Shown here one piece after another: positions 1 through 64,000 of a stretch of DNA of 64,000 bases (position 1 is the stretch's first letter; each line of letters starts with the position of its first letter). The notes under the pieces were generated by a model that made no database searches, was not told the DNA's origin, and worked only from the letters and a program-made list of their open reading frames with translations. The position numbers and the translations under genes are program-made. Source of the DNA: Ornithinimicrobium pratense (GTDB lineage: Bacteria; Actinomycetota; Actinomycetes; Actinomycetales; Dermatophilaceae). Location: positions 2,232,001 to 2,296,000 of the forward strand of contig NZ_CP044427.1 in NCBI RefSeq assembly GCF_008843165.1. The letters are read 5' to 3'.

Positions 1-327
1 GCGCTCGAGGACGTCACCCGCGGGAGAGGCGACGACGGCGACGCGCAGGTCGCGGTCCCCGATGGCTATGCCGGCCAGCATCCCCCGTTGGCCAGGCAGG
101 GACACGAGGGTCGCGCGTCGGCCGTTGCGGATGCTCGGCTCCAGGCGCACCGCACCCTCGTCGTTGAGCTCGCGCACGAGCGTGGAGATCGAGGCGGCGG
201 ACAGTCCGGTCACCCCAGCGATCTCGACCTGGGTCAACGAACCCTCGCGTTGGAGAGTCTCCATCACGCGAGTGCGGTTTGCGGCCCTCAAGGATGTCTG
301 CGACCCCGGGGACCAGGTTGGCTTCAC
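1..327 (-). CDS. ROK-family transcriptional regulator, N-terminal part (gene runs off the left edge)
   Basis: The minus strand is open from a GTG at 327 to base 1, giving 109 residues with no stop. Residues about 10-65 form a winged helix-turn-helix: RVMETLQREGSLTQVEIA, then LSAASISTLVREL, then a wing. After that comes the start of an ROK fold (GIAIGDRDLRVAVVASP), which resembles the phosphate-loop strand of ROK sugar kinases. This is the layout of NagC/Xyl-type ROK repressors, which bind sugar-operon DNA and sense a sugar. The sugar-binding part and any target operon lie outside the window. GTG was chosen because the next upstream ATG is followed at once by a stop. Confidence 0.75.
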   Translation of the reverse strand, partial: MKPTWSPGSQTSLRAANRTRVMETLQREGSLTQVEIAGVTGLSAASISTLVRELNDEGAVRLEPSIRNGRRATLVSLPGQRGMLAGIAIGDRDLRVAVVASPAGDVLER

Positions 328-486
328 AGCATGAACCTTAACCGCCCCAGTGGGGTGCGCACCGGTCGCCTATTCACTTGGGCACCAGGTGTGACCACCC
401 TCGCCGGACACCCGAAGCCAGGCTTCTCCCGGCCCGCGCGGGCCCACGGCGTCATCGGCCGTGCGACTTCCGACGCCGGCCATAGC

Positions 487-831
487 ATGGATCTCATGAT
501 CCGCATCGGAGCGATCGTTCTGAACACTGCCGACCCGGAGCGTGCCGGCGCCTTCTGGAGCCATGCCCTCGGATACGACCGAGCCACGAACCCCGACTTT
601 TTGGTTCCGCAGCACAGCGGCGCCAGTCGTTTCCACCTCGACAGGACAGACCGCACACATCTGGATCTGTGGACGGACAGCAAAGCGGAGCAACGCGCCG
701 AAGTCGAGCGCTTGATCTCCCTGGGTGCTACTCGAGTCGACTGGGACTATCCCGAGGACGCCGACTTCATCGTCCTGGCCGACCCCACGGGCAACCTGTT
801 CTGTGTCATCGATATCGGCGCGCCCAACTGA
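487..831 (+). CDS. VOC (glyoxalase/bleomycin-resistance fold) protein
   Basis: A 114-residue single-domain protein. The opening strand RIGAIVLNTADPERAGAFWS and the ending FIVLADPTGNLFCVID are the usual first and last beta-strands of the vicinal-oxygen-chelate fold; the DPTGN turn is typical. The middle carries FHLDRTDRTHLDLW, where the His residues could bind metal. Members are cytoplasmic glyoxalase-like or dioxygenase-like enzymes, or antibiotic-binding proteins; the substrate cannot be read from sequence. ATG 487 is chosen because the open frame upstream lacks family sequence; ATG 496 is an alternative. Neither has a clear ribosome site. It stands alone between the divergent ROK gene and a convergent GNAT gene. 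Confidence 0.7.
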   Translation: MDLMIRIGAIVLNTADPERAGAFWSHALGYDRATNPDFLVPQHSGASRFHLDRTDRTHLDLWTDSKAEQRAEVERLISLGATRVDWDYPEDADFIVLADPTGNLFCVIDIGAPN

Positions 832-982
832 GGGAGGCGCCGCCTGCTCAGCCGGCTGGAGTCGTGCGGAAGGTGGACGGGTCCTTCCGCCGGATGACGG
901 ACCTGCCTGCTTGTCGACTCCTCGGCAGGTGGCTCCCAAGCCCCTTCGCCTGTTACCCCGTGCCCGCCGGAGAGCTGTGGTC

Positions 983-1441
983 TTAGCGAGGATGTTGGGC
1001 CGAGTTCTGTTCACGTAGCGCCTGCAGGTCCTCGTCGAGGAATCGACCGAGGACAGTGACCTGCTGGTCCACATAGCCCATCCGCTCGTAGAACTCGATG
1101 ACGACGGTGTTGTCTGCCCGCACCATGAGCTGCAGCTTGGGTATGCCCCGCCCGTGCAGCCATGACTCAGCGGCACGCATCAACTCACGCCCGATCCCGT
1201 TTCCGCGATGGTCCGGCTGGACGGCCAGGTAGTACACCCAGCCGCGATGACCGTCGTGACCCACCATCACCGTGCCACGTAGTTCCCCGTCCGCCACCGC
1301 CGCAAGGACCGTGGAGGACGGACCCCCGAGGGCCCGAGCGAGGTCGGCGTCGGGATCGTTCCACGGACGGGTCAGGCCGCAGTCACGCCACAGCTGTGCT
1401 GCCTCGGGCTCCAGGTCGGATGGGATCGGCACGATCGGCAT
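983..1441 (-). CDS. GNAT acetyltransferase, YpeA-like
   Basis: A 152-residue single GNAT domain. The early LWRDCGLTRPWNDPDADLARAL and the later HDGHRGWVYYLAVQPDHRG closely follow the E. coli YpeA pattern; the acetyl-CoA pyrophosphate loop is visible as QPDHRGNGIGREL (motif R/Q-x-x-G-x-G/A). The C-terminal FYERMGYV is the usual GNAT motif B. It should transfer acetyl from acetyl-CoA to an amine in the cytoplasm, but YpeA substrates are not established. The start ATG at 1441 has GGGAGAG about 10 bases upstream, which decides it over longer in-frame starts. It is followed by no co-directed gene. Confidence 0.8.
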   Translation of the reverse strand: MPIVPIPSDLEPEAAQLWRDCGLTRPWNDPDADLARALGGPSSTVLAAVADGELRGTVMVGHDGHRGWVYYLAVQPDHRGNGIGRELMRAAESWLHGRGIPKLQLMVRADNTVVIEFYERMGYVDQQVTVLGRFLDEDLQALREQNSAQHPR

Positions 1442-1621
1442 GCCGCTGATTCTCTCCCGCGGGCGGCCCTCGGTGAGACGGGCCATGCGGTCCGCTTGCG
1501 AACGATGCTCCCGTCGTCGTTCCGGACCTCCGGATCCGTTTGGCGTGGGTGGTGGTCCGCAGCCACGTGGGACGGCCGATGCGAGCACTCGCACCACCCC
1601 TGCTCCTGCGGCTGACGACGT

Positions 1622-2269
1622 CTAGCCGGCGGCAGATGTGGTCGGCTCCGGCACGGTGATGCGCACCACGAGATCGATGCCGGCGTCTTCACCCGTGCCC
1701 GGGGACATCGCGACGGTGCGCGGGTACGGGGTGAGGTCGAGGCCGGTCAGGGCCGTCCTAGAGGCATTGTCCGCCACGTCGGAGGGTTGGAGCATCATCC
1801 GGCCGTGCACCCACTCGGTGAGGAAGATCGTCACGTCCGCAGCGATCGCAGGCGGGTGCCCCACGACGTCCTCGAAGAACTCGAGCAGCGCCTCGTTGAG
1901 GGCGAGGGAGTGCGGGCCGACGACCCGCTGTGCCGCCAGGGCCTGGACATGGCCGGGTGAGGACGCGAAGACCGCCAGCACGTGGCGCAGGAAGTGACGT
2001 AGGGCCTCCCGCGGCGGGTCGGTCCGGAGCAGGTCCAGCTCAAGCCGGCCGAGGAACTCATCACCCAGACGGTTGCGTAGCTGCCCCATGTCGGCGAAGT
2101 AGGTGTAGAGCACGTTCGGGGTGACGCCGGCGGCACGGGCGACGGCCCGCAGCGAGAGACCACTCAGACCCTTCGAACTCAGCACCCCGTGCGCGGCCCT
2201 CGCGAGGGCGTCGGCCGAGACGTCACCGCGCGGGCCCCGGCGGCGGGCGGGTGTGCTCTGGTAGGCCAT
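1622..2269 (-). CDS. TetR/AcrR-family transcriptional regulator
   Basis: A 215-residue protein. Residues about 18-62 are a TetR helix-turn-helix (ADALARAAHGVLSSKGLSGL, then RAVARAAGVTPNVLYTYFADM), including the conserved LY-x-YF recognition end. The remaining all-helical part resembles a TetR C-terminal ligand/dimer domain. It is divergent from a CPBP-family membrane protease gene with only 23 bases between start codons, so its operator would almost certainly cover both promoters. Repression of itself and of the protease is the simplest reading (inference). The ligand is unknown. Confidence 0.85.
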   Translation of the reverse strand: MAYQSTPARRRGPRGDVSADALARAAHGVLSSKGLSGLSLRAVARAAGVTPNVLYTYFADMGQLRNRLGDEFLGRLELDLLRTDPPREALRHFLRHVLAVFASSPGHVQALAAQRVVGPHSLALNEALLEFFEDVVGHPPAIAADVTIFLTEWVHGRMMLQPSDVADNASRTALTGLDLTPYPRTVAMSPGTGEDAGIDLVVRITVPEPTTSAAG

Positions 2270-2292
2270 CCGGGCATGCTACCTTCCTGTTT

Positions 2293-3126
2293 GTGCACCG
2301 AACAAATACCCTCGAGCGTCGAGCGGCTCGCCTCTTCGTCACCCTGGCTCTGGTCGTCATCACCGTCATCTGCAGCCTTTTCCTGCTTTCCGACACCGTC
2401 ATCCCGGAGTGGTTCGTCATCGTCGGCCGATGGCTCCCAGCCCTGCTCACTCTGGTCGTGCTCCGTGTCGTGCCGCTGCCCGGCGGCCTCGCGACCTGGT
2501 GGGCACTGCGGCCCGGTGGGTGGCGTCGCCTTCTCCTCGGCAGCGTCGTGACCTTGGGCATCCTCGTGATGGCCTACGCGTTGAGCGCCGCGGTCGTGGG
2601 CGCCACCGGTCTGGCGCAGACACAGGTATGGACCGCCCTGGGCCAAGTGGCGCTGTTCGGCATCCCCATGGTGCTGTTCTTCTCCCTCAGCACGCTCGGG
2701 GAGGAGGCCGCGTGGCGCGGATTCCTGCAGCGGGCGCTCAGCCACCTCGGGTTCTGGCGCGCCTCGTCCGTCGTTGCGGCCGTGTGGGTGGCGTTCCACG
2801 TCCCCCTGCACGGCGTGATGGCGCTGCAGGGGACGATCCCGTGGCTCATTGCCGTAGTCACCACCGTGGGCCTCTTCCCCCTCGGCCTGCTCCTCAGCGC
2901 AGCCGTCGCCCGCTTCGGCAGCGTCTGGCCGGCCGTGGTCGGCCATGCGTTGCCGATCTCTGCGCTCAACCTGATGTCAGACGTGGACGAGCTGTCCGTC
3001 GCGGCCCACTGGGCCCTCGGCGGCGTGACGGCGGTCCTGCTCCTCGCGGCCGCCGCTCTCCTCGCCCCGCGCGGGACAGCGACGAGGACCGCGCCCGACC
3101 GGGAGGCCGCAAGCCTTCCGGCATAG
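2293..3126 (+). CDS. CPBP-family intramembrane glutamic protease
   Basis: A 277-residue protein with about seven to eight membrane helices. The three signature motifs of the CPBP (Abi/Rce1-like) family are present in order: EEAAWRGFL (EExxxR, mid-protein), FHVPLHG (FxxxH), and a late HALPISALN supplying the last His. These residues form the active site inside the membrane. Bacterial members act in prenyl-protein or bacteriocin-related processing and immunity; the substrate here is unknown. The GTG at 2293 follows the TetR promoter region; a longer in-frame start overlaps the regulator and lacks family sequence. Regulation by the divergent TetR protein is likely. Confidence 0.8.
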   Translation: MHRTNTLERRAARLFVTLALVVITVICSLFLLSDTVIPEWFVIVGRWLPALLTLVVLRVVPLPGGLATWWALRPGGWRRLLLGSVVTLGILVMAYALSAAVVGATGLAQTQVWTALGQVALFGIPMVLFFSLSTLGEEAAWRGFLQRALSHLGFWRASSVVAAVWVAFHVPLHGVMALQGTIPWLIAVVTTVGLFPLGLLLSAAVARFGSVWPAVVGHALPISALNLMSDVDELSVAAHWALGGVTAVLLLAAAALLAPRGTATRTAPDREAASLPA

Positions 3127-3346
3127 CCCGCCCCCCTCGCCCTCCCCGCTTAACCACCACAAGGGTCTCGGGCGCCAACCGGCCGACAACTGTCGCCGAG
3201 GCAGTGCCGCAAAGACGTCGTCCTAGCGCGATCAACGCAGGTCTCGACTTGGGGGCATGGGCACCCGGCGCTGCCAGTTGCGTGCAGCCCTGAAGGGGGC
3301 GGTGCGGGTCGCACATTCGCACCCGTTCCAGGACGCAAGCCTGGCC
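3127..3346. other. Intergenic stretch between convergent genes; no feature seen
   Basis: This 220-base gap separates the CPBP gene and the AraC-type gene, which converge. I see no coding pattern, no strong hairpin followed by T residues and no repeat. Confidence 0.5.
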
Positions 3347-4321
3347 TCAGCGCCGAGAGGCCTCGTCCTGGTGCTGCGAGGCCTGACCTTTGACGCTTGC
3401 AGCGCGGTAGGCCCGTGGTGACACGCCATGATGCCCTTTGAAGGCGGTGGAGAACGCATACGGATTGTCATAACCCACCTGGCGCGCCACCGCGCCGACG
3501 GGGTCGTCGGTGCGCCGCAGGGCGTCGGCGGCCAGCGTCATCCGCCAATGCGTGAGGTAGGTCATGGGAGGTTGCCCAACCAGCTGAGTGAAGCGGCGGG
3601 CCACGCTCGCGCGAGACCAGCCGACCCGGCTAGCGAGCATGGCAACGCTCCACGGATGATCCGGTGCCTGGTGGATGAGGTCCAGAACTGGTCCGATCAT
3701 CTCGTCGGACTGGGCGTGCCAGCCCACCGGCGCCTCATGGGTACGGTCGGCGAACCACGAGCGCAGCGCCGAGGTGAGCAACAGGTCGACCAACCGGTCA
3801 AGCACCGCGGCCTGACCGGGCTGGCCGTCGGCCAGCTCGGCCACCAGCAGTGCTACCAGATGGCGAGGAACCTGTGCCGTGACGATCTGTTCAAGGCCGC
3901 GCAGCAGAAGGCTCCCCAGCTGCTCAGGTGCGTTGTAACTGCCGGTGAGGAAGGCGTGAGAACCGCCCAACCTGGTTCCCCACACTCGGGTGTCCAGCCA
4001 CATCACCGCCGACAGGTCATTGCCCTGCTCGTCCGCGCAGTGCCCTCCGGCGAGGATCCGCACGCCAGGAACTGTAGGACCGCTACCCACCGGAAGCACC
4101 TCATAACTGCCCCCGGTCGGCACGACCACAACCTCACCGGGACCCGCGGTCGCCTCGGGCAGCGAAGGGTGCCGAATTGTCAACGAGCCACGCACCGGCG
4201 CGATGACCGTGACCACGGCGCCGTCCTCCACGCGGATCCGGAAGGGTTCCTCGAGCTCGCATCGCAGGACGAAGGCGCCTCGCCCACGTAGGTCGTCCAG
4301 AGCGGCGGAGACTGCGTCCAT
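3347..4321 (-). CDS. AraC-family transcriptional regulator with cupin-type sensor domain
   Basis: A 324-residue protein. Residues about 20-200 look like the AraC cupin sensor of the CuxR/DUF6597 kind: FRIRVEDGAVVTVIAPVRG and PGEVVVVPTGGSYEVL. Residues about 215-315 hold two AraC helix-turn-helix motifs: WSVAMLASRVGWSRASVARR and DPVGAVARQVGYDNPYAFST, followed by the signature KGHHGVSPRAYR. The start ATG 4321 was chosen because the in-frame sequence upstream (to 4405) would overlap the promoter of the divergent gene. The divergent DUF1772 gene begins 82 bases away and is the likely target. Confidence 0.85.
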   Translation of the reverse strand: MDAVSAALDDLRGRGAFVLRCELEEPFRIRVEDGAVVTVIAPVRGSLTIRHPSLPEATAGPGEVVVVPTGGSYEVLPVGSGPTVPGVRILAGGHCADEQGNDLSAVMWLDTRVWGTRLGGSHAFLTGSYNAPEQLGSLLLRGLEQIVTAQVPRHLVALLVAELADGQPGQAAVLDRLVDLLLTSALRSWFADRTHEAPVGWHAQSDEMIGPVLDLIHQAPDHPWSVAMLASRVGWSRASVARRFTQLVGQPPMTYLTHWRMTLAADALRRTDDPVGAVARQVGYDNPYAFSTAFKGHHGVSPRAYRAASVKGQASQHQDEASRR

Positions 4322-4403
4322 GACCGCAACCGTAGACGATGACGAAGGTATCAGCGTGGATAGAGTATGGATACGATCGACAAGGCCCGCTTGGCTGAGG
4401 CCC

Positions 4404-4886
4404 ATGACTAGTCAGCTGCTCAACATCCTCCCCCTCGCCGCAGGCGCCGCAGGGGTCCTCGCCGGTGGTGCACTGTTCTCCTTCTCGTCGTTCGTCATGC
4501 CTGCCCTGCGCGACCTGGATGTGGAGTCAGCGGTGCACGCCATGCAGGCGATCAACGAGAAGGCACCACGCAGCGCCCTCATGGTTCCGCTGCTGGGCTC
4601 CGCAGCGGCCGGCTCCGTCGTCGGTGCCCTTGCCTTGGTGGACCGCATACCGGGCGACCGTGTCCTGCTGGTGAGCGGCGCTGGACTGGCCATAGCCGCC
4701 TTTGTCACCACCGCGGCATACCACGTGCCGCGCAACAACGCCCTCGCCTCCCTCGACTTCTCCAGCTCGGCGGCGGCCGCCTACTGGCCCCGCTACGCGC
4801 AGACCTGGACGCGCATGAACCATGTGCGCGTCGCCCTGCTCCTAAGCTCGGGCGTCTTCCTGATCGCGGGCTCAAGCGCGCCCTAA
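4404..4886 (+). CDS. DUF1772 (anthrone oxygenase-like) integral membrane protein
   Basis: A 160-residue protein with four predicted membrane helices. It opens with LLNILPLAAGAAGVLAGGAL, contains the family-type MPALRDL segment after helix one, a conserved HVPRNNAL before helix four region, and ends WTRMNHVRVALLLSSG. The NNAL and WxxxNHxR pattern is characteristic of DUF1772/anthrone oxygenase family members. Fungal relatives oxidise anthrones; bacterial members are mostly uncharacterised, so no reaction is assigned. ATG 4404 has a weak GAGG ahead of it. It is divergent from an AraC-type regulator that probably controls it. Confidence 0.75.
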   Translation: MTSQLLNILPLAAGAAGVLAGGALFSFSSFVMPALRDLDVESAVHAMQAINEKAPRSALMVPLLGSAAAGSVVGALALVDRIPGDRVLLVSGAGLAIAAFVTTAAYHVPRNNALASLDFSSSAAAAYWPRYAQTWTRMNHVRVALLLSSGVFLIAGSSAP

Positions 4887-4977
4887 CCCGTCTGATCCAC
4901 CCGCATCACTGCAACGCGGCTTTCCGGTCCAGCGGTCGGAGCGGCCACGCATCGCGGCACCCTGAAAAAATAGTGAT

Positions 4978-5282
4978 GAGCTCTCACGCCACCACCGAGT
5001 TGCGACGGTGACGGATGCTTGGCGACGTGCCACATCGACACGACGCCCCGCCACCTCGCTGAGCTCCTCGCTCACGCCTGCCACGCGTAACAGGTTTTCC
5101 GGCGTCGGGCAGTAGATCCACGAGAAGGTCGAGGTCGCTGTCGCGTTTGCGTGACCGCGAGCCACGGGGCCGAACAGTCTCGGATTCGTCGCGCCGTAAC
5201 GCTGGAGGATCTCGTCGAGGGCGTCACGATGCGCCGCCACAGCCGCACGGAGAGCGGCGCTGTCGGACGTGACGGTGCTCAT
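4978..5282 (-). pseudogene. Decayed MNT-type nucleotidyltransferase
   Basis: From ATG 5282 the reading frame gives an N-terminal helix region and LQRYGATNPRLFGPVARG, the start of a minimal nucleotidyltransferase. The catalytic DSDLDLLVDL follows immediately but in another frame (near 5125-5150), so one base has been lost between the GxS-like loop and the Asp pair. Downstream, SEELSEVAGRRVDV returns to the first frame and the end shifts again. Two compensating frameshifts destroy the active site in any single reading frame. Intact MNT proteins adenylylate or inactivate partner HEPN toxins; no HEPN partner is adjacent. Sequencing error could explain one shift but hardly both. Confidence 0.7.
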
Positions 5283-5351
5283 GTCCAATGTGACACGGCA
5301 CGCGCACAGGACTCCCGGCACGGCAGGAGCATGTGCCCGTAAACTCCGCCG

Positions 5352-6053
5352 GTGAAGCGGATCCGGGCCGTTATTTTCGACCTTGATGGCACACTGCTAG
5401 ACCACATCGGGGCGGCGACTCAGGCGCTCCATTGGTGGCTCCCCGAACTAGGTGCGCCGTCCCCGACGGAGGATCGAACCGAGGCTTGGTTCGTTGCCGA
5501 GGAGAAGCACTTCGCAGCCTGGCGCTCGCGCGAAATCACCTTCGCTGAGCAGCGCCGCCGACGCCTGCGCGATTTCCTTCCTCTCGTCGACATCTCGATC
5601 AGCGACGACGACGAACTGGATGAAGTCTTCGCCGGGTATCTCCGGCACTACGAGGCTTCATGGAAGATCTTCGATGACGTCGACGAGACGTTGCGCGCCC
5701 TCGCAGAACTCCCGGTCCAAACGGCGCTGCTCACCAACGGCACCGACGATCAGCAGCGCGCGAAACTCAGGGCAGTGGGTCTGGAGGGCCGCGTCGGAGA
5801 TGTGTTCACGGCCGAGAGCTTGGGGGTAGCCAAGCCTGACCTCTCCACCTACCGCACCGTCTGCCAGGCGTTGCAGGTCAACGTAGACTGCGCGCTCCAC
5901 GTGGGCGATCTGCATGCACTAGACGTGGTTGCTCCGAGGAAGGCTGGGCTCCAAGCCGTTCACCTCGACCGCACCAACGCCGGCCCATGTGAGGAACCTG
6001 CCCGGATCCGTTCCCTTCGCGAGCTGCCAAAATTCCTGTATCGATCACGTTGA
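5352..6053 (+). CDS. HAD-superfamily hydrolase (YjjG/phosphatase type)
   Basis: A 233-residue cytoplasmic HAD phosphatase. Motif I is FDLDGT with nucleophile Asp10 and acid/base Asp12; motif II is LLTNGT; motif III is VAKPD with the conserved Lys; motif IV is HVGDLHALD. A helical cap sits between motif I and II (residues about 18-95), as in subfamily IA enzymes such as YjjG (nucleotide phosphatase) and haloacid dehalogenases. The GTG start follows directly on the end of the upstream intergenic region. The exact phosphoester substrate is not readable. It is the first of three HAD genes in the window. Confidence 0.85.
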   Translation: MKRIRAVIFDLDGTLLDHIGAATQALHWWLPELGAPSPTEDRTEAWFVAEEKHFAAWRSREITFAEQRRRRLRDFLPLVDISISDDDELDEVFAGYLRHYEASWKIFDDVDETLRALAELPVQTALLTNGTDDQQRAKLRAVGLEGRVGDVFTAESLGVAKPDLSTYRTVCQALQVNVDCALHVGDLHALDVVAPRKAGLQAVHLDRTNAGPCEEPARIRSLRELPKFLYRSR

Positions 6054-6365
6054 GCGATCAGCGCAGCGCCTGCGGCAAAGTCGTACGTCAGGCGCAGGAT
6101 TGCACCGAACTTGGAACTGACGAAGAGTTGCCCTGACCAGATGCAACACAACTTGGTGCACGACGAGACCGACGAGTGTTGCCGCAGGCGTCCGCGGCCG
6201 CTCCGAGCACCTCTTGGAGCGAACTGATGATCCCGCCCACCCACAGGAGACCCAGCCAGCCAGCCGTACCAACGTCGAGCGCTATCGAGATGCATCACGA
6301 CCGCGTTTCTATGTTGCTCCACGCGGTAGAAGAGTGTGGCGCTGGCTCGGTGGTTTGATGTAGTT
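6054..6365. other. Intergenic stretch without a recognised gene
   Basis: Open frames here on the minus strand contain a hydrophobic-looking run but no family resemblance and no consistent start or ribosome site. I see no clear terminator or repeat. It may hold degraded coding sequence. Confidence 0.4.
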
Positions 6366-7238
6366 GTGGCGATCTTCGACGGCTTTGCTCTAGAGCATGT
6401 GCGCGTCAGCGACGACGTGGTCTTGCGGGTACGTCACGGCGGGCAAGGGCCTGCGGTCGTTCTCCTGCACGGTCACCCGCGTACGCACACGACGTGGTAC
6501 GGGGTCGCTCCCCGCCTGGTCGAGGCCGGCCTGACGGTCGTGTGTCCCGACCTGCGCGGCTACGGCCAGTCCCTCGGACCAGAACCGGATGCCGACCACC
6601 GTGCGTACAGCGATAGAGCCATGGCCGGCGATATCGCCGAACTCATGACGCACCTGGGCCACGAGCGCTTCGCGGTCGTCGGTCATGATCGAGGCAGCTA
6701 CGTCGCCTACCGCACGGCCTTGGATCACGCGGAGCGCGTCACGCGCCTGGCCGTGCTCGACAGCGTCCCGATCCTCGAAGCCCTCGAACGCGCCGATGCG
6801 CGCTTCGCCGAAGCGTGGTGGCACTGGTTCTTCTTCGCCTCCGACCAGGCCGAGCGCGTCATCACCGCAGATCCCCTCGCCTGGTACCAGCTCGACCCTA
6901 CAGTGATGGGGCGCGAGAACTACGAGGACGCGGTCGCTGCGGTCAGCAATCCGCGCACCGTCCGGGCCATGCTCGAGGACTACCGCGCGGGTCTGCACGT
7001 CGACCGAGCCGCGGACGAAGCCGACCGCGCCTTGGGCCGGCGAATCACCTGCCCCACCCTTGTCGCCTGGTCTAGCCAGGACGACATGGAATCCCTGTAC
7101 GAGGATCCGCGCGGAGTCTGGCGCCCGTGGTGCAAGGCCGAGCCCGAGTCCGGGGTGATCCAATCCGGTCATCACATGGCCGAGGAGAATCCAGAGCAGC
7201 TGGCAACCCTGCTGCGATACTTCCTTACGGGCCAGTAG
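6366..7238 (+). CDS. Alpha/beta hydrolase, haloacetate dehalogenase/epoxide hydrolase type
   Basis: A 290-residue alpha/beta hydrolase. The start aligns with the family opening IFDGFALEHVRV; then the oxyanion segment LLHGHPRTHTTW; the nucleophile elbow VGHDRGSYVA with Asp as nucleophile rather than Ser; and a late SGHHMAEENPEQ supplying the catalytic His. The GHDRG nucleophile and the AWWHWFFF cap segment are the pattern of fluoroacetate dehalogenases and related hydrolases that cleave a C-halogen or epoxide bond through an Asp ester. The first loop has HGHPR where dehalogenases usually have HGFPQ, so the substrate may differ. GTG 6366 was chosen from alignment to the family start; GTG 6336 is possible. 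Confidence 0.8.
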   Translation: MAIFDGFALEHVRVSDDVVLRVRHGGQGPAVVLLHGHPRTHTTWYGVAPRLVEAGLTVVCPDLRGYGQSLGPEPDADHRAYSDRAMAGDIAELMTHLGHERFAVVGHDRGSYVAYRTALDHAERVTRLAVLDSVPILEALERADARFAEAWWHWFFFASDQAERVITADPLAWYQLDPTVMGRENYEDAVAAVSNPRTVRAMLEDYRAGLHVDRAADEADRALGRRITCPTLVAWSSQDDMESLYEDPRGVWRPWCKAEPESGVIQSGHHMAEENPEQLATLLRYFLTGQ

Positions 7239-7455
7239 TCCGACAGCTTCAAGCCTTGCGCATGAGGGCGCAGACATCGGATGTCTAACGGCGCACCACC
7301 GGAGTCTAGTCGCAGCCCTTCTCGAACCCTCCGGGACGACCCGTGTGGGGTCTTACCGGCTGCTCGGCCGCGATGGGCACTCGGCATGCCCCGCGCAACA
7401 CGCGGGCAACACAGGATGGCTCGTGAGCGCAGGGATTGCTGGTGACCGGTGGGAG

Positions 7456-8250
7456 CTAGACGCGCTGGCCGTATCGGGCGAGATAGTGCCAGACCCTCTT
7501 CAATGTCTGCCCGTCGTGGTCTCCTGACCTTGCGGCCTTGCCGATCACGTCGGGGGTAAGCGCTGTTCCCAGCGACCGGGCAAGTCGTACGTACTTAGCA
7601 CCCCGGTAGGCCTCGTCGAGTGATGCAGTGGTGGTGGCGAAACCGAGATGCCACTCCACGGGACAACCCAAGGTCACAGCTGCTCTCTCAACGTGTGTGC
7701 CCCGGTAGCAGGGATCCAGCACCACGGCTTCGACATCGCGGGCGATGGACACCTGGCCGTGAACGTGCGCCTCCACGTACCGATCCAGCGGATCCAGATC
7801 ACTCAAGCGCGCCAGCCGAATGAGATGTTCGACCTCGCCGGGACCGCAGACCGCTTCGGGCTCGAAGACTGAATCAGGAAAGCAGAACGTGCACCGATCC
7901 GCGACCTCCTCCCGCAACCGGAGATGGGCCGATCCGAACCGGACGGAGCCTCCGTAGGGGTCTTCATCGAAGTTCAAGGCCCCGTACACCGGCCGCTGAC
8001 CGTGGTCGGCACCGTCGTAGCGACCACCGAAGAGGCGACTCTCCCAGCGCCAGCGTTCCCCGCCCTCGAACGCCGTCAGACCACCGTTGGAGGTGCCCGT
8101 CTCGAACTGACTGCAGTAACGCCCATCCCGGGCGATCGCCTCGATGACCAAACCGTCAGCAAATGGCCAATCAGGGTGAAACTGCAGCGTGACACGCACA
8201 TCGAGCATGCTCCCATCCCCAGCGACCTGCCGGAAGCCCAGGATGGACAT
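7456..8250 (-). CDS. DUF3626 domain protein
   Basis: A 264-residue protein I recognise as DUF3626 from VTLQFHPDW, CSQFETGTSNGGLTA, GERWRWESRLFGG, VYGALN and RFGSAHLRLR followed by CTFCFPDSV. The conserved His, Cys and Glu suggest an enzyme fold, and some family members are annotated near toxin-like modules, but the function is unknown. Family members usually carry more residues before the FHPD segment; here the frame opens only about 27 residues earlier and lacks a clear ribosome site, so the N-terminus may be truncated. The next gene upstream is a fragment, which supports local decay. Confidence 0.7.
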   Translation of the reverse strand: MSILGFRQVAGDGSMLDVRVTLQFHPDWPFADGLVIEAIARDGRYCSQFETGTSNGGLTAFEGGERWRWESRLFGGRYDGADHGQRPVYGALNFDEDPYGGSVRFGSAHLRLREEVADRCTFCFPDSVFEPEAVCGPGEVEHLIRLARLSDLDPLDRYVEAHVHGQVSIARDVEAVVLDPCYRGTHVERAAVTLGCPVEWHLGFATTTASLDEAYRGAKYVRLARSLGTALTPDVIGKAARSGDHDGQTLKRVWHYLARYGQRV

Positions 8251-8282
8251 GCCGATCAGCGTTCAGTGCACGCCTGACATGG

Positions 8283-8477
8283 ATGGGAGCATCCCTTAAT
8301 GCTGACCAGGACGTGTGGCACTTCCACGTATACGTGCTTCCACGTTTGAGAGGTGACCGGCTCTACCAGCGCCATCCTGATGCTCGATGGGTCCACGCCG
8401 ATGAACGGCGCCCGTTCGCGGAGCAGCTGCGCTCTGCCCTAGGGCTGCCGACCTCGTTCGTCTGGGTGACCCCATAG
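8283..8477 (+). pseudogene. HIT-family protein, C-terminal fragment
   Basis: Only 64 residues remain. DQDVWHFHVYVLPRLRGD is the histidine-triad motif (H-x-H-x-h) of HIT nucleotide hydrolases, and the tail (DERRPFAEQLRSAL) matches the C-terminus of short actinobacterial HIT proteins. The first half of the domain, with the nucleotide-binding strands, is missing and nothing upstream in this frame supplies it. It cannot form a complete HIT fold. Confidence 0.7.
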
Positions 8478-8523
8478 CCCGCGGGACCAGCACACGTGGT
8501 GCCAGGTGGGTAAGGATGCGGGC

Positions 8524-9174
8524 ATGGCGTTGAACGGTGTGATCTTCGACTTTCACCAAACCCTGGCGCTCGCAGGCTCACTGAAGACATGGGTACGGGA
8601 TGCGGCCGCGGTCTCGGGTGACGGCGATGACCAAGTCAGCGAGATCCTGCCGGTGCTACGGACGGTCTGGGAACGCGCAGGGCAGCGTTACCCGAACTCC
8701 GAATGGGATCTCGACCCAGACCTGCACCGCAAAGCCTTCACGGGCGTCCTCACGAGCGAGGCAGCGTGCAGCCCGCGACTCGCGGCAGCCCTCTACGACA
8801 CGATGCCCGTCCAGTGGGTTCCCGCCCCGGGGGCAATCGACCTCCTCCAAGCACTCAAGGCTCGGGGCCGTCGAGTTGGGCTCGTGTCAAACATCGGCCT
8901 CGACATCTGCCCACGCCTGGCGCAGATGGGGCTGCTCACCCACCTCGACACCGTCGTCCTGAGTTACCAGGAAGGCCTCGTCAAGCCAGACCCACGCATC
9001 TTCACCCTCGCTGCGGACCGCCTGGGTCTTCCCGCTGACGAGTGCGTGTTCGTAGGAGATCACCCCCACGCCGACGGAGGCGCCGTGCACGCCGGCATGA
9101 CCAGCATCTTGGTCCCAGCCAGGGACCACGTGCCTCAGCTGCACATAGGGACGGCACTTCTCATGCACATCTGA
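8524..9174 (+). CDS. HAD-superfamily hydrolase with DFHQT active-site motif
   Basis: A 216-residue HAD protein. The nucleophile Asp9 lies in IFDFHQTLA, where the usual second Asp (general acid/base) is His11. Motif II is VGLVSNIG, motif III VKPDPRIF and motif IV FVGDHPHADGG, all in order, with a helical cap between. Replacing the second Asp should alter or weaken phosphatase turnover; a His here is seen in some actinobacterial HAD groups. ATG 8524 follows GGTAAGGA with good spacing and was preferred to ATG 8506. Confidence 0.8.
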   Translation: MALNGVIFDFHQTLALAGSLKTWVRDAAAVSGDGDDQVSEILPVLRTVWERAGQRYPNSEWDLDPDLHRKAFTGVLTSEAACSPRLAAALYDTMPVQWVPAPGAIDLLQALKARGRRVGLVSNIGLDICPRLAQMGLLTHLDTVVLSYQEGLVKPDPRIFTLAADRLGLPADECVFVGDHPHADGGAVHAGMTSILVPARDHVPQLHIGTALLMHI

Positions 9175-9529
9175 ACGATCAGCGCCTCGCGGCATGACCA
9201 GATGTGAGGTGAAGCTAGACGTGCTCCTCTGTCGAGCGCGGTCGAGGAGACCCGGGCACTGCGCAGACCCGCGAGGACCGGCGCGGTGCGGTCCGGGGAG
9301 GCCACGTCCCCGTGGTCGTCATGGGGGCGGACCCGACGGTGCTTGGTCGCGGCCGGGAACTCGAAGTGCTCCAGTCCCCCGGCCTTGGCCTTTACCGCCG
9401 CGTTAGGCAGGGCCCCCGCGCCCTTCGCGCTCACGTCATCCGCCTCCGGATCGAGCCTGGGTGTGCCAGCCTGTGTCAGTTCTGGTGACACCTTGGGCAT
9501 ACTTGTGGCCACTCCTGCCCGGACGCACG
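9175..9529. other. Stretch between HAD gene and tmRNA terminator, no gene recognised
   Basis: About 350 bases. Minus-strand frames are open but show no family sequence, and plus-strand frames are short. This lies just beyond the 3' end of the tmRNA gene, a common integration site for islands, but I see neither an integrase nor a duplicated tmRNA end. Confidence 0.4.
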
Positions 9530-9568
9530 AACCCCCAGATCCGCGCCGTGAGGCTGATTCTGGGGGTT
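9530..9568 (-). terminator. Hairpin terminator of ssrA
   Basis: A perfect 10-bp stem (AACCCCCAGA at 9530-9539 pairing with TCTGGGGGTT at 9559-9568) lies 37 bases past the tmRNA 3' end on the minus strand. There is no long T run, which is common for actinobacterial terminators. Confidence 0.6.
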
Positions 9569-9604
9569 GACGTGCGACAACTCGCACAGCGTGAGACACA
9601 GGGG

Positions 9605-9968
9605 TGGAGGTGGCGGGAATTGAACCCGCGTCCGTCACCGGGAAACCAGGGCTTCTCCGGGTGCAGTGCGCTCAGGATTTTCTCGGCCCCAGGGCTCGCG
9701 CGCACACGTTCCCTGACAGGCCCAGTCGAGTAGCAGTCCCGCACGGTCCCTCGACATGACCGTGCAGCTAGTCACCTAATCGGTGCCAGGATCTGAGCCG
9801 GTGACGAACTCAGGCTGACAGACTTGCGCTCGCTCAGGCGGCGAGGGCGAAGTCGCTGCGCTTGGAATTGGCAGCTATTGGTTTTGCAAGGATCGTTTGA
9901 CGAGATGACCTTGCATCCTCGACCCGCTTCCCCTGAAGTGCCGAATGACGTCGAAACCGATCACCCCC
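9605..9968 (-). ncRNA. ssrA: tmRNA (trans-translation RNA)
   Basis: The 3' end reads GGTTCAATTCCCGCCACCTCC followed by discriminator A, the T-loop and acceptor arm of a tmRNA; the 5' end GGGGGTGATCGGTTTCGACG is the conserved tmRNA start, and the two pair as an acceptor stem. The tag frame at 9875-9834 encodes ANSKRSDFALAA then stop, a typical actinobacterial proteolysis tag ending ALAA. With SmpB (encoded 570 bases upstream on the same strand) it frees stalled ribosomes and marks the product for Clp proteases. After the discriminator A the DNA reads CCCC, so the terminal CCA is not fully encoded and would need enzymatic completion. Confidence 0.92.
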
Positions 9969-10090
9969 ATGGGGGGTGTCTCACGCTGTGCAGTTGTCAA
10001 GCAGCTGGCCGCTGGGGCCAGACTGGTCAGTCTAGTGGTCCAACGGTGTGGAGTCCACGAAGATTCCCGGCCTCTGGCAGGGTGTCGACT

Positions 10091-10552
10091 ATGACGAGCT
10101 TTCGACCCGATCGACATCACCCGAGCTTGGACCCGGGGTCGCAGGACGTCCCGCGCCCCTTGTTGGTCAGCCTGAGCATCATGGTGTCCGCCATGGCTGG
10201 CGCGCTGGTGGTCATGGGGGTCGTGCTCGTGGTCCTGGGGGGCGAGCTGGTCACGCCCGAGCTGTGGGCGCTTGGCCTAGTGATCCTCGCCACGGTGGCC
10301 GCCTGGGGTGTCGTCCTGATGCTTCCAGCACGCCGTGGATCGAGCGGCTCGTTCGGCCCGGCCCTTCAGGCCATGGTCATGCTGCGCGTGGCGCTGCTGG
10401 AGGCCCCCGCCATCCTGGGCCTCATCCTGGCCTTCCTCAACAACCCGGTGAACCTGCTGGTCTACGCTCTGCCTGCGACCTTCTCCCTGGCGGGCATCTT
10501 GCTGTTCGCCAGACCCCGGGTGGTGCTGAACCGGCTCAGCGCTGTCGCTTGA
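10091..10552 (+). CDS. Small integral membrane protein, unknown function
   Basis: A 153-residue protein with four predicted membrane helices (about residues 22-48, 55-78, 92-112 and 117-143) after a short charged N-terminus. No family motif is recognised. It overlaps the 3' end of smpB by 17 bases on the opposite strand, so both genes must end inside each other. The ATG at 10091 is the first one that gives a normal cytosolic leader; a much longer in-frame extension runs into the tmRNA gene and is rejected. Confidence 0.65.
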
Positions 10553-11012
10553 CGTGGGCTGACATGGCCCGCTCGGCCTCGCGACGGTCCTGCCGCTCGC
10601 GCAGCGTCTGCCGCTTGTCATGGATCTTCTTGCCCTTGGCGAGCGCGATCTCAACCTTGGCCCGCCCGTCCTTGAAGTAGAGCGCGAGCGGGACGATCGT
10701 GTGCCCTGCCTGTTCGGCCTTGGCGACCAGCTTGTCGATCTCGTGGCGGTGCAGCAGCAACTTGCGCCGCCGGCGCGCGGAGTGGTTGGTCCACGTGCCC
10801 TGCGTGTACTCAGGGATGTGCACGCCCTCCAGATAGAGCTCGCCGCCGTAGCTGGTGGCGTACCCGTCAACCAGCGAAGCACGTCCCTGACGCAGCGACT
10901 TCACCTCGGTCCCGGTCAGCACGAGGCCGGCCTCGACGGTGTCCTCGATGTGGTACTCGTGTCGGGCCTTCTTGTTGCTGGCAACTAGCTTGCGTCCGGA
11001 TTCCTTGGGCAT
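10536..11012 (-). CDS. smpB: SsrA-binding protein SmpB
   Basis: A 158-residue SmpB. The oligonucleotide-binding barrel is seen from [18 protein letters not shown], then [20 protein letters not shown], and [11 protein letters not shown]; the basic C-terminal tail [16 protein letters not shown] is the helix that enters the ribosomal mRNA channel. It binds the tRNA-like part of tmRNA and brings it to stalled ribosomes. It is encoded between the M23 peptidase and ssrA on the same strand, matching the usual actinobacterial order. Confidence 0.95.
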
Positions 11013-11085
11013 AACCGCTCAAGTCTAGGCGAGAGCCAGGTATGCCGTCACCGCAGTTTCCGGGGCTGGCGCCGCGATAGCCCTG

Positions 11086-12846
11086 TCAGAACCAGCCGCG
11101 CGGGTTGACGGGGCTGCCGTTCTCCCGGGTCTCAAAGTGCAGGTGACAGCCAGTGGAGGACCCGGTGGTCCCGACATGGCCGACCACCTGACCCTGGTCC
11201 ACCGCCTGGCCGGACGCCACGACGGGAGCGCTCTGGAAGTGCATGTAGGTGGTGGTCAGGTTGACCCCACGGTGAACCCCGTGGTCGACGATCACGTAGT
11301 GACCACTGCGGTCGTTGTAGCCGGTGCTGAACACCACTCCGCCCGCCGCGGACACGACCGGTGTGCCACAGTTCGCGCCGAAGTCGATACCGGCGTGCAG
11401 CAGCCAGATGCCCAGCACGGGGTGCAGGCGGTTGCCGAACTCGCTGGTGATCGGCGCGTTGACCGGATAGGTGAGATACGAGGGCGGGGACGGGGGGACG
11501 GGTGAGGGCGAGGGCGAGGGCGAGGGCGAGGGCGAGGGCGAGGGCGAGGGCGAGGGCGAGGGTGAGGGGGAGGGCACGGAGGCCCGGTAGATGTCCTCCT
11601 CCGCCTGGCGCTCCTCCTCACGGCGCGCCTCCTCCTCGGCTAGGCGGCGCTCCTCCTCCCGGCGTGCTTCGTCCTGGGCCCGACGGGCCTCCTCTGCCTC
11701 GGCCTGGGCCGCCGCGGCCCGGCGCTCCGCCTCCGCCTGCGCGGCGTCGTCAGCCCGGCGCTGGGCCTCCTCGGCGGCCGCCAACTGCCGGGCAGCCTCC
11801 CGTTCGGCCGCTCGTTGCCGGGCAGCCTCCTCTGCCGCGGCCTGTCGGGCTGCCTCCTCGGCTGCCTTGCGTCGGGCTTCCTCCTCCGCGAGGCGCTTGG
11901 CTTCCTCCTCCGCGAGGCGCTCCAGCTCCGCCTTCTCCTTGAGCTTGAGCCCGTGCTTGTTCTCGGCCAGCTGCGCGAGCTCAGCCTCGAGGTCCTCGGA
12001 CACCTGCTGCTCGGCCTCCAGGGAGGCCAGCACGATCTCCTTCTGCGCCTCCAACTCTTCCCGGGCCTGGGCTTGCTCCGCCTCCAGGGACTCCAGGTCG
12101 AGCTTTGCCGTCTCCGCCGCGGCCCTGGCCTGATCCTTGGCGACCACCACGGCCTCGGCCCGGGCCAGCAGGTAGGCGATGTCCTGCCGCACGCCCGTCA
12201 ACCGGTCCTGCTCGGCGACCTGCACGGCCTCCTGCGTGGCCAGCGAGCGGATCTGCTGGTCCTGGACCCGCAGCACGGTCCGTGACATCGCCATCTGGTC
12301 CGCGGCGTCCGCCTCGCCCGAGAGCAGTTCCAGGGTGGCCGCCAGGGACCCGAGCCCACCCTGCTTGTAGCTCTCCCGTGCGATCGCGCCCACCGTGCTG
12401 CGGCTGACAGCCTGCTCGTCCGCGTTGGCCGCGAGGGATTCCTCGATCGAAGCCTCGCTGACGCGCGCCACCCCCAGCTGGGTCTGGATCCGGTCGGCCT
12501 CGGCCTCGGCGTCAGCCAGGTCCAGCTCGGCCTCCTGCAGCGTGATGCGGGCGGCCTCAACCTTGGCGGTCGTCTCCCGCAGCACCTGGTCCGCAGCGAC
12601 CAGCTCGGCACTGGTGTGCTCGAGGTCTTCCCCCAGGGCGGTGGCGCGCTGCTCACTCGTCTCGCGCTCGCCGGTCGTCCGCTTGTGCTCTCGCTCAACC
12701 TGCTCCATCCGCTCCCGGATCTCCTCCAGGGTCCCGGAGGCCAGCGCAGGCGTGGCGATGCCGACCACACCGGCGAGGGCCAGCACCAGGGCCCGGGAGT
12801 ATGTCGTGCGGCGGAGGCCGCGGCGGTGCGTGGATGGGTTGGACAT
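11086..12846 (-). CDS. Secreted coiled-coil M23 (LytM-type) peptidase, EnvC-like
   Basis: A 586-residue exported protein. Residues about 1-36 form a signal peptide (basic start, SRALVLALAGVVGIATPALA). Residues about 40-410 are charged heptad-like coiled coil rich in Glu, Ala and Arg, then a Pro-Ser repeat linker, then a complete M23 domain at the end: HPVLGIWLLHAGIDFG, YVIVDHGVHRG, YMHF and CHLHFETR with its metal-binding His and Asp residues. Unlike E. coli EnvC the zinc ligands are present, so it may cut peptidoglycan itself. It sits directly downstream of ftsE-ftsX, so activation by FtsEX at the septum is the likely role (inference). The ATG at 12846 has AAGGAG eight bases upstream. Confidence 0.85.
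   Translation of the reverse strand: MSNPSTHRRGLRRTTYSRALVLALAGVVGIATPALASGTLEEIRERMEQVEREHKRTTGERETSEQRATALGEDLEHTSAELVAADQVLRETTAKVEAARITLQEAELDLADAEAEADRIQTQLGVARVSEASIEESLAANADEQAVSRSTVGAIARESYKQGGLGSLAATLELLSGEADAADQMAMSRTVLRVQDQQIRSLATQEAVQVAEQDRLTGVRQDIAYLLARAEAVVVAKDQARAAAETAKLDLESLEAEQAQAREELEAQKEIVLASLEAEQQVSEDLEAELAQLAENKHGLKLKEKAELERLAEEEAKRLAEEEARRKAAEEAARQAAAEEAARQRAAEREAARQLAAAEEAQRRADDAAQAEAERRAAAAQAEAEEARRAQDEARREEERRLAEEEARREEERQAEEDIYRASVPSPSPSPSPSPSPSPSPSPSPSPSPVPPSPPSYLTYPVNAPITSEFGNRLHPVLGIWLLHAGIDFGANCGTPVVSAAGGVVFSTGYNDRSGHYVIVDHGVHRGVNLTTTYMHFQSAPVVASGQAVDQGQVVGHVGTTGSSTGCHLHFETRENGSPVNPRGWF
11504..11563. repeat. 6-bp tandem repeat coding for a Ser-Pro linker
   Basis: GAGGGC is repeated nine times without change (11504-11557) plus a tenth copy with one mismatch. 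On the minus strand it encodes alternating Pro and Ser between the coiled coil and the peptidase domain. Slippage here would change linker length by two residues without shifting the frame. Confidence 0.9.
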
Positions 12847-12863
12847 GGCGTGCTTCTCCTTGT

Positions 12864-13783
12864 TTAGACCCTCACGTGGCGACGCAAGGCCGCCCAGGCG
12901 GTAAGGACGGCCAGCAGCAGCGCGCCGATCACCAGGACGGGGGTGATGAGCCACACTTCGCCCTCACCGATGAGGCTGACCAGACCGCTCTCCCCCGCGA
13001 GCACATCGGACAGGAAGCCACTGACGCCGAAGCGGACCGTGGCCCACAGCAGCCCGACGGCGAGCGTCGCCCCCAGCAGCGTGGCGATGACGGTCTCGAC
13101 GATGAACGGCAGGTGGATGCTGAAGGCGGAGGCGCCAACCATCCGCTGGATGCCGGTCTCCCGCCGGCGGGTCCAGGCGGTGAGCCGGATCGCGGTGGAG
13201 ATGAGCAGGACCGCGCACAGCACCATCGCGGCGGCCAGGCCGAGGGCCCCGGCGCTGAGCACCCGCAAGAAGGTGAACAACTGGTCCACGACCTCGCGCT
13301 GGTCCTCCACGCTGTCCACACCGGGGGCCTGCTCGAAGGCGGCCCGGATCACGTCATACCGGTGGGGGTCGGACAGGTTGACCCTGAACGAGGCCGGGAT
13401 CGCCTCAGGGGGGACCGAGTCGAGCACCGAGGAGCCGCGGAACTGCTCGCGGAACCGCTCGTATGCCTCCTCGCTGGACTCGTAGAACCACTCGGTGACC
13501 AGCGGCCGCAGACCCTCCAGGTCGGCCTCGATCTGGTCGCGCTGCTCCTGGGTCACCCCGCCCCCGGTGCAGCCGACGGAGTCGGTGGAGTCCGGGGTGC
13601 ACAAGAAGATCGAGACCTGGACGCGGTCATACCAGTAGCCCTGGGCCGTGCTGACCTGTTGCTGCGCGAGCAGTCCGATCCCGAGGAAGAACAACGAGAC
13701 CATGGTGACCAGGACCACGGAGATGAACATGGCACCGTTGCGGCGCAACCCGTTGCCCACCTCGCCCAGCAGGAAGCCCGGCC

Positions 13784-13787
<4 letters not shown>
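12864..13787 (-). CDS. ftsX: Cell-division membrane protein FtsX
   Basis: A 307-residue protein with the FtsX plan: a cytoplasmic start, one membrane helix (VVLVTMVSLFFLGIGLLA), a large outside domain (residues about 50-180), and three helices near the end, including LGLAAAMVLCAVLLISTAI and the conserved TRRRETGIQRMVGAS loop. The start overlaps the ftsE stop by four bases, so the pair is translationally coupled. FtsX passes ATP-driven motion from FtsE to a periplasmic hydrolase; the M23 protein encoded right after is the obvious candidate. Confidence 0.93.
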
Positions 13788-14479
<692 letters not shown>

Positions 14480-14851
14480 GGGGGACAGCTCCGTGACTAC
14501 CGGTGATGTTGGGACATCTGGGACATGTGTGTCGGCTGTGACAACGAGAACACGGTAGCCGAGTAGCGGTGCGAGTCAAGGAAGGCACAAGCGAGGAACG
14601 CAGATCGGACCGCGAGGGGTCGAAGACACGGACCTCGGACCCAGCCCCCGCGGTCCGGCCACCCTGGATGGACCCGGGGCGCTGGTGACCTGGCCTACCT
14701 CGTCCCGCTGCTGAAGAGTGCGTGAACTTTGCGGTCCTGAGGCCGCAGCGGCCCCCGGGTGTCGGACCGAAGCGCTAGTTTGACTCTCGTCCTGCCGCCG
14801 TACCACCCGCCAGGGGGCGGCACCTTGAGCCCTGGACTGGAGAAGACAACG
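14480..14851. other. Intergenic control region between ftsE and the nuclease gene
   Basis: 372 bases between divergent genes, so promoters for both must be here. A tandem GGGACAT(C/G)TG lies at 14514-14530 near ftsE, and TTGACT near 14778 could serve as a -35 for the nuclease gene. Neither is proven. Confidence 0.4.
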
Positions 14852-17335
14852 ATGAACACCCTTTCCCGCCTGCGGCGCGTCCTCGCGCTCGGGGCCACCG
14901 GTGCACTCATGGCCACCGGTCTGATCACCCTGGCGCCGGTGGCGCAGGCAGCCGGCGACGGCTTGATCATCAACGAGTTCTACGGGCGCGGCGGGTCCGC
15001 CAACCAGCCCTACACCCACAAGTTCGTCGAGCTGTACAACCCGACGGACGCGGCGGTCAACCTGGCCGGCACCTCGTTGCAGTATCGCAGCGCCACCGGC
15101 ACCGGCAACGCCAGCGGGGTCACCTCCCTGTCCGGCACCGTCCCGGCAGAGGGCTACTTCCTCATCCAGCTGCCCGGGAACGCCGGCAACGGCGAGACGC
15201 TGCCCACCCCGGACCTGGTCGGCACCATCAACCCCTCCGGCACGACGGGCACAATCTTCCTGGCGGAGACGACCAGCGCGACCAGCCCGGACAACCTCGA
15301 CCTGGTCATCGACAAGCTGGGGTACGGCGGCTCCAACAGCCCCGAGGGCACGGCCGCCGCATACCCCGGCACCAATGCCACCCCCGGCTCCCTGACGCGG
15401 ACCGGATTCATCGACACCGACGACAACGCAGCGGACTTCACCTTCAGCGAGCAGGTGACCCCGCAGAACAGCGGAGGAGACGGCGGCGACCCCGACCCGG
15501 AGCCGGAGCCGGAGCCGGAACCGGTAGAGCTGACCATCGCCGAGATCCAGGGCACCGGCAGCGCGACCCCCTACGCAGGCCAGGAGGTCACCACGCAGGG
15601 CGTGGTCACCGCGGCCTACCCGACCGGCGGGTTCCGCGGCGTCTACCTGCAGACCCCCGGCAGCGGCGGCGCCGCCAAGGTCCCTGGTGATGCCTCGGAC
15701 GGCATCTTCGTCTTCTCCGACTGGGCCGCCGAGAACCTGCAGATCGGTGACTGCGTGGACGTCGAGGGCCAGGCCGGGGAGTTCAACGGTCTGACCCAGC
15801 TCAGCCAGGTCTTCGTCACGCCCGTGCAGGGTTGCGCCGCGGTCACCCCGACCGCCCTGGACACCCTGCCCGCCACGGACGCGGAGAAGGAGGTGTACGA
15901 GGGGATGCTCGTGCACCCGCAGGGCACCTACACGATCACCAACAACTACGCGCTGAACCAGTACGGCCAGATCGGCCTGGCGGTCGGCGAGGAACCCCTC
16001 TACACCGCCACCGACGTGGTGCGCCCGGGTGCGGAGGCGGAGGCCTACGAGGCCGAGAACCTGCGCCGGTACATCACCCTCGACGACGGTTCGTCCTGGA
16101 ACTACCTGTCCAACCGCACCGCCCAGGACACGCCGTTGCCCTACCTCTCGGCGGAGGAGCCGCACCGGACCGGCTCCCACGTCACCTTCGACCAGCCGGT
16201 CATCCTGGACTACCGCTTCCAGTGGAACTACCAGCCCACCGGCCAGGTCGTCGGTGCCGACAGTCCGTTCGACCCGATCGTCTCGGAGAACGACCGTGAG
16301 TATGAAGTACCCGAGGTCGGCGGCAACATCCAGATTGGCGCGTTCAACGTGCTGAACTACTTCACCGACCTGGGTGAGGACGAGCCCGGCTGCCGGTTCT
16401 ACGCCGACCGTGAGGGCAACCCGGTCGGCACGAACTTCTGTGAGGTCCGGGGCGCCTGGAGCCAGGCCGCTTTCGAGGACCAGCAGGCCAAGATCGTGGC
16501 AGCGATCAACGAGATGGACGCCGACGTGCTGGGCCTGCAAGAGATCGAGGCCAACTCGGCGCTGTCCTACAAGGACCTGCCGCGCGATGTCGCGATGGCC
16601 GACCTGGTCGGGGCGCTCAACGAGGCAGCCGGCTTCACCCGGTGGGCCTACGTGCCCTCCCCGAGAGGTCAGGTGCCCGCCAACGAGGACATCATCCGCA
16701 CCGGGTTCATCTACAACCCGAGCACCGTGCAGCTGCTCGGCCCCTCGCAGATCCTGCTCGACGATGCCTTCGCCAACGCCCGCTACCCCCTGGCGCAGAA
16801 GTTCAAGGCTCGCCAGACCGGCAACCCGTTCGTGGCGATCAACAACCACTTCAAGTCCAAGGGATCCGGTGAGGACGACGGCACGGGCCAGGGCCTGGCC
16901 AACCCCTCCCGCGAGGCCCAGTCCCGGGCGCTGACGGAGTGGGTCGACTCGACCTTCAACGACGAGGCGGTCTTCCTCATGGGTGACTTCAATGCCTACA
17001 GCAAGGAGACCCCGGTCCAGATCATCGAGGCGGCTGGCTTCACCAACACCGCCAAGACGTACGAGCCGGACTCGACGACCTACCAGTTCTCCGGCCGCTT
17101 GGGCTCCCTGGACCACGTCTTCGCCAACGACAAGGCGATGCGCCTGGTCACCGGGGCTGCGGTGTGGGACATCAACGGCGATGAGTCGATCGCCTTCCAG
17201 TACAGCCGGCGCAACTACAACGTCGTCGACTTCCACGCCGACGACCCGTTCGCCAGCTCCGACCACGACCCGATGCTGGTGGGCCTGGAGACCGGCCCGC
17301 GCGGCAAGGGCAAGGGCAAGGGCGGCCGCGGCTGA
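14852..17335 (+). CDS. Secreted ExeM/NucH-type extracellular nuclease with lamin-tail domain
   Basis: An 827-residue secreted protein. Residues 1-32 are a signal peptide ending VAQAAG. Next is a lamin-tail domain (LIINEFYGRGGSANQPYTHKF, then FVELYNPTDAAVNLAG), an acidic Pro-Glu linker, an OB-like nucleic-acid-binding region, and a C-terminal endonuclease/exonuclease/phosphatase domain: IGAFNVLNYF, DVLGLQEIE, NNHFKSKG, FLMGDFNAY, LDHVFAN and SSDHDPMLV, which are the catalytic Asn, Glu, Asp and His sites. ExeM/NucH relatives degrade extracellular DNA. The end is a basic Gly-Lys tail without a cell-wall anchor. ATG 14852 follows GGAGAAGA. It interrupts the prfB-ftsE neighbourhood. Confidence 0.87.
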   Translation: MNTLSRLRRVLALGATGALMATGLITLAPVAQAAGDGLIINEFYGRGGSANQPYTHKFVELYNPTDAAVNLAGTSLQYRSATGTGNASGVTSLSGTVPAEGYFLIQLPGNAGNGETLPTPDLVGTINPSGTTGTIFLAETTSATSPDNLDLVIDKLGYGGSNSPEGTAAAYPGTNATPGSLTRTGFIDTDDNAADFTFSEQVTPQNSGGDGGDPDPEPEPEPEPVELTIAEIQGTGSATPYAGQEVTTQGVVTAAYPTGGFRGVYLQTPGSGGAAKVPGDASDGIFVFSDWAAENLQIGDCVDVEGQAGEFNGLTQLSQVFVTPVQGCAAVTPTALDTLPATDAEKEVYEGMLVHPQGTYTITNNYALNQYGQIGLAVGEEPLYTATDVVRPGAEAEAYEAENLRRYITLDDGSSWNYLSNRTAQDTPLPYLSAEEPHRTGSHVTFDQPVILDYRFQWNYQPTGQVVGADSPFDPIVSENDREYEVPEVGGNIQIGAFNVLNYFTDLGEDEPGCRFYADREGNPVGTNFCEVRGAWSQAAFEDQQAKIVAAINEMDADVLGLQEIEANSALSYKDLPRDVAMADLVGALNEAAGFTRWAYVPSPRGQVPANEDIIRTGFIYNPSTVQLLGPSQILLDDAFANARYPLAQKFKARQTGNPFVAINNHFKSKGSGEDDGTGQGLANPSREAQSRALTEWVDSTFNDEAVFLMGDFNAYSKETPVQIIEAAGFTNTAKTYEPDSTTYQFSGRLGSLDHVFANDKAMRLVTGAAVWDINGDESIAFQYSRRNYNVVDFHADDPFASSDHDPMLVGLETGPRGKGKGKGGRG

Positions 17336-17343
17336 CCTTCCGG

Positions 17344-18842
17344 TCAGCTGCTGCTGCGCCGTCGACCGCGCAGCGCCCGGCCCGCCGCCCGCACCGGGGC
17401 GAGCGGGTCGGGCCTGCGCAGAGGCGTCATCAGCCGAGTGATCGCGGCCCGTTTCCAGCCCGAGTGCGGCGGGTAGACGACCCTGAGCGTGTCCGGGGCG
17501 GCGGGCTTGACCAGCACCGAGCGTCGGTGGCTGAACTCCTCGATGGAGGCCCGCCCGTGGTAGGCGCCCATCCCGGAGGCGCCGACCCCGCCGAACGGCA
17601 GGTCCGGGGCGAGGATGTGCAGCAGCGGGGCGCCGATCGTCATCCCCCCGAGGTGGTGCGCTGCTCGAAGGTGCGCCGCACCTTCTCGTCGGAGGAGAAG
17701 ACGTAGAGAGCCAGCGGGTGCTCCCGCTCGCGCATGAACTCGGCACCGGCCTCGGCGTCGGCGACGGTGAGCACCGGCAGGATCGGCCCGAAGATCTCCT
17801 CCTGCATCAGCGGCGCGGAGGGGTAGGGGTCGGCGATGACGGTGGGGGCAACGAAGTAGCGGTCCTGCGCGTCGTGCTCGCCGCCGACCACCACCTCGCC
17901 ACCGTGACCGCCGAGCAGCCCGACGAGACGCTCGTGGTGCCGGCCGTTGACGATCCGGCCCAGGTCGCTGCTGGTGCGGGGGTCGGCGCCGAAGAACTCC
18001 TGCACAGCCTCCCGCAACGCGGCCAGCAGCGGGTCCCGCGCTTCCGAGGTAACCAGGACGTAGTCGGGGGCGATGCACGTCTGGCCGGCGTTGACGAACT
18101 TGCCCCAGGCGATCCGTCGAGCCACGACAGTGGCGTCCATCGTGGCGTCCACGAAGGTCGGTGACTTCCCGCCGAGCTCAAGCGTGACCGGCGTCAGGTG
18201 CTCGGCGGCGGCGCGCATGACGACCTTGCCGACCTCGGTGGAGCCGGTGAAGACGATGTGGTCGAAGCGCCGCTCGAGCAAAGCCGTCGTCCCGGGCACC
18301 CCGCCCGTCACCACCTGCACCACCTCCGGCGGCAGGTGCTTGGCCACCAGGCGGGCGAGCAGCTCCGCCACCCGTGGTGTGATCTCACTGGGTTTGAGCA
18401 CGGCCGTGTTCCCGGCCGCAAGCGCTCCGGCCAGCGGAGAGAGCAGCAGCTGTACCGGGTAGTTCCACGGCGCGATGACCAGCACGACACCCTTGGGCTG
18501 CAGGTGGACGCGCGCCGAGGCGGGCTGCAGGGCCACCGGCACCGGCACCGTGCGTGGCGCTGTCCACCGTTCCAGGTGGGCGAGCAGGGTGTCGATCTCC
18601 TGGACGATGGTCCAGGTCTCGGTGAGCCGCACCTCCAGCGCGGGTTTGCCAACGTCGGCGGTCACCGCCGCGTTGATCTCGTCCTCATGCTCGACGACCA
18701 GCCGGCGCAGGGCCGCCAGGTGCTCCCGACGCCGGCCCAGGCTCAGGGTCGCCCCGGAGTGCACGGTATGCCGCAGCCTTGCCAGGTCGAGCCCGCCCAG
18801 GAGCGAGGCGGTGTCGTAGGGGGCGTCGGTGAGGTGCGACAT
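17344..18842 (-). pseudogene. Aldehyde dehydrogenase broken by one frameshift
   Basis: The first 400 codons from ATG 18842 give a normal NAD(P)-dependent aldehyde dehydrogenase: APWNYPVQLLL, FTGSTEVGKVV, the Glu motif LELGGKSP and the catalytic Cys in NAGQTCIAPD. At the six-C run 17644-17649 the frame meets TGA just after TTSGG. The missing C-terminal part (GAPLLHILAPDLPFGGVGAS, then GMGAYHGRASIEEFSH) continues in another frame to 17344. One extra base in the homopolymer would restore a protein of about 499 residues. It could be a real mutation or a homopolymer sequencing error. The start codon context is good and the rest of the gene is well preserved, so the break is recent or artefactual. 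Confidence 0.85.
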
Positions 18843-18885
18843 ACCCCCATGCTGCCTCGGCCACCTGAACCCTGCCCGCTGCGGG

Positions 18886-20007
18886 TCAGCCCTCGGACTT
18901 CTCCTGCCCGCGCTTCCAACGGATGCCGGCGTCGATGAAGTCGTCGATCTCGCCGTCGAGCACAGCCGAGGTGGAGCCGACCTCGTGGCCGGTGCGCAGG
19001 TCCTTGACCATCTGGTAGGGGTGCAACACGTAGGAGCGCATCTGCTCTCCCCAGCTGGCCTTGACGTCGCCGGCCATCTCCTTGCGGGCGGCGTCCTCCT
19101 CGGCCTTCTTCAGCAGCAGCAGCCGGGACTGGAGTACGCGCAGGGCGGCGGCGCGGTTCTGGATCTGCGACTTCTCGTTCTGCATCGAGACGACCGTCCC
19201 GGTGGGGATGTGCGTCATCCGGACCGCGGAGTCGGTGGTGTTGACCGACTGTCCGCCAGGGCCCGAGGAGCGGAAGACGTCGACCTTGAGGTCAGTCTCG
19301 GGGATCTCGATCGAGTCGGTGCTCTCGATGAGCGGGATCACCTCGACGGCCGCGAAGCTGGTCTGACGGCGCCCCTGGTTGTCAAACGGGCTGATCCGCA
19401 CCAGCCGGTGGGTGCCGGCCTCGATGCCCAGCGTGCCGAAGGCGTAGGGGGCCTTGACCTCGAAGGTCGCCGACTTCAGCCCGGCCTCCTCCGCGTAGGA
19501 GGTGTCCAGGACCGTGGTGGGGTAGCCGTGCCGCTCGGCCCAGCGCAGGTACATCCGCATGAGCATCTCGGCGAAGTCGGCGGCGTCGACCCCGCCGGCG
19601 CCGGCGCGGATGGTCACCACGGCATCGCGCTCGTCATACTCCCCGTTGAGCAGGGTGCGGACCTCGAGCAGGGCCACGTCCTTCTTGAGCTTGGTCAGGT
19701 CGCGCTCGGCCTCCTGGATGACGTCGGCGCCCTCCTGGCCGCCCTCCTCGGTGCCGAGCTCGACCAGGGCCTCGAGGTCGTCGATGCGCGCGTCCATGCC
19801 GATGACCTTGTCGTGCTCGGCCTTGATCCGCGACAACGCGGAGGTGACCCGCTGGGCGTTGTCCACGTCGTCCCACAGGTCCTGAGCCGAGGCCTGCGCC
19901 TCCAGCTCGGTCATCTGAGCCTGCAGCCGATCGAGGTCGGTCACCTCCCGCACCGACGCCATGGTCCCGCGGAGCTGCTTGATCTCGGTCTCGAAGTCGG
20001 TTGCCAC
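18886..20007 (-). CDS. prfB: Peptide chain release factor 2
   Basis: A 373-residue class I release factor. [18 protein letters not shown] holds the GGQ loop that triggers peptide release, and [20 protein letters not shown] holds the SPF tripeptide that reads UGA and UAA. The start is GTG 20007 ([14 protein letters not shown]); the longer upstream frame is not family sequence. There is no in-frame UGA near codon 25, so the autoregulatory frameshift of E. coli prfB is absent, as is usual in actinobacteria. Confidence 0.95.
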
Positions 20008-20190
20008 GAGGGTCAAGCCTACGCCAGCAGGGTCCTCACCCCGACGTCCCGCCCCGGACCTGGACCATGGCATGGCCTCGCCCAGGCCCGGCGCGCGGTG
20101 GCAGCCCTCCTCCGGCTGAGGGTCGCCGACCACCGCTCTCCCAGGCCCGGGAAGTGCGTGCGGCTGCTGGCTGCGCGACCGCCGACCTGA

Positions 20191-21702
20191 TCAGCCGGCT
20201 GCGGCCAGGCTGCGCACCGCGGGCACCTGCTCCAGCAGGTAGCCCAGGGCCTGGACCGCGGTCCAGCCCTCAGGATGGCGCCCGATCAGCGCGGTCGCGC
20301 CGGACAGGTCCTGCCCGAGGGTCACCAGGGTGTCCTCGACGTAGCCGTCCTTGCGCTCCTGGCCCAGGCCGATGTTGGCCATGAGGCCGTTGCACAGGCA
20401 CTTGCGCCCGACGGTGTCCTCGACCACACCGCCCTTCTTGAGGTACATGTGGACCGGCTCGGAGGCGCAGCGGTAGCCGATCTCGCCGTCCTCGCGCTCG
20501 TAGGGCTGCCGCAGGTAGGACAGGTCGCACAGACGCGGGCGCGCCTCGTACACCTCCACCTGGCTAGCACTGCCCTCCAGGGTGGCGACCTTGAAGGGGA
20601 AGCCGGTGGGGCTGGCGCGGGGGTCGTTGCGCACGGCGAGCTCGCCGGTGCGCAGCTTGTCCAGCAGCTGCCCACGCTCGCCGTCGGCTAGGCCGGAGTC
20701 ATGGGAGAGCGCGAAGAGGGTGCCGACCTGGACCCCGACGGCGCCGGCGGCGAGTGCCTCCGCGACCTTCTCGGGTGTGGAGAAGGCGCCCGCTAGCCAG
20801 AACGGCAAACCTAGGGCGGCGATCTTGGCGAGGTTGGCCTCGTCCCGATCGCCGTAGATCGGCTGACCCTGCTCGTCGAGCTGCATCTTGCCTCGCGGCG
20901 GGGCGGAGTGACCACCCGCCGGGGGCCGCTCGACGACGAAACCGTCGGGGCGGATGTCGGGGTCGCGGTGCAGGTAGGTGGCGAGCTGATCCACGGAGAC
21001 GATCGCCAGGAAGTCGGGCCGCCTCAGCGGCGGCAGGTCCTCCGCGAGCAGGTCCACTGGGTCCACCTCGACGTGGCGGCGCAGCTTGCCGCCCAGCACG
21101 TCGGCGCTGATCCGGCCGATCCCGCCAGCCGCCAGGTCACGCAGGAGGGCGGGGATCTCGCGCGGGATGCCGGCCCCCATGAGCACGTAGTCGACATCCG
21201 CCAGCATCGCGCCCAGCAGCGCGGTGGGGGTGGCCATCTGCACCTTCTCCAGGCAGTTGATGCCGACGGCACCGGTGCCCAGGCCCGTCAGACCCTCCTT
21301 GGCCAGCCAGACCTCGGCGAAGTTGGCCGCGACGGCCAGTTCCTGCCCGGCGCGGGCGGTAGCCAAGGTCAACTTGGGAATCGGCTTGTAGGGCGTGCCG
21401 GGGACCCGACCGCCGTCGATGAAGTACTTGTCGAGCACGCGCTGCGCTATCTCGGGGCTGGGGAAGTGCTCCAGTGCGCGGCGGTAGTGACCGCCCGGGT
21501 CACCGTCCTGCAGCACCCGGGAGAGGACGGCATCCATGGCCGTGCCGGAGACCACACCGAGGTGTCCGGCCTGGGCGACCTCGCGGGCGAGCCGCCAGCC
21601 GGAGACGGCCACCCCCATGCCGCCCTGGATGATCGCGGGGCGAGGGCGGCGCGGGTCATCGCGGTGGTGCAGGTGGAGGTGCTCGGTGGGGACAGCGGCC
21701 AT
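20191..21702 (-). CDS. Nitronate monooxygenase-family FMN enzyme
   Basis: A 503-residue TIM-barrel flavoprotein. AIIQGGMGVAVSGWRLAREV opens the barrel with the conserved GGMG; LGVVSGTAMD and ADVDYVLMGAGIPREIP follow, and LPFWLAGAFSTPEKVAEALA with AAGAVGVQVGTLFA is the FMN-phosphate site. Family members oxidise alkyl nitronates such as propionate-3-nitronate, or act as related FMN oxidoreductases. At 503 residues it is longer than the usual 320-380; the extra C-terminal 120 residues contain a KCLCNGL segment and may be a distinct subgroup. A repeat-rich control region lies 35-85 bases upstream. Confidence 0.8.
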   Translation of the reverse strand: MAAVPTEHLHLHHRDDPRRPRPAIIQGGMGVAVSGWRLAREVAQAGHLGVVSGTAMDAVLSRVLQDGDPGGHYRRALEHFPSPEIAQRVLDKYFIDGGRVPGTPYKPIPKLTLATARAGQELAVAANFAEVWLAKEGLTGLGTGAVGINCLEKVQMATPTALLGAMLADVDYVLMGAGIPREIPALLRDLAAGGIGRISADVLGGKLRRHVEVDPVDLLAEDLPPLRRPDFLAIVSVDQLATYLHRDPDIRPDGFVVERPPAGGHSAPPRGKMQLDEQGQPIYGDRDEANLAKIAALGLPFWLAGAFSTPEKVAEALAAGAVGVQVGTLFALSHDSGLADGERGQLLDKLRTGELAVRNDPRASPTGFPFKVATLEGSASQVEVYEARPRLCDLSYLRQPYEREDGEIGYRCASEPVHMYLKKGGVVEDTVGRKCLCNGLMANIGLGQERKDGYVEDTLVTLGQDLSGATALIGRHPEGWTAVQALGYLLEQVPAVRSLAAAG

Positions 21703-21735
21703 AAGGGGAGGGGACCTCTCCTGGTCGGGAAGAAC

Positions 21736-21784
21736 ACCTACGCGGACGTAGGTTTCGCTTGCGTAGGTTACGCTAGCGTAGGTT
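21736..21784. promoter_or_regulatory. Repeat-rich operator candidate upstream of nitronate monooxygenase
   Basis: Three direct copies of (A/G)CGTAGGTT start at 21746, 21761 and 21776, exactly 15 bases apart. The same stretch holds an inverted pair ACCTACG-CGGA-CGTAGGT (21736-21753) and a perfect 12-base palindrome TACGCTAGCGTA (21769-21780). It lies between two divergent starts (21702 and 21896). This looks like a multi-site binding region for a dimeric regulator; the regulator is not identified. Confidence 0.6.
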
Positions 21785-21895
21785 GCTCGCCCTGTCGCAT
21801 CGAGCAGGTCAGCGCGTCAACGCGACGACAAGCTCCCCCCGGCGTACACTCCTGGTTCACCAGTTGTTCACCTGCGCGCGAGGAGGCGACGGACC

Positions 21896-22588
21896 ATGCA
21901 GCTGCACAGCCCGATGTACGAGCACGCAATCGCCCGGGTAGTGGCCGATCTCACCGAGCGGTTCCGCGACGGGTTCACCGCAGCGGAGGTGGCCGCGGTC
22001 GTGGAGCGTGGCCGTGCCCAGTTCGAGGCATCCGGACGGCCCGCGACGTTCGCCCCCGCACTGCTGGACCACTGGGCCCGTGACGAGCTCCTCGCCCTGG
22101 CCCGCGCCGAGGGCCGCACGCTCTCCCCCCTGCCCAAGGTGCTCTTCGTCTGTGAGCGGGGTGAGGGGCGCTCCCAGGTCGCCGCTGCGCTGGCCGAGCA
22201 CCTCTCCGCCGGCCGCGTGCTGGCCCGCTCGGCCGGCATACACCCGACCGGACGCCTCAACCCGCATGCCCCGACGGTGCTGGCCGAGCGCGGCATCGAG
22301 CTGCGTAACCCACTGCCCGGTGAGGTCCAGGCCGACGTGCTGGACGCCGCCGACGTGCTGGTGCTCATCGGTGTCCCGGCCTGCGACCTGCTCGGTCGGC
22401 GCACCGTGCGCTGGGACGTGGCCGACCCCTACGCCCAGGAGCTGCACACCGCCCGTCGCATCGCGGACGAGCTGGAGGCCAGGGTGCGGGAGCTCCTCAC
22501 CGAGCTGGAGGTGCCGGTCGACGAGCAGGGCACCGAACCGCACGCTGACCAGGAGCAGCACGAGCGGGTGCACGCCGCCGCCAACTGA
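21896..22588 (+). CDS. Arsenate reductase-like low-molecular-weight phosphatase
   Basis: A 230-residue protein. Residues about 1-78 form a helical bundle like the three-helix dimerisation domain joined to actinobacterial ArsC proteins. Residues 80-215 are an LMW-PTP fold with the phosphate loop VLFVCERGEGRSQVAAAL: Cys86, five residues, Arg92, Ser93. The Asp general acid is in DVADPYAQE. These enzymes reduce arsenate with mycothiol or thioredoxin, or dephosphorylate proteins. No arsenic transporter or ArsR is adjacent, so the arsenic role is uncertain. It is divergent from the nitronate monooxygenase and shares the repeat-rich control region. Confidence 0.72.
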   Translation: MQLHSPMYEHAIARVVADLTERFRDGFTAAEVAAVVERGRAQFEASGRPATFAPALLDHWARDELLALARAEGRTLSPLPKVLFVCERGEGRSQVAAALAEHLSAGRVLARSAGIHPTGRLNPHAPTVLAERGIELRNPLPGEVQADVLDAADVLVLIGVPACDLLGRRTVRWDVADPYAQELHTARRIADELEARVRELLTELEVPVDEQGTEPHADQEQHERVHAAAN

Positions 22589-22665
22589 GCCTCGGGGTCC
22601 GCTGAGCCGCGGACGTCCACGGCCTTGCGTTGGGCCCGCCCGCCGGCGCTGTGTCAGGCCTGCGG

Positions 22666-23319
22666 TCAGGGGCGGCTGACCCGGATCCCGTCGGCACTGC
22701 GGGTGAACCGCACCTGCGACAGGTCCTGCACCACCACGTCGGCATACGGGGCAAGCTCTTCAACCGTGCTCGTGGTGGTCACCGCCAACGTCGCGGCCCC
22801 AGCGGCTCGGCCAGCCTGCAGCCCTGCGGGCGCGTCCTCGACCACCAGGCACCGGGCCGGGTCGACCTTCAGCAACCGGGCACCGGTCAGGTAGGGCTCT
22901 GGGTCCGGCTTACCCCGGGCGATGTCCTCAGCGGCGACCGCTACCGCCGGTGCCGTGAGTCCGGCCTGGCGCAGGCGCAACCGCAGCAGCTCCCGACCGG
23001 CCGAGGTGACGATCGCCGACCGCGGCCCGGCAGCGGAAAGGGCCATTGCCGCACCCGGGAGGGCAACAACTCCTTCCAGGTCGCCCAGCTCGATCCGGTC
23101 GATGTGGGCCGTCGCCTCGTCCACGTCCAGGTGTGGGGCGACCCGCTGCACGACCTGGCGGCTCGGCATACCGTGCACATTGCCGAACGCCTGCGCCGGG
23201 ATGCCGTGGTGCCGCGCCCAGGCCGTCCAGCTGCGCAGCACCGGGCCGCTGGAGTCGATGAGCGTGCCGTCGTTGTCGAAGAGGACGGCCTGGAAGGTCT
23301 CACCCCAGATGTCTCGCAC
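22666..23319 (-). CDS. HAD-superfamily phosphatase, beta-phosphoglucomutase-like
   Basis: A 217-residue HAD subfamily IA protein. Motif I is LFDNDGTLIDS with Asp15 and Asp17, the cap starts after it, motif II is AIVTSAGRELL, motif III GKPDPEPYL and motif IV LVVEDAPAGLQAG. The VEDAPAG pattern is typical of beta-phosphoglucomutase and sugar-phosphate phosphatases (GPP/DOG type). The substrate is likely a small sugar phosphate. It is the last intact gene before the damaged pilus locus. Confidence 0.85.
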   Translation of the reverse strand: MRDIWGETFQAVLFDNDGTLIDSSGPVLRSWTAWARHHGIPAQAFGNVHGMPSRQVVQRVAPHLDVDEATAHIDRIELGDLEGVVALPGAAMALSAAGPRSAIVTSAGRELLRLRLRQAGLTAPAVAVAAEDIARGKPDPEPYLTGARLLKVDPARCLVVEDAPAGLQAGRAAGAATLAVTTTSTVEELAPYADVVVQDLSQVRFTRSADGIRVSRP

Positions 23320-23349
23320 ACCCCCATCGTCGCAGGGGGCCAGCGTTGG

Positions 23350-23685
23350 TCAGGGCTGCAGGTCGGAGCGCGCGCTGGAGGTGACGGTGACGCTGACCCC
23401 GCCCCCGAAGGCGCTGAGTACGGGGCTGACCACCGGGATCTGAGCCTGTCCGGTCAGCACCACCACGGCGGTGCGTCCATCCGGGCTGCCGGTGCCCGGC
23501 CCCAGCGACCACGCGGCCACCCGCCCGGGCAGCGGCCGCGTGGCCAGGTAGGCACCCGCCGCCGCCTGCACCGAGGCGTCGGTGAGTGGAACGCCGGCCC
23601 CGATCCCCTCGCCGTACGCGCGCTCCTCCACCAGCGCGTCGCTGGCGTCGAGGGCGGCGGCGTCGGCCGCGTCGAGCAGATGGCC
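23350..23685 (-). pseudogene. TadG-like pilus assembly protein, C-terminal fragment
   Basis: The minus strand reads HLLDAADAAALDASDALVEE, then GRTAVVVLTGQAQIPVVSPV and VSVTVTSSARSD, which is the soluble end of a Tad/Flp pseudopilin-like protein (TadE/TadG group). The frame runs further right but the sequence there belongs to a phage capsid gene read backwards. The membrane helix expected before DAADAAAL is absent. The matching N-terminal piece lies at 30374-30472, about 6.7 kb away, so foreign DNA has split the gene. Confidence 0.65.
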
Positions 23686-24311
23686 GTCATCGTTCCATTC
23701 TCTGACGAGTTCCGTCGTGACGCTAGCCGTCTTTACGCCGAGGTTCAGCGCCGTATTCCTGGCGCTCTTGGCCGTCTCTTCGGCCGTACCGTTCTTGGTC
23801 TGGTTGACGCCCCTGGGGAGCACTTTGACACGCTGGACGCCGCTCCCGCTGTCGAGTTCGACGCTTCTACCGCGCAGTCTGCCTACAGCAGCCTGGTTGA
23901 CGTGGAAGAGTCTTTGCTAACGCTGGCGGATTCAACACGGGGTGGGCGCTTTCTCCCGCGTCCCGCGTGAAGTTCCTGCGTGTAACGGACGGTGCGGGCA
24001 ACCCCACCCTTACCGCTGGGCAGGACTCGAACAGTGGTCCCTACTGAACGTACCTACCCGTGTACAACCGCCACGTATCCGACGCCCCTGGGCTGATGGG
24101 TCTGGCTGGCGACTGGCAGGGTGCCGAGTGGGGCTCCGTTGACGGCGTTAGGCTTACCGCTGCCGACCAGGCTACTTTGACGGAAACCTTTGAGGGTACT
24201 ACTCGTACTCTTAACCTGTGGCAGCGCAACATGTTTGCCCTGCGTGCAGAGATTGAGGTCGCCTTCATGGCGGACGCTACTAAGTTCGCACGTCTGGTTG
24301 ACGCTGCCTGA
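23680..24311 (+). pseudogene. HK97-fold phage major capsid protein, N-truncated and broken
   Basis: The translated pieces match the end half of an HK97-type major capsid protein: FSDEFRRDASRLYAEVQRRI, then HFDTLDAAPAVEF, then (after a one-base loss near 23929) FNTGWALSPASRVKFLRV and GAGNPTLTAGQDS, then an in-frame TGA at 24045, then GLMGLAGDWQGAEWGSVDGV, and finally NLWQRNMFALRAEIEVAF. The last motif is highly characteristic. The first half of the protein (delta domain and scaffold) is missing. No terminase, portal or tail gene accompanies it, so it is a prophage relic. A strong terminator follows 160 bases downstream. Confidence 0.78.
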
Positions 24312-24966
24312 CCTAACCGCCTAACCGGTTAATGGGAGTGTGACGGCTGATGGACCGTGACTACTCCTACTGGTTAACTCACACTGTCCGAACCTGATCG
24401 GTTCAACCTGAGTAATGATGAACGTCGCTACTCGAACTGTAATACGTAGTTCTGACTGACACTCAACAGTGCAGCGCCGGAACGGCATAGCCACGATGGT
24501 TACGCTCGTTCCGGCGCTGTTCTTTTCTAACGACATACCACGCTATATGGCCCTACAAAGCACGCAACTCTGGCGGAGGTATGCGGACACCTGACACGCG
24601 TGAACGTCCGTCAGATCGCAACGTCGTCACGCTGACGGCTGTTCTGATCCGGCGACGATGGGCAGGGGGGTGGACCCCCTTGCCGACCCCGCTTCCGTCG
24701 CTACCCGGCGAGGCGTTCGGCCCCCTCACGGGATGAATCCACATCTTAGGCACCAACCTTCGACAACAACCGCAGGCTATTCAATGAGCGGACGCGGGCG
24801 TCAGCACCGCTGGCGCCAGCCCACGCGGACGCGGCGACGTAGACACGGGAGAGTCACGCTAGTCAGGCGACTGGCCGACACGTAAGACGGAGGCGTCGGC
24901 GGCCTAGGCTCAGCCAGTTTGGGGGCGCCGCCCTGCCGAAGTTGGCGGACTCGCTAAGGTGCCCTC
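24312..24966. other. Phage-derived non-coding stretch
   Basis: Apart from the terminator at 24472-24528 I see no gene. Short minus-strand frames near 24560-24750 give no family sequence. Confidence 0.4.
24472..24528 (+). terminator. Strong rho-independent terminator after the capsid remnant
   Basis: A perfect 13-bp stem, CAGCGCCGGAACG (24472-24484) with CGTTCCGGCGCTG (24507-24519), is followed by TTCTTTTCT. This is the strongest classical terminator in the window and probably ended the phage structural transcript. Confidence 0.85.
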
Positions 24967-25824
24967 ATGACGTACGTCCCCTTCGACGCTACAGACGAAG
25001 ATGTTGCGGCGCGCCAAGTACTCAGGAGCGGTGTTCCGCCCACCATGAGAAACGCATTGCGCGGTTGGGTCGTGAGAACCATCAGCGGGGGCAGTGGCTG
25101 GGTTGAACCAGCCAAATTCCACGACATCCAGAATAACCTCGACCTAGACCTGAATCTCAATCCAGCTTTCACCTCGCTGATGCGCGACAGCGACACGCAT
25201 ACGATCCTTGAGCGACTAGAAGGGGACGCCCTGCTCCGGGTTGTAGATTACCTCCTCTTTTCTACGCCCAGCGCGGTCCCGTCTAACGTGGAAAAAGTTC
25301 TGCGAGAAGGCCGCTCAAAATGGAGGGTCGTCCCAGAGGGCCGACGGCATCGTCTGCGCGCGAGACTCTCCGAAGGGGTGCAGGAGGGCGCTGAGGCTAT
25401 TATGGCGCGCAAAGACACGGCTGGGAAATTGCTACGTCGCGCCTGGAACGGCCTTTATGATCTGACACCGAATGACAGTGGTGCCTACTCTATGGCCGTC
25501 AAAGCAGTAGAAACGGCGGCATTGCCTGTTCTGGGCCTACATAAACCGACGGCTACGGTTTCGGATGCCATTCGGGCGATAGAGAAGCGAGAGGCGACCT
25601 GGCGCCTGCCTTTCAAGCGCGAGCACACTGAGGCACCCTCGCGAGACGTGCTCTTGGGCATGCTGAAGTCGCTCTATCGCGGGCAACGGGACAGGCACGG
25701 GAGCGCGGCTTACGAGGACGTGACCCACGAGGAGGCGGAGGCCGCTGTGCTCATGGCCGTCACGCTCGTTGGCTGGTTCACGCAGGGACTCGTCGCTGAG
25801 CGCGATACCGGCGTGTTCGGCTGA
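24967..25824 (+). CDS. Abortive-infection-like protein with HEPN-type C-terminal part (tentative)
   Basis: A 285-residue cytoplasmic protein. The C-terminal half (about residues 140-280) has AYSMAVKAVETAALPVLGLH, a WRLPF segment, SRDVLLGMLKSLYRGQRDRHGS and EEAEAAVLMAVTLVGWF. This pattern is seen in many actinobacterial proteins linked to AbiJ-like abortive infection genes. RGQRDRH fits the R-x(4-6)-H signature of HEPN ribonucleases. The N-terminal part has no recognised motif. It is in foreign DNA beside phage remnants. A defence role is inference; an ordinary hypothetical is possible. AAGGTG precedes the start. Confidence 0.55.
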   Translation: MTYVPFDATDEDVAARQVLRSGVPPTMRNALRGWVVRTISGGSGWVEPAKFHDIQNNLDLDLNLNPAFTSLMRDSDTHTILERLEGDALLRVVDYLLFSTPSAVPSNVEKVLREGRSKWRVVPEGRRHRLRARLSEGVQEGAEAIMARKDTAGKLLRRAWNGLYDLTPNDSGAYSMAVKAVETAALPVLGLHKPTATVSDAIRAIEKREATWRLPFKREHTEAPSRDVLLGMLKSLYRGQRDRHGSAAYEDVTHEEAEAAVLMAVTLVGWFTQGLVAERDTGVFG

Positions 25825-25888
25825 CGTCCTTGCCCTGCATCGATTCAGTCGATGGTTTCTAAGAAATTCACAGCGTCGAGGGCCGACC

Positions 25889-25981
25889 CGCTGGCGTCTG
25901 GCTGCGTCTATCGAGGCCGTCCGCTGGCGTCTCGCTTTGTCTAGGTGAGCCCAGGCACTGGCGAGGCGCTGGCGGCGTCTA
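25889..25981. repeat. Imperfect direct repeats ahead of the zinc-ribbon gene
   Basis: CGCTGGCGTCT opens two 22-base units at 25889-25910 and 25922-25943 that match at about 18 positions, and a shortened third copy (CGCTGGC-GGCGTCTA) lies at 25967-25981. They sit 60-150 bases upstream of the first zinc-ribbon start and could be regulator or replication-protein sites. Confidence 0.5.
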
Positions 25982-26039
25982 GTGCGGTAAACGGGCGTGC
26001 CTTGGCGCGTTTGTCAGGGGGTGCCCTAGCTTCGAGAAC

Positions 26040-26177
26040 ATGGTCGAGACACAGACTCCCGATGCAAGCCCCTGCCAACAGTGCGGTTCGCCCGTGCGTC
26101 TTAGGTGTCTGCCCGTCGAGCGTTCCCTGTCCGGTGAGCCGTCACCGCCCGCCTATGAGCGCGTCTGCACTAACCGG
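26040..26177 (+). pseudogene. Small zinc-ribbon protein, 5' part, interrupted by IS21
   Basis: From ATG 26040 the frame reads SPCQQCGSPVRLRCLPVERS and ends ERVCTNR at the IS21 boundary; beyond it translation is of the insertion sequence. Removing the element with one copy of the CCGG target duplication joins this frame to 28316-28351, giving VCTNRTCRADETLGGA and a stop. That restores a protein of about 58 residues with CxxC and CxxxxC pairs and makes its stop overlap the ATG of the next zinc-ribbon gene (ATGA). The insertion therefore separates a coupled pair and truncates the first partner. Confidence 0.8.
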
Positions 26178-26245
26178 TGTCGGCGGCGCTTGAAAACTGA
26201 GCAGGTACGGCGCTCGAAAAGTGAGCACTCTTCGACGATTGGAGT

Positions 26246-27457
26246 GTGATCACCATGGAGGACTGGGCGCTGATCAGGAGGCTGGCCGCCGAGGGCGTGC
26301 CGAAGGCCGCGATCGCCAGGAGGTTGGGCATCTCGAGGAACACGGTCGCTGCGGCCGTGGCTTCCGAGGGTCCACCGAAGTACGAACGAAGACCAGGGCC
26401 GACGTCGTTCACGCCGTACAAGGCGCGGGTGCGTGCGCTGTTGGCGGAGACCCCGGACATGCCCGCGACGGTGCTGGCTGAACGGGTCGGGTGGAGCGGC
26501 TCGATCCGCTGGTTCCGGGACAACGTCAACCGGGTCCGGGCTGACCACCGCCCGATCGACCCGGCCGACCGGTTGACGTGGACGGCCGGGGACGTGGCGC
26601 AGTGCGACCTGTGGTTCCCGCCGCGCAAGATCCTGCTCGAAGACGGCTCCCGGACCCTGCTTCCAGTGCTGGTGATGACCTGCGGGTACTCCAGGTTCAT
26701 GCTCGCCCGGATGATCCCGACCCGGAAGACACCTGACCTGCTGCTGGGGTCCTGGTCGCTGCTGGAGCAGCTGGGCCGTGTTCCGCGTCGGCTGATCTGG
26801 GACAACGAGCCCGGCATCGGACGCCGGAAGGTGACCGAGCCGGTGGCGGTGTTCGCTGGGACGCTGGCGACGCGGATCGTGCTGCTGCCGCCGAAGGACC
26901 CCGAGTCCAAGGGCATCGTGGAACGGCGCAACCGCTTTTTTGAGACCTCCTTCATGCCCGGGCGCCACTTTGAGTCCCCGGGCGACTTCAACGCCCAGTT
27001 CACCGACTGGCTGCTGACCGCGAACGCCCGGGTGGTGCGCACGATCAAGGCCCGTCCCGTGGACCTGCTGGGCGCGGACAAAGAGGCAATGTTGCCGTTG
27101 CCGCCGGCGGTGCTGCACCTGGGCTGGCGTAACCATGTCCGCCTGGGCCGGGACTACTACGTACGCATCGACACCAACGACTACTCCGTGGACCCCCGCG
27201 CCATCGGTGCCCGGGTCGACGTCGCTGCCGACCTTGATGTCGTCCGGGTCCGCCACGGTGGCCGCCTAGTGGCTGAACACCCGCGTCGGTGGGCCCGCGG
27301 CATGACCATCACCGACCCCGCTCACGTCGCCACCGCCGCGAAGCTTCGGCACGACTACCAACACCCCGCGACACCGGCGCCCGCCGACGACGGCATGGTG
27401 CGGGACCTGTCCGAGTACGACCGTGCGTTCGGCCTGGGCGAGGTGAGCCAGCCATGA
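26246..27457 (+). CDS. istA: IS21-family transposase IstA
   Basis: A 403-residue transposase. It opens with a helix-turn-helix (IRRLAAEGVPKAAIARRLGI, then SRNTVAAAV). The DDE core is visible as AGDVAQCDLWFPP, LIWDNEPGIG and PESKGIVERRNRFFE, followed by the C-terminal IstA domain. It cuts and joins DNA at the element ends with IstB help. GTG 26246 or ATG 26255 could start it. Its stop overlaps the istB ATG by four bases. Confidence 0.93.
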   Translation: MITMEDWALIRRLAAEGVPKAAIARRLGISRNTVAAAVASEGPPKYERRPGPTSFTPYKARVRALLAETPDMPATVLAERVGWSGSIRWFRDNVNRVRADHRPIDPADRLTWTAGDVAQCDLWFPPRKILLEDGSRTLLPVLVMTCGYSRFMLARMIPTRKTPDLLLGSWSLLEQLGRVPRRLIWDNEPGIGRRKVTEPVAVFAGTLATRIVLLPPKDPESKGIVERRNRFFETSFMPGRHFESPGDFNAQFTDWLLTANARVVRTIKARPVDLLGADKEAMLPLPPAVLHLGWRNHVRLGRDYYVRIDTNDYSVDPRAIGARVDVAADLDVVRVRHGGRLVAEHPRRWARGMTITDPAHVATAAKLRHDYQHPATPAPADDGMVRDLSEYDRAFGLGEVSQP

Positions 27458-28257
27458 CCCGCAAGACCACCTCCGCCACGACTGAGACCCTCAAGCAGAT
27501 CACCCACCTGGCCGCGGCGCTGAAAGCACCACGGATCACCGAGTCCGCCACCCGGCTGGCCGACCACGCCCGCGATGCCGGATGGACTCATGAGGACTAC
27601 CTGGCCGCCGTCCTGGAACGTGAGGTCGCCGCCCGCAACGCCTCCGGCGCACGGCTGCGGATCCGCGCCGCCGGCATGCCCGCGGCCAAGACGATCGAGG
27701 ACTTCGACTTCGACCACCAACCCGGTGCGCGCACCCCGATCCAGGCCCTGGCCTCCGGGGCGTACCTGGCCGAGCACCGCAACGTCGTCCTGCTCGGGCC
27801 ACCGGGCACCGGCAAGACCCACCTGGCCACCGCCCTCGGCGTCGCGGCCGCCCGGCAAGGCCACCGGGTCCTGTTCGCCACCGCCACCGACTGGGTCACC
27901 CGACTGACCGAGGCCCACGACCGCGGACGGCTCGCCGTTGAGCTGACCCGGCTGCGCCGCTACGGGCTGATCATCGTCGATGAGGTCGGCTACCTACCGT
28001 TCGACCAGGACGCAGCGAACCTCTTCTTCCAGCTCGTGTCCTCCCGGTACGAGCACGCCTCCCTCATCCTGACGTCCAACCTGCCTTTCTCCTCCTGGGC
28101 CGGCGTCTTCGGTGACCAGGTCGTCGCCGCGGCGATGATCGACCGCATCGTCCATCACGCCGACGTCATCGCCCTCAAAGGCGCCTCCTACCGACTGCGC
28201 GACCGCGGCGTGGAGACCCTACCCAGCATCAAAGCCGAGCAAGAATCCCTAGACTGA
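27454..28257 (+). CDS. istB: IS21-family helper ATPase IstB
   Basis: A 267-residue DnaC-like AAA+ ATPase. Walker A is LLGPPGTGKTHLATAL, Walker B is GLIIVDEVGYLPF, sensor 1 LILTSNLPF and sensor region MIDRIVHHADVIAL. It binds target DNA and directs the IstA transposase. The ATG overlaps the istA stop (ATGA), which indicates coupled translation. Confidence 0.94.
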   Translation: MTRKTTSATTETLKQITHLAAALKAPRITESATRLADHARDAGWTHEDYLAAVLEREVAARNASGARLRIRAAGMPAAKTIEDFDFDHQPGARTPIQALASGAYLAEHRNVVLLGPPGTGKTHLATALGVAAARQGHRVLFATATDWVTRLTEAHDRGRLAVELTRLRRYGLIIVDEVGYLPFDQDAANLFFQLVSSRYEHASLILTSNLPFSSWAGVFGDQVVAAAMIDRIVHHADVIALKGASYRLRDRGVETLPSIKAEQESLD

Positions 28258-28347
28258 AACCGCTCACTCTTCGACCGCCGAAACCGCCCAGTTTTCGAGC
28301 GCCGTCGACACCCGGACGTGCCGGGCCGACGAGACGCTGGGCGGGGC

Positions 28348-28530
28348 ATGAGCGGCCAAGTGCCCAACACTGAGACGCCTTGCCGACAGTGCGGGGCCGA
28401 CGTGCGCCATGTCACCGTGGAGCAGACTGCGCGCCTGTCCGCTCCTGGGCGGCACTCTCGAGAGGTGCGGCGATGCCCTGACCCCGGATGCCTGACCAAC
28501 TCGAACGTGCGCTACCGGGGGCGTGCATGA
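28348..28530 (+). CDS. Small zinc-ribbon protein
   Basis: A 60-residue protein with CRQC near residue 13 and CPDPGC near residue 45, a four-Cys zinc-ribbon spacing. It is a distant paralogue of the interrupted gene to its left: both open with TPCRQCG or SPCQQCG and share length and layout. Before the IS21 insertion its start overlapped the stop of that gene. Since the upstream gene is broken, translation may now depend on initiation alone. Function unknown; nucleic-acid binding is possible. Confidence 0.65.
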   Translation: MSGQVPNTETPCRQCGADVRHVTVEQTARLSAPGRHSREVRRCPDPGCLTNSNVRYRGRA

Positions 28531-28650
28531 GCGGACGTGTGTCTGTATGTCTGTAAGCGTTCCCTGAGCGGGTAGCGCCCCTGGGCGCGTGCCTGGCTGC
28601 GGTTCGCCACGCTCAGTTATGCTCTAGCCCCCGATTCATCAGGAGTCGCA

Positions 28651-29484
28651 ATGGTGCACTCACACTCACTGCGCTGTACCCGTTTTGGCTTGATAGCCCT
28701 TTTGGCTGCTGGCGCGCTGACCGCATGTGCGTCCGAGTCGGACGAGGGAGAGACAACGCCCGAGCCATCGCCAACAGGGACGGGGGCCTTAGCCACAGCC
28801 CCAGTGGCGGCGTCGACGGAGGCAACAGCACCAGAGAGCGAGTCGACGCCTGAGGTCGAGTCTCCTCCCACCACCCCGGAACCGACGGTTGACACTGTGG
28901 CGTTGTTGGAAGACCTTTGGGCAACTACCACCGACCGTGAGAACGTTTGCGAGCTCTGGCGGCAAGGCGATTTTCGCACCATGCTTCGCGACTACGATGA
29001 CGGCTGGGACTTTGCTGTCGTGAGTGATCACTACGAGGAAAGGTGCTCAGGTCCGGACGGCTCACGACAGAATCCCTTCCCTCGCGATGCCGTCCTGACA
29101 GGGGGCGACTGGACTATGACGATGGCGGACGTGAGTTTTGACGCGGCGGACGTCGTTGCAGCGCAGAATCAGTTCAACGATCCCCCGCCACCCGAGCATC
29201 AGTACGTCATGATAGACATTGAGGTCTCGTACCACGGTGAATCCGAACCGGTAAGTCCGTGGCGGCTTATGGACTTCGCCATAGTCGGCTCAGGCGGCAA
29301 CACTTTTACCGACTCATGTGGCGTCATTCCGAACCCTCTGCGCGACGTGGGCGACATGTATTCTGGCGCATCTGCGAGTGCCAACGTGTGTATGCCTGTG
29401 GCTACCGAGCAGTTGGACGGCGCATCCCTACGGGTTACCTTGGGTCGAGGGCAGCCTGCCTTCGTTCTGTTGACGAGCGAATGA
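28651..29484 (+). CDS. Lipoprotein with Thr/Pro/Glu linker and DUF4352-like end
   Basis: A 277-residue lipoprotein. The signal peptide ends at the lipobox LTAC, with Cys near residue 26. An acidic, Thr-Pro-Ser-rich spacer (residues about 30-80) follows, then a helical stretch (VALLEDLWATTTDRENVCEL) and a beta-rich C-terminal domain (YVMIDIEVSYHGESE, MDFAIVGSGGNTFTDSC) that resembles DUF4352 telokin-like domains. It should be tethered outside the membrane. AGGAG precedes ATG 28651. A second lipoprotein of similar plan lies at 31346-32098. Confidence 0.72.
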   Translation: MVHSHSLRCTRFGLIALLAAGALTACASESDEGETTPEPSPTGTGALATAPVAASTEATAPESESTPEVESPPTTPEPTVDTVALLEDLWATTTDRENVCELWRQGDFRTMLRDYDDGWDFAVVSDHYEERCSGPDGSRQNPFPRDAVLTGGDWTMTMADVSFDAADVVAAQNQFNDPPPPEHQYVMIDIEVSYHGESEPVSPWRLMDFAIVGSGGNTFTDSCGVIPNPLRDVGDMYSGASASANVCMPVATEQLDGASLRVTLGRGQPAFVLLTSE

Positions 29485-29512
29485 CACCGGTTGCGCCATC
29501 CCAGCACAGATC

Positions 29513-30214
29513 TCATTCGCCGTCTTTCGCGCGGTTCTGCTTACTTTGCCCACCCTGCAAGAGATTCTTTATCAGCTTGCCGATCCATGTAAGAACGCCA
29601 ATTAATGCAGCCGCGATCAAACTGCTGACTATGCCTGTTGCAAGGCCACGAGAAACATTCACCTGACTCAGAATTGCTGTGCCCAAGTAATAAAGCCCGA
29701 TAATCGCTGCCGCGACTGCGGCATTACTCAACACGACAAAAACCCCGAGCAGAAATAGGCCCCTGGGTTGATGCAGACGCTCCACTCGATCACTGATGCT
29801 GCGTGCATCTTTAGCCACAGTATCGACACGCGTTAGCGTAGCCTCGGCATCTCGGGACACCCTCTCCACCGTCTCATAAGTGCCGGTGGCGACTTCATTT
29901 AGACTCGCCGTCTGAGTGGCCAGAGTATCGACACGTGCTAGCGTAGCCTTAGCATCTCTGGATACCTTCTCCACGGCCTCATAGGTGTTGACGGCGACTT
30001 TGTTGAGGGTTGATGTCTGAATCGCCGCCACGGCACTGATGTGCGCACCCCTAGTTGAGAATGCAGTCGCCGCTTCAAGCAGGTCGCCCATACTGATGGG
30101 TTCACCCTCCAACCTCTGCGCGCTGAACCGCTGCACATCATCCATCAACCCCAAAGACTCAGTTCGAATATCCTCATGCAGGCCATCTGCAATCTTGCCA
30201 CTGTCCTCGCTCAT
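29513..30214 (-). CDS. Membrane-anchored coiled-coil protein with 35-residue repeat
   Basis: A 233-residue protein. Residues about 10-145 are helical and coiled-coil-like. Two adjacent 35-residue units start LNKVAVNTYEAVEKVSRDAK and LNEVATGTYETVERVSRDAE, about 24 of 35 identical, one period being five heptads. Two membrane helices follow (LFLLGVFVVLSNAAVAAAII and LATGIVSSLIAAALIGVLTW) and a short basic tail. No family is recognised. The start ATG 30214 has GAAGGAG upstream. Its layout resembles the protein at 32948-33655, which also has a duplicated helical unit before two helices. Confidence 0.65.
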   Translation of the reverse strand: MSEDSGKIADGLHEDIRTESLGLMDDVQRFSAQRLEGEPISMGDLLEAATAFSTRGAHISAVAAIQTSTLNKVAVNTYEAVEKVSRDAKATLARVDTLATQTASLNEVATGTYETVERVSRDAEATLTRVDTVAKDARSISDRVERLHQPRGLFLLGVFVVLSNAAVAAAIIGLYYLGTAILSQVNVSRGLATGIVSSLIAAALIGVLTWIGKLIKNLLQGGQSKQNRAKDGE

Positions 30215-30373
30215 AGCACTCCTTCGTGTTTGTATCGCCACCCGCGACGAGATGTCGGGCGTGTTGCGCGCCACTCTCCCAGTATCTCTCAGCAGACCTT
30301 TCCAGCCAGGGAAGCCTCTAGACTTGCTGCCTTCGCTGGAGGTTCGACGCTTCTCGGAGGGGCCTCAGCGCGT

Positions 30374-30472
30374 TCAAAGGGGCGAAGTGGCATCTTTAGG
30401 GACTGTCGCGACCTCGACCGTCATCGAGCCGCGGTCCCGGCCGACGAGGAGGGTATGACGCGCCGGTTTCAC
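30374..30472 (-). pseudogene. TadG-like pilus protein, N-terminal fragment
   Basis: A GTG at 30472 overlaps the tadE stop by four bases (GTGA). The frame reads RHTLLVGRDRGSMTVEVATV, which is the conserved start of TadE/TadG proteins just before the membrane helix, and then leaves homology (PKDATSPL) and stops at 30374. The expected hydrophobic helix is absent. The C-terminal fragment of the same kind of gene is at 23350-23685. Confidence 0.65.
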
Positions 30473-30822
30473 TGGTCCTCCGCGTAGGCGTGGGCCGTAA
30501 CGGTCACGGCCTCCCCGGGCCCGAACGGTCCAAGGACGGGCAGGCGCACCTGGGCGGTGACCTCGACGACCTGGACCTCGCCCGAGCCGGGCAGGCTGTC
30601 CCGCAGCAGGTCGGTGGTGCGCTGTGCCCCGACCTCCGGCGAGCTGTCAGCGCGGGCACCGAGACGGGCGCCCTCGAGCACATGGGCCGTGGTGGTGTTG
30701 TGCACGTGCAAGGCGAACGCGAGCTGCATCGCGGCGAGCATCAGGATGCTGACGAGTCCGGCGAGCAGGTCGAACTCGGAGACCGCAGCTCCTCGCTCAG
30801 CGCTGCCGGACGGCCAGGTCAC
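30469..30822 (-). CDS. TadE-family pilus assembly protein
   Basis: A 117-residue protein. GSAERGAAVSEFDLLAGLVS is the TadE start, followed by one membrane helix (LLAGLVSILMLAAMQLAFAL) and a soluble domain with HNTTTAHVLEGARLGARAD, the usual ARxGAR pattern, and VEVTAQVRLPVLGPFGPG. It would be a minor pseudopilin of a Tad/Flp pilus. GTG 30822 overlaps the pilin stop. It appears intact, but its partners are damaged. Confidence 0.8.
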   Translation of the reverse strand: MTWPSGSAERGAAVSEFDLLAGLVSILMLAAMQLAFALHVHNTTTAHVLEGARLGARADSSPEVGAQRTTDLLRDSLPGSGEVQVVEVTAQVRLPVLGPFGPGEAVTVTAHAYAEDQ

Positions 30823-31009
30823 GACCCGACGGAGCGGACAGCGGTGGAGAACAGGCCCGTCAGCAGCGGCTCGGCGACCAGCCACAGGGCGGCGACGATG
30901 CCTGCCGTCATGATGGTGATCAGCACCCATCCCGGCACGTCGCCGCGTTCGGGTCGGGCGGTCCAGGCGAGGAGCCGGCTGCGGTAGGTGGTGGTGAATC
31001 GGGGAGCAT
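30819..31009 (-). pseudogene. Flp-like pilin gene with early frameshift
   Basis: AAGGAGAT precedes ATG 31009, but the ATG frame soon meets a stop. In the adjacent frame the sequence reads FTTTYRSRLLAWTARPERGD, VPGWVLITIMTAGIVAALWL and AEPLLTGLFSTAVRS, the usual short pilin-like membrane protein of actinobacterial tad loci. Adding one base in the GGGG run 31001-31004 restores a 63-residue protein starting MLPRFTTT. This is a true frameshift or a homopolymer error. Confidence 0.7.
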
Positions 31010-31054
31010 CGGATCTCCTTGTGTGGTGTGGCGCCTTGCGGCCGGGGGGGTGGA

Positions 31055-31140
31055 TCAGAGCGTGACGCGGAGCATGGTGACCCCCGGGTAGAAGGCGAAG
31101 AGGACGGTCACGGGCAGGACGAGGAAGACGACGGGGATCA
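31055..31140 (-). pseudogene. TadC-like type II secretion F protein, last 28 codons
   Basis: The minus strand reads IPVVFLVLPVTVLFAFYPGV then TMLRVTL and stop, the final membrane helix and tail of a TadC/GspF-type platform protein. Homology ends at about 31141 where foreign sequence begins. The rest of tadC, and tadB, are not in the window. Confidence 0.6.
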
Positions 31141-31345
31141 CAAGTGACACGTCCTACCTGTCTTGATGCAGCATCACTTAGAGAATGGCTCAAGGGCGAA
31201 AGCGCCGCGTCTGAAACCGGGACTGACCTGGCACTTGCGGTTTATTTGGCAACGACGGGCGTCTATTGGGTGAAGTGCCACCCGCTAATGCGGAGACGAG
31301 CGTCTATGAGTACAATCAACACCACACACAGAAGAGGGCATCCTT

Positions 31346-32098
31346 ATGAAGAATCCCGCACTGGTGGTCGCGGTAGCGATGATGCTGCCGCTAGCCGCAT
31401 GCAGCACCACCCCGCAGCAGACGGTCGTCACAGAGACGGTGACCGCCGCCGCCCCAGCCCAGACCACTACCGAGGGGGAGGCCGAGGTCACCTCCGAGCC
31501 ACCCGTCCCCACTTCCGCCGAGGCCGAGCCGACCACCGAGGAGCCGACCACCGAGGCGACCGTGACTGAGGAGGAGACCACCGAGGACGATGAGAGCGCA
31601 AAGGAGGGAGAGCCGGACTTCGGCGAATCGGAGACCTCTGAGCGGGGCCTTTTGATCAAGGAAATCGGCCAAGCTGCTGGCATTGGCGACCCTGCCGACG
31701 AGGCGACCGTGGCATTCACGCTCACCGACGTCGTGGTCGACTTCGAGTGCACCGCCGACCCGATGATGGTGGACCCTCCTGCCAACGGGCACTACGTCGC
31801 CTTCGAGTGGGAGGTGGAGACCGGTAGCGCCGACGCGATGACCGAGGCTTTTTACGACTCCTCGTTCACCCTCTCAGAGTGGGACCTGAGCGTGCTCGAT
31901 GAGAACGGCAAGCTGCTCAACGACATCAGCGGCAACGCGCTGTGGTGCGTAGAGTCTGCAGACTCCTTGCCAACCGCAATTGGGCCTAAGCAGACCGCCT
32001 CTGGCCTGATCGTCCTGGATCTTGAAGTAACGTCCGGCATTCTAGTGGTTAACGGCTCCTCCTGGGGGGTCCAGGGCGGCTGGGAGTGGGCCTTCTGA
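31346..32098 (+). CDS. Lipoprotein with Thr/Glu-rich spacer
   Basis: A 250-residue lipoprotein. The lipobox LAAC gives Cys near residue 19. Residues about 22-100 are a Thr-Glu-Pro spacer, and the C-terminal half (TVAFTLTDVVVDFECTADPM, HYVAFEWEVETGS, SGLIVLDLEVTSGILVVNGS) is beta-rich and resembles a DUF4352-type domain. The plan matches the lipoprotein at 28651-29484 on the other side of the tad remnants, but sequence identity is low. Function unknown. Confidence 0.7.
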   Translation: MKNPALVVAVAMMLPLAACSTTPQQTVVTETVTAAAPAQTTTEGEAEVTSEPPVPTSAEAEPTTEEPTTEATVTEEETTEDDESAKEGEPDFGESETSERGLLIKEIGQAAGIGDPADEATVAFTLTDVVVDFECTADPMMVDPPANGHYVAFEWEVETGSADAMTEAFYDSSFTLSEWDLSVLDENGKLLNDISGNALWCVESADSLPTAIGPKQTASGLIVLDLEVTSGILVVNGSSWGVQGGWEWAF

Positions 32099-32613
32099 CG
32101 CATGGCTCAAGGCTCAAGGTGTGAGCTGACAGTTTGGGTAACCGGATTGAGCGCGGGAGTAAGACCTACCCTCCGGCGGGTGACATTGAGTGCTGGCAGA
32201 GCCACGCGGAACGAGTGGCCTGGTGTTGCGCTCGTCTCGCCCCACCGGGCCAAGGCTGTGGGCTGACCCCACGCAAGCAGCAGCACCCCCGCTCACCTTC
32301 TCTGAGCGGGGGTGCTGGTCTTCGGGATAAGTGTCCGCCGGTCCGTCAGCCATTCTGCTGTCCGCGGACGGGTGACCGACGCTGCGCCCCCGGCTAGGCG
32401 TGGCCCTAGTCGAGTCCGCCCACTTCCCGCACGCCGGACCCCCGACGTCAGCCTGACGCCTCGCCAGCCACCGGCGCAGCGTGAGGGGTTCTACCCCGGC
32501 GGCAGCACGGCACACGCCACTCTCGTCGGCACCTCGGCGAGGGCCACCTCAGCCCTCAGCAGCAGCAGCGTACGGGCCTCATCAAGCTCCCGCCCCGCAT
32601 CCTCGACAGTGCA
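32099..32613. other. Non-coding stretch between lipoprotein and minisatellite
   Basis: Apart from the terminator at 32281-32317 I see no gene. Open frames lack ribosome sites and family sequence. Confidence 0.45.
32281..32317. terminator. Long perfect hairpin, probable terminator
   Basis: CAGCACCCCCGCTCA (32281-32295) pairs without mismatch with TGAGCGGGGGTGCTG (32303-32317) around a 7-base loop. It lies about 180 bases after the lipoprotein stop and is followed by GTCTTC. The strand is uncertain because the T run is short. Confidence 0.7.
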
Positions 32614-32820
32614 GCGCCTTCCGCGCCTTCCGCGCCTTCCGCGCCTTCCGCGCCTTCCGCGCCTTCCGCGCCTTCCGCGCCTTCCGCGCCTTCCGCGCCT
32701 TCCGCGCCTTCCGCGCCTTCCGCGCCTTCCGCGCCTTCCGCGCCTTCCGCGCCTTCCGCGCCTTCCGCGCCTTCCGCGCCTTCCGCGCCTTCCGCGCCTT
32801 CCGCGCCTTCCGCGCCTTCC
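32614..32820. repeat. Minisatellite: 9-bp unit in 23 perfect copies
   Basis: GCGCCTTCC is repeated 23 times without a mismatch over 207 bases. Because the unit is 9 bases, every frame stays open: Arg-Leu-Pro and Phe-Arg-Ala on plus, Glu-Gly-Ala and Lys-Ala-Arg on minus. None of these frames has a convincing gene start, so I do not call a protein. Perfect copies imply recent expansion. Confidence 0.95.
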
Positions 32821-32947
32821 GGCAGCATGTGGGCGACGCTAGCTTAAACACAGTGAGGGTGCCACGGCTCGCCCTCGCGGACGCGGGTGCTGGGCGGGCC
32901 CTTAGACCTGCGAGGAAAGTCATCGAGCTAGCGCAACTGCAGTACGA

Positions 32948-33655
32948 TCACACGTCGTCCGAACTGCGGATCTCACCGTACGGCTCGTCATCGAAGCCAG
33001 CCCACCCCATGACCTTGTCTGTGGCTGCCTGAGTATCGAAGTGAACGAGGAGGGCCGCAACGACGCCGCCAGCCGGGCCGGCGATCATAGTGCCTGTCGT
33101 GACCTTGACGGCGGTCGCTATCCACCAGATGGTGAATAAGACGTAGCGGCGGATCCACCTACGCTCAGCGTCCGTGAGTCCGGCTGCTGTGAGCTGGTCA
33201 TCGATTGGCTTCGTGAAGTCGGGGCACGCGGCCTCGACCGCATACCAGGCCGAGTCGTCATCGAAGGCAACCGGTCCAGGTTCTGGAACTCCGTCGGGTA
33301 CCTCGACGCCAACCCGCTTGAGGGCGGACTCCGCTGTATGGCGGGCAACAGCGGCCACTGCTTGGTTGGTGAAGGCCGCGCCTGCCTTGTTCTGCGCGGT
33401 GATGCCGCGCATGACGGTGTCCATGATGGTGGGAGACATGGTCCGCAGTGATGCCTGGTGCTGCTCGGAGATACCGCGCAGGACCGCCTTGTTCTGCGCG
33501 GTGATGCCGCGCATGACGGTGTCCATGATGGTGGGAGACATGGTCCGCAGTGATGCCTGGTGCTGCTCGGAGATACCGCGCAGGACTGCCTCCATCTTGG
33601 GGTATTTGATGAACGACGGCTTGCCCCCGTTTAGAGGAGGATCTGTCTCAGTCAC
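32948..33655 (-). CDS. Membrane-associated helical protein with perfect 34-residue duplication
   Basis: A 235-residue protein from GTG 33655. Residues about 23-90 hold two identical copies of a 34-residue unit (AVLRGISEQHQASLRTMSPT, then IMDTVMRGITAQNK), the result of a 102-bp tandem duplication. A helical central region and two hydrophobic helices (RYVLFTIWWIATAVKVTTGT, then MIAGPAGGVVAALLVHF) follow. The protein would stay in frame with one or more copies. No family recognised. Its plan resembles the protein at 29513-30214. It lies in foreign DNA. Confidence 0.6.
   Translation of the reverse strand: MTETDPPLNGGKPSFIKYPKMEAVLRGISEQHQASLRTMSPTIMDTVMRGITAQNKAVLRGISEQHQASLRTMSPTIMDTVMRGITAQNKAGAAFTNQAVAAVARHTAESALKRVGVEVPDGVPEPGPVAFDDDSAWYAVEAACPDFTKPIDDQLTAAGLTDAERRWIRRYVLFTIWWIATAVKVTTGTMIAGPAGGVVAALLVHFDTQAATDKVMGWAGFDDEPYGEIRSSDDV
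33384..33587. repeat. 102-bp perfect tandem duplication inside a gene
   Basis: 33384-33485 and 33486-33587 are identical as read, both starting GCCTTGTTCTGCGCGGTG. A third partial copy follows only for about 10 bases with a mismatch (GACTGCC). The unit is a multiple of three. Confidence 0.92.
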
Positions 33656-33950
33656 ACTCCATGGTGACCCGCAGGACCCGCTGAACGTTGGTTACGACAC
33701 CCCAAACGTCGGACGCTTCCTCCCGGACGACGACGCCATGACCTGCGCCCACGGAAGAATCCGGTCGAGCGCGCCACGGTCGTCGGGTCGGTCACCCGTT
33801 ATGGGCCGGCTCGAAGCGGCGGTCGGTTGCACAGACACATCTATCTCAGCCACGCTCCTCTAGGGTGTGTTGCTAAACGGATGGTCGGAGGGGTGGTGCC
33901 CGGCTAAGGTCGTAGCTGGAAGTCGTCGCCCGTTCGGAAGGTCGCCCGTC

Positions 33951-34658
33951 GTGTTCTCATCGCTTGTGCTCTCCCAGTGGGTGCCGGACGAAGTCCGCAG
34001 TTTGCCGGAGGGCGAGATCGCGGTGCCAGTCGATCCTGCTCTGTCCGCGAATCGGTCGGTGTCGTTGCTGCGTCTAGAAGGTGGATGCGCCGTGCTCTCA
34101 GTCTCTCCCGCACGTGCGAGTGAGCTTGAACTCATCGGTGAAGAGCGCGTTAACGTGGCTGATCTCTCTGCGCGGATAGAGAGATCGGGGATCTCGTTCA
34201 ACGATCCCGATCACCTCTTCTACCTGACCCTCGGCGACCAGGCAGTCCTTCAAAACGAGAGTTTTGGTGCCGAGACGCGCCAGCTCACTGCTGCGGACGC
34301 GGCGTTGTTCGAGGACTTCACAAGCGAAGCGCCCGAGGATGACCTCGACGAAGCATTCGTTGAACTCGACCATTGACTCGTGTTCGGCACCTTCATCGAC
34401 GACAAGTTGGTGAGTGCGGCGAGCATGTATCCGTGGAGTGGGACTCATCTTGCTGATCTCGGAGTGATCACGCTCCCGGCATTCCGCGGTCGCGGGCTGG
34501 GACGTGTGACCGTCCGAGCGATGAGCGCAGAGGCACTGAGACGAGAGCACGAGCCGCAATATCGCTGTCAGCTCGACAATGCTGCCTCGGTCGCGCTCGC
34601 GCGAGCAGCAGGATTCACTCGTTTGGGCGCATGGGAAGTCATCGACACTGACGAGTGA
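33951..34658 (+). pseudogene. GNAT acetyltransferase with in-frame stop
   Basis: The frame from GTG 33951 reads VPDEVRSLPEGEIAVPVDPA, then through TLGDQAVL and LDEAFVELDH, meets TGA at 34374-34376, and continues in the same frame as LVFGTFIDDKLVSAASMYPW and LPAFRGRGLGRVTVRAMSAE, then AASVALARAAGFTRLGAW. The second part has the acetyl-CoA loop RGRGLG. A single TGG to TGA change would explain the stop. Without read-through neither half makes a complete enzyme. Confidence 0.7.
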
Positions 34659-34659
34659 C

Positions 34660-35535
34660 ACCCGCTCTGCTGCGCCCAATGAAGGATCGCCGCGAGGCAT
34701 AGGCCGGCAGGATAGCTGCGCGCGGTCTTATCGGAGCGCATTGCGATGCCGCGCCATTGCTTGAACTTTTGGAGCACCGTTCGACGACGTTGCGGCCCTT
34801 GTATCGCTCCTTCTGGTCAGTGCCGAAGTCGATTGGCCGTCCGGGCTTCCTGCGGCGGTGGGCGATCTGGTCGTCACGTTCGGGGATCGTCGTGGCGATG
34901 TCGCGCTGGCGGAGCCAGGCTCGGTTCGCCTGGACGGGTAGCCCTTGTCCGCGAGGACACGGTCTGGCCGGGACCGAGGCCGGCCGGTGCGGCCGGCCAC
35001 CCGGATCTCCGAGAGCGTTTCGATGAGCATGCTCGTGTCCACGACCTGCCCCGGCGTTAGAAGGAACGCGAGGGCGCGACCCTTGCCGTCGCAAACCAGA
35101 TGACTCTTGGTCGTCAAGCCTCCCCGAGAGCGACCGATCGCATGAATCAGGCGGCTCCGTCCCGAACCTCTTGTAGTTCGACCGATCCCCCTGTGCCCCG
35201 GTGAGGGGTCGCGCCCTGCTGATGGACACGCACGATCGTCGAGTCAATCGATGTCACCCAGTCCAACTCGCACACTGATGCGCCAGGGACTGCATCTTCT
35301 CAAGCACGCGCGCCCAGACCCCCCGCTCGGACCACCGATTGAAGTTCTTGTAGATCGTGTTCCCATTGCCGAACCGCTCCGGCAAATCCCACCACGGGGC
35401 CCCCGCGCGAAACCGCCACGCCGTCGCCTCCACCACCGTGCGCCGATCCATCGGCGGACACCCGGTCGACTTCGCGTTACGGAACAGCGGACCGATCACA
35501 GCCCACGCTTCATCTGAGATCATATCACGAGACAC
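34660..35535 (-). pseudogene. IS5-family (IS427-type) transposase, multiple frameshifts
   Basis: The first part from ATG 35535 is well kept: DEAWAVIGPLFRNAKSTGCP, FRAGAPWWDLPERFGNGNTI and WARVLEKMQSLAHQC. One base is then missing near 35270, so ELDWVTSIDSTIVRVH with the first catalytic Asp is in another frame. Later come SHLVCDGKGRALAFLLTPGQ and VLADKGYPSR, a further shift, ERDDQIAHRRRKPGRPIDFG and VVERC, and another shift to FKQWRGIAMRSDKTARSY. Members of this group use one programmed shift, but there are at least three here, so it is inactive. Confidence 0.85.
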
Positions 35536-35586
35536 GAGTCCAAGACTCGCCCACGAGGCGTCCGAAGGCGTTTAGCAACACGGCCT

Positions 35587-35788
35587 AGCAGCCGTCTGCA
35601 CGTGGCCATCTCCAACATCACGCACGACGAACTTGCGGACGTTGCCCGCCCAGTGTCGACGGCCGCCGATGACCTCGCGGACCTTCGTGCGGCTGGGGAC
35701 CGTGACCGCGCAGGCGGCGGCCTTCCTGGAGGCCGCGGTGGTCTCGGGGCTGAACATCCTGGTCGCCGGGGGACTCAGGCCGGGAATC
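35587..35788 (+). pseudogene. CpaF/TadA-type secretion ATPase remnant with microinversion
   Basis: Plus-strand SRLHVAISNIT is the start of the CpaF core. The next 42 bases (about 35620-35661) make sense only on the minus strand, as RRHWAGNVRKFVV, the motif expected at exactly this place. Flipping them back joins without a frame break to RAADDLADL. One-base shifts later separate VRLGTVTAQAAAFLEAAVVS and GLNILVAGG from GTQAG, the start of Walker A, where homology stops. It belongs to a subclass whose motif reads RHWxVNxRKFV. The ATPase would power Tad pilus assembly; this remnant is dead. Confidence 0.65.
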
Positions 35789-35825
35789 CGGCAAATTGTC
35801 AGTCACACCCCTGTAGGCTCAACGC

Positions 35826-36749
35826 ATGACAGGCATCGAGCCCGTGGTGGGGAAGATCGTCGAGACGGGAGTCCGAGCCGCCGAGGGTCAGACGAAAAGG
35901 ATCGCTGCTGCGAACAGTGAAACGGATCGAACGTTGCTGGAAGAAGCAAAGGGCGGCCCGGTGTTGGGGGCGGCTGCCAAGGCACACGCTCAGGCTATTG
36001 CCGTCCGAAAAGGCATCGTGTTAAAAGGTTGGCAGTGGCTAGGTCAATGGTTCGGCGTGTCGCAGGAGTATTTTGACTCAGAAACCTTCGCTGCCGACAT
36101 GGCAGAGCGCCTAAATGGTGTACCTGAAGATGACATAGTCACGCCTGAGCCAAGTGTTGCCGTACCGGCGATACAGGGACTCTCCTACTCTCTGAGCACG
36201 CCACAGTTGAAGGAAATGTATCTGCAATTGTTAGCCTCAGCGTCCGACGCGCGTCGTCGTGAAGACGCCCACCCGGCTTTTGCTGACATCATTCGCGAGC
36301 TCTCTCCTGACGAAGCGCACTTGCTGATTGACCTCCTGCCTACTCCCATTTGGCCGCTCTTCCGAATCGAGTGGCGAAATAAAGATACTTGGCACTTCCG
36401 GATTTTGGACAACCACCTGATGGACCTCAGATCACAGTCAGACCTATCTGTGACCACTGACGACAAACGACTCGCAGTTTGGATTGATAACTGGGTCCGT
36501 CTCGGGTTGGTTATTGCCGAGTATGACGTACGCATTGCCGATGATAATGCATATCAATTCTTGGACAATCATCCGCGTTACGCAGCGCGCCGAGCGGAGT
36601 ATGAAGACAGCGAGACTGATGAGTTAACGACTACCAATGGGCGCCTTGTTGTGACCGCGTTCGGGCAGGCGTTCTATTCTGTTGTGGAAGGCGCTCAACC
36701 GCGTGACGAGGATGGCGGCGAGGACTCGGTGTGGAAGCCGCCTAGTTGA
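35826..36749 (+). CDS. DUF4393 (Abi-alpha family) protein
   Basis: A 307-residue protein. VTPEPSVAVPAIQGLSYSLS, PQLKEMYLQLLASASDARRR and EDAHPAFADIIRELSPDEAH are the core of DUF4393, a family I recall as Abi-alpha (abortive-infection linked). The N-terminal 90 residues are charged and helical (EEAKGGPVLGAAAKAHAQA). Its base composition is clearly less GC-rich than the flanking core genes, a sign of transfer. It begins 40 bases after the cpaF remnant ends. A phage-defence role is inference. Confidence 0.75.
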   Translation: MTGIEPVVGKIVETGVRAAEGQTKRIAAANSETDRTLLEEAKGGPVLGAAAKAHAQAIAVRKGIVLKGWQWLGQWFGVSQEYFDSETFAADMAERLNGVPEDDIVTPEPSVAVPAIQGLSYSLSTPQLKEMYLQLLASASDARRREDAHPAFADIIRELSPDEAHLLIDLLPTPIWPLFRIEWRNKDTWHFRILDNHLMDLRSQSDLSVTTDDKRLAVWIDNWVRLGLVIAEYDVRIADDNAYQFLDNHPRYAARRAEYEDSETDELTTTNGRLVVTAFGQAFYSVVEGAQPRDEDGGEDSVWKPPS

Positions 36750-37648
36750 CCGGGCGGAGTCCTCATGAAATGCGGGTTGTCCCAGCGGAGGAGGCCACGA
36801 GCCCTACCGGTGTGCCGGACAAAGACGCTCGACCTCGGCCGCGCTCTGGACGAGGGCTGGGCCGGGGCGCAGGACCCACGCTGCTGCGCCTGGGTGCTCC
36901 CCGACGACCGGGGCTGCGGGCAGCACAGGTGCCCAATCACCAACCGCCCGGGCGCGCGCTGCGGGCCCGGGACGGTGTCGTCGCCCAGGTCGTGCAGCCC
37001 GACGCACCGGGCGGGCGTCCGCCGACCGGGCAGACTCCTCCCCTGCGCTGCCTGCCCCTGCCCCGCCGAGTCCACGACGGTGACCCGACGGTGTGGGCGG
37101 TGGGCGGCGACGAGGCCGCCGCCGTGGACTTGCCGGCCGGGCCCGTCCTGGTGCTGGGGCCGCCGGGCTCGGGCCGTTCCCGGTCGCTGACCGCTCTCGC
37201 CGCGGCCGCCGGCGGCGCCGCCCTGCTGGTTGAAGGCAGCGACCCCCCATCGGAGCACGACCTCCAGGCCCGGCTCCAGCACCTCGACAGTGGGGACCTG
37301 GTCAGCGTCGATGACGCCCACCTGATCGCCGGCACGCCCGTTGAGGACCTGCTGGTCAGCCATGCAGCGCGGCACGGCGCCCGAGCCGCCCTGCACGTCG
37401 CGGCCGAGCTCGAGGGGGCGGGGACGGCCTTCCGCGGGCTGCTGCCCCAGCTGGCCCGGTCCCGCACGGCGGTCGTGCTGCAGCCGGGTATGCCGGGTGA
37501 CGGCGCGGTCGTAGGTGCCCGCCCCCCGGTCGGTGACCTGCCGGTGCCAGGTCGCGGCGTCCTCGTCCACCGGGGCCGGACCACCCGGATCCAGGTGGTC
37601 GCCCCGCCCCCCGGACGCGGTGGTCAGCGACTGGGTGAGGTGGGTTAG
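36746..37648 (+). pseudogene. FtsK/SpoIIIE-type ATPase, C-terminal remnant
   Basis: The frame contains PPGRALRARDGVVAQV, then VGGDEAAAVDLPAGPVLVLG, PPGSGRSRSLTALA (a Walker A lacking the Lys), DLVSVDDAHLIAGTPVEDL, FRGLLPQLARSRTAVVLQPG and PVPGRGVLVHRGRTTRIQVV. This order is the last, degenerate ATPase domain of large FtsK/SpoIIIE proteins with FHA domains or of EccC-like ATPases. The upstream ATPase domains are not present and the frame opens only at the DUF4393 stop, so it is a truncated end. It overlaps the stop of a convergent gene by three or four bases. Confidence 0.6.
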
Positions 37649-38076
37649 TCGCGCCCGCCGTCCAGCTTGCCCATGAGCAGCACGGACGCGATCGTGCCCA
37701 CCCCGAGGACGAGTACGCCACCGGCCACCCACCAGGGGGCGAACTGGAATATCGCGATCCCCAACGGGATGAGCAGGAAGTTGAAGGCGATCGCGGGAGC
37801 CTGGGCCCGGGGGTGGCGGCGCAGCAGACCCCTGGCGGTGTAGGCCAGCCCGACGGCGAAGACCACCATCGTCACCGCCGACATGATGATGATGAGCAGG
37901 TCCTGCCCCTCGCCGATCGCCACCTCGTAGCCGTAGAAGACCACGAACCCGGCAATGATCACCGACTCAAGCGCCAGCAGGCCGGCGGCCACCTGGCCCA
38001 GCAGCAGCTGGCGGGAGGTGGGCCGCCGCGGGGTGGTCCGCTCGGGCGCGGCTTCGGTGGAGGACATGCCGCTCAT
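37645..38076 (-). CDS. Four-helix integral membrane protein, unknown function
   Basis: A 143-residue protein with four predicted membrane helices: QVAAGLLALESVIIAGFVVF, LLIIIMSAVTMVVFAVGLAY, IAFNFLLIPLGIAIFQFAPW and VAGGVLVLGVGTIASVLLM. A charged N-terminus of about 27 residues is cytoplasmic. No family motif is recognised. Its ATG overlaps the stop of the preceding GNAT gene (ATGA), so the pair is co-expressed. Confidence 0.75.
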   Translation of the reverse strand: MSGMSSTEAAPERTTPRRPTSRQLLLGQVAAGLLALESVIIAGFVVFYGYEVAIGEGQDLLIIIMSAVTMVVFAVGLAYTARGLLRRHPRAQAPAIAFNFLLIPLGIAIFQFAPWWVAGGVLVLGVGTIASVLLMGKLDGGRD

Positions 38077-38888
38077 CGTAGGTCGCATGCCACCGCTGCC
38101 CCGACCCGCATCCGGGTGAGGCCGTGGGTGTGGAAGTGGTGGGCGACGGCATATCCGAGGCGGTGGTAGAGCCCCACCGCCACCGCGTTGTCGGAGTAGA
38201 CGCCCAGGGTGGAGGCGCCGTGCGCGGCCACCGCACGGCGCGTCAGCTGGGCGGTCAGGCCGGTCCCGAGGCCGGTGCCACGCACGTCGGGCCGGACCAC
38301 GATGCCGGCCAGGTGGGCGGCCCCGGAGCCCAGGACGTGGATGCCGCCGACGGCAGCCAGCTCCCCCGCGGCGTCCTCGACGCCCAGCCACAGGCTGGCG
38401 TACCCACGGCCGGGGAAGCCCTCGAACAGCCGGTTGTGGCTCCGGCCGAAAGCCTCGACGCGTGCGGCGTCGGCGGCGTCGTCCAGCTCGACCAGGCCAG
38501 GCGGCGCGGGGGGCAGGTCTGTGGCCCGGTCGGTCCACATGAACGCCCACGTGTCGCCGGTCCCCACCTGCCAACCTGGTGGCGGCGCCAGCTCACGCCC
38601 GGGCGCGGTGGAGAACCATTCTGGGGAGACGTTCTGCTCCTCGGCCCGGGCCACGAGCACGGAGAGCGCGTCCGACTCCGCCCCGACGGGTGCACCCGGT
38701 GCCATGACGGCCGCGCCTCCCCAGTGTCCGAACGGACGCCACCGCACCAGAGCGGCCCAGCCCAGGGGGCCGGCGACAGCGAGCACGTCCGCGGGCGCGG
38801 CATACCGGAGGAAGGGGTCGCCGGTGCGCTCCAGCAGCGTCGTGCGGTCCACACATGCCCAGATCACGGGGTCAAGGATGGCACGCAC
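38073..38888 (-). CDS. GNAT acetyltransferase (FR47-like)
   Basis: A 271-residue protein. The N-terminal half (about 1-130) is a non-catalytic GNAT-like region. The C-terminal half has HLAGIVVRPDVRGTGLGTGL, the acetyl-CoA binding loop (VRPDVRGTGLG), ASTLGVYSDNAVAVGLYHRL and GYAVAHHFHTHGL. The GVYSDN-x-x-A-x-x-LYxxLGY ending is usual for FR47-like proteins. The substrate is unknown. GTG 38888 is the best start; GTG 38867 is an alternative. It is first in a two-gene operon. Confidence 0.78.
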   Translation of the reverse strand: MRAILDPVIWACVDRTTLLERTGDPFLRYAAPADVLAVAGPLGWAALVRWRPFGHWGGAAVMAPGAPVGAESDALSVLVARAEEQNVSPEWFSTAPGRELAPPPGWQVGTGDTWAFMWTDRATDLPPAPPGLVELDDAADAARVEAFGRSHNRLFEGFPGRGYASLWLGVEDAAGELAAVGGIHVLGSGAAHLAGIVVRPDVRGTGLGTGLTAQLTRRAVAAHGASTLGVYSDNAVAVGLYHRLGYAVAHHFHTHGLTRMRVGAAVACDLR

Positions 38889-38954
38889 CGGGCAGCCCAC
38901 CGACCGCGTGGGGTCCCCCAGGAAACGTCCGGGATCGCGACCTAGGGTTGGGGC

Positions 38955-39503
38955 GTGAGCGCCACCGCCAAGCGCCTTGGTCTGGAGATCCTCGGATGGG
39001 TCGTCCTGGTCACGGGCCTGCTCGCCCTCGTTCTGCCCGGGCCGGGCCTGCTGCTGACCTTCGCCGGGCTGGCCATCTTGTCGACCCAGTATCGGTGGGC
39101 CCGGCGGATGGTGCAGCCGGTGCGGGTCAAGGCCTGGCGGGGCGCCGCGGAGGGGGTGCGGACCGCCCCCCGGATCGTCGCGTCCTCCTTGGCCGCGCTG
39201 ACCCTGCTCGCGCTGGGGGTGCTCTGGCTGGTGCAGCCGGCCGCGCCGGGCTGGTGGCCGTTGCCGCAGAAGTGGTGGCTTTTCGGCGGGGTCTCGGTCG
39301 GCGTCACCCTCACCGTGTCGGCCGTGATCGCCCTGGCGCTGCTGGTCTTCACCGTCCTGCGGTTCTACCGCAAGCCGGACGCGATGGAGGCGGTCGAGCG
39401 GCTCGAGGAGGCACACCGAGCCCGCTCCTCGGCGATGCGCAGAGCCCGGCACCGGCTGCGCCGGATGCGCCGGGAGGGGACACCCTGGCGACGGAGTGCG
39501 TGA
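38955..39503 (+). CDS. PGPGW-motif membrane protein (TIGR02611-like)
   Basis: A 182-residue protein. The first helices are GWVVLVTGLLALVLPGPGLL, with the LPGPGLLL turn that typifies the family, then FAGLAILSTQYRWARRM. Two more helices follow in the middle (ASSLAALTLLALGVLWLV and VSAVIALALLVFTVL), then a basic tail. The function of this family is unknown. It starts with GTG. Confidence 0.75.
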   Translation: MSATAKRLGLEILGWVVLVTGLLALVLPGPGLLLTFAGLAILSTQYRWARRMVQPVRVKAWRGAAEGVRTAPRIVASSLAALTLLALGVLWLVQPAAPGWWPLPQKWWLFGGVSVGVTLTVSAVIALALLVFTVLRFYRKPDAMEAVERLEEAHRARSSAMRRARHRLRRMRREGTPWRRSA

Positions 39504-39680
39504 CCCCGCCGCCGCCTCGGCTCGACGGCTCACGTTGCGGCCCGCCAGTCCCTGGGCAGCGGTGGACCTGCCAGACCCGGTCACCGCACCAGACCAGTGC
39601 CGCCGGTCAACGTTGTCCACGGTGATCCTGTGCAGGCCGCGCCTTGACCCTCACCCAGGTCGAGACCTCAGCGTGGAGTC

Positions 39681-40688
39681 ATGACGACGGACCCCGAGCA
39701 GCTGCTCTCCATCGGTGAGCTCTCCCGTGCGAGCGGACTGACAGTGAGCGCGCTGCGCTTCTACGACGGCGCCCAGGTCCTCACACCTGCGTGGGTGGAC
39801 AGCTGGTCAGGCTACCGCCGCTACTCCCCCGGGCAGGTGCTGGAGGCCCGCATCCTCGCTGGGATGCGTCGGGTGCAGATGCCGGTGGCCGAGATGGCCG
39901 CCACGCTCGAGGCCCTCCGGCAGGGGGATCTGGACAGCGCCCGCGACCTGCTCTCGGCCCACCTGAGACGGCTCGAGGAGGGGCTGGATGACGCGCGCCG
40001 CCAGCTGGCGCAGCTGCATCACGCGCTGGCCGAGCCCATGTTCGGGAAGGCGATGGCCGGCGGGCCCCCCTCCCAGGTGGCTGCTCCCACTCTGCTCGCC
40101 CTGCTCGCTGCCGTGCGGCACGCGGTCGGCACCGACCCGCAGCTCCCGGCCCTCATGAGCGTGCTGGTCGAGGTGGGCGAGGAGCTGACGGTCGTGGCCA
40201 CGGACCGCTTCCGGATGGTGGTGGCCGGGCGCTGGCACCGGGCCGGCGCGGCAGAGCCACAGGTGGGATCGGTGCTGCTGCCGACGGGCGAGGTCGACCG
40301 GCTGACCACCTGGCTCTCGGGTCGGCACGGCTCCCTCACCCTGGCGGCTCAGGAGGAGCTGCTGGTCGTGCGCTCCGGGGAGGAGGAGCTGCGGCTGACA
40401 GGGCTGGACGAGGCCTATCCGGATTACCGCCGTGTCCTGGAGCACGGGGTTCAGCTGCGGCCGTTGCCCACGGAGCAGCTGCACGCCGCGCTCGACGGGG
40501 ACGACGTGGCGGTGAACCTGGGCGGCGTCCTGGTCGACCGCGGCTTCCTCTGGGATGCGGTGAGCAACGTCCCCGACGGCCAGGTGCTCCTGCCGGCCGA
40601 CGGCGTCATCGCACCCCTCGTCGTCCGTTCCCCCGGTGACCTTGACGTGGTCGCGCTCGTCATGCCGCTCGCTCCGGAACGCTCATGA
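39681..40688 (+). CDS. MerR-type regulator fused to sliding-clamp domains II and III
   Basis: A 335-residue protein. Residues 8-77 are a MerR helix-turn-helix and wing (LLSIGELSRASGLTVSALRF, then YDGAQVLTPAWVDSWSGYRR), then a coiled helix (about 85-118) as in MerR dimers. Residues about 135-255 follow the middle domain of the DNA polymerase III beta clamp: TVVATDRFRMVVAGRW, VLLPTGEVDRLTTWL and EAYPDYRRVLE. The rest ends ALVMPLA as in DnaN domain III. Domain I is replaced by the MerR part. It could sense DNA or a clamp partner; that is inference. GTGGAG precedes ATG 39681, and the stop overlaps the next ATG. Confidence 0.8.
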   Translation: MTTDPEQLLSIGELSRASGLTVSALRFYDGAQVLTPAWVDSWSGYRRYSPGQVLEARILAGMRRVQMPVAEMAATLEALRQGDLDSARDLLSAHLRRLEEGLDDARRQLAQLHHALAEPMFGKAMAGGPPSQVAAPTLLALLAAVRHAVGTDPQLPALMSVLVEVGEELTVVATDRFRMVVAGRWHRAGAAEPQVGSVLLPTGEVDRLTTWLSGRHGSLTLAAQEELLVVRSGEEELRLTGLDEAYPDYRRVLEHGVQLRPLPTEQLHAALDGDDVAVNLGGVLVDRGFLWDAVSNVPDGQVLLPADGVIAPLVVRSPGDLDVVALVMPLAPERS

Positions 40689-40963
40689 GCGTCCTGATGC
40701 ACCTGTGCCGCACGTGCGGGCACAGGGCTACGTCGCACTCGGGCGGGGACCGCGGTTACAGCGGGTGCCGTTGCTGCCTCGGCGATGGTGACGTCGATCC
40801 TCGGCCGGTGCTCATCGACACCTTCGCCAGCCCCTCCGGACGGTCTGAGCCGCTCTACCCGCCCGGGACCGTCTGGAACGCGGGCACCATGCACAAGCTC
40901 ACCCTCTGCGACTGTGCGGCGTGCGCGTCGGAGTATGGGCGGCTCACGGCGTTGTCCGGGTGA
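40685..40963 (+). CDS. Small Cys/His-rich protein, partner of the MerR-clamp gene
   Basis: A 92-residue protein. HLCRTCGHRATSHSGG and YSGCRCCLGDGD, then KLTLCDCAACASEYG, give seven or eight Cys and several His, enough for two metal sites. The ATG overlaps the stop of the MerR-clamp gene (ATGA), so both are translated from the same mRNA. No family is recognised. Confidence 0.65.
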   Translation: MSVLMHLCRTCGHRATSHSGGDRGYSGCRCCLGDGDVDPRPVLIDTFASPSGRSEPLYPPGTVWNAGTMHKLTLCDCAACASEYGRLTALSG

Positions 40964-41109
40964 CGTGCGTCGCCAGGCTGCGTTGAGGGCGCCCGGTGAC
41001 GCCAGCCGAAAGCCCAGACGCTGGTGCATCGTCCGGGGTGACGGCGTCACGGCCAGCTCACCATGATGCCGCGGTCGGGTCGCGTCCGTAGGCCAGGGCA
41101 GTCAGCAGG

Positions 41110-42645
41110 TCAGTCCGCGACCGCGCAGGCCGGGGCCGTCACCTCGCGCGCTGGCGGGGCTCCCACGGTGGGTATGCCGAGGCTCACCGTGGGTTTGCGG
41201 ACCGCCCCCGGGGTGCCGCCCTCCTGGAGCGCGGCCCAGGCGTCCCCACCGCGGGTCCGGCGCACGGCATACACCCCGCTCTGCACGCCGGAGTCGGCGA
41301 TGAGGTGGTGGGGTGCGCCGTAGGTGACCTGAACGGTCACCGCGTCGCCGGGGCGGGGACGGTCGAGGCCCTCGGGGACGGCGAAGTGCACCAGGCGGTT
41401 GTCGCGGGCGCGGCCGGACAGGCGCTCGGTCTCGGCATCCTTGCGACCCTCCCCCGGCGCCACGAGCACCTCGACCTCGCGGCCCTCGAGCTCACGGTTG
41501 CCCGCCCAGGAGACCTCCTCTTGGAGCTCGATGAGCCGATCGAAGCGCTCCTGGACGACCTTCTTGGGCACCTGGTCGTCCATCTCGGCGGCGGGCGTGC
41601 CGGGGCGGATGGAGTACTGGAAGGTGAAGGCGCTGGAGAACCTGCTGGCGCGGACCACGTCCAGGGTGTCCTGGAAGTCCTCCTCGGTCTCCCCCGGGAA
41701 GCCGACGATGAGGTCGGTGGTGATCGCCGCGTCGGGGATCTGCGCCCGGACCCGGTCCAGGATGTCGAGGAACCGCGCCGATCGGTAGGAGCGGCGCATT
41801 GCCTTCAGCACCCGGTCCGAGCCGGACTGCAGCGGCATGTGCAGACTGGGCATGACGTTGGTGGTCTCGGCCATCGCAGCGATGACGTCGTCGGTGAAGG
41901 CGGCCGGGTGCGGGCTGGTGAAGCGCACCCGCTCCAGTCCTTCGACCTGGCCGCAGGCGCGCAGCAACTTGCCGAAGGCCAGCCGGTCGCCGAACTCCAC
42001 ACCGTAGGTGTTGACGTTCTGGCCCAGCAGGGTGATCTCGACCACGCCTTGGGCCACGAGCGCCTCGACCTCGGCCAGAATCTCACCGGGCCGGCGGTCC
42101 TTCTCCTTGCCGCGCAGGGCGGGCACGATGCAGAAGGTGCAGGTGTTGTTGCAGCCCACCGAGATCGACACCCAGCCGGAGTAGGCCGAGTCGCGCCGGG
42201 TCGGCAGCGTGGAGGGGAAGGTCTCCAGCGCCTCGAGGATCTCCACCTCGGCCGCCCTGTTGTGCCGGGCGCGGTCCAGCAGCGCCGGCAGCGAGCCGAC
42301 GTTGTGGGTGCCGAAGACGACGTCGACCCAGGGGGCCCGCTCGACGATGGTGGAGCGGTCCTTCTGCGCCAGGCACCCGCCGACGGCGATCTGCAGGTCG
42401 GGGTTCTTCAGCTTGGCGGGGCGCAGCTGGCCCAGGTTGCCGTAGAGCTTGTTGGCAGCGTTCTCGCGCACCGCGCAGGTGTTGAAGACGACCACGTCGG
42501 CCACTTCTGGCCGCTGCGCGGGCGGGAGGCTGGCCAGGTCGGTGTAGCCGGCCGTCTCCAGCAGCCCGGCCAGGCGCTCGGAGTCGTGCACGTTCATCTG
42601 GCACCCGTGGGTGCGCACGTCATACGTCTTGGTGGTGATGGTCAT
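41110..42645 (-). CDS. miaB: tRNA (2-methylthio-N6-dimethylallyladenosine-37) methylthiotransferase
   Basis: A 511-residue radical-SAM enzyme. The N-terminal UPF0004 domain has its three cluster Cys in [28 protein letters not shown] and AVGGCLAQK. The radical-SAM core has [20 protein letters not shown] with the CxxxCxxC motif. A TRAM domain lies near residues 380-450. It modifies A37 of tRNAs that read codons starting with U. ATG 42645 begins [18 protein letters not shown], the expected start. The last 50 residues are extra, low-complexity and lineage-specific. Confidence 0.95.
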
Positions 42646-42652
42646 CGCACCC

Positions 42653-43402
42653 CTAGGGTACGTGCTCTGCCAACGGCAACCGGCCGCCGACGAGGGGCGG
42701 CACGGCCACCAGCAGCAGCAGCGCGGCCGGGACCAGCAGGACCGGGAAACCGATCGCCAGGTAGCCCAGGGCGCCCAGCACCCCACCGACGAAGAAGAGG
42801 GCCACCAGGATCGAGAGCATGAGCAGCTTGTGCGGGTCGCCCCGGACCGGGTCGGGGTCGCCGGGACGCTTGAGGTAGGTCATCTTGCCCAGCTCGATCC
42901 CGATGTCGGTGACCATCCCAGTGATGTGGGTGGTGCGGATGGTCGCGTTGGAGACCTTGGTGATCAGGGCGTTCTGCTGCCCCATGACGAAGCCCAGGGT
43001 GGCCACGATCAGCCATTCCCGGTGCGCCCAGGTCACCTCCTCGGCCAGCCCGCCGACGATGAGGATCAGGACCGCCTCGACGAACAGGACGAGGGCGAAG
43101 CGGTCCCGGCGGTGCCGCCGCCGGGCCCAGTTGAACTGAAGGGCGCAAGCCATCGCGCCGAGGATGAAGGCCGCGAGGGCGACCGCACCGAACAGGACGA
43201 GGTGCGTTCCGCCCAGCACGAGCTGGTCGGCGACGGTGGCCACGATGCCGGTCATGTGAGAGGTGTAGAAGCCTACGGCGACGAAACCGACGGAGTTGAG
43301 CACTCCGGCCACCCAGGCGAGCAGGTAGGCCAGGTGCCGGTTGGTCCACTCATCCCGCTGCCCGGCAGCGAGCTGCAGCAGGTGGCGGGGGTGGACCGTC
43401 AC
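42653..43402 (-). CDS. DUF1275 (YoaK) membrane protein
   Basis: A 249-residue protein with about six membrane helices. [40 protein letters not shown] and [20 protein letters not shown], then [14 protein letters not shown] are the signatures of DUF1275, a family of membrane proteins of unknown transport function. The GTG at 43402 overlaps the stop of the preceding gene by four bases (GTGA). Confidence 0.85.
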
Positions 43403-44151
43403 GACACCAATCCCAGCACACCACGCACGAGGGCCACGACGCCCCCGGCGGTGGCCACGGTGAGGGCGACCGAGCGGGCAGCGCGCAGGCTCACCCGCCT
43501 GGCCAGCACGGTCCCGAGCCCGATGCCCACCGGCACCGCGGCCACCGCGACCCCCCAGGCCCACCACGGCACGACGTCGGCGGCAGGAGTGGCCCCGGCC
43601 AGCCCTTTGGTGATGACCGAGGCGAGGTTGGCCAGCAGGAAGACCGGCTGCAGCGTGGCGGCGAAGGAGCGGTGTCCCCAGCGGGAGGCGACGGCGTAGA
43701 CGGTCATCGCCGGACCGGCGACCCCGGCCGTGGTGTTCATGAACCCGGCCAGCGCGCCCGAGGTCAACGCCGGCAACCGACCTGTGGCGTTGAGGTGGCG
43801 CTGCAGGCCGAGCGCAGCCGCGATCGCCACCAGCACGGTCGCCCCGAGCACGGTGTCCAGCACGGCGGTGTCCGCGGTGCGGACCACCAGGGCCCCGGCA
43901 ACCGATCCGGCGAGCAGCAGCGGCGCGACGCTGCGGAACCGGCGCCAGTCGATGTCGCGGCGCATCACCACGGCCAGCACGAGGGCTGCGGCCACGGCGG
44001 CGACATTGCTCAAGGTGACGCCAGCCACGGGGCCGAGCAGGAGGGACAGGGTCGGGGCCGCCACCAGCCCCAGCCCCATCCCCGAGACCCGCTGCAGCCC
44101 TGCGCCGAGGACGACGGCGCCGAGCACGAGGAGCAGGATCGACCAAGACAC
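43399..44151 (-). CDS. TauE/SafE-family (DUF81) permease
   Basis: A 250-residue protein with about eight membrane helices. GAGLQRVSGMGLGLVAAPTL is the first TauE/SafE repeat, and TSGALAGFMNTTAGVAGPAM, then TVYAVASRWGHRSFAATLQP is the second. The family exports or imports sulfite and organosulfur anions. It overlaps the DUF1275 gene, so the two form an operon. GTG 44151 was chosen because the only other in-frame start is 90 bases further upstream and its extra sequence is not family-like. Confidence 0.8.
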   Translation of the reverse strand: MSWSILLLVLGAVVLGAGLQRVSGMGLGLVAAPTLSLLLGPVAGVTLSNVAAVAAALVLAVVMRRDIDWRRFRSVAPLLLAGSVAGALVVRTADTAVLDTVLGATVLVAIAAALGLQRHLNATGRLPALTSGALAGFMNTTAGVAGPAMTVYAVASRWGHRSFAATLQPVFLLANLASVITKGLAGATPAADVVPWWAWGVAVAAVPVGIGLGTVLARRVSLRAARSVALTVATAGGVVALVRGVLGLVS

Positions 44152-44252
44152 CGGGACAGTGTGGCTGACGTAACGTCGGCCCGCGTCGTGGGGCGTCCGG
44201 AGCAGGACTAGGGTGAAGACACGATCAGTCACCGCGCGCAAAGGAGCACGTC

Positions 44253-44804
44253 ATGAGCGACCAGGCCGACCGCGAGACGATGGGTGATGAGTTCGGTGTC
44301 TATAGCGTGGACGCTGAGGACCAGCTACAGCCCGGCGACACCCTCGATGGCGAAGGTGATGTGCTGGACCGAGGCTTCCGGGTTGGTGAGCGCTACCAGT
44401 GGTCCAACGCCTACGCCGAGGAGACGATCGACGTGCGAGTGCGGCAGGAGGATGAGGACCCCTCCTCGGCCTACGGCGCCCCGCGCGACGAGTCCGGGAT
44501 GGACGCCGAGGACGACGGCTGGATCGGCGGCGATGACCCCGACGCGATCCGGGCCGAGCTGGACTACTACGGCAACGAGCAGCAGCGGGTCGGGCGCATC
44601 GTGGCTCCCGACGAGGGTCGCTTCCCCGACCGGGAGGCACGGCTGATCGCCCGCGAGGGCCAGGCGACCAGCTGGGACTCCCCGGAGGAGTCGGCCATGC
44701 ACTACGTCGACGATGCCGGCGGGGAGGACCTCGGCAGCAGCGACGCCGTTCTGGCCGAGGTGGAGTGGGACCCGCAGGCCGTGCTCGTCGACGAGGAACA
44801 GTGA
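44253..44804 (+). CDS. DUF5709 domain protein
   Basis: A 183-residue acidic protein. DQLQ-like VDAEDQLQPGDTLDGEGDVL, DRGFRVGERY and YAEETIDVRVRQEDEDP match the actinobacterial family DUF5709, which has no known role. The rest is rich in Asp, Glu and Gly. It is convergent with recX and shares no strand with its neighbours. Confidence 0.82.
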   Translation: MSDQADRETMGDEFGVYSVDAEDQLQPGDTLDGEGDVLDRGFRVGERYQWSNAYAEETIDVRVRQEDEDPSSAYGAPRDESGMDAEDDGWIGGDDPDAIRAELDYYGNEQQRVGRIVAPDEGRFPDREARLIAREGQATSWDSPEESAMHYVDDAGGEDLGSSDAVLAEVEWDPQAVLVDEEQ

Positions 44805-44808
44805 GCCG

Positions 44809-45483
44809 TTAGTCCCGGGCGTGCTCGGGCAGGTCGTCCACTGCCTCGCGGATGACCTGGTAGGCCACCCCTGGCGCGTAACCCTTGCGGGCGAGGAACC
44901 CGGCCAGCCGCCGGGTCTGCACCTCCCGGTCCAGCCCGCCCATGGTGCGCCGCCGCCGGGCCACTAGGGCCCGCGCCTGCTCCTTCTCCTGCTCGGGCTC
45001 GATCTCCGCCAGGGCCTCGTCGATCAGGTGCTCGGCGATGCCCTTGGTGCGCAGCTCATGGCGCAGGGCGCTGGCCGCCAGCCCCTTGGTCTCCTGGCGG
45101 GAGCGGACCCACATCTCGGCGAAGGCCTCGTCGTCCACCAGCCCGACCGTAGTCATCCGGTCCAGCACCCGGGCCGCCACCTGGGGGTCGCAGTCTCGCT
45201 CGCGCAGCTTGTCCGCCAGTTGACGGCGGGTGCGCGGGCCCATGGCCAGTTGGCGCAGCACGATCCTGCGGGCAACGTCGTGGGGATCCGGCTCCGACGT
45301 CGCAGCCCCAGACCCTGAGGCGCCAGGGTGGGTGGCGGCGGCGCGGCCAGCACCGGAGGCACCAGAGTCGGTGCCGTCAGCTCCCGCCTTGGCTCCGGCC
45401 GGCCGCAGGCCGGAGGCGCTGGCAGCCGCTTCTGCAGCGGCCAGCGCCTCTCGAGCCGCAGACAGCCGGTCTGCCTGGCCCAT
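44809..45483 (-). CDS. recX: RecA regulatory protein RecX
   Basis: A 224-residue protein. Residues about 1-75 are an Ala/Ser/Gly-rich extension not found in most RecX. The RecX repeats then follow: RRIVLRQLAMGPRTRRQLAD, KLRERDCDPQVAARVLDRMT and GLVDDEAFAEMWVRSRQETK, then LRTKGIAEHLIDEALAEI. It binds RecA filaments and limits their growth. Its ATG overlaps the recA stop, so translation is coupled. Confidence 0.92.
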   Translation of the reverse strand: MGQADRLSAAREALAAAEAAASASGLRPAGAKAGADGTDSGASGAGRAAATHPGASGSGAATSEPDPHDVARRIVLRQLAMGPRTRRQLADKLRERDCDPQVAARVLDRMTTVGLVDDEAFAEMWVRSRQETKGLAASALRHELRTKGIAEHLIDEALAEIEPEQEKEQARALVARRRRTMGGLDREVQTRRLAGFLARKGYAPGVAYQVIREAVDDLPEHARD

Positions 45484-46574
45484 CAGAAGTCGACCGAGAC
45501 CTCACCGGTGACCGGGTCCACCCCGGCCGGGAGGTCCTCGACGCTCGCGACGACGCCGATCCCCAGCTTGGTCTTGATCTTGCGGTCGATCTCGTCAGCC
45601 AGGTCAGGGTTGTCCTTGAGGAACTGGCGGGCGTTCTCCTTGCCCTGACCCATCTGCTCGCCCTCGTAGGTGTACCAGGCGCCCGACTTGCGCACGAAGC
45701 CGTGCTCCACGCCCATGTCGATCAGGCCACCCTCGCGGGAGATGCCATGGCCGTAGAGAATGTCGAACTCGGCCAGTTTGAACGGCGGGGACACCTTGTT
45801 CTTGACGATCTTGGCGCGGGTGCGGTTGCCGACCGCATCGGTGCCGTCCTTGAGGGTCTCGATGCGGCGCACATCGATGCGCACCGAGGCGTAGAACTTC
45901 AGCGCCTTGCCACCGGTGGTGGTCTCCGGGGAGCCGAACATCACGCCGATCTTCTCGCGCAACTGGTTGATGAAGATCGCGGTCGTCCCGGTCGAGCTCA
46001 ACGCACCGGTGATCTTGCGCAACGCCTGGCTCATCAACCGCGCCTGCAGACCGACGTGGCTATCACCCATCTCGCCCTCGATCTCGGCCCGCGGCACCAG
46101 GGCCGCGACCGAGTCGATGACGATGATGTCGAGCGCGCCGGAGCGGATCAGCATGTCGGCGATCTCCAGCGCCTGCTCACCGGTGTCCGGCTGGCTGACC
46201 AGCAGCGCGTCGGTGTCGACGCCCAGCTTCTTGGCGTAGTCGGGGTCCAGTGCGTGCTCGGCGTCGATGAAGGCCGCGATGCCGCCGGCCTTTTGGGCGC
46301 TGGCGACGGCGTGCAGCGCCACCGTGGTCTTGCCGCTGGACTCCGGGCCGTAGATCTCCACGACCCGCCCACGGGGCAGGCCGCCCACGCCGAGCGCGAC
46401 GTCGAGGGCGATGGCGCCGGTGGGGATGACCTGGATCGGCGGCCGCTCCTCGTCACCGAGGCGCATGACCGAGCCCTTGCCGTGCTGCTTCTCGATCTGC
46501 GCCATCACGGTGTCCAGCGCCCGAAGCTTGTTGTCACTGCCCGCTGCGTGCGGGTTCCTCGTGGTCTGTGCCAT
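45483..46574 (-). CDS. recA: Recombinase RecA
   Basis: A 363-residue Rec[17 protein letters not shown], Walker [17 protein letters not shown], the Q/D segment [20 protein letters not shown] and Walker [21 protein letters not shown] are intact, as is the strand-exchange loop [20 protein letters not shown]. It has no intein. It forms filaments on single-stranded DNA for repair and SOS induction. GAGGAG lies seven bases before ATG 46574. A LexA-like site lies about 190 bases upstream. Confidence 0.97.
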
Positions 46575-46765
46575 TGCCTGCTCCTCTACGTCTTGTGGGT
46601 GAGCGCGCCTACCTGCGACCGACCTCTCGGTGCCGCCCCCCGTGCGAGGGACGCGTTCACCGCCGTCCAGTCAGACGCTAGATGCCCGGACCGACAGACC
46701 TGGCCCGACCGCCCCCGATGCTGTGGATAACCCGGGACGGCGTCGACATCTGGGAACCAGCGTAC

Positions 46766-46781
46766 TCGCACCTGTGTACGA
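46766..46781. promoter_or_regulatory. LexA/SOS-box-like palindrome upstream of recA
   Basis: On the minus strand the bases read TCGTAC-ACAG-GTGCGA, which differs from the actinobacterial consensus TCGAAC-N4-GTTCGA at one position in each half. It is 192 bases before the recA start. I judge it likely but unproven. Confidence 0.5.
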
Positions 46782-46830
46782 GAGTAGCGCGACACGCCGC
46801 CTTAGAAGAGTGGACAGGTGAGCGGACCGG

Positions 46831-50534
<3,704 letters not shown>

Positions 50535-50538
<4 letters not shown>

Positions 50539-50759
50539 CCTCGGCGTTCCTCGGGGTCGGCGAGCCAGTGGTGCTGGGGCGGCACGTTCATGTCCCGGAC
50601 CACCGCCTCCCAGACTGCCCGCACCGGCATCCCTTGCTCCAGGGCCTCGTGCGCGGTCCGCCCCTCGATCGAGCCGAGGGACTGGGTGCGGGAGACCACC
50701 CCGGCGTAGCCGGAGCCGAACTCTTGCGCCATCAGTGCCCAGAACTCACTCAGCCGCAT
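50535..50759 (-). CDS. DUF3046 protein
   Basis: A 74-residue protein. MRLSEFWALMAQEFGSGYAG and the ending DMNVPPQHHWLAD are conserved in DUF3046, a small family found in actinobacteria close to recA. Function unknown. It is convergent with asd. Confidence 0.9.
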
Positions 50760-50769
50760 TCGGCCCAGA

Positions 50770-51690
50770 TTAGGTCATGACGGCGACTAGGACGAGCATC
50801 GCCGGCATGGCCAGCAGCGTGGTGGTGAAGACCACGTCGCGGGCCAGTTGCTCGCCGCGGCCGTAGGCCACGGCCAGCACGAAGACGTTCTGCGCCGTCG
50901 GCAGGGCGGCCATCACGCCCGCAGCCAGAACGGCGTGGGGGTCCAACCCCAGCACCGGGCCGGCCACCAGGACGGCGACGGCCGGCATCAACACCAGTTT
51001 GAGCCCGGCAGCGACGAGCAGCTCGGTCGCGGTCCCGCCCCGGCCCGGCAGTGGGGAGAGGCGCAGCGAAATGCCGAAGGCGATCAGCATGCACGGGATT
51101 GCCAGACCGGCGATGAGCTCCACGGGGTCCAGCACCACCGACGGCAGGGTGATGCCGGTCAGCGCGACGGCCAGGCCCAGCAGCGAGCCGATGGTCAGCG
51201 GGTTGGTGAAGGGCGAGCGCAGCAGCCGGGCCAGCGAGATGCGGTCGCCACCGCTGGCGTCCAGCGCGGCCAGCCACACCGGTTGCAGCGCGAGCAGCTG
51301 GAGCAGCAGGATGGGCGCCGCCCAGGCGGGGTCGCCCAGGACGTAGATAGCGATCGGCAGGCCCAGGTTGTTGGAGTTGACGTAGGTCACCCCCATCCCG
51401 CCCATCACCGAGTGGGTCCAGGTGCGCCGCCACAGGAGCCGCGCGAGCAGCAGGTAGACCGTTCCCGTGACCACCACGGCCGCGACGGTGGCGACCAGGA
51501 AGCCGGAGAAGATCACCTGCACGTCGGCGTCGGCGACAACCAGGAAGAGCAGGCACGGGGAACCGACGCGGAAGGTCAGCACGGCCAGCATCCGCTGGGC
51601 CTCGGCGCCCAGCAGCCGGGTATGGGCCAGGAGCCAGCCGACGGCCACGACGACCCCGATGAGCCCGAAACCCTCGAGGACGGCGACCAC
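50770..51690 (-). CDS. AEC-family (auxin efflux carrier-like) transporter
   Basis: A 306-residue protein with about ten membrane helices. The central MGVTYVNSNNLGLPIAIYVL is the signature of the family (N-x-N-x-x-x-G-x-P-I/L), and PCMLIAFGISLRLSPLPGRG and AALPTAQNVFVLAVAYGRGE in the second half repeat the fold. Family members move auxin-like or small organic acids; substrate unknown. GTG 51690 is the start. Confidence 0.85.
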   Translation of the reverse strand: MVAVLEGFGLIGVVVAVGWLLAHTRLLGAEAQRMLAVLTFRVGSPCLLFLVVADADVQVIFSGFLVATVAAVVVTGTVYLLLARLLWRRTWTHSVMGGMGVTYVNSNNLGLPIAIYVLGDPAWAAPILLLQLLALQPVWLAALDASGGDRISLARLLRSPFTNPLTIGSLLGLAVALTGITLPSVVLDPVELIAGLAIPCMLIAFGISLRLSPLPGRGGTATELLVAAGLKLVLMPAVAVLVAGPVLGLDPHAVLAAGVMAALPTAQNVFVLAVAYGRGEQLARDVVFTTTLLAMPAMLVLVAVMT

Positions 51691-51805
51691 GGGGCACCAT
51701 TATCCGCAAGGCCTGCCCCGGCGGTGCGGGGGCGCCCAGCACGGGTGCTGAGGGCGCAGGATCAGCCCGGGGCGTGGGGCCCGGCGCTGCTAGCATGCAC
51801 AGGCC

Positions 51806-53698
51806 ATGACCGAACCCCGCCACCCCGACGAGAGCACCCCACTCGAGCTCGATGCCGACTACATCACCGGCGACGGCGGCCTGACCCGGGAGATGCTGGA
51901 CCGACGCCCGGTCAGGCCCCGGACGGTGAACTCGCTCTACGAGACCCGCCCCAAGCTTAACGCCACCCAGGCAGTCACGTCGTTCGTGGACAAGGTCGAG
52001 CTGCAGGAGCGCTACGGCCACCTGCGCGTGGTCGATGACCTGGTCGGGCTGCAGCGGCGGGTCGGGGACCGGATCGAGCGCTACAAGGACAAGCTGCTCA
52101 ATGCTGAGGCCAAGTCGGGGACCACCGAGTCGGCCAAGTTCGGCATCGGGCACTTCGCCGGCGAGCGGGCGGTCGTGTATGTCGTGGACTGGGCCTTCTT
52201 CGCCGGCTCGCTCGGGGAGGTGGCCGGGGAGAAGTTCGTCCAGGCCGCGGAGTTGGCCGAGCGGGAGAAGCTGCCGCTGGTGAGCATGGGCGCCTCCTCG
52301 GGGGTGCGCCAGCACGAGAACGTGCTCGGCCTGATCCAGATGCAGCGGATGGCAGCCGCGGCCAACAAGTTCCAGCACACCACCAACCGCCCCCACATCT
52401 CCGTGCTTGCCGGTCAGGTCTGGGGCGGCATGTCGGCCAGCGCGGTCCCGGCAGCCGACCTGATCATCGCCCTGGAGGGCACGGACTACGGCTTCGCCGG
52501 GGCGCGGGTCATCGAGACTTTCGAGGGCAAAGCCGTGCCCAAGGGGATGCAGTCGGCCGAGGCCAACTATCTCGACCGCAACGTAGACGTGCTGGTGAAG
52601 GGGGTGGATGAGCTGATCGAGCTGCTCGGCCGGGTCCTCGCCGCAGGCCGGGGCAACGGCCGGATCGTGTCGGGTCAGCCTCCGCACGCAGACCGGGCAG
52701 GGCAGCCCGAGCGTGAGCTCACGCGCGGGCCGGAGGGCTTCTCCCCCGCCCTATGGGACCGCCAGCAGGTCGAGCAGACCCTCCTGCTGGCGAGGGACCG
52801 GCGCGACCGGGGGGTCGAGGTGCACCGGGACGCCCTGATGGCCCGCTACAACGAGATTGCGGCCGGCTCCGGGCGCCTCGACACCGAGTTCTTCCTCCGG
52901 CACGTCTTCGACTCCGCGGTGCCCTTCTACAACCACGTGCAGTTCGAGGACGAGAAGAAGTACCCCAACATCATCGCGGCCCTGGGCATCCTCGGCGGGC
53001 ACACCTTCATGGTCATCGGCGACCAGCCCTCCTACCGCATCTCCTCCGGCTACGTCGGCAAGGCCCCGGCCAATCCCTCGCCCGAGGACTTCGAGTACGC
53101 CGTGCGCATGATGGAGGCGGCCGAGCGGTGGCAGCTGCCGATCGTCTTCTTCACCGACACCCTGGGGGCGCTGCCCACGATGGCCGCCGAGCGCCGCGGC
53201 CAGTCCCGCGCCATCGCGCAGAGCATCAAGAAGGCGGCCTCACACCCCTACCCCACGGTCTCGGTGATCTCGGGGGCCATGGGCTCCGGCGGTGGCCTGG
53301 CCACCACGCCGTTCGGGCGCGAGACGATCATGCTGGACTCGGCGCTCGGCTTCGTCTCCGAGCCGCGCTCCACGGCCACGATCCTGTATGCCGAGGCCAA
53401 CCCCAGCGTCGAGCAGGTCGGGATGACCTTGGAGACGATGAAGGCCTCCGCCGAGGACCTCAAGGCCCAGGGTCTGGTTGACACCATCGTCGAGGACGAC
53501 GACAGCCCGTTCGTCACCGCGCAGTCCCTGCGGCGGGCGATCGTCGAGGGCTACAACCAGCAGCAGGGCCTGTCCCCGCGTCGGCTGCGCCAGAAGGCCG
53601 ACGAGCGGCTGCGGCCCCGGACCCTGGGCCGGCTGGCCACCGAGCAGCCGGTGGCCATCACCGACCTGGCCCCGGCCGAGGAGCTGTCCACCGACTGA
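51806..53698 (+). CDS. Carboxyltransferase with fused AccD-like and AccA-like halves
   Basis: A 630-residue cytoplasmic enzyme. Residues about 45-290 resemble AccD: VVYVVDWAFFAGSLGEVAGE, FVQAAELAEREKLPLVSMGA, SSGVRQHENVLGLIQMQRMA and ISVLAGQVWGG. Residues about 350-600 resemble AccA: LGILGGHTFMVIGDQPSYRI, AERWQLPIVFFTDTLGALPT, AERRGQSRAIAQSIKKAASH and PTVSVISGAMGSGGGLATTP. Such fused subunits transfer the carboxyl group from carboxybiotin to acetyl-CoA or a similar acyl-CoA. The biotin carboxylase partner is not in the window. Confidence 0.85.
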   Translation: MTEPRHPDESTPLELDADYITGDGGLTREMLDRRPVRPRTVNSLYETRPKLNATQAVTSFVDKVELQERYGHLRVVDDLVGLQRRVGDRIERYKDKLLNAEAKSGTTESAKFGIGHFAGERAVVYVVDWAFFAGSLGEVAGEKFVQAAELAEREKLPLVSMGASSGVRQHENVLGLIQMQRMAAAANKFQHTTNRPHISVLAGQVWGGMSASAVPAADLIIALEGTDYGFAGARVIETFEGKAVPKGMQSAEANYLDRNVDVLVKGVDELIELLGRVLAAGRGNGRIVSGQPPHADRAGQPERELTRGPEGFSPALWDRQQVEQTLLLARDRRDRGVEVHRDALMARYNEIAAGSGRLDTEFFLRHVFDSAVPFYNHVQFEDEKKYPNIIAALGILGGHTFMVIGDQPSYRISSGYVGKAPANPSPEDFEYAVRMMEAAERWQLPIVFFTDTLGALPTMAAERRGQSRAIAQSIKKAASHPYPTVSVISGAMGSGGGLATTPFGRETIMLDSALGFVSEPRSTATILYAEANPSVEQVGMTLETMKASAEDLKAQGLVDTIVEDDDSPFVTAQSLRRAIVEGYNQQQGLSPRRLRQKADERLRPRTLGRLATEQPVAITDLAPAEELSTD

Positions 53699-53745
53699 CC
53701 GACTGACCCGGCCGAGTCGTCCGACCCGGCCGAGGCGCCAGCCAG

Positions 53746-55695
53746 TCAGCTGGTCCAGGCCCCCCACAGCGCGGCGTACTCACCCTCCGCGGCGAGGAGC
53801 TCCTCGTGGCTGCCCAGCTCCACGATCTGCCCGTCCTGAACCACGGCGATCCGGTCCGCGTCGTGCGCGGTATGCAGCCGGTGGGCGATTGCCACGACGG
53901 TGCGCCCAGTGAGCAGGGCGCTCATCGACCCCTCCAGGTGACGGGCCGTGCGGGGGTCGATGAGCGAGGTCGCCTCGTCCAGCACCAGGGTGTGGGGGTC
54001 GGCCAGGATCAGCCGGGCCAGGGCGATCTGCTGGGCCTGCGCCGGCGTCAGGGTGTGGTGGCCCGAGCCCAGGACGGTGTCCAGACCCCGCGGCAGGGCC
54101 CGCACCCACGGTGCGGCGTCCACCGTCGCCAGGGCACGCCATACCTCGGCCTCACCCGCGCCCTCCCGCGCCAGCTCGACGTTGTCTCGCACGCTGCCCC
54201 GGAAGACGTGGTGCTCCTGGGTCACTAGCGCGACTTCGGTCCGCAGCCGCTCCAACGGGAGCGCCGTGAGCTCGACGCCGCCGACGGTCACCGTGCCGGT
54301 GCGTGGGGCGTGGATGCCGGAGAGCAGGCGGCCCAGCGTGGACTTGCCGGAGCCCGACGGCCCGACCACGGCCAGCCGCTCCCCCGGCTCCAGGACCAGG
54401 TCGACGTCGTGCAGCACGTCATGGCCCTCGCGGTAGGCGTAGCGCAGGCCCTGGCCGACCAGGTCGGACCCGGCGGGCTCCGCGAGCCCAGGGGTACGGT
54501 CCGGCGGGACCTCCGCGATCCCGAGGAGCCGGGTGGTGGAGGCAATGCCGACCTGCAGCTCGTCGATGGTGCCGACCAGCCGGTCGAAGGGCCCGTAGAA
54601 GGTCTCGATGTAGAGCATGGCTGCGGTGATCTGGCCGAGGGTGACAACGTCCTGGGTGTAGAGCACCGCACCCAGGGCAAGCGTGACGACCCGCGGCAGC
54701 GAGAACGCCATGTCCATCACCGCGAAGAGGATGTTGCGCAGGAACAGCCCGTAGCGCTCGGCCTGCGCCGAAACCTCGATGTCGCGTGCCACCGCGCGGC
54801 GGCGTCGCTCCTGCAGCCCGTGCGCCTCGACCGTGCGCAGTCCCTCGACGGTCTCGGTGAGGCTGCTGTTGATCTGCGAGTAGGTGGCTCCCTCGAGCAG
54901 ATAGGCAGCCGGCGCGCGCTGCAGGTAGCGGCGCACCTGCAGCATCGACAGCGAGGCGGTCACCAGCGTGGGCAGCGCGAGCGCCCAGGAGTTGACGGCC
55001 ATGGCGACACAGGTCAGCAGCACGGTGACGATGCCGATGATGAACTCGGGCAACGCCCAGCGCACGGCGCGGCTCATCGAGCCGACGTCGCGGGTGACCC
55101 GCGTGACGAGATCGCCGGTGCTGGCCGCCTCGACCGTGCCCAGAGGCAGCCGCAGGACGGAGCGGACGACGTGCTCGCGCGCCTCGGCGAGCACGCCCTG
55201 GCCGAGCACGGAGGCCAGCCACTTGGCCAGGTAGGTCAGCACAGCCTGGGCGGTGAGCACGCCGGTGACGACGAGGACGAAGGTGGTGACGGTGCCGGAG
55301 GCCGGCACCCCGCGCGCCTCCACTACCTCGTCGACCAGCCGCCCGAGCAGCAGCGGCACCGCGAGCCCTGCGGCCGCGGCGAGCGCATTGGCGAAGACGA
55401 CCACCACGACGAGGACGGCGCGGCGGCGCAGCAAGCCGCCCAGGTAGTCCACGACGGTGCGCGGGGAGGCGACCGGGAGCCCGTGCTCGGGGTTCATCGA
55501 GGTCGAGACGTAGTCCTCTGCCCGGGCGCGGCGCAGCGCGTGCCGGGCCCAGAGCAGCCGGTGTCGCTCGCGTAGGGGCACGCTGCCCGGCGCCGGAGGC
55601 CGCAGCTCCTCGGGGACGGCGTCGGGGCGCTCCCCGCCGGCGCGCCAGGTGCGAGCGGAGTCGTCCTGGAAGGTCTCGTGCAGCGTCGGGGTCAT
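53746..55695 (-). CDS. ABC exporter half, ATPase-competent but degenerate signature
   Basis: A 649-residue ABC exporter. Residues about 80-370 hold six membrane helices, and residues 420-649 the ATPase. Walker A is VVGPSGSGKSTLGRLL (about 445-453), Q-loop VTQ, Walker B TLVLDEATS with Asp573 and Glu574, and H-loop AIAHRLH. The signature is LTPAQAQQ in place of LSGGQ. It overlaps its partner gene by four bases. The pair should form one working and one dead ATP site. Substrate unknown; drug or lipid export is usual. Confidence 0.88.
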   Translation of the reverse strand: MTPTLHETFQDDSARTWRAGGERPDAVPEELRPPAPGSVPLRERHRLLWARHALRRARAEDYVSTSMNPEHGLPVASPRTVVDYLGGLLRRRAVLVVVVVFANALAAAAGLAVPLLLGRLVDEVVEARGVPASGTVTTFVLVVTGVLTAQAVLTYLAKWLASVLGQGVLAEAREHVVRSVLRLPLGTVEAASTGDLVTRVTRDVGSMSRAVRWALPEFIIGIVTVLLTCVAMAVNSWALALPTLVTASLSMLQVRRYLQRAPAAYLLEGATYSQINSSLTETVEGLRTVEAHGLQERRRRAVARDIEVSAQAERYGLFLRNILFAVMDMAFSLPRVVTLALGAVLYTQDVVTLGQITAAMLYIETFYGPFDRLVGTIDELQVGIASTTRLLGIAEVPPDRTPGLAEPAGSDLVGQGLRYAYREGHDVLHDVDLVLEPGERLAVVGPSGSGKSTLGRLLSGIHAPRTGTVTVGGVELTALPLERLRTEVALVTQEHHVFRGSVRDNVELAREGAGEAEVWRALATVDAAPWVRALPRGLDTVLGSGHHTLTPAQAQQIALARLILADPHTLVLDEATSLIDPRTARHLEGSMSALLTGRTVVAIAHRLHTAHDADRIAVVQDGQIVELGSHEELLAAEGEYAALWGAWTS

Positions 55696-57695
55696 CGGGT
55701 CACCTCCTCGGTGTGCAGCCGCTCTCTGGGTTCGGGTGCGGGTATGGGGCGCGGGTCGGGGTCCTGGTGCCCGGGCCCAGGCGCGCCGGACTGGACAGAC
55801 AGGGCTGGCTCGTCCTCGACCGCATCACCGCGCAGCACGACCGACCGGTAGCCCGCGTGGCGGGTGACGAGCTCCTCGTGGGTGCCGGTCGCCACGACGC
55901 GTCCGTCCTCGAGCAGGGCGACGTCGTCGGCGTGGTGCAGCAGCAGCGGTGAGGCGCTCATCACCACCGTCGTCCGGCCTTCCCGATGGACGGGCAGGCG
56001 CTGGGCGATCCGGGCCTCGGTGTGAGCGTCCACGGCAGAGGTGGGCTCGACCAGGACCAGGACCGGCGCATCCGAGGCGAGCGCCCGGGCGAGCACCAGA
56101 CGCTGCCGTTGGCCCCCGGACAGGCCGCGGCCGCGCTCGTCGAGCCGGCCCTGCCAGCCGCCGGGCACGATGTCGTAGACGTCCTCGGCCGCGGCGGCGT
56201 GCAGCGCGGCCTCGGCCTGTTGCCGGGTGAGGCGCCCATGCGGGTCGACGGCCTCCTGCAGGGTGCCGGCGAAGACCTGCGCGACGCTATCGCTGACCAG
56301 GACCAGTGCGCGCGTCTGTGCCAGCGGCAGGTCGGCCAGGTCGGTGCCGGACAGGGTCACGCCCCAGCGTCCCTGGGCCTGGGCCGAGTCCTGCGCGGCC
56401 AACGCCGCCCGGGTGGCGATCCGCGCCGCCAGGGCCTTGCGCGCAGCGCGCCCGGTCACCTCGTCGTCCTCGTCACCGGCGCCGTCCCCACCCTCCCCGC
56501 CGTCGCCAGCGGGCAGGTAGCGACCGAGGCGGTCGGCGAGGGCAGCGCTGTCGTCGGGCACGGCGCTGACCACCATGGTCAGCCGGCCGGGGCGCACCCG
56601 CAGCCCGGAGGCCTCGTCAATGAGCTCGCCCTCGGCGAGCCCGACCAGCTCCCGGTCGCCCAGCGGTGGCCGCTCCGGCCAAGGGTCGGGGGTGCCCAGG
56701 ACGCCGATCGTCTTGCGGGCGGAGACGAAGGACTGGGTGATCTGCTGAAAGGAGACGAAGACGACGCGGATCGGCTGGACCAGGAACAGGGCGTAGCCCA
56801 GGAAGGTGACCAGCTGGCCCACCTGCAGCTCCCCGGTCCGGACCCGGTCCACCCCCATCGCCAGCAGGGCTACCACGAACAAGCCGGAGAGGAGCACGCC
56901 GACGGCCTCGACGAAGGCGGCCCAGCCACCGGCCTGGACCCCGGCCCGGCGCACCCGCTGGGACTGCCGGGCGTAGTTGTCGCCGAAGATCCGCTCCCCG
57001 CCGATGCCGCGCAGGATCCGCAGGCCCGCGACGATGTCGGTGGCCATCGAGGTGAGCTCGGAGTCCCGGGAACGTTGCCGGGTCTGGGCGGCCGACATGG
57101 GCCGCAGCAGGACGCCGGAGACCGCCACCAGCAGCGGGGCCACCAGCAGCACGACCAGCCCGAGCGGGACCGAGATGGACAGCACGATGACCGCGACCAC
57201 GGCATACGCGACGAGGTTGCCGACCAGCCGGGAGAAGATCTCGACGAAGTGGCCGAACTGCTCGCCGTCGCTGCCGTTGACCGACAGCACCTCCCCCGTG
57301 GGGGCACGGCGCGGCAGCACGTGGCCCAGGCGCACCGCCTTGTTCGTCACCAGCCCGGTCTGACCGTACGCCGCGATGAGCCAGGAGCGGACGACCACCG
57401 TGTGGTAGAACACCCCGCTGGCGGCGCCGACGATGGTGATGAGGAGCAGCACGCCGGCCCAGAGCCAGGTCCGGCCGCCGTCGTGGGGCACGATCCCCTC
57501 GTCAATCGCCCGGCCGAGCACCCACGGGGTCAGTGCGGACGGCAGCATCCACAGCAGGCTCACCACACAGCCAGCCACCACCAGACCCCACTGCTGGGCA
57601 AGCAGCCCGACCAGGAAACGCAGCGGGGACCGGGTGTCGGGCACGCTCGAGGAGCCTTGGGTCCAGGCGGTGATGGTGGGTGGGAAGTCGCGCAT
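55692..57695 (-). CDS. ABC exporter half with lost Walker A and B
   Basis: A 667-residue ABC exporter. The membrane domain (about residues 25-310) is normal, with RDSELTSMATDIVAGLRILR. The ATPase domain keeps LSGGQRQRLVLARALA, but Walker A is replaced (LTMVVSAVPDDSAALADRLG, without GKS/T), Walker B reads VLVLVEPTS with Val where Asp is expected, and the H-loop reads VVMSASPLL without His. An acidic Gly-Asp-Glu insert follows the Walker A position. It supplies the signature to its partner's site. ATG 57695 was chosen; upstream sequence to 57812 is not family-like. Confidence 0.87.
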   Translation of the reverse strand: MRDFPPTITAWTQGSSSVPDTRSPLRFLVGLLAQQWGLVVAGCVVSLLWMLPSALTPWVLGRAIDEGIVPHDGGRTWLWAGVLLLITIVGAASGVFYHTVVVRSWLIAAYGQTGLVTNKAVRLGHVLPRRAPTGEVLSVNGSDGEQFGHFVEIFSRLVGNLVAYAVVAVIVLSISVPLGLVVLLVAPLLVAVSGVLLRPMSAAQTRQRSRDSELTSMATDIVAGLRILRGIGGERIFGDNYARQSQRVRRAGVQAGGWAAFVEAVGVLLSGLFVVALLAMGVDRVRTGELQVGQLVTFLGYALFLVQPIRVVFVSFQQITQSFVSARKTIGVLGTPDPWPERPPLGDRELVGLAEGELIDEASGLRVRPGRLTMVVSAVPDDSAALADRLGRYLPAGDGGEGGDGAGDEDDEVTGRAARKALAARIATRAALAAQDSAQAQGRWGVTLSGTDLADLPLAQTRALVLVSDSVAQVFAGTLQEAVDPHGRLTRQQAEAALHAAAAEDVYDIVPGGWQGRLDERGRGLSGGQRQRLVLARALASDAPVLVLVEPTSAVDAHTEARIAQRLPVHREGRTTVVMSASPLLLHHADDVALLEDGRVVATGTHEELVTRHAGYRSVVLRGDAVEDEPALSVQSGAPGPGHQDPDPRPIPAPEPRERLHTEEVTR

Positions 57696-57823
57696 GGCGT
57701 GCTGCAGCGTACGCCCACTCGCCGAGTGCGCACCACGGGTTTTGGCCGACCGCGCTTCCCCGTTCCGGACCCAGGGTGAGACACTGAGGCTCGTCCGCTG
57801 CTCGTCATGCACCTGGAGGAATC

Positions 57824-58021
57824 GTGCGCACTCGTCAGGACCTCGCCTGGTGGCAGAAGCCGCTGGTCTTCCTCAAGCTCTGGCGGCCTCCGCACCGGAC
57901 CCAGCACCACGAGATCAGGCAGATGGAACGGCCGGTGATGCCGCCCGTCACCGGCAACCACGGCAACCTCGTCGACACCCGGGTGCGCCGTAGCCGGGTC
58001 CCGCAGCGCTCCGACGGCTGA
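57824..58021 (+). CDS. Small basic protein, unknown function
   Basis: A 65-residue basic protein from a GTG start with GGAGGA upstream (CTGGAGGAATC). It reads RTRQDLAWWQKPLVFLKLWR, then basic residues. The good ribosome site and codon pattern support it. No family is recognised. Confidence 0.55.
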   Translation: MRTRQDLAWWQKPLVFLKLWRPPHRTQHHEIRQMERPVMPPVTGNHGNLVDTRVRRSRVPQRSDG

Positions 58022-58155
58022 CACACACGCGGCGGCAGCCCCGCTGCTGACCCACCGCCCGCAGGCCTTCACCCAAGGCAACTCCCTGACCGGCGCACCG
58101 GGCTGTCCTGCGCTCCGGACCGCCCCGTGTCGGTGGGCCGTGGCAGGCTGAGCCG

Positions 58156-61100
58156 GTGACCAGCCACGACCCTGCCGACGTCATCGGTCGGTTCTCCCCG
58201 GCCACGCGGGCCTGGTTCGACGCCTCGTTCCCGGGGCCCACCGCCGCCCAGGTGGGGGCATGGGAGGCGATCAGCCGGGGCCAGCACACCCTGGTCGTGG
58301 CCCCGACCGGGTCGGGCAAGACGTTGTCGGCCTTCCTGTGGGCCATCGACCGCATCATCGCCACCCCCCGGCCCGCGCAGGACCCACGAGCACGTTGCCG
58401 GGTGCTCTACGTCTCCCCCCTCAAGGCACTGGCCGTCGACGTGGAGCGCAACCTGCGCTCCCCCCTCGTCGGTATCCGGCACGCGGCGGCCCGCCTGGGC
58501 TCGCCCTCCCCCGCCGTCTCGGTCGCCGTCCGATCGGGGGACACCCCGGCGGTGGAGCGCCGAGCCTTTGCCAAGGACGGCGCCGAGATCCTCATCACCA
58601 CTCCGGAATCACTCTTCCTGCTGCTCACGTCCCAGGCCAGGCAGGCGCTCAGCGGCGTCGAGTCGGTCATCATCGACGAGGTCCACGCCGTGGCGGGGAC
58701 CAAGCGGGGGACGCACCTGGCGGTGACCCTGGACCGGCTGGACGCGCTGCTGGAGCGACCGGCGCAACGGATCGGGCTGTCGGCGACGGTGCGGCCGGTC
58801 GAGGAGGTCGCCCGCTACCTGGGCGGGGGCCGACCGGTGACCACGGTGCACCCCCCCTCGACCAAGAGGTGGGACCTCGAGGTCGTCGTGCCCGTGCCCG
58901 ACATGGCTGACCCGGGCGCCACCGAGCGGCCAGAGATGCCGGGCGCCTCCCCGGCCCGCCGCCGCACGGCCGGCGATGACCCGGTCACTGCCGGCCAGGA
59001 CAGTGCCGAGCAGGCGGGTGCCAAGCAGGCGGGTGCCGAGCAGGCGGGTGCCGAGGATGCGGGTGCCGAGGATGCGGGTGCCGGGGATGCGTGGCTGACC
59101 GGTCCAGGGCCGGTCCTGCCCGACCTGGGCGGCGACGGCGAGGTCACCGACGCCGTGTGGGCCCCCGCGCCGGACCCGGAGGAGCGGGTCTCGATCTGGC
59201 CCCACGTGGAGCGTCGGGTCGCCGGGCTCATCGAGGAGCACTCCTCGACCCTCGTCTTCACCAACTCCCGCCGGGTGGCCGAGCGGTTCACCGCTCGGCT
59301 GAACGAGGAGTGGCAGGAGCAGCGTGAGGGCGGGGCCGCAGGAGATGAGGCGGCCGGGACGCCGGCTCAGGTGATGGGCCAGGCGGGCACCAGCCGGGGC
59401 GCAGCGCCGGCCATGGCCCGGGCCCACCACGGCTCGGTGAGCAAGGAACAGCGGGCCGTCATCGAGGACGCCCTCAAGACGGGTGCGCTGCCGGCCGTGG
59501 TCGCCACCAGCAGCCTGGAGCTCGGCATCGACATGGGCGCGGTGGACCTCGTCGTGCAGGTGGCCAGCCCCCCGAGCGTCGCCTCAGGCCTGCAGCGGGT
59601 CGGCCGCGCAGGTCACCAGGTCGGGGCGGTCAGCCATGGGGTGTTCTTCCCCACCCACCGGGCCGATCTCGTGCAGACCGCGGTCGTGGTCGAGCGGATG
59701 CGCGCGGGGATGATCGAGTCCCTCCGGGTGCCGGCCAACCCACTGGACGTCCTCGCCCAGCAGGTGGTGGCGATGGTGGCGATGGAGGACTGGGCGGTCG
59801 ATGAGCTCTTCGACGTGGTGCGCCGCTCGGCCTCCTACGCGGCCCTGCCCCGCCCCCTCTTCGAGGCGGTCCTGGACATGCTGGCCGGACGCTACCCCGG
59901 AGAGGACTTCGCCGACCTGCGCCCCCGGGTGGTGTGGGACCGGGTCACCAACACCCTCGCGGCCCGTCGCGGCGCCCAGCTGCTCGCGGTCACCTCGGGC
60001 GGCACGATCCCCGACCGGGGCCTGTACGCCGTGATGCTCGCCACGGGCGACGGCCCCGGCCGCCGCGTGGGCGAGCTCGACGAGGAGATGGTCTACGAGT
60101 CGCGGGTCGGTGACGTCTTCACCCTGGGCACCACCAGCTGGCGGATCGAGGACATCACCCACGACCAGGTGCTGGTCACGCCGGCACCAGGACAGATCGG
60201 CCGGCTTCCGTTCTGGAAGGGCGAGGCTCAGGGCCGGCCCGCGGAGCTGGGTGCCGCGGTAGGCGCCTTCCTGCGGGAGACGGCCGGGCACGCTCAGGCA
60301 CGGGACGATGTCGCGGTCGCTCGACTTCAGGAGCGGGGTCTGGACGCCTGGGCGGCGCAGAACCTCATCACCTACCTGACCGACCAGCGTGAGGCGACCG
60401 GCCACCTGCCCGATGACCGGACGATCCTGGTGGAGCGCTTCCGCGACGAGATCGGCGACTGGCGGGTGGTCGTCCACTCCCCGTGGGGCACCCCGGTGCA
60501 CGCGCCCTGGGCGTTGTGCCTGGCGGCCCGGCTCCGGGAGCGCTACGGCACGGACGTGCAGGCCCTGGCCGCCGACGACGGGATCGTGCTGCGCCTGCCG
60601 GACCTGGGCGCCTGGGACGAGGACGACACCCGGGCAGACGGTCCGGCAGGGGCCCAGCACCTGGACGCGGAGATTGCCGCGCTGCTCACCCTCGACCCGG
60701 AGGAGGTCGCCGACCTGGTGACCCAGGAGATCGGCGGCTCGGCGCTGTTTGCCGCCCGCTTCCGCGAGTGCGCGGCCAGGGCGCTGCTCCTGCCCCGCCG
60801 CAACCCCGGCCGGCGGCAGCCGTTGTGGCAGCAGCGGCAGCGTTCTGCGCAGCTGCTGGAGGTCGCCGTGCGCTACCCGACCTTTCCGGTTGTGCTTGAG
60901 GCGGTCCGTGAGTGCGTCCAGGACGTCTATGACGTGGACGCTCTTGTCGGCCTGATGCGGCGGGTGGCCACCCGCGAGGTCCGGGTGGTCTCGGTCGCCA
61001 GCTCCAGCCCCTCCCCGTTCGCGCGGTCACTGCTGATGGGTTACATCGCCCAGTTCCTCTACGAAGGCGACTCCCCGCTGGCCGAGCGGCGGGCCGCAGC

Positions 61101-63048
61101 CCTGTCCCTGGACCCCTCGTTGCTGGGCGAGCTGCTGGGCCGGGGCGAGGGCGCGGCACTGCGCGACCTGCTCGACCCCGAGGTGGTGGCACGCACCCAC
61201 GCCGAGCTGCAGCGGCTGACCCCTGAACGTGCCGCGCGGGACGCCGAGGAGGTGCTGGACCTGCTGCGGCTGCTGGGGACGTTGTCGACCCCGGAGATCC
61301 TCGAGCGCACCCAGGAGGACCACCGCCCCCAGGTCGAGGCCTGGCTGGGTGCCCTCGACCAGTCCCGACGAGTGATCCAGGTGCGGGTCGCGGGCGAGCC
61401 ACGCTGGGCCGACGCTGCGGACGCGGGCCGGCTGCGCGACGCACTGGGCGCGGCCATACCGGTCGGGGTGCCGGCGGTCTTCCTCGAGGGGGTGCAGGAC
61501 CCGCTCGGTGACCTGGTGGTCCGCTACGCCCGCACCCACACCCCGTTCACCATCCCCGACCTGGCTGCCCGGCTCGGCCTCGGCGCGGCAGTGGTGCGCG
61601 ATGCCGTGCGCCGCCTGGTCTCCTCGGGCCGCATGGTGCAGGGCGCTCTGGTGCCGCACGGCACCAGCAGCGACGACGTCTGCGACGCCGAGGTCCTGCG
61701 CCTGCTGCGTCGCCGCTCGCTGGCGGCGCTGCGCCAGGAGGTCGAGCCGGTCACCCAGCAGACCTACGCCCGCTTCCTGCCCCGCTGGCAGTCGGTCGGC
61801 GAGCTGCGCGGGGCCGACGGCCTGCTGCGGGCGGTGGAGCAGCTGGCCGGTGCCCGAATGCCGGCCTCGGCGGTCGAGACCCTGGTGCTGCCGTCCCGGG
61901 TGCAGGGCTACTCCCCTGGCCTGCTCGACGAGCTGATGACCTCCGGTGAGGTGCTCTGGCAGGGCCACGGCACGCTGCCGGGTGACGACGGCTGGGTCTC
62001 GCTGCACCTAACCGAGACCGCGCACCTGACGATGACCCCGCCGCAGGAGCCACCGGCCGGGGTGGAGCTGCTTGATCTGCTGCAGCGGACCCCGGGCGCC
62101 GCCTACTTCTTCCGCGCGCTCGCCGATGGCCTGGGCAGCAGTGACGACACCGGTCTGGTGGGGACATTGTGGGACCTGGTCTGGGCGGGCCGGATCAGCG
62201 CTGACACCTTCGCCCCGGTCCGGGCCCTGCTCGCCGGCGGGCGGACGGCGCACAAGGTGCGGCGCGCGCCCCAGCGGCCCGGCCGCTGGTCCCGCACCTC
62301 CGTCGCCCTGGCCTCCCGCTCCTCCCGCCCGGCGCTGCCGGCCCGGTCGGGACCACCGACCGGGGTGGGTCGCTGGTCGCTCCTGCCACCGGTCGAGGAG
62401 GATCCGACGGTCCGGGCGCTGGCCACCGCCGAGCAGCTGCTCGACCGCTACGGCGTCCTGACGCGCGGCTCGGTCGTCGCCGAAGGGATCCCGGGCGGGT
62501 ATGCCGGGGTGTACCGCGTGCTGGCCACGGCCGAGGAGGCCGGTCGCGTCCGCCGCGGGTATGTGGTGGAGGGCCTGGGGGCGGCGCAGTTCGGCACAGC
62601 AGGGGCCATTGACCGCCTCCGGGCCCTGACCGGGGACCTGCTGCAGGCCGGGCGCGAGCCGGAGGTGGTGCTGGTGGCCGCCACTGACCCGGCCAACCCC
62701 TATGGCGCGGCCGTGCCGTGGCCAGAGCGCGAGGACGAGACCACGCACCGGCCCGGGCGCAAGGCCGGTGCGATGGTGGTGCTGGTGGACGGCGCCCTCG
62801 TGCTCTATCTCGAGCGGGGCGGGCGCAGCGCGCTGACCTTCGGCGTCCCCGAGCACCTGGACCCCGACGAGACCTGGGGCGCCGTCGCCCAGGCCCTCGT
62901 CGGCGCCGTCCGCGGGCAGACCCTCAGCGCTTTGACGATCGGCAAGATCGACGGGGTGGGGGCCCTCGCCTCCACCGATCCCCTGGCCCGGGCCCTGGTC
63001 GACGCCGGCTTCCACACCGCACCCCAGGGGCTGCGCCTGCGCCGGTGA
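58156..63048 (+). CDS. lhr: Large helicase-related protein Lhr
   Basis: A 1630-residue superfamily 2 helicase. Walker A is VVAPTGSGKTLSAF near residue 50, the Walker B box VIIDEVHAV at 171-179, LSATVRPVEEVARYLG is motif III, and LVFTNSRRVAERFTARLNEE, SSLELGIDMGAVDLVVQVAS and QRVGRAGHQVGAVSHG are the second RecA-like domain. A winged helix and the long Lhr-C region with a uracil-glycosylase-like end follow. Lhr unwinds RNA-DNA hybrids in a 3' to 5' direction and acts in repair. Residues about 280-310 hold an expanding Ala-Gly-Ala-Glu repeat. A start at GTG 58156 fits. Confidence 0.93.
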   Translation: MTSHDPADVIGRFSPATRAWFDASFPGPTAAQVGAWEAISRGQHTLVVAPTGSGKTLSAFLWAIDRIIATPRPAQDPRARCRVLYVSPLKALAVDVERNLRSPLVGIRHAAARLGSPSPAVSVAVRSGDTPAVERRAFAKDGAEILITTPESLFLLLTSQARQALSGVESVIIDEVHAVAGTKRGTHLAVTLDRLDALLERPAQRIGLSATVRPVEEVARYLGGGRPVTTVHPPSTKRWDLEVVVPVPDMADPGATERPEMPGASPARRRTAGDDPVTAGQDSAEQAGAKQAGAEQAGAEDAGAEDAGAGDAWLTGPGPVLPDLGGDGEVTDAVWAPAPDPEERVSIWPHVERRVAGLIEEHSSTLVFTNSRRVAERFTARLNEEWQEQREGGAAGDEAAGTPAQVMGQAGTSRGAAPAMARAHHGSVSKEQRAVIEDALKTGALPAVVATSSLELGIDMGAVDLVVQVASPPSVASGLQRVGRAGHQVGAVSHGVFFPTHRADLVQTAVVVERMRAGMIESLRVPANPLDVLAQQVVAMVAMEDWAVDELFDVVRRSASYAALPRPLFEAVLDMLAGRYPGEDFADLRPRVVWDRVTNTLAARRGAQLLAVTSGGTIPDRGLYAVMLATGDGPGRRVGELDEEMVYESRVGDVFTLGTTSWRIEDITHDQVLVTPAPGQIGRLPFWKGEAQGRPAELGAAVGAFLRETAGHAQARDDVAVARLQERGLDAWAAQNLITYLTDQREATGHLPDDRTILVERFRDEIGDWRVVVHSPWGTPVHAPWALCLAARLRERYGTDVQALAADDGIVLRLPDLGAWDEDDTRADGPAGAQHLDAEIAALLTLDPEEVADLVTQEIGGSALFAARFRECAARALLLPRRNPGRRQPLWQQRQRSAQLLEVAVRYPTFPVVLEAVRECVQDVYDVDALVGLMRRVATREVRVVSVASSSPSPFARSLLMGYIAQFLYEGDSPLAERRAAALSLDPSLLGELLGRGEGAALRDLLDPEVVARTHAELQRLTPERAARDAEEVLDLLRLLGTLSTPEILERTQEDHRPQVEAWLGALDQSRRVIQVRVAGEPRWADAADAGRLRDALGAAIPVGVPAVFLEGVQDPLGDLVVRYARTHTPFTIPDLAARLGLGAAVVRDAVRRLVSSGRMVQGALVPHGTSSDDVCDAEVLRLLRRRSLAALRQEVEPVTQQTYARFLPRWQSVGELRGADGLLRAVEQLAGARMPASAVETLVLPSRVQGYSPGLLDELMTSGEVLWQGHGTLPGDDGWVSLHLTETAHLTMTPPQEPPAGVELLDLLQRTPGAAYFFRALADGLGSSDDTGLVGTLWDLVWAGRISADTFAPVRALLAGGRTAHKVRRAPQRPGRWSRTSVALASRSSRPALPARSGPPTGVGRWSLLPPVEEDPTVRALATAEQLLDRYGVLTRGSVVAEGIPGGYAGVYRVLATAEEAGRVRRGYVVEGLGAAQFGTAGAIDRLRALTGDLLQAGREPEVVLVAATDPANPYGAAVPWPEREDETTHRPGRKAGAMVVLVDGALVLYLERGGRSALTFGVPEHLDPDETWGAVAQALVGAVRGQTLSALTIGKIDGVGALASTDPLARALVDAGFHTAPQGLRLRR
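59005..59091 (+). repeat. 15-bp repeat inside lhr encoding Ala-Gly-Ala-Glu units
   Basis: GCCGAGCAGGCGGGT and close variants run for about six copies over 87 bases, giving Ala-Glu-Gln-Ala-Gly and Ala-Glu-Asp-Ala-Gly units in an insert between helicase motifs III and IV. Copy number could change without frame loss. Confidence 0.85.
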
Positions 63049-63110
63049 GGGTGACCGGGGAGGACCGACGCCACCTCCGAGCGGCCCGGAGGGGGCCGGC
63101 CCGACCGCGG

Positions 63111-64000
63111 TCAGTCGTGCGGCACCCGGACCCCGTCGGCGTCGAAGACCAGCTCCTCCTCGGGGTGCACCCGCAGCCGCAGGCGCTCGCCCTGACGGAC
63201 CTGCACACGCTTGTCCAGGCGCACCACCAGGTGACCACCGCGGACGGTCACCCCGTCGGCGACCTCGGGCGTGCCGAAGACGAAGGTCTCCGAGCCCAGC
63301 CGCTCCAGCCGGTCCACGACGACCGACAGCTCATCGCCGCCGGGAGCCGTGCCGGCACCGACGATGTCGAGGCCCTCAGGACGCAGCCCGACCGTCACCG
63401 GTGAGGCCACCTGGGCCGGACGCAGCGGGATCCGCAGGCCCGGAGCCAGCAGGGCCCGCCGCTCGTGCACCTGGACGCCGTCGAGGAAGTTGATCGCGGG
63501 CGAGCCGATGAAGCCGGCCACGAAGGCGTTGACCGGCCGCTCGTACAGCTCGGTCGGTGAGCCCACCTGCTGTAGGACCCCGTCGCGCAGCACGCAGACG
63601 CGATCACCCATGGTCATCGCCTCGGTCTGGTCGTGGGTGACGTAGACGGTGGTGGTCCCGAGCCGCCGCTGCAGCTCGGCGATCTGCCCACGGGTGGAGA
63701 CCCGCAGCTTGGCGTCCAGGTTGGACAACGGCTCGTCCATGCAGAAGACCTTCGGCTGCCGCACGATGGCCCGGCCCATCGCGACCCGCTGCCGCTGGCC
63801 GCCCGACATGCGGGACGGTTTGCGGTCCAACAGGTCCTCCAGCTGCAGGATGCGGGCTGCCTCCGCCACCCGTTCTCGGATCTGGGCCCGCGGGATGCCC
63901 ACATTGCGCAGGGCGAAGGCCATGTTCTCCGCGGCCGTCATGTTGGGGTAGAGCGCGTAGCTCTGGAAGACCATGGCCACGTCCCGGTCCCGGGCCCGCA
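63111..64000 (-). CDS. ABC transporter ATP-binding protein, MalK/UgpC type (5' end beyond the window)
   Basis: The frame is open to the right edge, so the N-terminus with Walker A is missing. Visible parts are Q-loop MVFQSYALYPNMTAAENMAF, signature MSGGQRQRVAMGRAIVRQPK, Walker B VFCMDEPLSNLDAKLRV and the H-loop VYVTHDQTEAMTMGDRV. The C-terminal half is the TOBE-type regulatory domain (VTVGLRPEGLDIV). It would energise sugar or glycerol-phosphate import with permeases not in the window. Confidence 0.9.
   Translation of the reverse strand, partial: RARDRDVAMVFQSYALYPNMTAAENMAFALRNVGIPRAQIRERVAEAARILQLEDLLDRKPSRMSGGQRQRVAMGRAIVRQPKVFCMDEPLSNLDAKLRVSTRGQIAELQRRLGTTTVYVTHDQTEAMTMGDRVCVLRDGVLQQVGSPTELYERPVNAFVAGFIGSPAINFLDGVQVHERRALLAPGLRIPLRPAQVASPVTVGLRPEGLDIVGAGTAPGGDELSVVVDRLERLGSETFVFGTPEVADGVTVRGGHLVVRLDKRVQVRQGERLRLRVHPEEELVFDADGVRVPHD

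Follow-up and report, generated by a model that had tools for sequence, protein, structure and literature searches.

A MerR-type regulator carrying sliding-clamp domains II and III in actinobacteria, a possible sensor of clamp-binding ligands

The gene at 39681..40688 (+ strand) of the window (the whole stretch of DNA that was analyzed, 64,000 nucleotides from Ornithinimicrobium pratense) encodes a protein of 335 residues, here called MerR-clamp, in which a MerR DNA-binding domain is fused to domains II and III of the sliding clamp (DnaN) and replaces clamp domain I. Our best explanation, a tentative one, is that MerR-clamp acts as a TipA-like autoregulated sensor of clamp-binding ligands, probably natural products that block the clamp. 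The fuller version of this idea, which is slightly more tentative, is that the target of an antibiotic would have been turned into the sensor of that antibiotic, with decoy pockets as one outcome and, in Micromonospora, raised levels of the clamp and an exporter as others.

The N-terminal winged helix-turn-helix (residues 9–77; 39705..39911, +) is recognized by two MerR profiles above their cut-offs, PF13411 (E 4.6e-7; 30.3 bits, cut-off 21.6) and PF00376 (E 5.3e-7; 29.8 bits, cut-off 28.2). It is followed by a long helix (residues 84–117; 39930..40031, +), seen in the secondary structure of the monomer model and presumed to be the dimer arm, a role that such a helix generally has in MerR proteins. 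Residues 131–254 (40071..40442, +) correspond to clamp domain II, as indicated by PF02767, TIGR00663, and the fold, and contain the pocket motifs ATDRFRM and YPDYRR. A shortened clamp domain III (residues 255–333; 40443..40679, +), which includes the pocket residues M328–P329, was assigned from the sequence alignment and from a fold alignment that extends to residue 332. The three clamp domains of the DnaN ring were not all found: in the fold comparison, residues 124–332 of the model match residues 121–366 of the clamp, that is, domains II and III only, and the TIGR00663 (DnaN) match, covering residues 131–254, scores 37.6 bits against a family cut-off of 137.65. Because domain I is missing, the protein is unlikely to form rings. 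The preliminary description of this DNA had read the gene as a MerR helix-turn-helix in place of DnaN domain I, followed by clamp domains II and III, and had suggested comparing a structure prediction with DnaN; the profiles and the predicted fold of the C-terminal part, which matches clamp domains II and III, bear this reading out. The fold matches of the model include the complex of the clamp with Gp168 (7evp), a phage clamp inhibitor. The genome also has a dnaN of its own besides the MerR-clamp gene. Since the window's MerR-clamp contains no Cys, thiol-based metal sensing by this regulator seems unlikely; across the family, between one and four Cys were counted in 70 of 94 proteins.

With the TipA class (TipAL/TipAS, SkgA), MerR-clamp shares a MerR DNA-binding domain, a coiled coil, a C-terminal effector domain, a putative operator in the promoter of its own gene, and a proposed mix of sensing and sequestration. 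It differs in its effector, a piece of clamp domains II–III rather than TipAS, which was absent from the Pfam matches of the regulator up to E 10 in a search whose HMMER filters drop weak matches. With DnaN, it shares the fold of domains II and III and the canonical binding pocket but lacks domain I, has a shortened domain III, and carries the added MerR domain. BmrR and EcmrR have a helix-turn-helix, a coiled coil, and a C-terminal ligand domain, as MerR-clamp does, and match the regulator in sequence over the N-terminal helix-turn-helix part only; their ligand domain is not known to be clamp-derived. Long-spacer promoters are a further shared feature (PMC9909328). MerR-clamp would follow ordinary MerR logic with an unusual sensor. 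The griselimycin and mycoplanecin biosynthetic clusters carry an extra dnaN, and the second DnaN encoded there (GriR/MypR) has in common with MerR-clamp a duplicated clamp sequence and a proposed link to clamp blockers; GriR and MypR, however, are described as DnaN-encoding self-resistance genes, not as regulators (PMC10817943). MerR-clamp is not a full-length DnaN, and no biosynthetic gene was found among the ten window genes scanned.

A putative MerR-type operator/promoter lies directly upstream of the regulator gene (39644..39674, +). It consists of a −35 element (TTGACC, 39644–39649), a 19-bp spacer with an imperfect dyad (39650–39668), and a −10-like element (CAGCGT, 39669–39674). Typical MerR targets have spacers of 19 to 20 bp (PMC9909328), and the spacer and dyad of the window's site fit this description. 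The ATG at 39681 begins 6 nt past the −10 element, so that the MerR-clamp transcript is probably leaderless. With up to 3 mismatches allowed, the pattern has no other match in the window and none in 100 shuffles. Among the 94 family loci, a strict pattern of 31 bases locates the site at 89 and, after correction of mis-called starts, at two more (L120 and L138), giving 91/94; as to the remaining three, L153 and L154 show a variant site by eye, and L081 starts at a contig end and lacks an upstream region. By comparison, the pattern occurred in 69 of 4700 windows of 250 nt placed at random in these loci, some of them overlapping the true site. In 27 chosen genomes, the site (up to 2 mismatches) was present in 22 of the 23 with the gene and in none of the 4 without a class match of the E 1e-35 type; the exception (G034) has the gene and the variant site listed above as L153. 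From its position, 39644..39674 would be the regulator's own target, which suggests autoregulation of merR-clamp.

Elsewhere in the window's genome, clear sites were not found. Allowing up to 3 mismatches, the pattern matches 19 times and the reversed pattern 5 times, but the only match with 0 mismatches is at the MerR-clamp operon and the next best have 2; a general target elsewhere in this genome was therefore rejected. The one other match that starts TTGACCCTCGACC (1130086) lies inside an open frame of 290 residues on the opposite strand, and no promoter role was found for it. Weaker true sites may exist elsewhere in the genome, and the regulator and its Cys/His-rich partner (see below) appear to be the only clear targets in this organism. 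Of 81 Streptomyces genomes, 22 carry a single site (up to 1 mismatch), and merR-clamp sequence follows in 22/22. A gene opens from the site in 19 of these, and at the other three (L194 in G074, L377 in G697, and L390 in G714) the sequence consists of pieces without a single clear frame from the site, which may be broken copies or reflect errors in the assembly. Sites beyond the self site occurred in three members of the 27-genome set (G197, G156, and G249). The operator-like site L208 (G156:C1:200054; 2 mismatches) precedes a different MerR gene, whose effector looks GyrI-like by eye, and this makes operator sharing between MerR paralogues possible.

To examine the clamp-binding pocket, 16 published positions of the peptide pocket (PMC11139829) were mapped, with Arg152 and Val344 left out, and columns at least 90% identical in 38 DnaN sequences were compared (12 pocket and 100 non-pocket columns in domains II and III). 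Eighty family members keep 0.86 of the DnaN-invariant residues in the pocket versus 0.28 outside it, and the 14 window-type members keep 0.80 versus 0.23 (Mann–Whitney p 3.5e-6 over all 94, the columns not being independent). Several of the pocket columns adjoin in sequence, 30 of the 38 DnaN sequences are from Micromonospora, and fifteen non-pocket columns are likewise kept at more than 0.8. The window protein alone retains 7 of 12 pocket residues (0.58) versus 0.23 of the non-pocket residues; Asn320 is replaced by Asp and Arg365 by Ala. Taken at sequence level, the canonical clamp-binding pocket appears to be selectively kept in the family and weakened in the window protein, and because subsite II is altered, the ligand in the window's organism may differ. 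The earlier proposal that the clamp part serves as the sensor gains indirect support from this retention in the family, together with the MerR-type promoter.

A protein search in which 8000 candidates were scored yielded 328 relatives of MerR-clamp at E 1e-3 or better. The best 120 of these all have MerR Pfam domains, and all except P0009, P0015, P0018, and P0102 have PF02767; the closest named relatives among them are from Ornithinimicrobium. Full-length MerR-clamp is encoded in 15 of 58 related genomes, the weaker matches there being MerR-only or DnaN-only proteins. Across the class, 31 of the 394 genomes, belonging to 14 of 138 genera, have a match at E 1e-35, in a few cases a partial one. 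The 80 named family loci that were kept include Streptomyces, Kitasatospora, Micromonospora, Blastococcus, Pseudonocardia, relatives of Actinoplanes, and Ornithinimicrobium. Gene neighbors vary from genus to genus; conservation of the neighborhood across genera was rejected, since, the regulator aside, no neighbor cluster exceeds 10 of the 94 loci. In the window itself, a mostly lower-G+C stretch at about 24 to 37 kb contains an IS21-type transposase pair (26246–28257) and an Abi_alpha (abortive infection) gene (35826–36749, E 1.7e-46). An ORF at 32948–33595 (−) has an internal repeat of RGISEQHQASL-like units and no Pfam match at E 1e-3. No description of the MerR-clamp family was found in the literature searched, which left out most subscription journals.

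The gene for the partner (40685..40963, +; 92 residues) overlaps the regulator gene by 4 bp, and translational coupling of the two is likely. Twelve partner sequences share 8 invariant Cys and invariant His at positions 6, 13, 18, and 70. The gene occurs in 13 of the 58 related genomes, in 13/13 directly behind merR-clamp, and in none of the 43 genomes without merR-clamp; two merR-clamp genomes (G011 and G057) lack it (Fisher p 3e-11 for co-occurrence in the 58 genomes, a statistic that ignores relatedness). The small Cys-rich gene noted in the preliminary description is thus a real operon partner, and the conserved pair that it suggested searching for exists, but only in the taxonomic family of the window: among the 58 genomes searched, none turned up outside it. 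A large protein collection yielded 19 relatives, the nearest named one from Serinicoccus, and the partner therefore looks like a lineage-specific addition. It is plausible that this Cys/His-rich protein is a co-produced effector with putative metal-binding ability.

The extra sites in G249, whose nearest named loci are from Micromonospora, prompted a scan of that genus. The pattern (up to 2 mismatches) is present in 97 of 101 Micromonospora genomes, 90 of which have at least two sites, and the reversed pattern is present in none. Every one of the 96 genomes with a close orthologue of MerR-clamp (E 1.4e-78 or better) contains one or more sites, and the five without comprise four with zero sites (G455, G482, G501, and G523) and the draft genome G491 with three. 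The four genomes form one clade, to which G513 is sister, so the co-absence of gene and sites counts once. Among 73 site loci read, 29 precede merR-clamp, 18 lie between dnaA and dnaN, 12 precede a gene of the major facilitator superfamily (MFS), and 14 were unassigned by these references. The 18 dnaA–dnaN loci, from 17 genomes that were fetched because they had sites, point at dnaN from a distance of 689 to 704 bp; in G249, many sequences resembling a DnaA box (motif TTGTCCACA) were seen by eye in this region. At the MFS loci (12 genomes), the operator is 37 to 39 nt from the start of one MFS gene, whose product exceeds the PF07690 cut-off (3e-28) and resembles drug exporters below NCBIfam cut-offs.

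A weight matrix built from the 29 self sites alone was then run over the 1200 bp upstream of dnaN in 30 genomes chosen by hand, a sample that shares one genome with the 17 above. Scores of at least 18 at −689 to −704 were obtained in 20 of the 25 orthologue-bearing genomes, the top score among 50 shuffles per region being 12.2. Weaker scores were found at the matching place in G449 (15.0) and G465 (10.7). By the same measure, G149, G513, and G539 have no dnaN site despite having the orthologue, and the four genomes without a close gene have none, whereas draft G491, in which the gene was not found, scores 22.7 and has other sites as well. In 39 sequences with the site or a remnant of it, and with gaps counted as unconserved, conservation is 0.84 in the operator columns, 0.19 in the preceding 60 bp, and 0.77 in the following 60 bp of oriC. 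Two genomes have second dnaN copies (L369 in G449 and L370 in G475; 79% and 61% identical to the reference) with phage- or plasmid-like neighbors by eye; these were considered as possible targets and rejected, as neither carries the operator. The link between gene control and replication or repair that the preliminary description suggested as a possibility is not seen in the window's genome, where the 0-mismatch operator is confined to its own operon, but finds motif-level support in Micromonospora, where the operator is in the dnaA–dnaN intergenic region.

The 14 other Micromonospora loci comprise eight before genes for small TPR-like proteins (weak Pfam matches, below cut-offs, for the two tested), four before a YunG-like gene (assigned by a profile match at one locus and by sequence likeness at the rest), one before a further gene that looks MFS-like by eye, and L252, which fits none of these. 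For the remaining genera of the Micromonospora family, 47 loci were examined, a few of them in fact from Micromonospora, and 43 were readable. The site is followed by MFS relatives in G655, G617, and G549, by another MFS gene in G638, and by TPR-like genes at seven loci, not counting L327, a repeat of L364. The sole dnaN site among these 47 loci is from a Micromonospora genome, in a set made up of fetched sites and not of scanned oriC regions. The TPR-like proteins, of about 130 to 175 residues and with Pfam matches below cut-off in three tested, occur behind the operator in several genera (L227, L232, L250, L260, L265, L271, L274, L275, L349, L353, L354, L356, L361, L364, and L367). The sites before the YunG-like gene (L246, L256, L257, L263, and L362; PF24585 at E 1.8e-24 for L256, the other loci by likeness) are only operator-like, with a different −10 region and a distance of roughly 180 to 195 bp to the gene, and are perhaps the sites of another MerR protein.

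In MerR regulators, a ligand in the C-terminal domain reshapes the DNA-bound dimer, which leads to activation, as PMC9909328 also supports. In MerR-clamp, the best-retained part of this domain includes the pocket to which clamp partners and griselimycin bind. Applied to the present case, a MerR-clamp dimer would sit on the 19-bp spacer, and a ligand filling the clamp pocket would change its shape and switch on transcription by the usual MerR distortion of the DNA. The activated protein would raise its own amount and so would also act as a decoy for the ligand; TipA proteins are described as minimal autoregulated drug-resistance systems (PMC7762955). The likeliest ligands would be natural products that block DnaN in the same pocket, of the griselimycin or mycoplanecin type; phage or other foreign clamp-binding peptides would be an alternative. 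Griselimycin binds between clamp domains II and III, and mycobacterial resistance to it arose by amplification of a region with dnaN and ori (PMC5694481). In Micromonospora, the response would combine the decoy with more clamp and efflux, and this target set would look like a defense against a clamp blocker. More speculatively, initiation itself might be influenced as well, by MerR distortion of the DNA bordering oriC. Counting against this explanation, the operator is solely at merR-clamp at 22/22 Streptomyces sites, as is the clear one in the window's genome, and because these operators sit at merR-clamp itself, the dnaN link is not general. Nor does the drug model explain the TPR-like, YunG-like, and other genes behind the same operator type. 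The weakened pocket of the window protein, the Micromonospora genomes that depart from the pattern, and the second dnaN copies lacking an operator also weigh against it.

The dnaN-directed operator could belong to another MerR paralogue of the same specificity, with MerR-clamp controlling only itself. The genomes do contain other MerR-type matches, and similar sites precede other genes, including the different MerR gene in G156, but weights taken from the 29 self-operators alone give the dnaN site scores clearly higher than those of shuffled sequence in 20 of 25 genomes, and sites are lacking in the four genomes without a close orthologue, a point qualified by their being one clade and by G491 being contrary. 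On balance, we regard this reading as rather unlikely. A shade less likely is a sensor of clamp homeostasis, whose pocket would read free clamp-binding proteins (polymerases, clamp loader, and repair proteins) and turn on dnaN when the clamp is scarce or blocked. Retention of the pocket and the near-constant distance of the Micromonospora operator from dnaN, in the dnaA–dnaN region, would suit such a circuit, whereas the patchy spread of the gene at E 1e-35 is ill suited to a housekeeping function, the target set includes an MFS gene, Streptomyces has the self site only, and no dnaN site appeared in the loci read from other genera of the Micromonospora family, whose oriC regions were not scanned.

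It is improbable, in our judgment, that the clamp part is a structural leftover, serving as a dimer arm or an aid to DNA contact, with the true signal (for example, metal or redox) coming through the Cys-rich partner. The 8 invariant Cys of the partner and its tight operon linkage in the window's taxonomic family speak for such a role, and the selective retention of pocket residues, the restriction of the partner to that family in the 58 genomes, and the lack of Cys in the window's regulator, though not in most of its relatives, speak against it. More improbable still is a defense alarm that responds to clamp-binding proteins or peptides of foreign origin, for example phage replication inhibitors: the match to the clamp–Gp168 complex and the retained pocket agree with it, but Pfam and NCBIfam scans of a few putative targets revealed no defense family.

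If the preferred explanation, a sensor of clamp-binding ligands, is true, a replication factor now serves as a ligand sensor and, in one genus, regulates the gene from which it derives, at the replication origin. For an actinobacterial family without a described function in the literature searched, the analysis supplies a defined operator, a pocket, and a gene list, and its testable target prediction, that for Micromonospora, lies outside the window's own genus. MerR-clamp would then be a natural biosensor for clamp-blocking compounds, a current class of anti-tuberculosis target, and would both help to find clamp blockers not yet known and allow a direct test of the way in which the cell adjusts its clamp supply.
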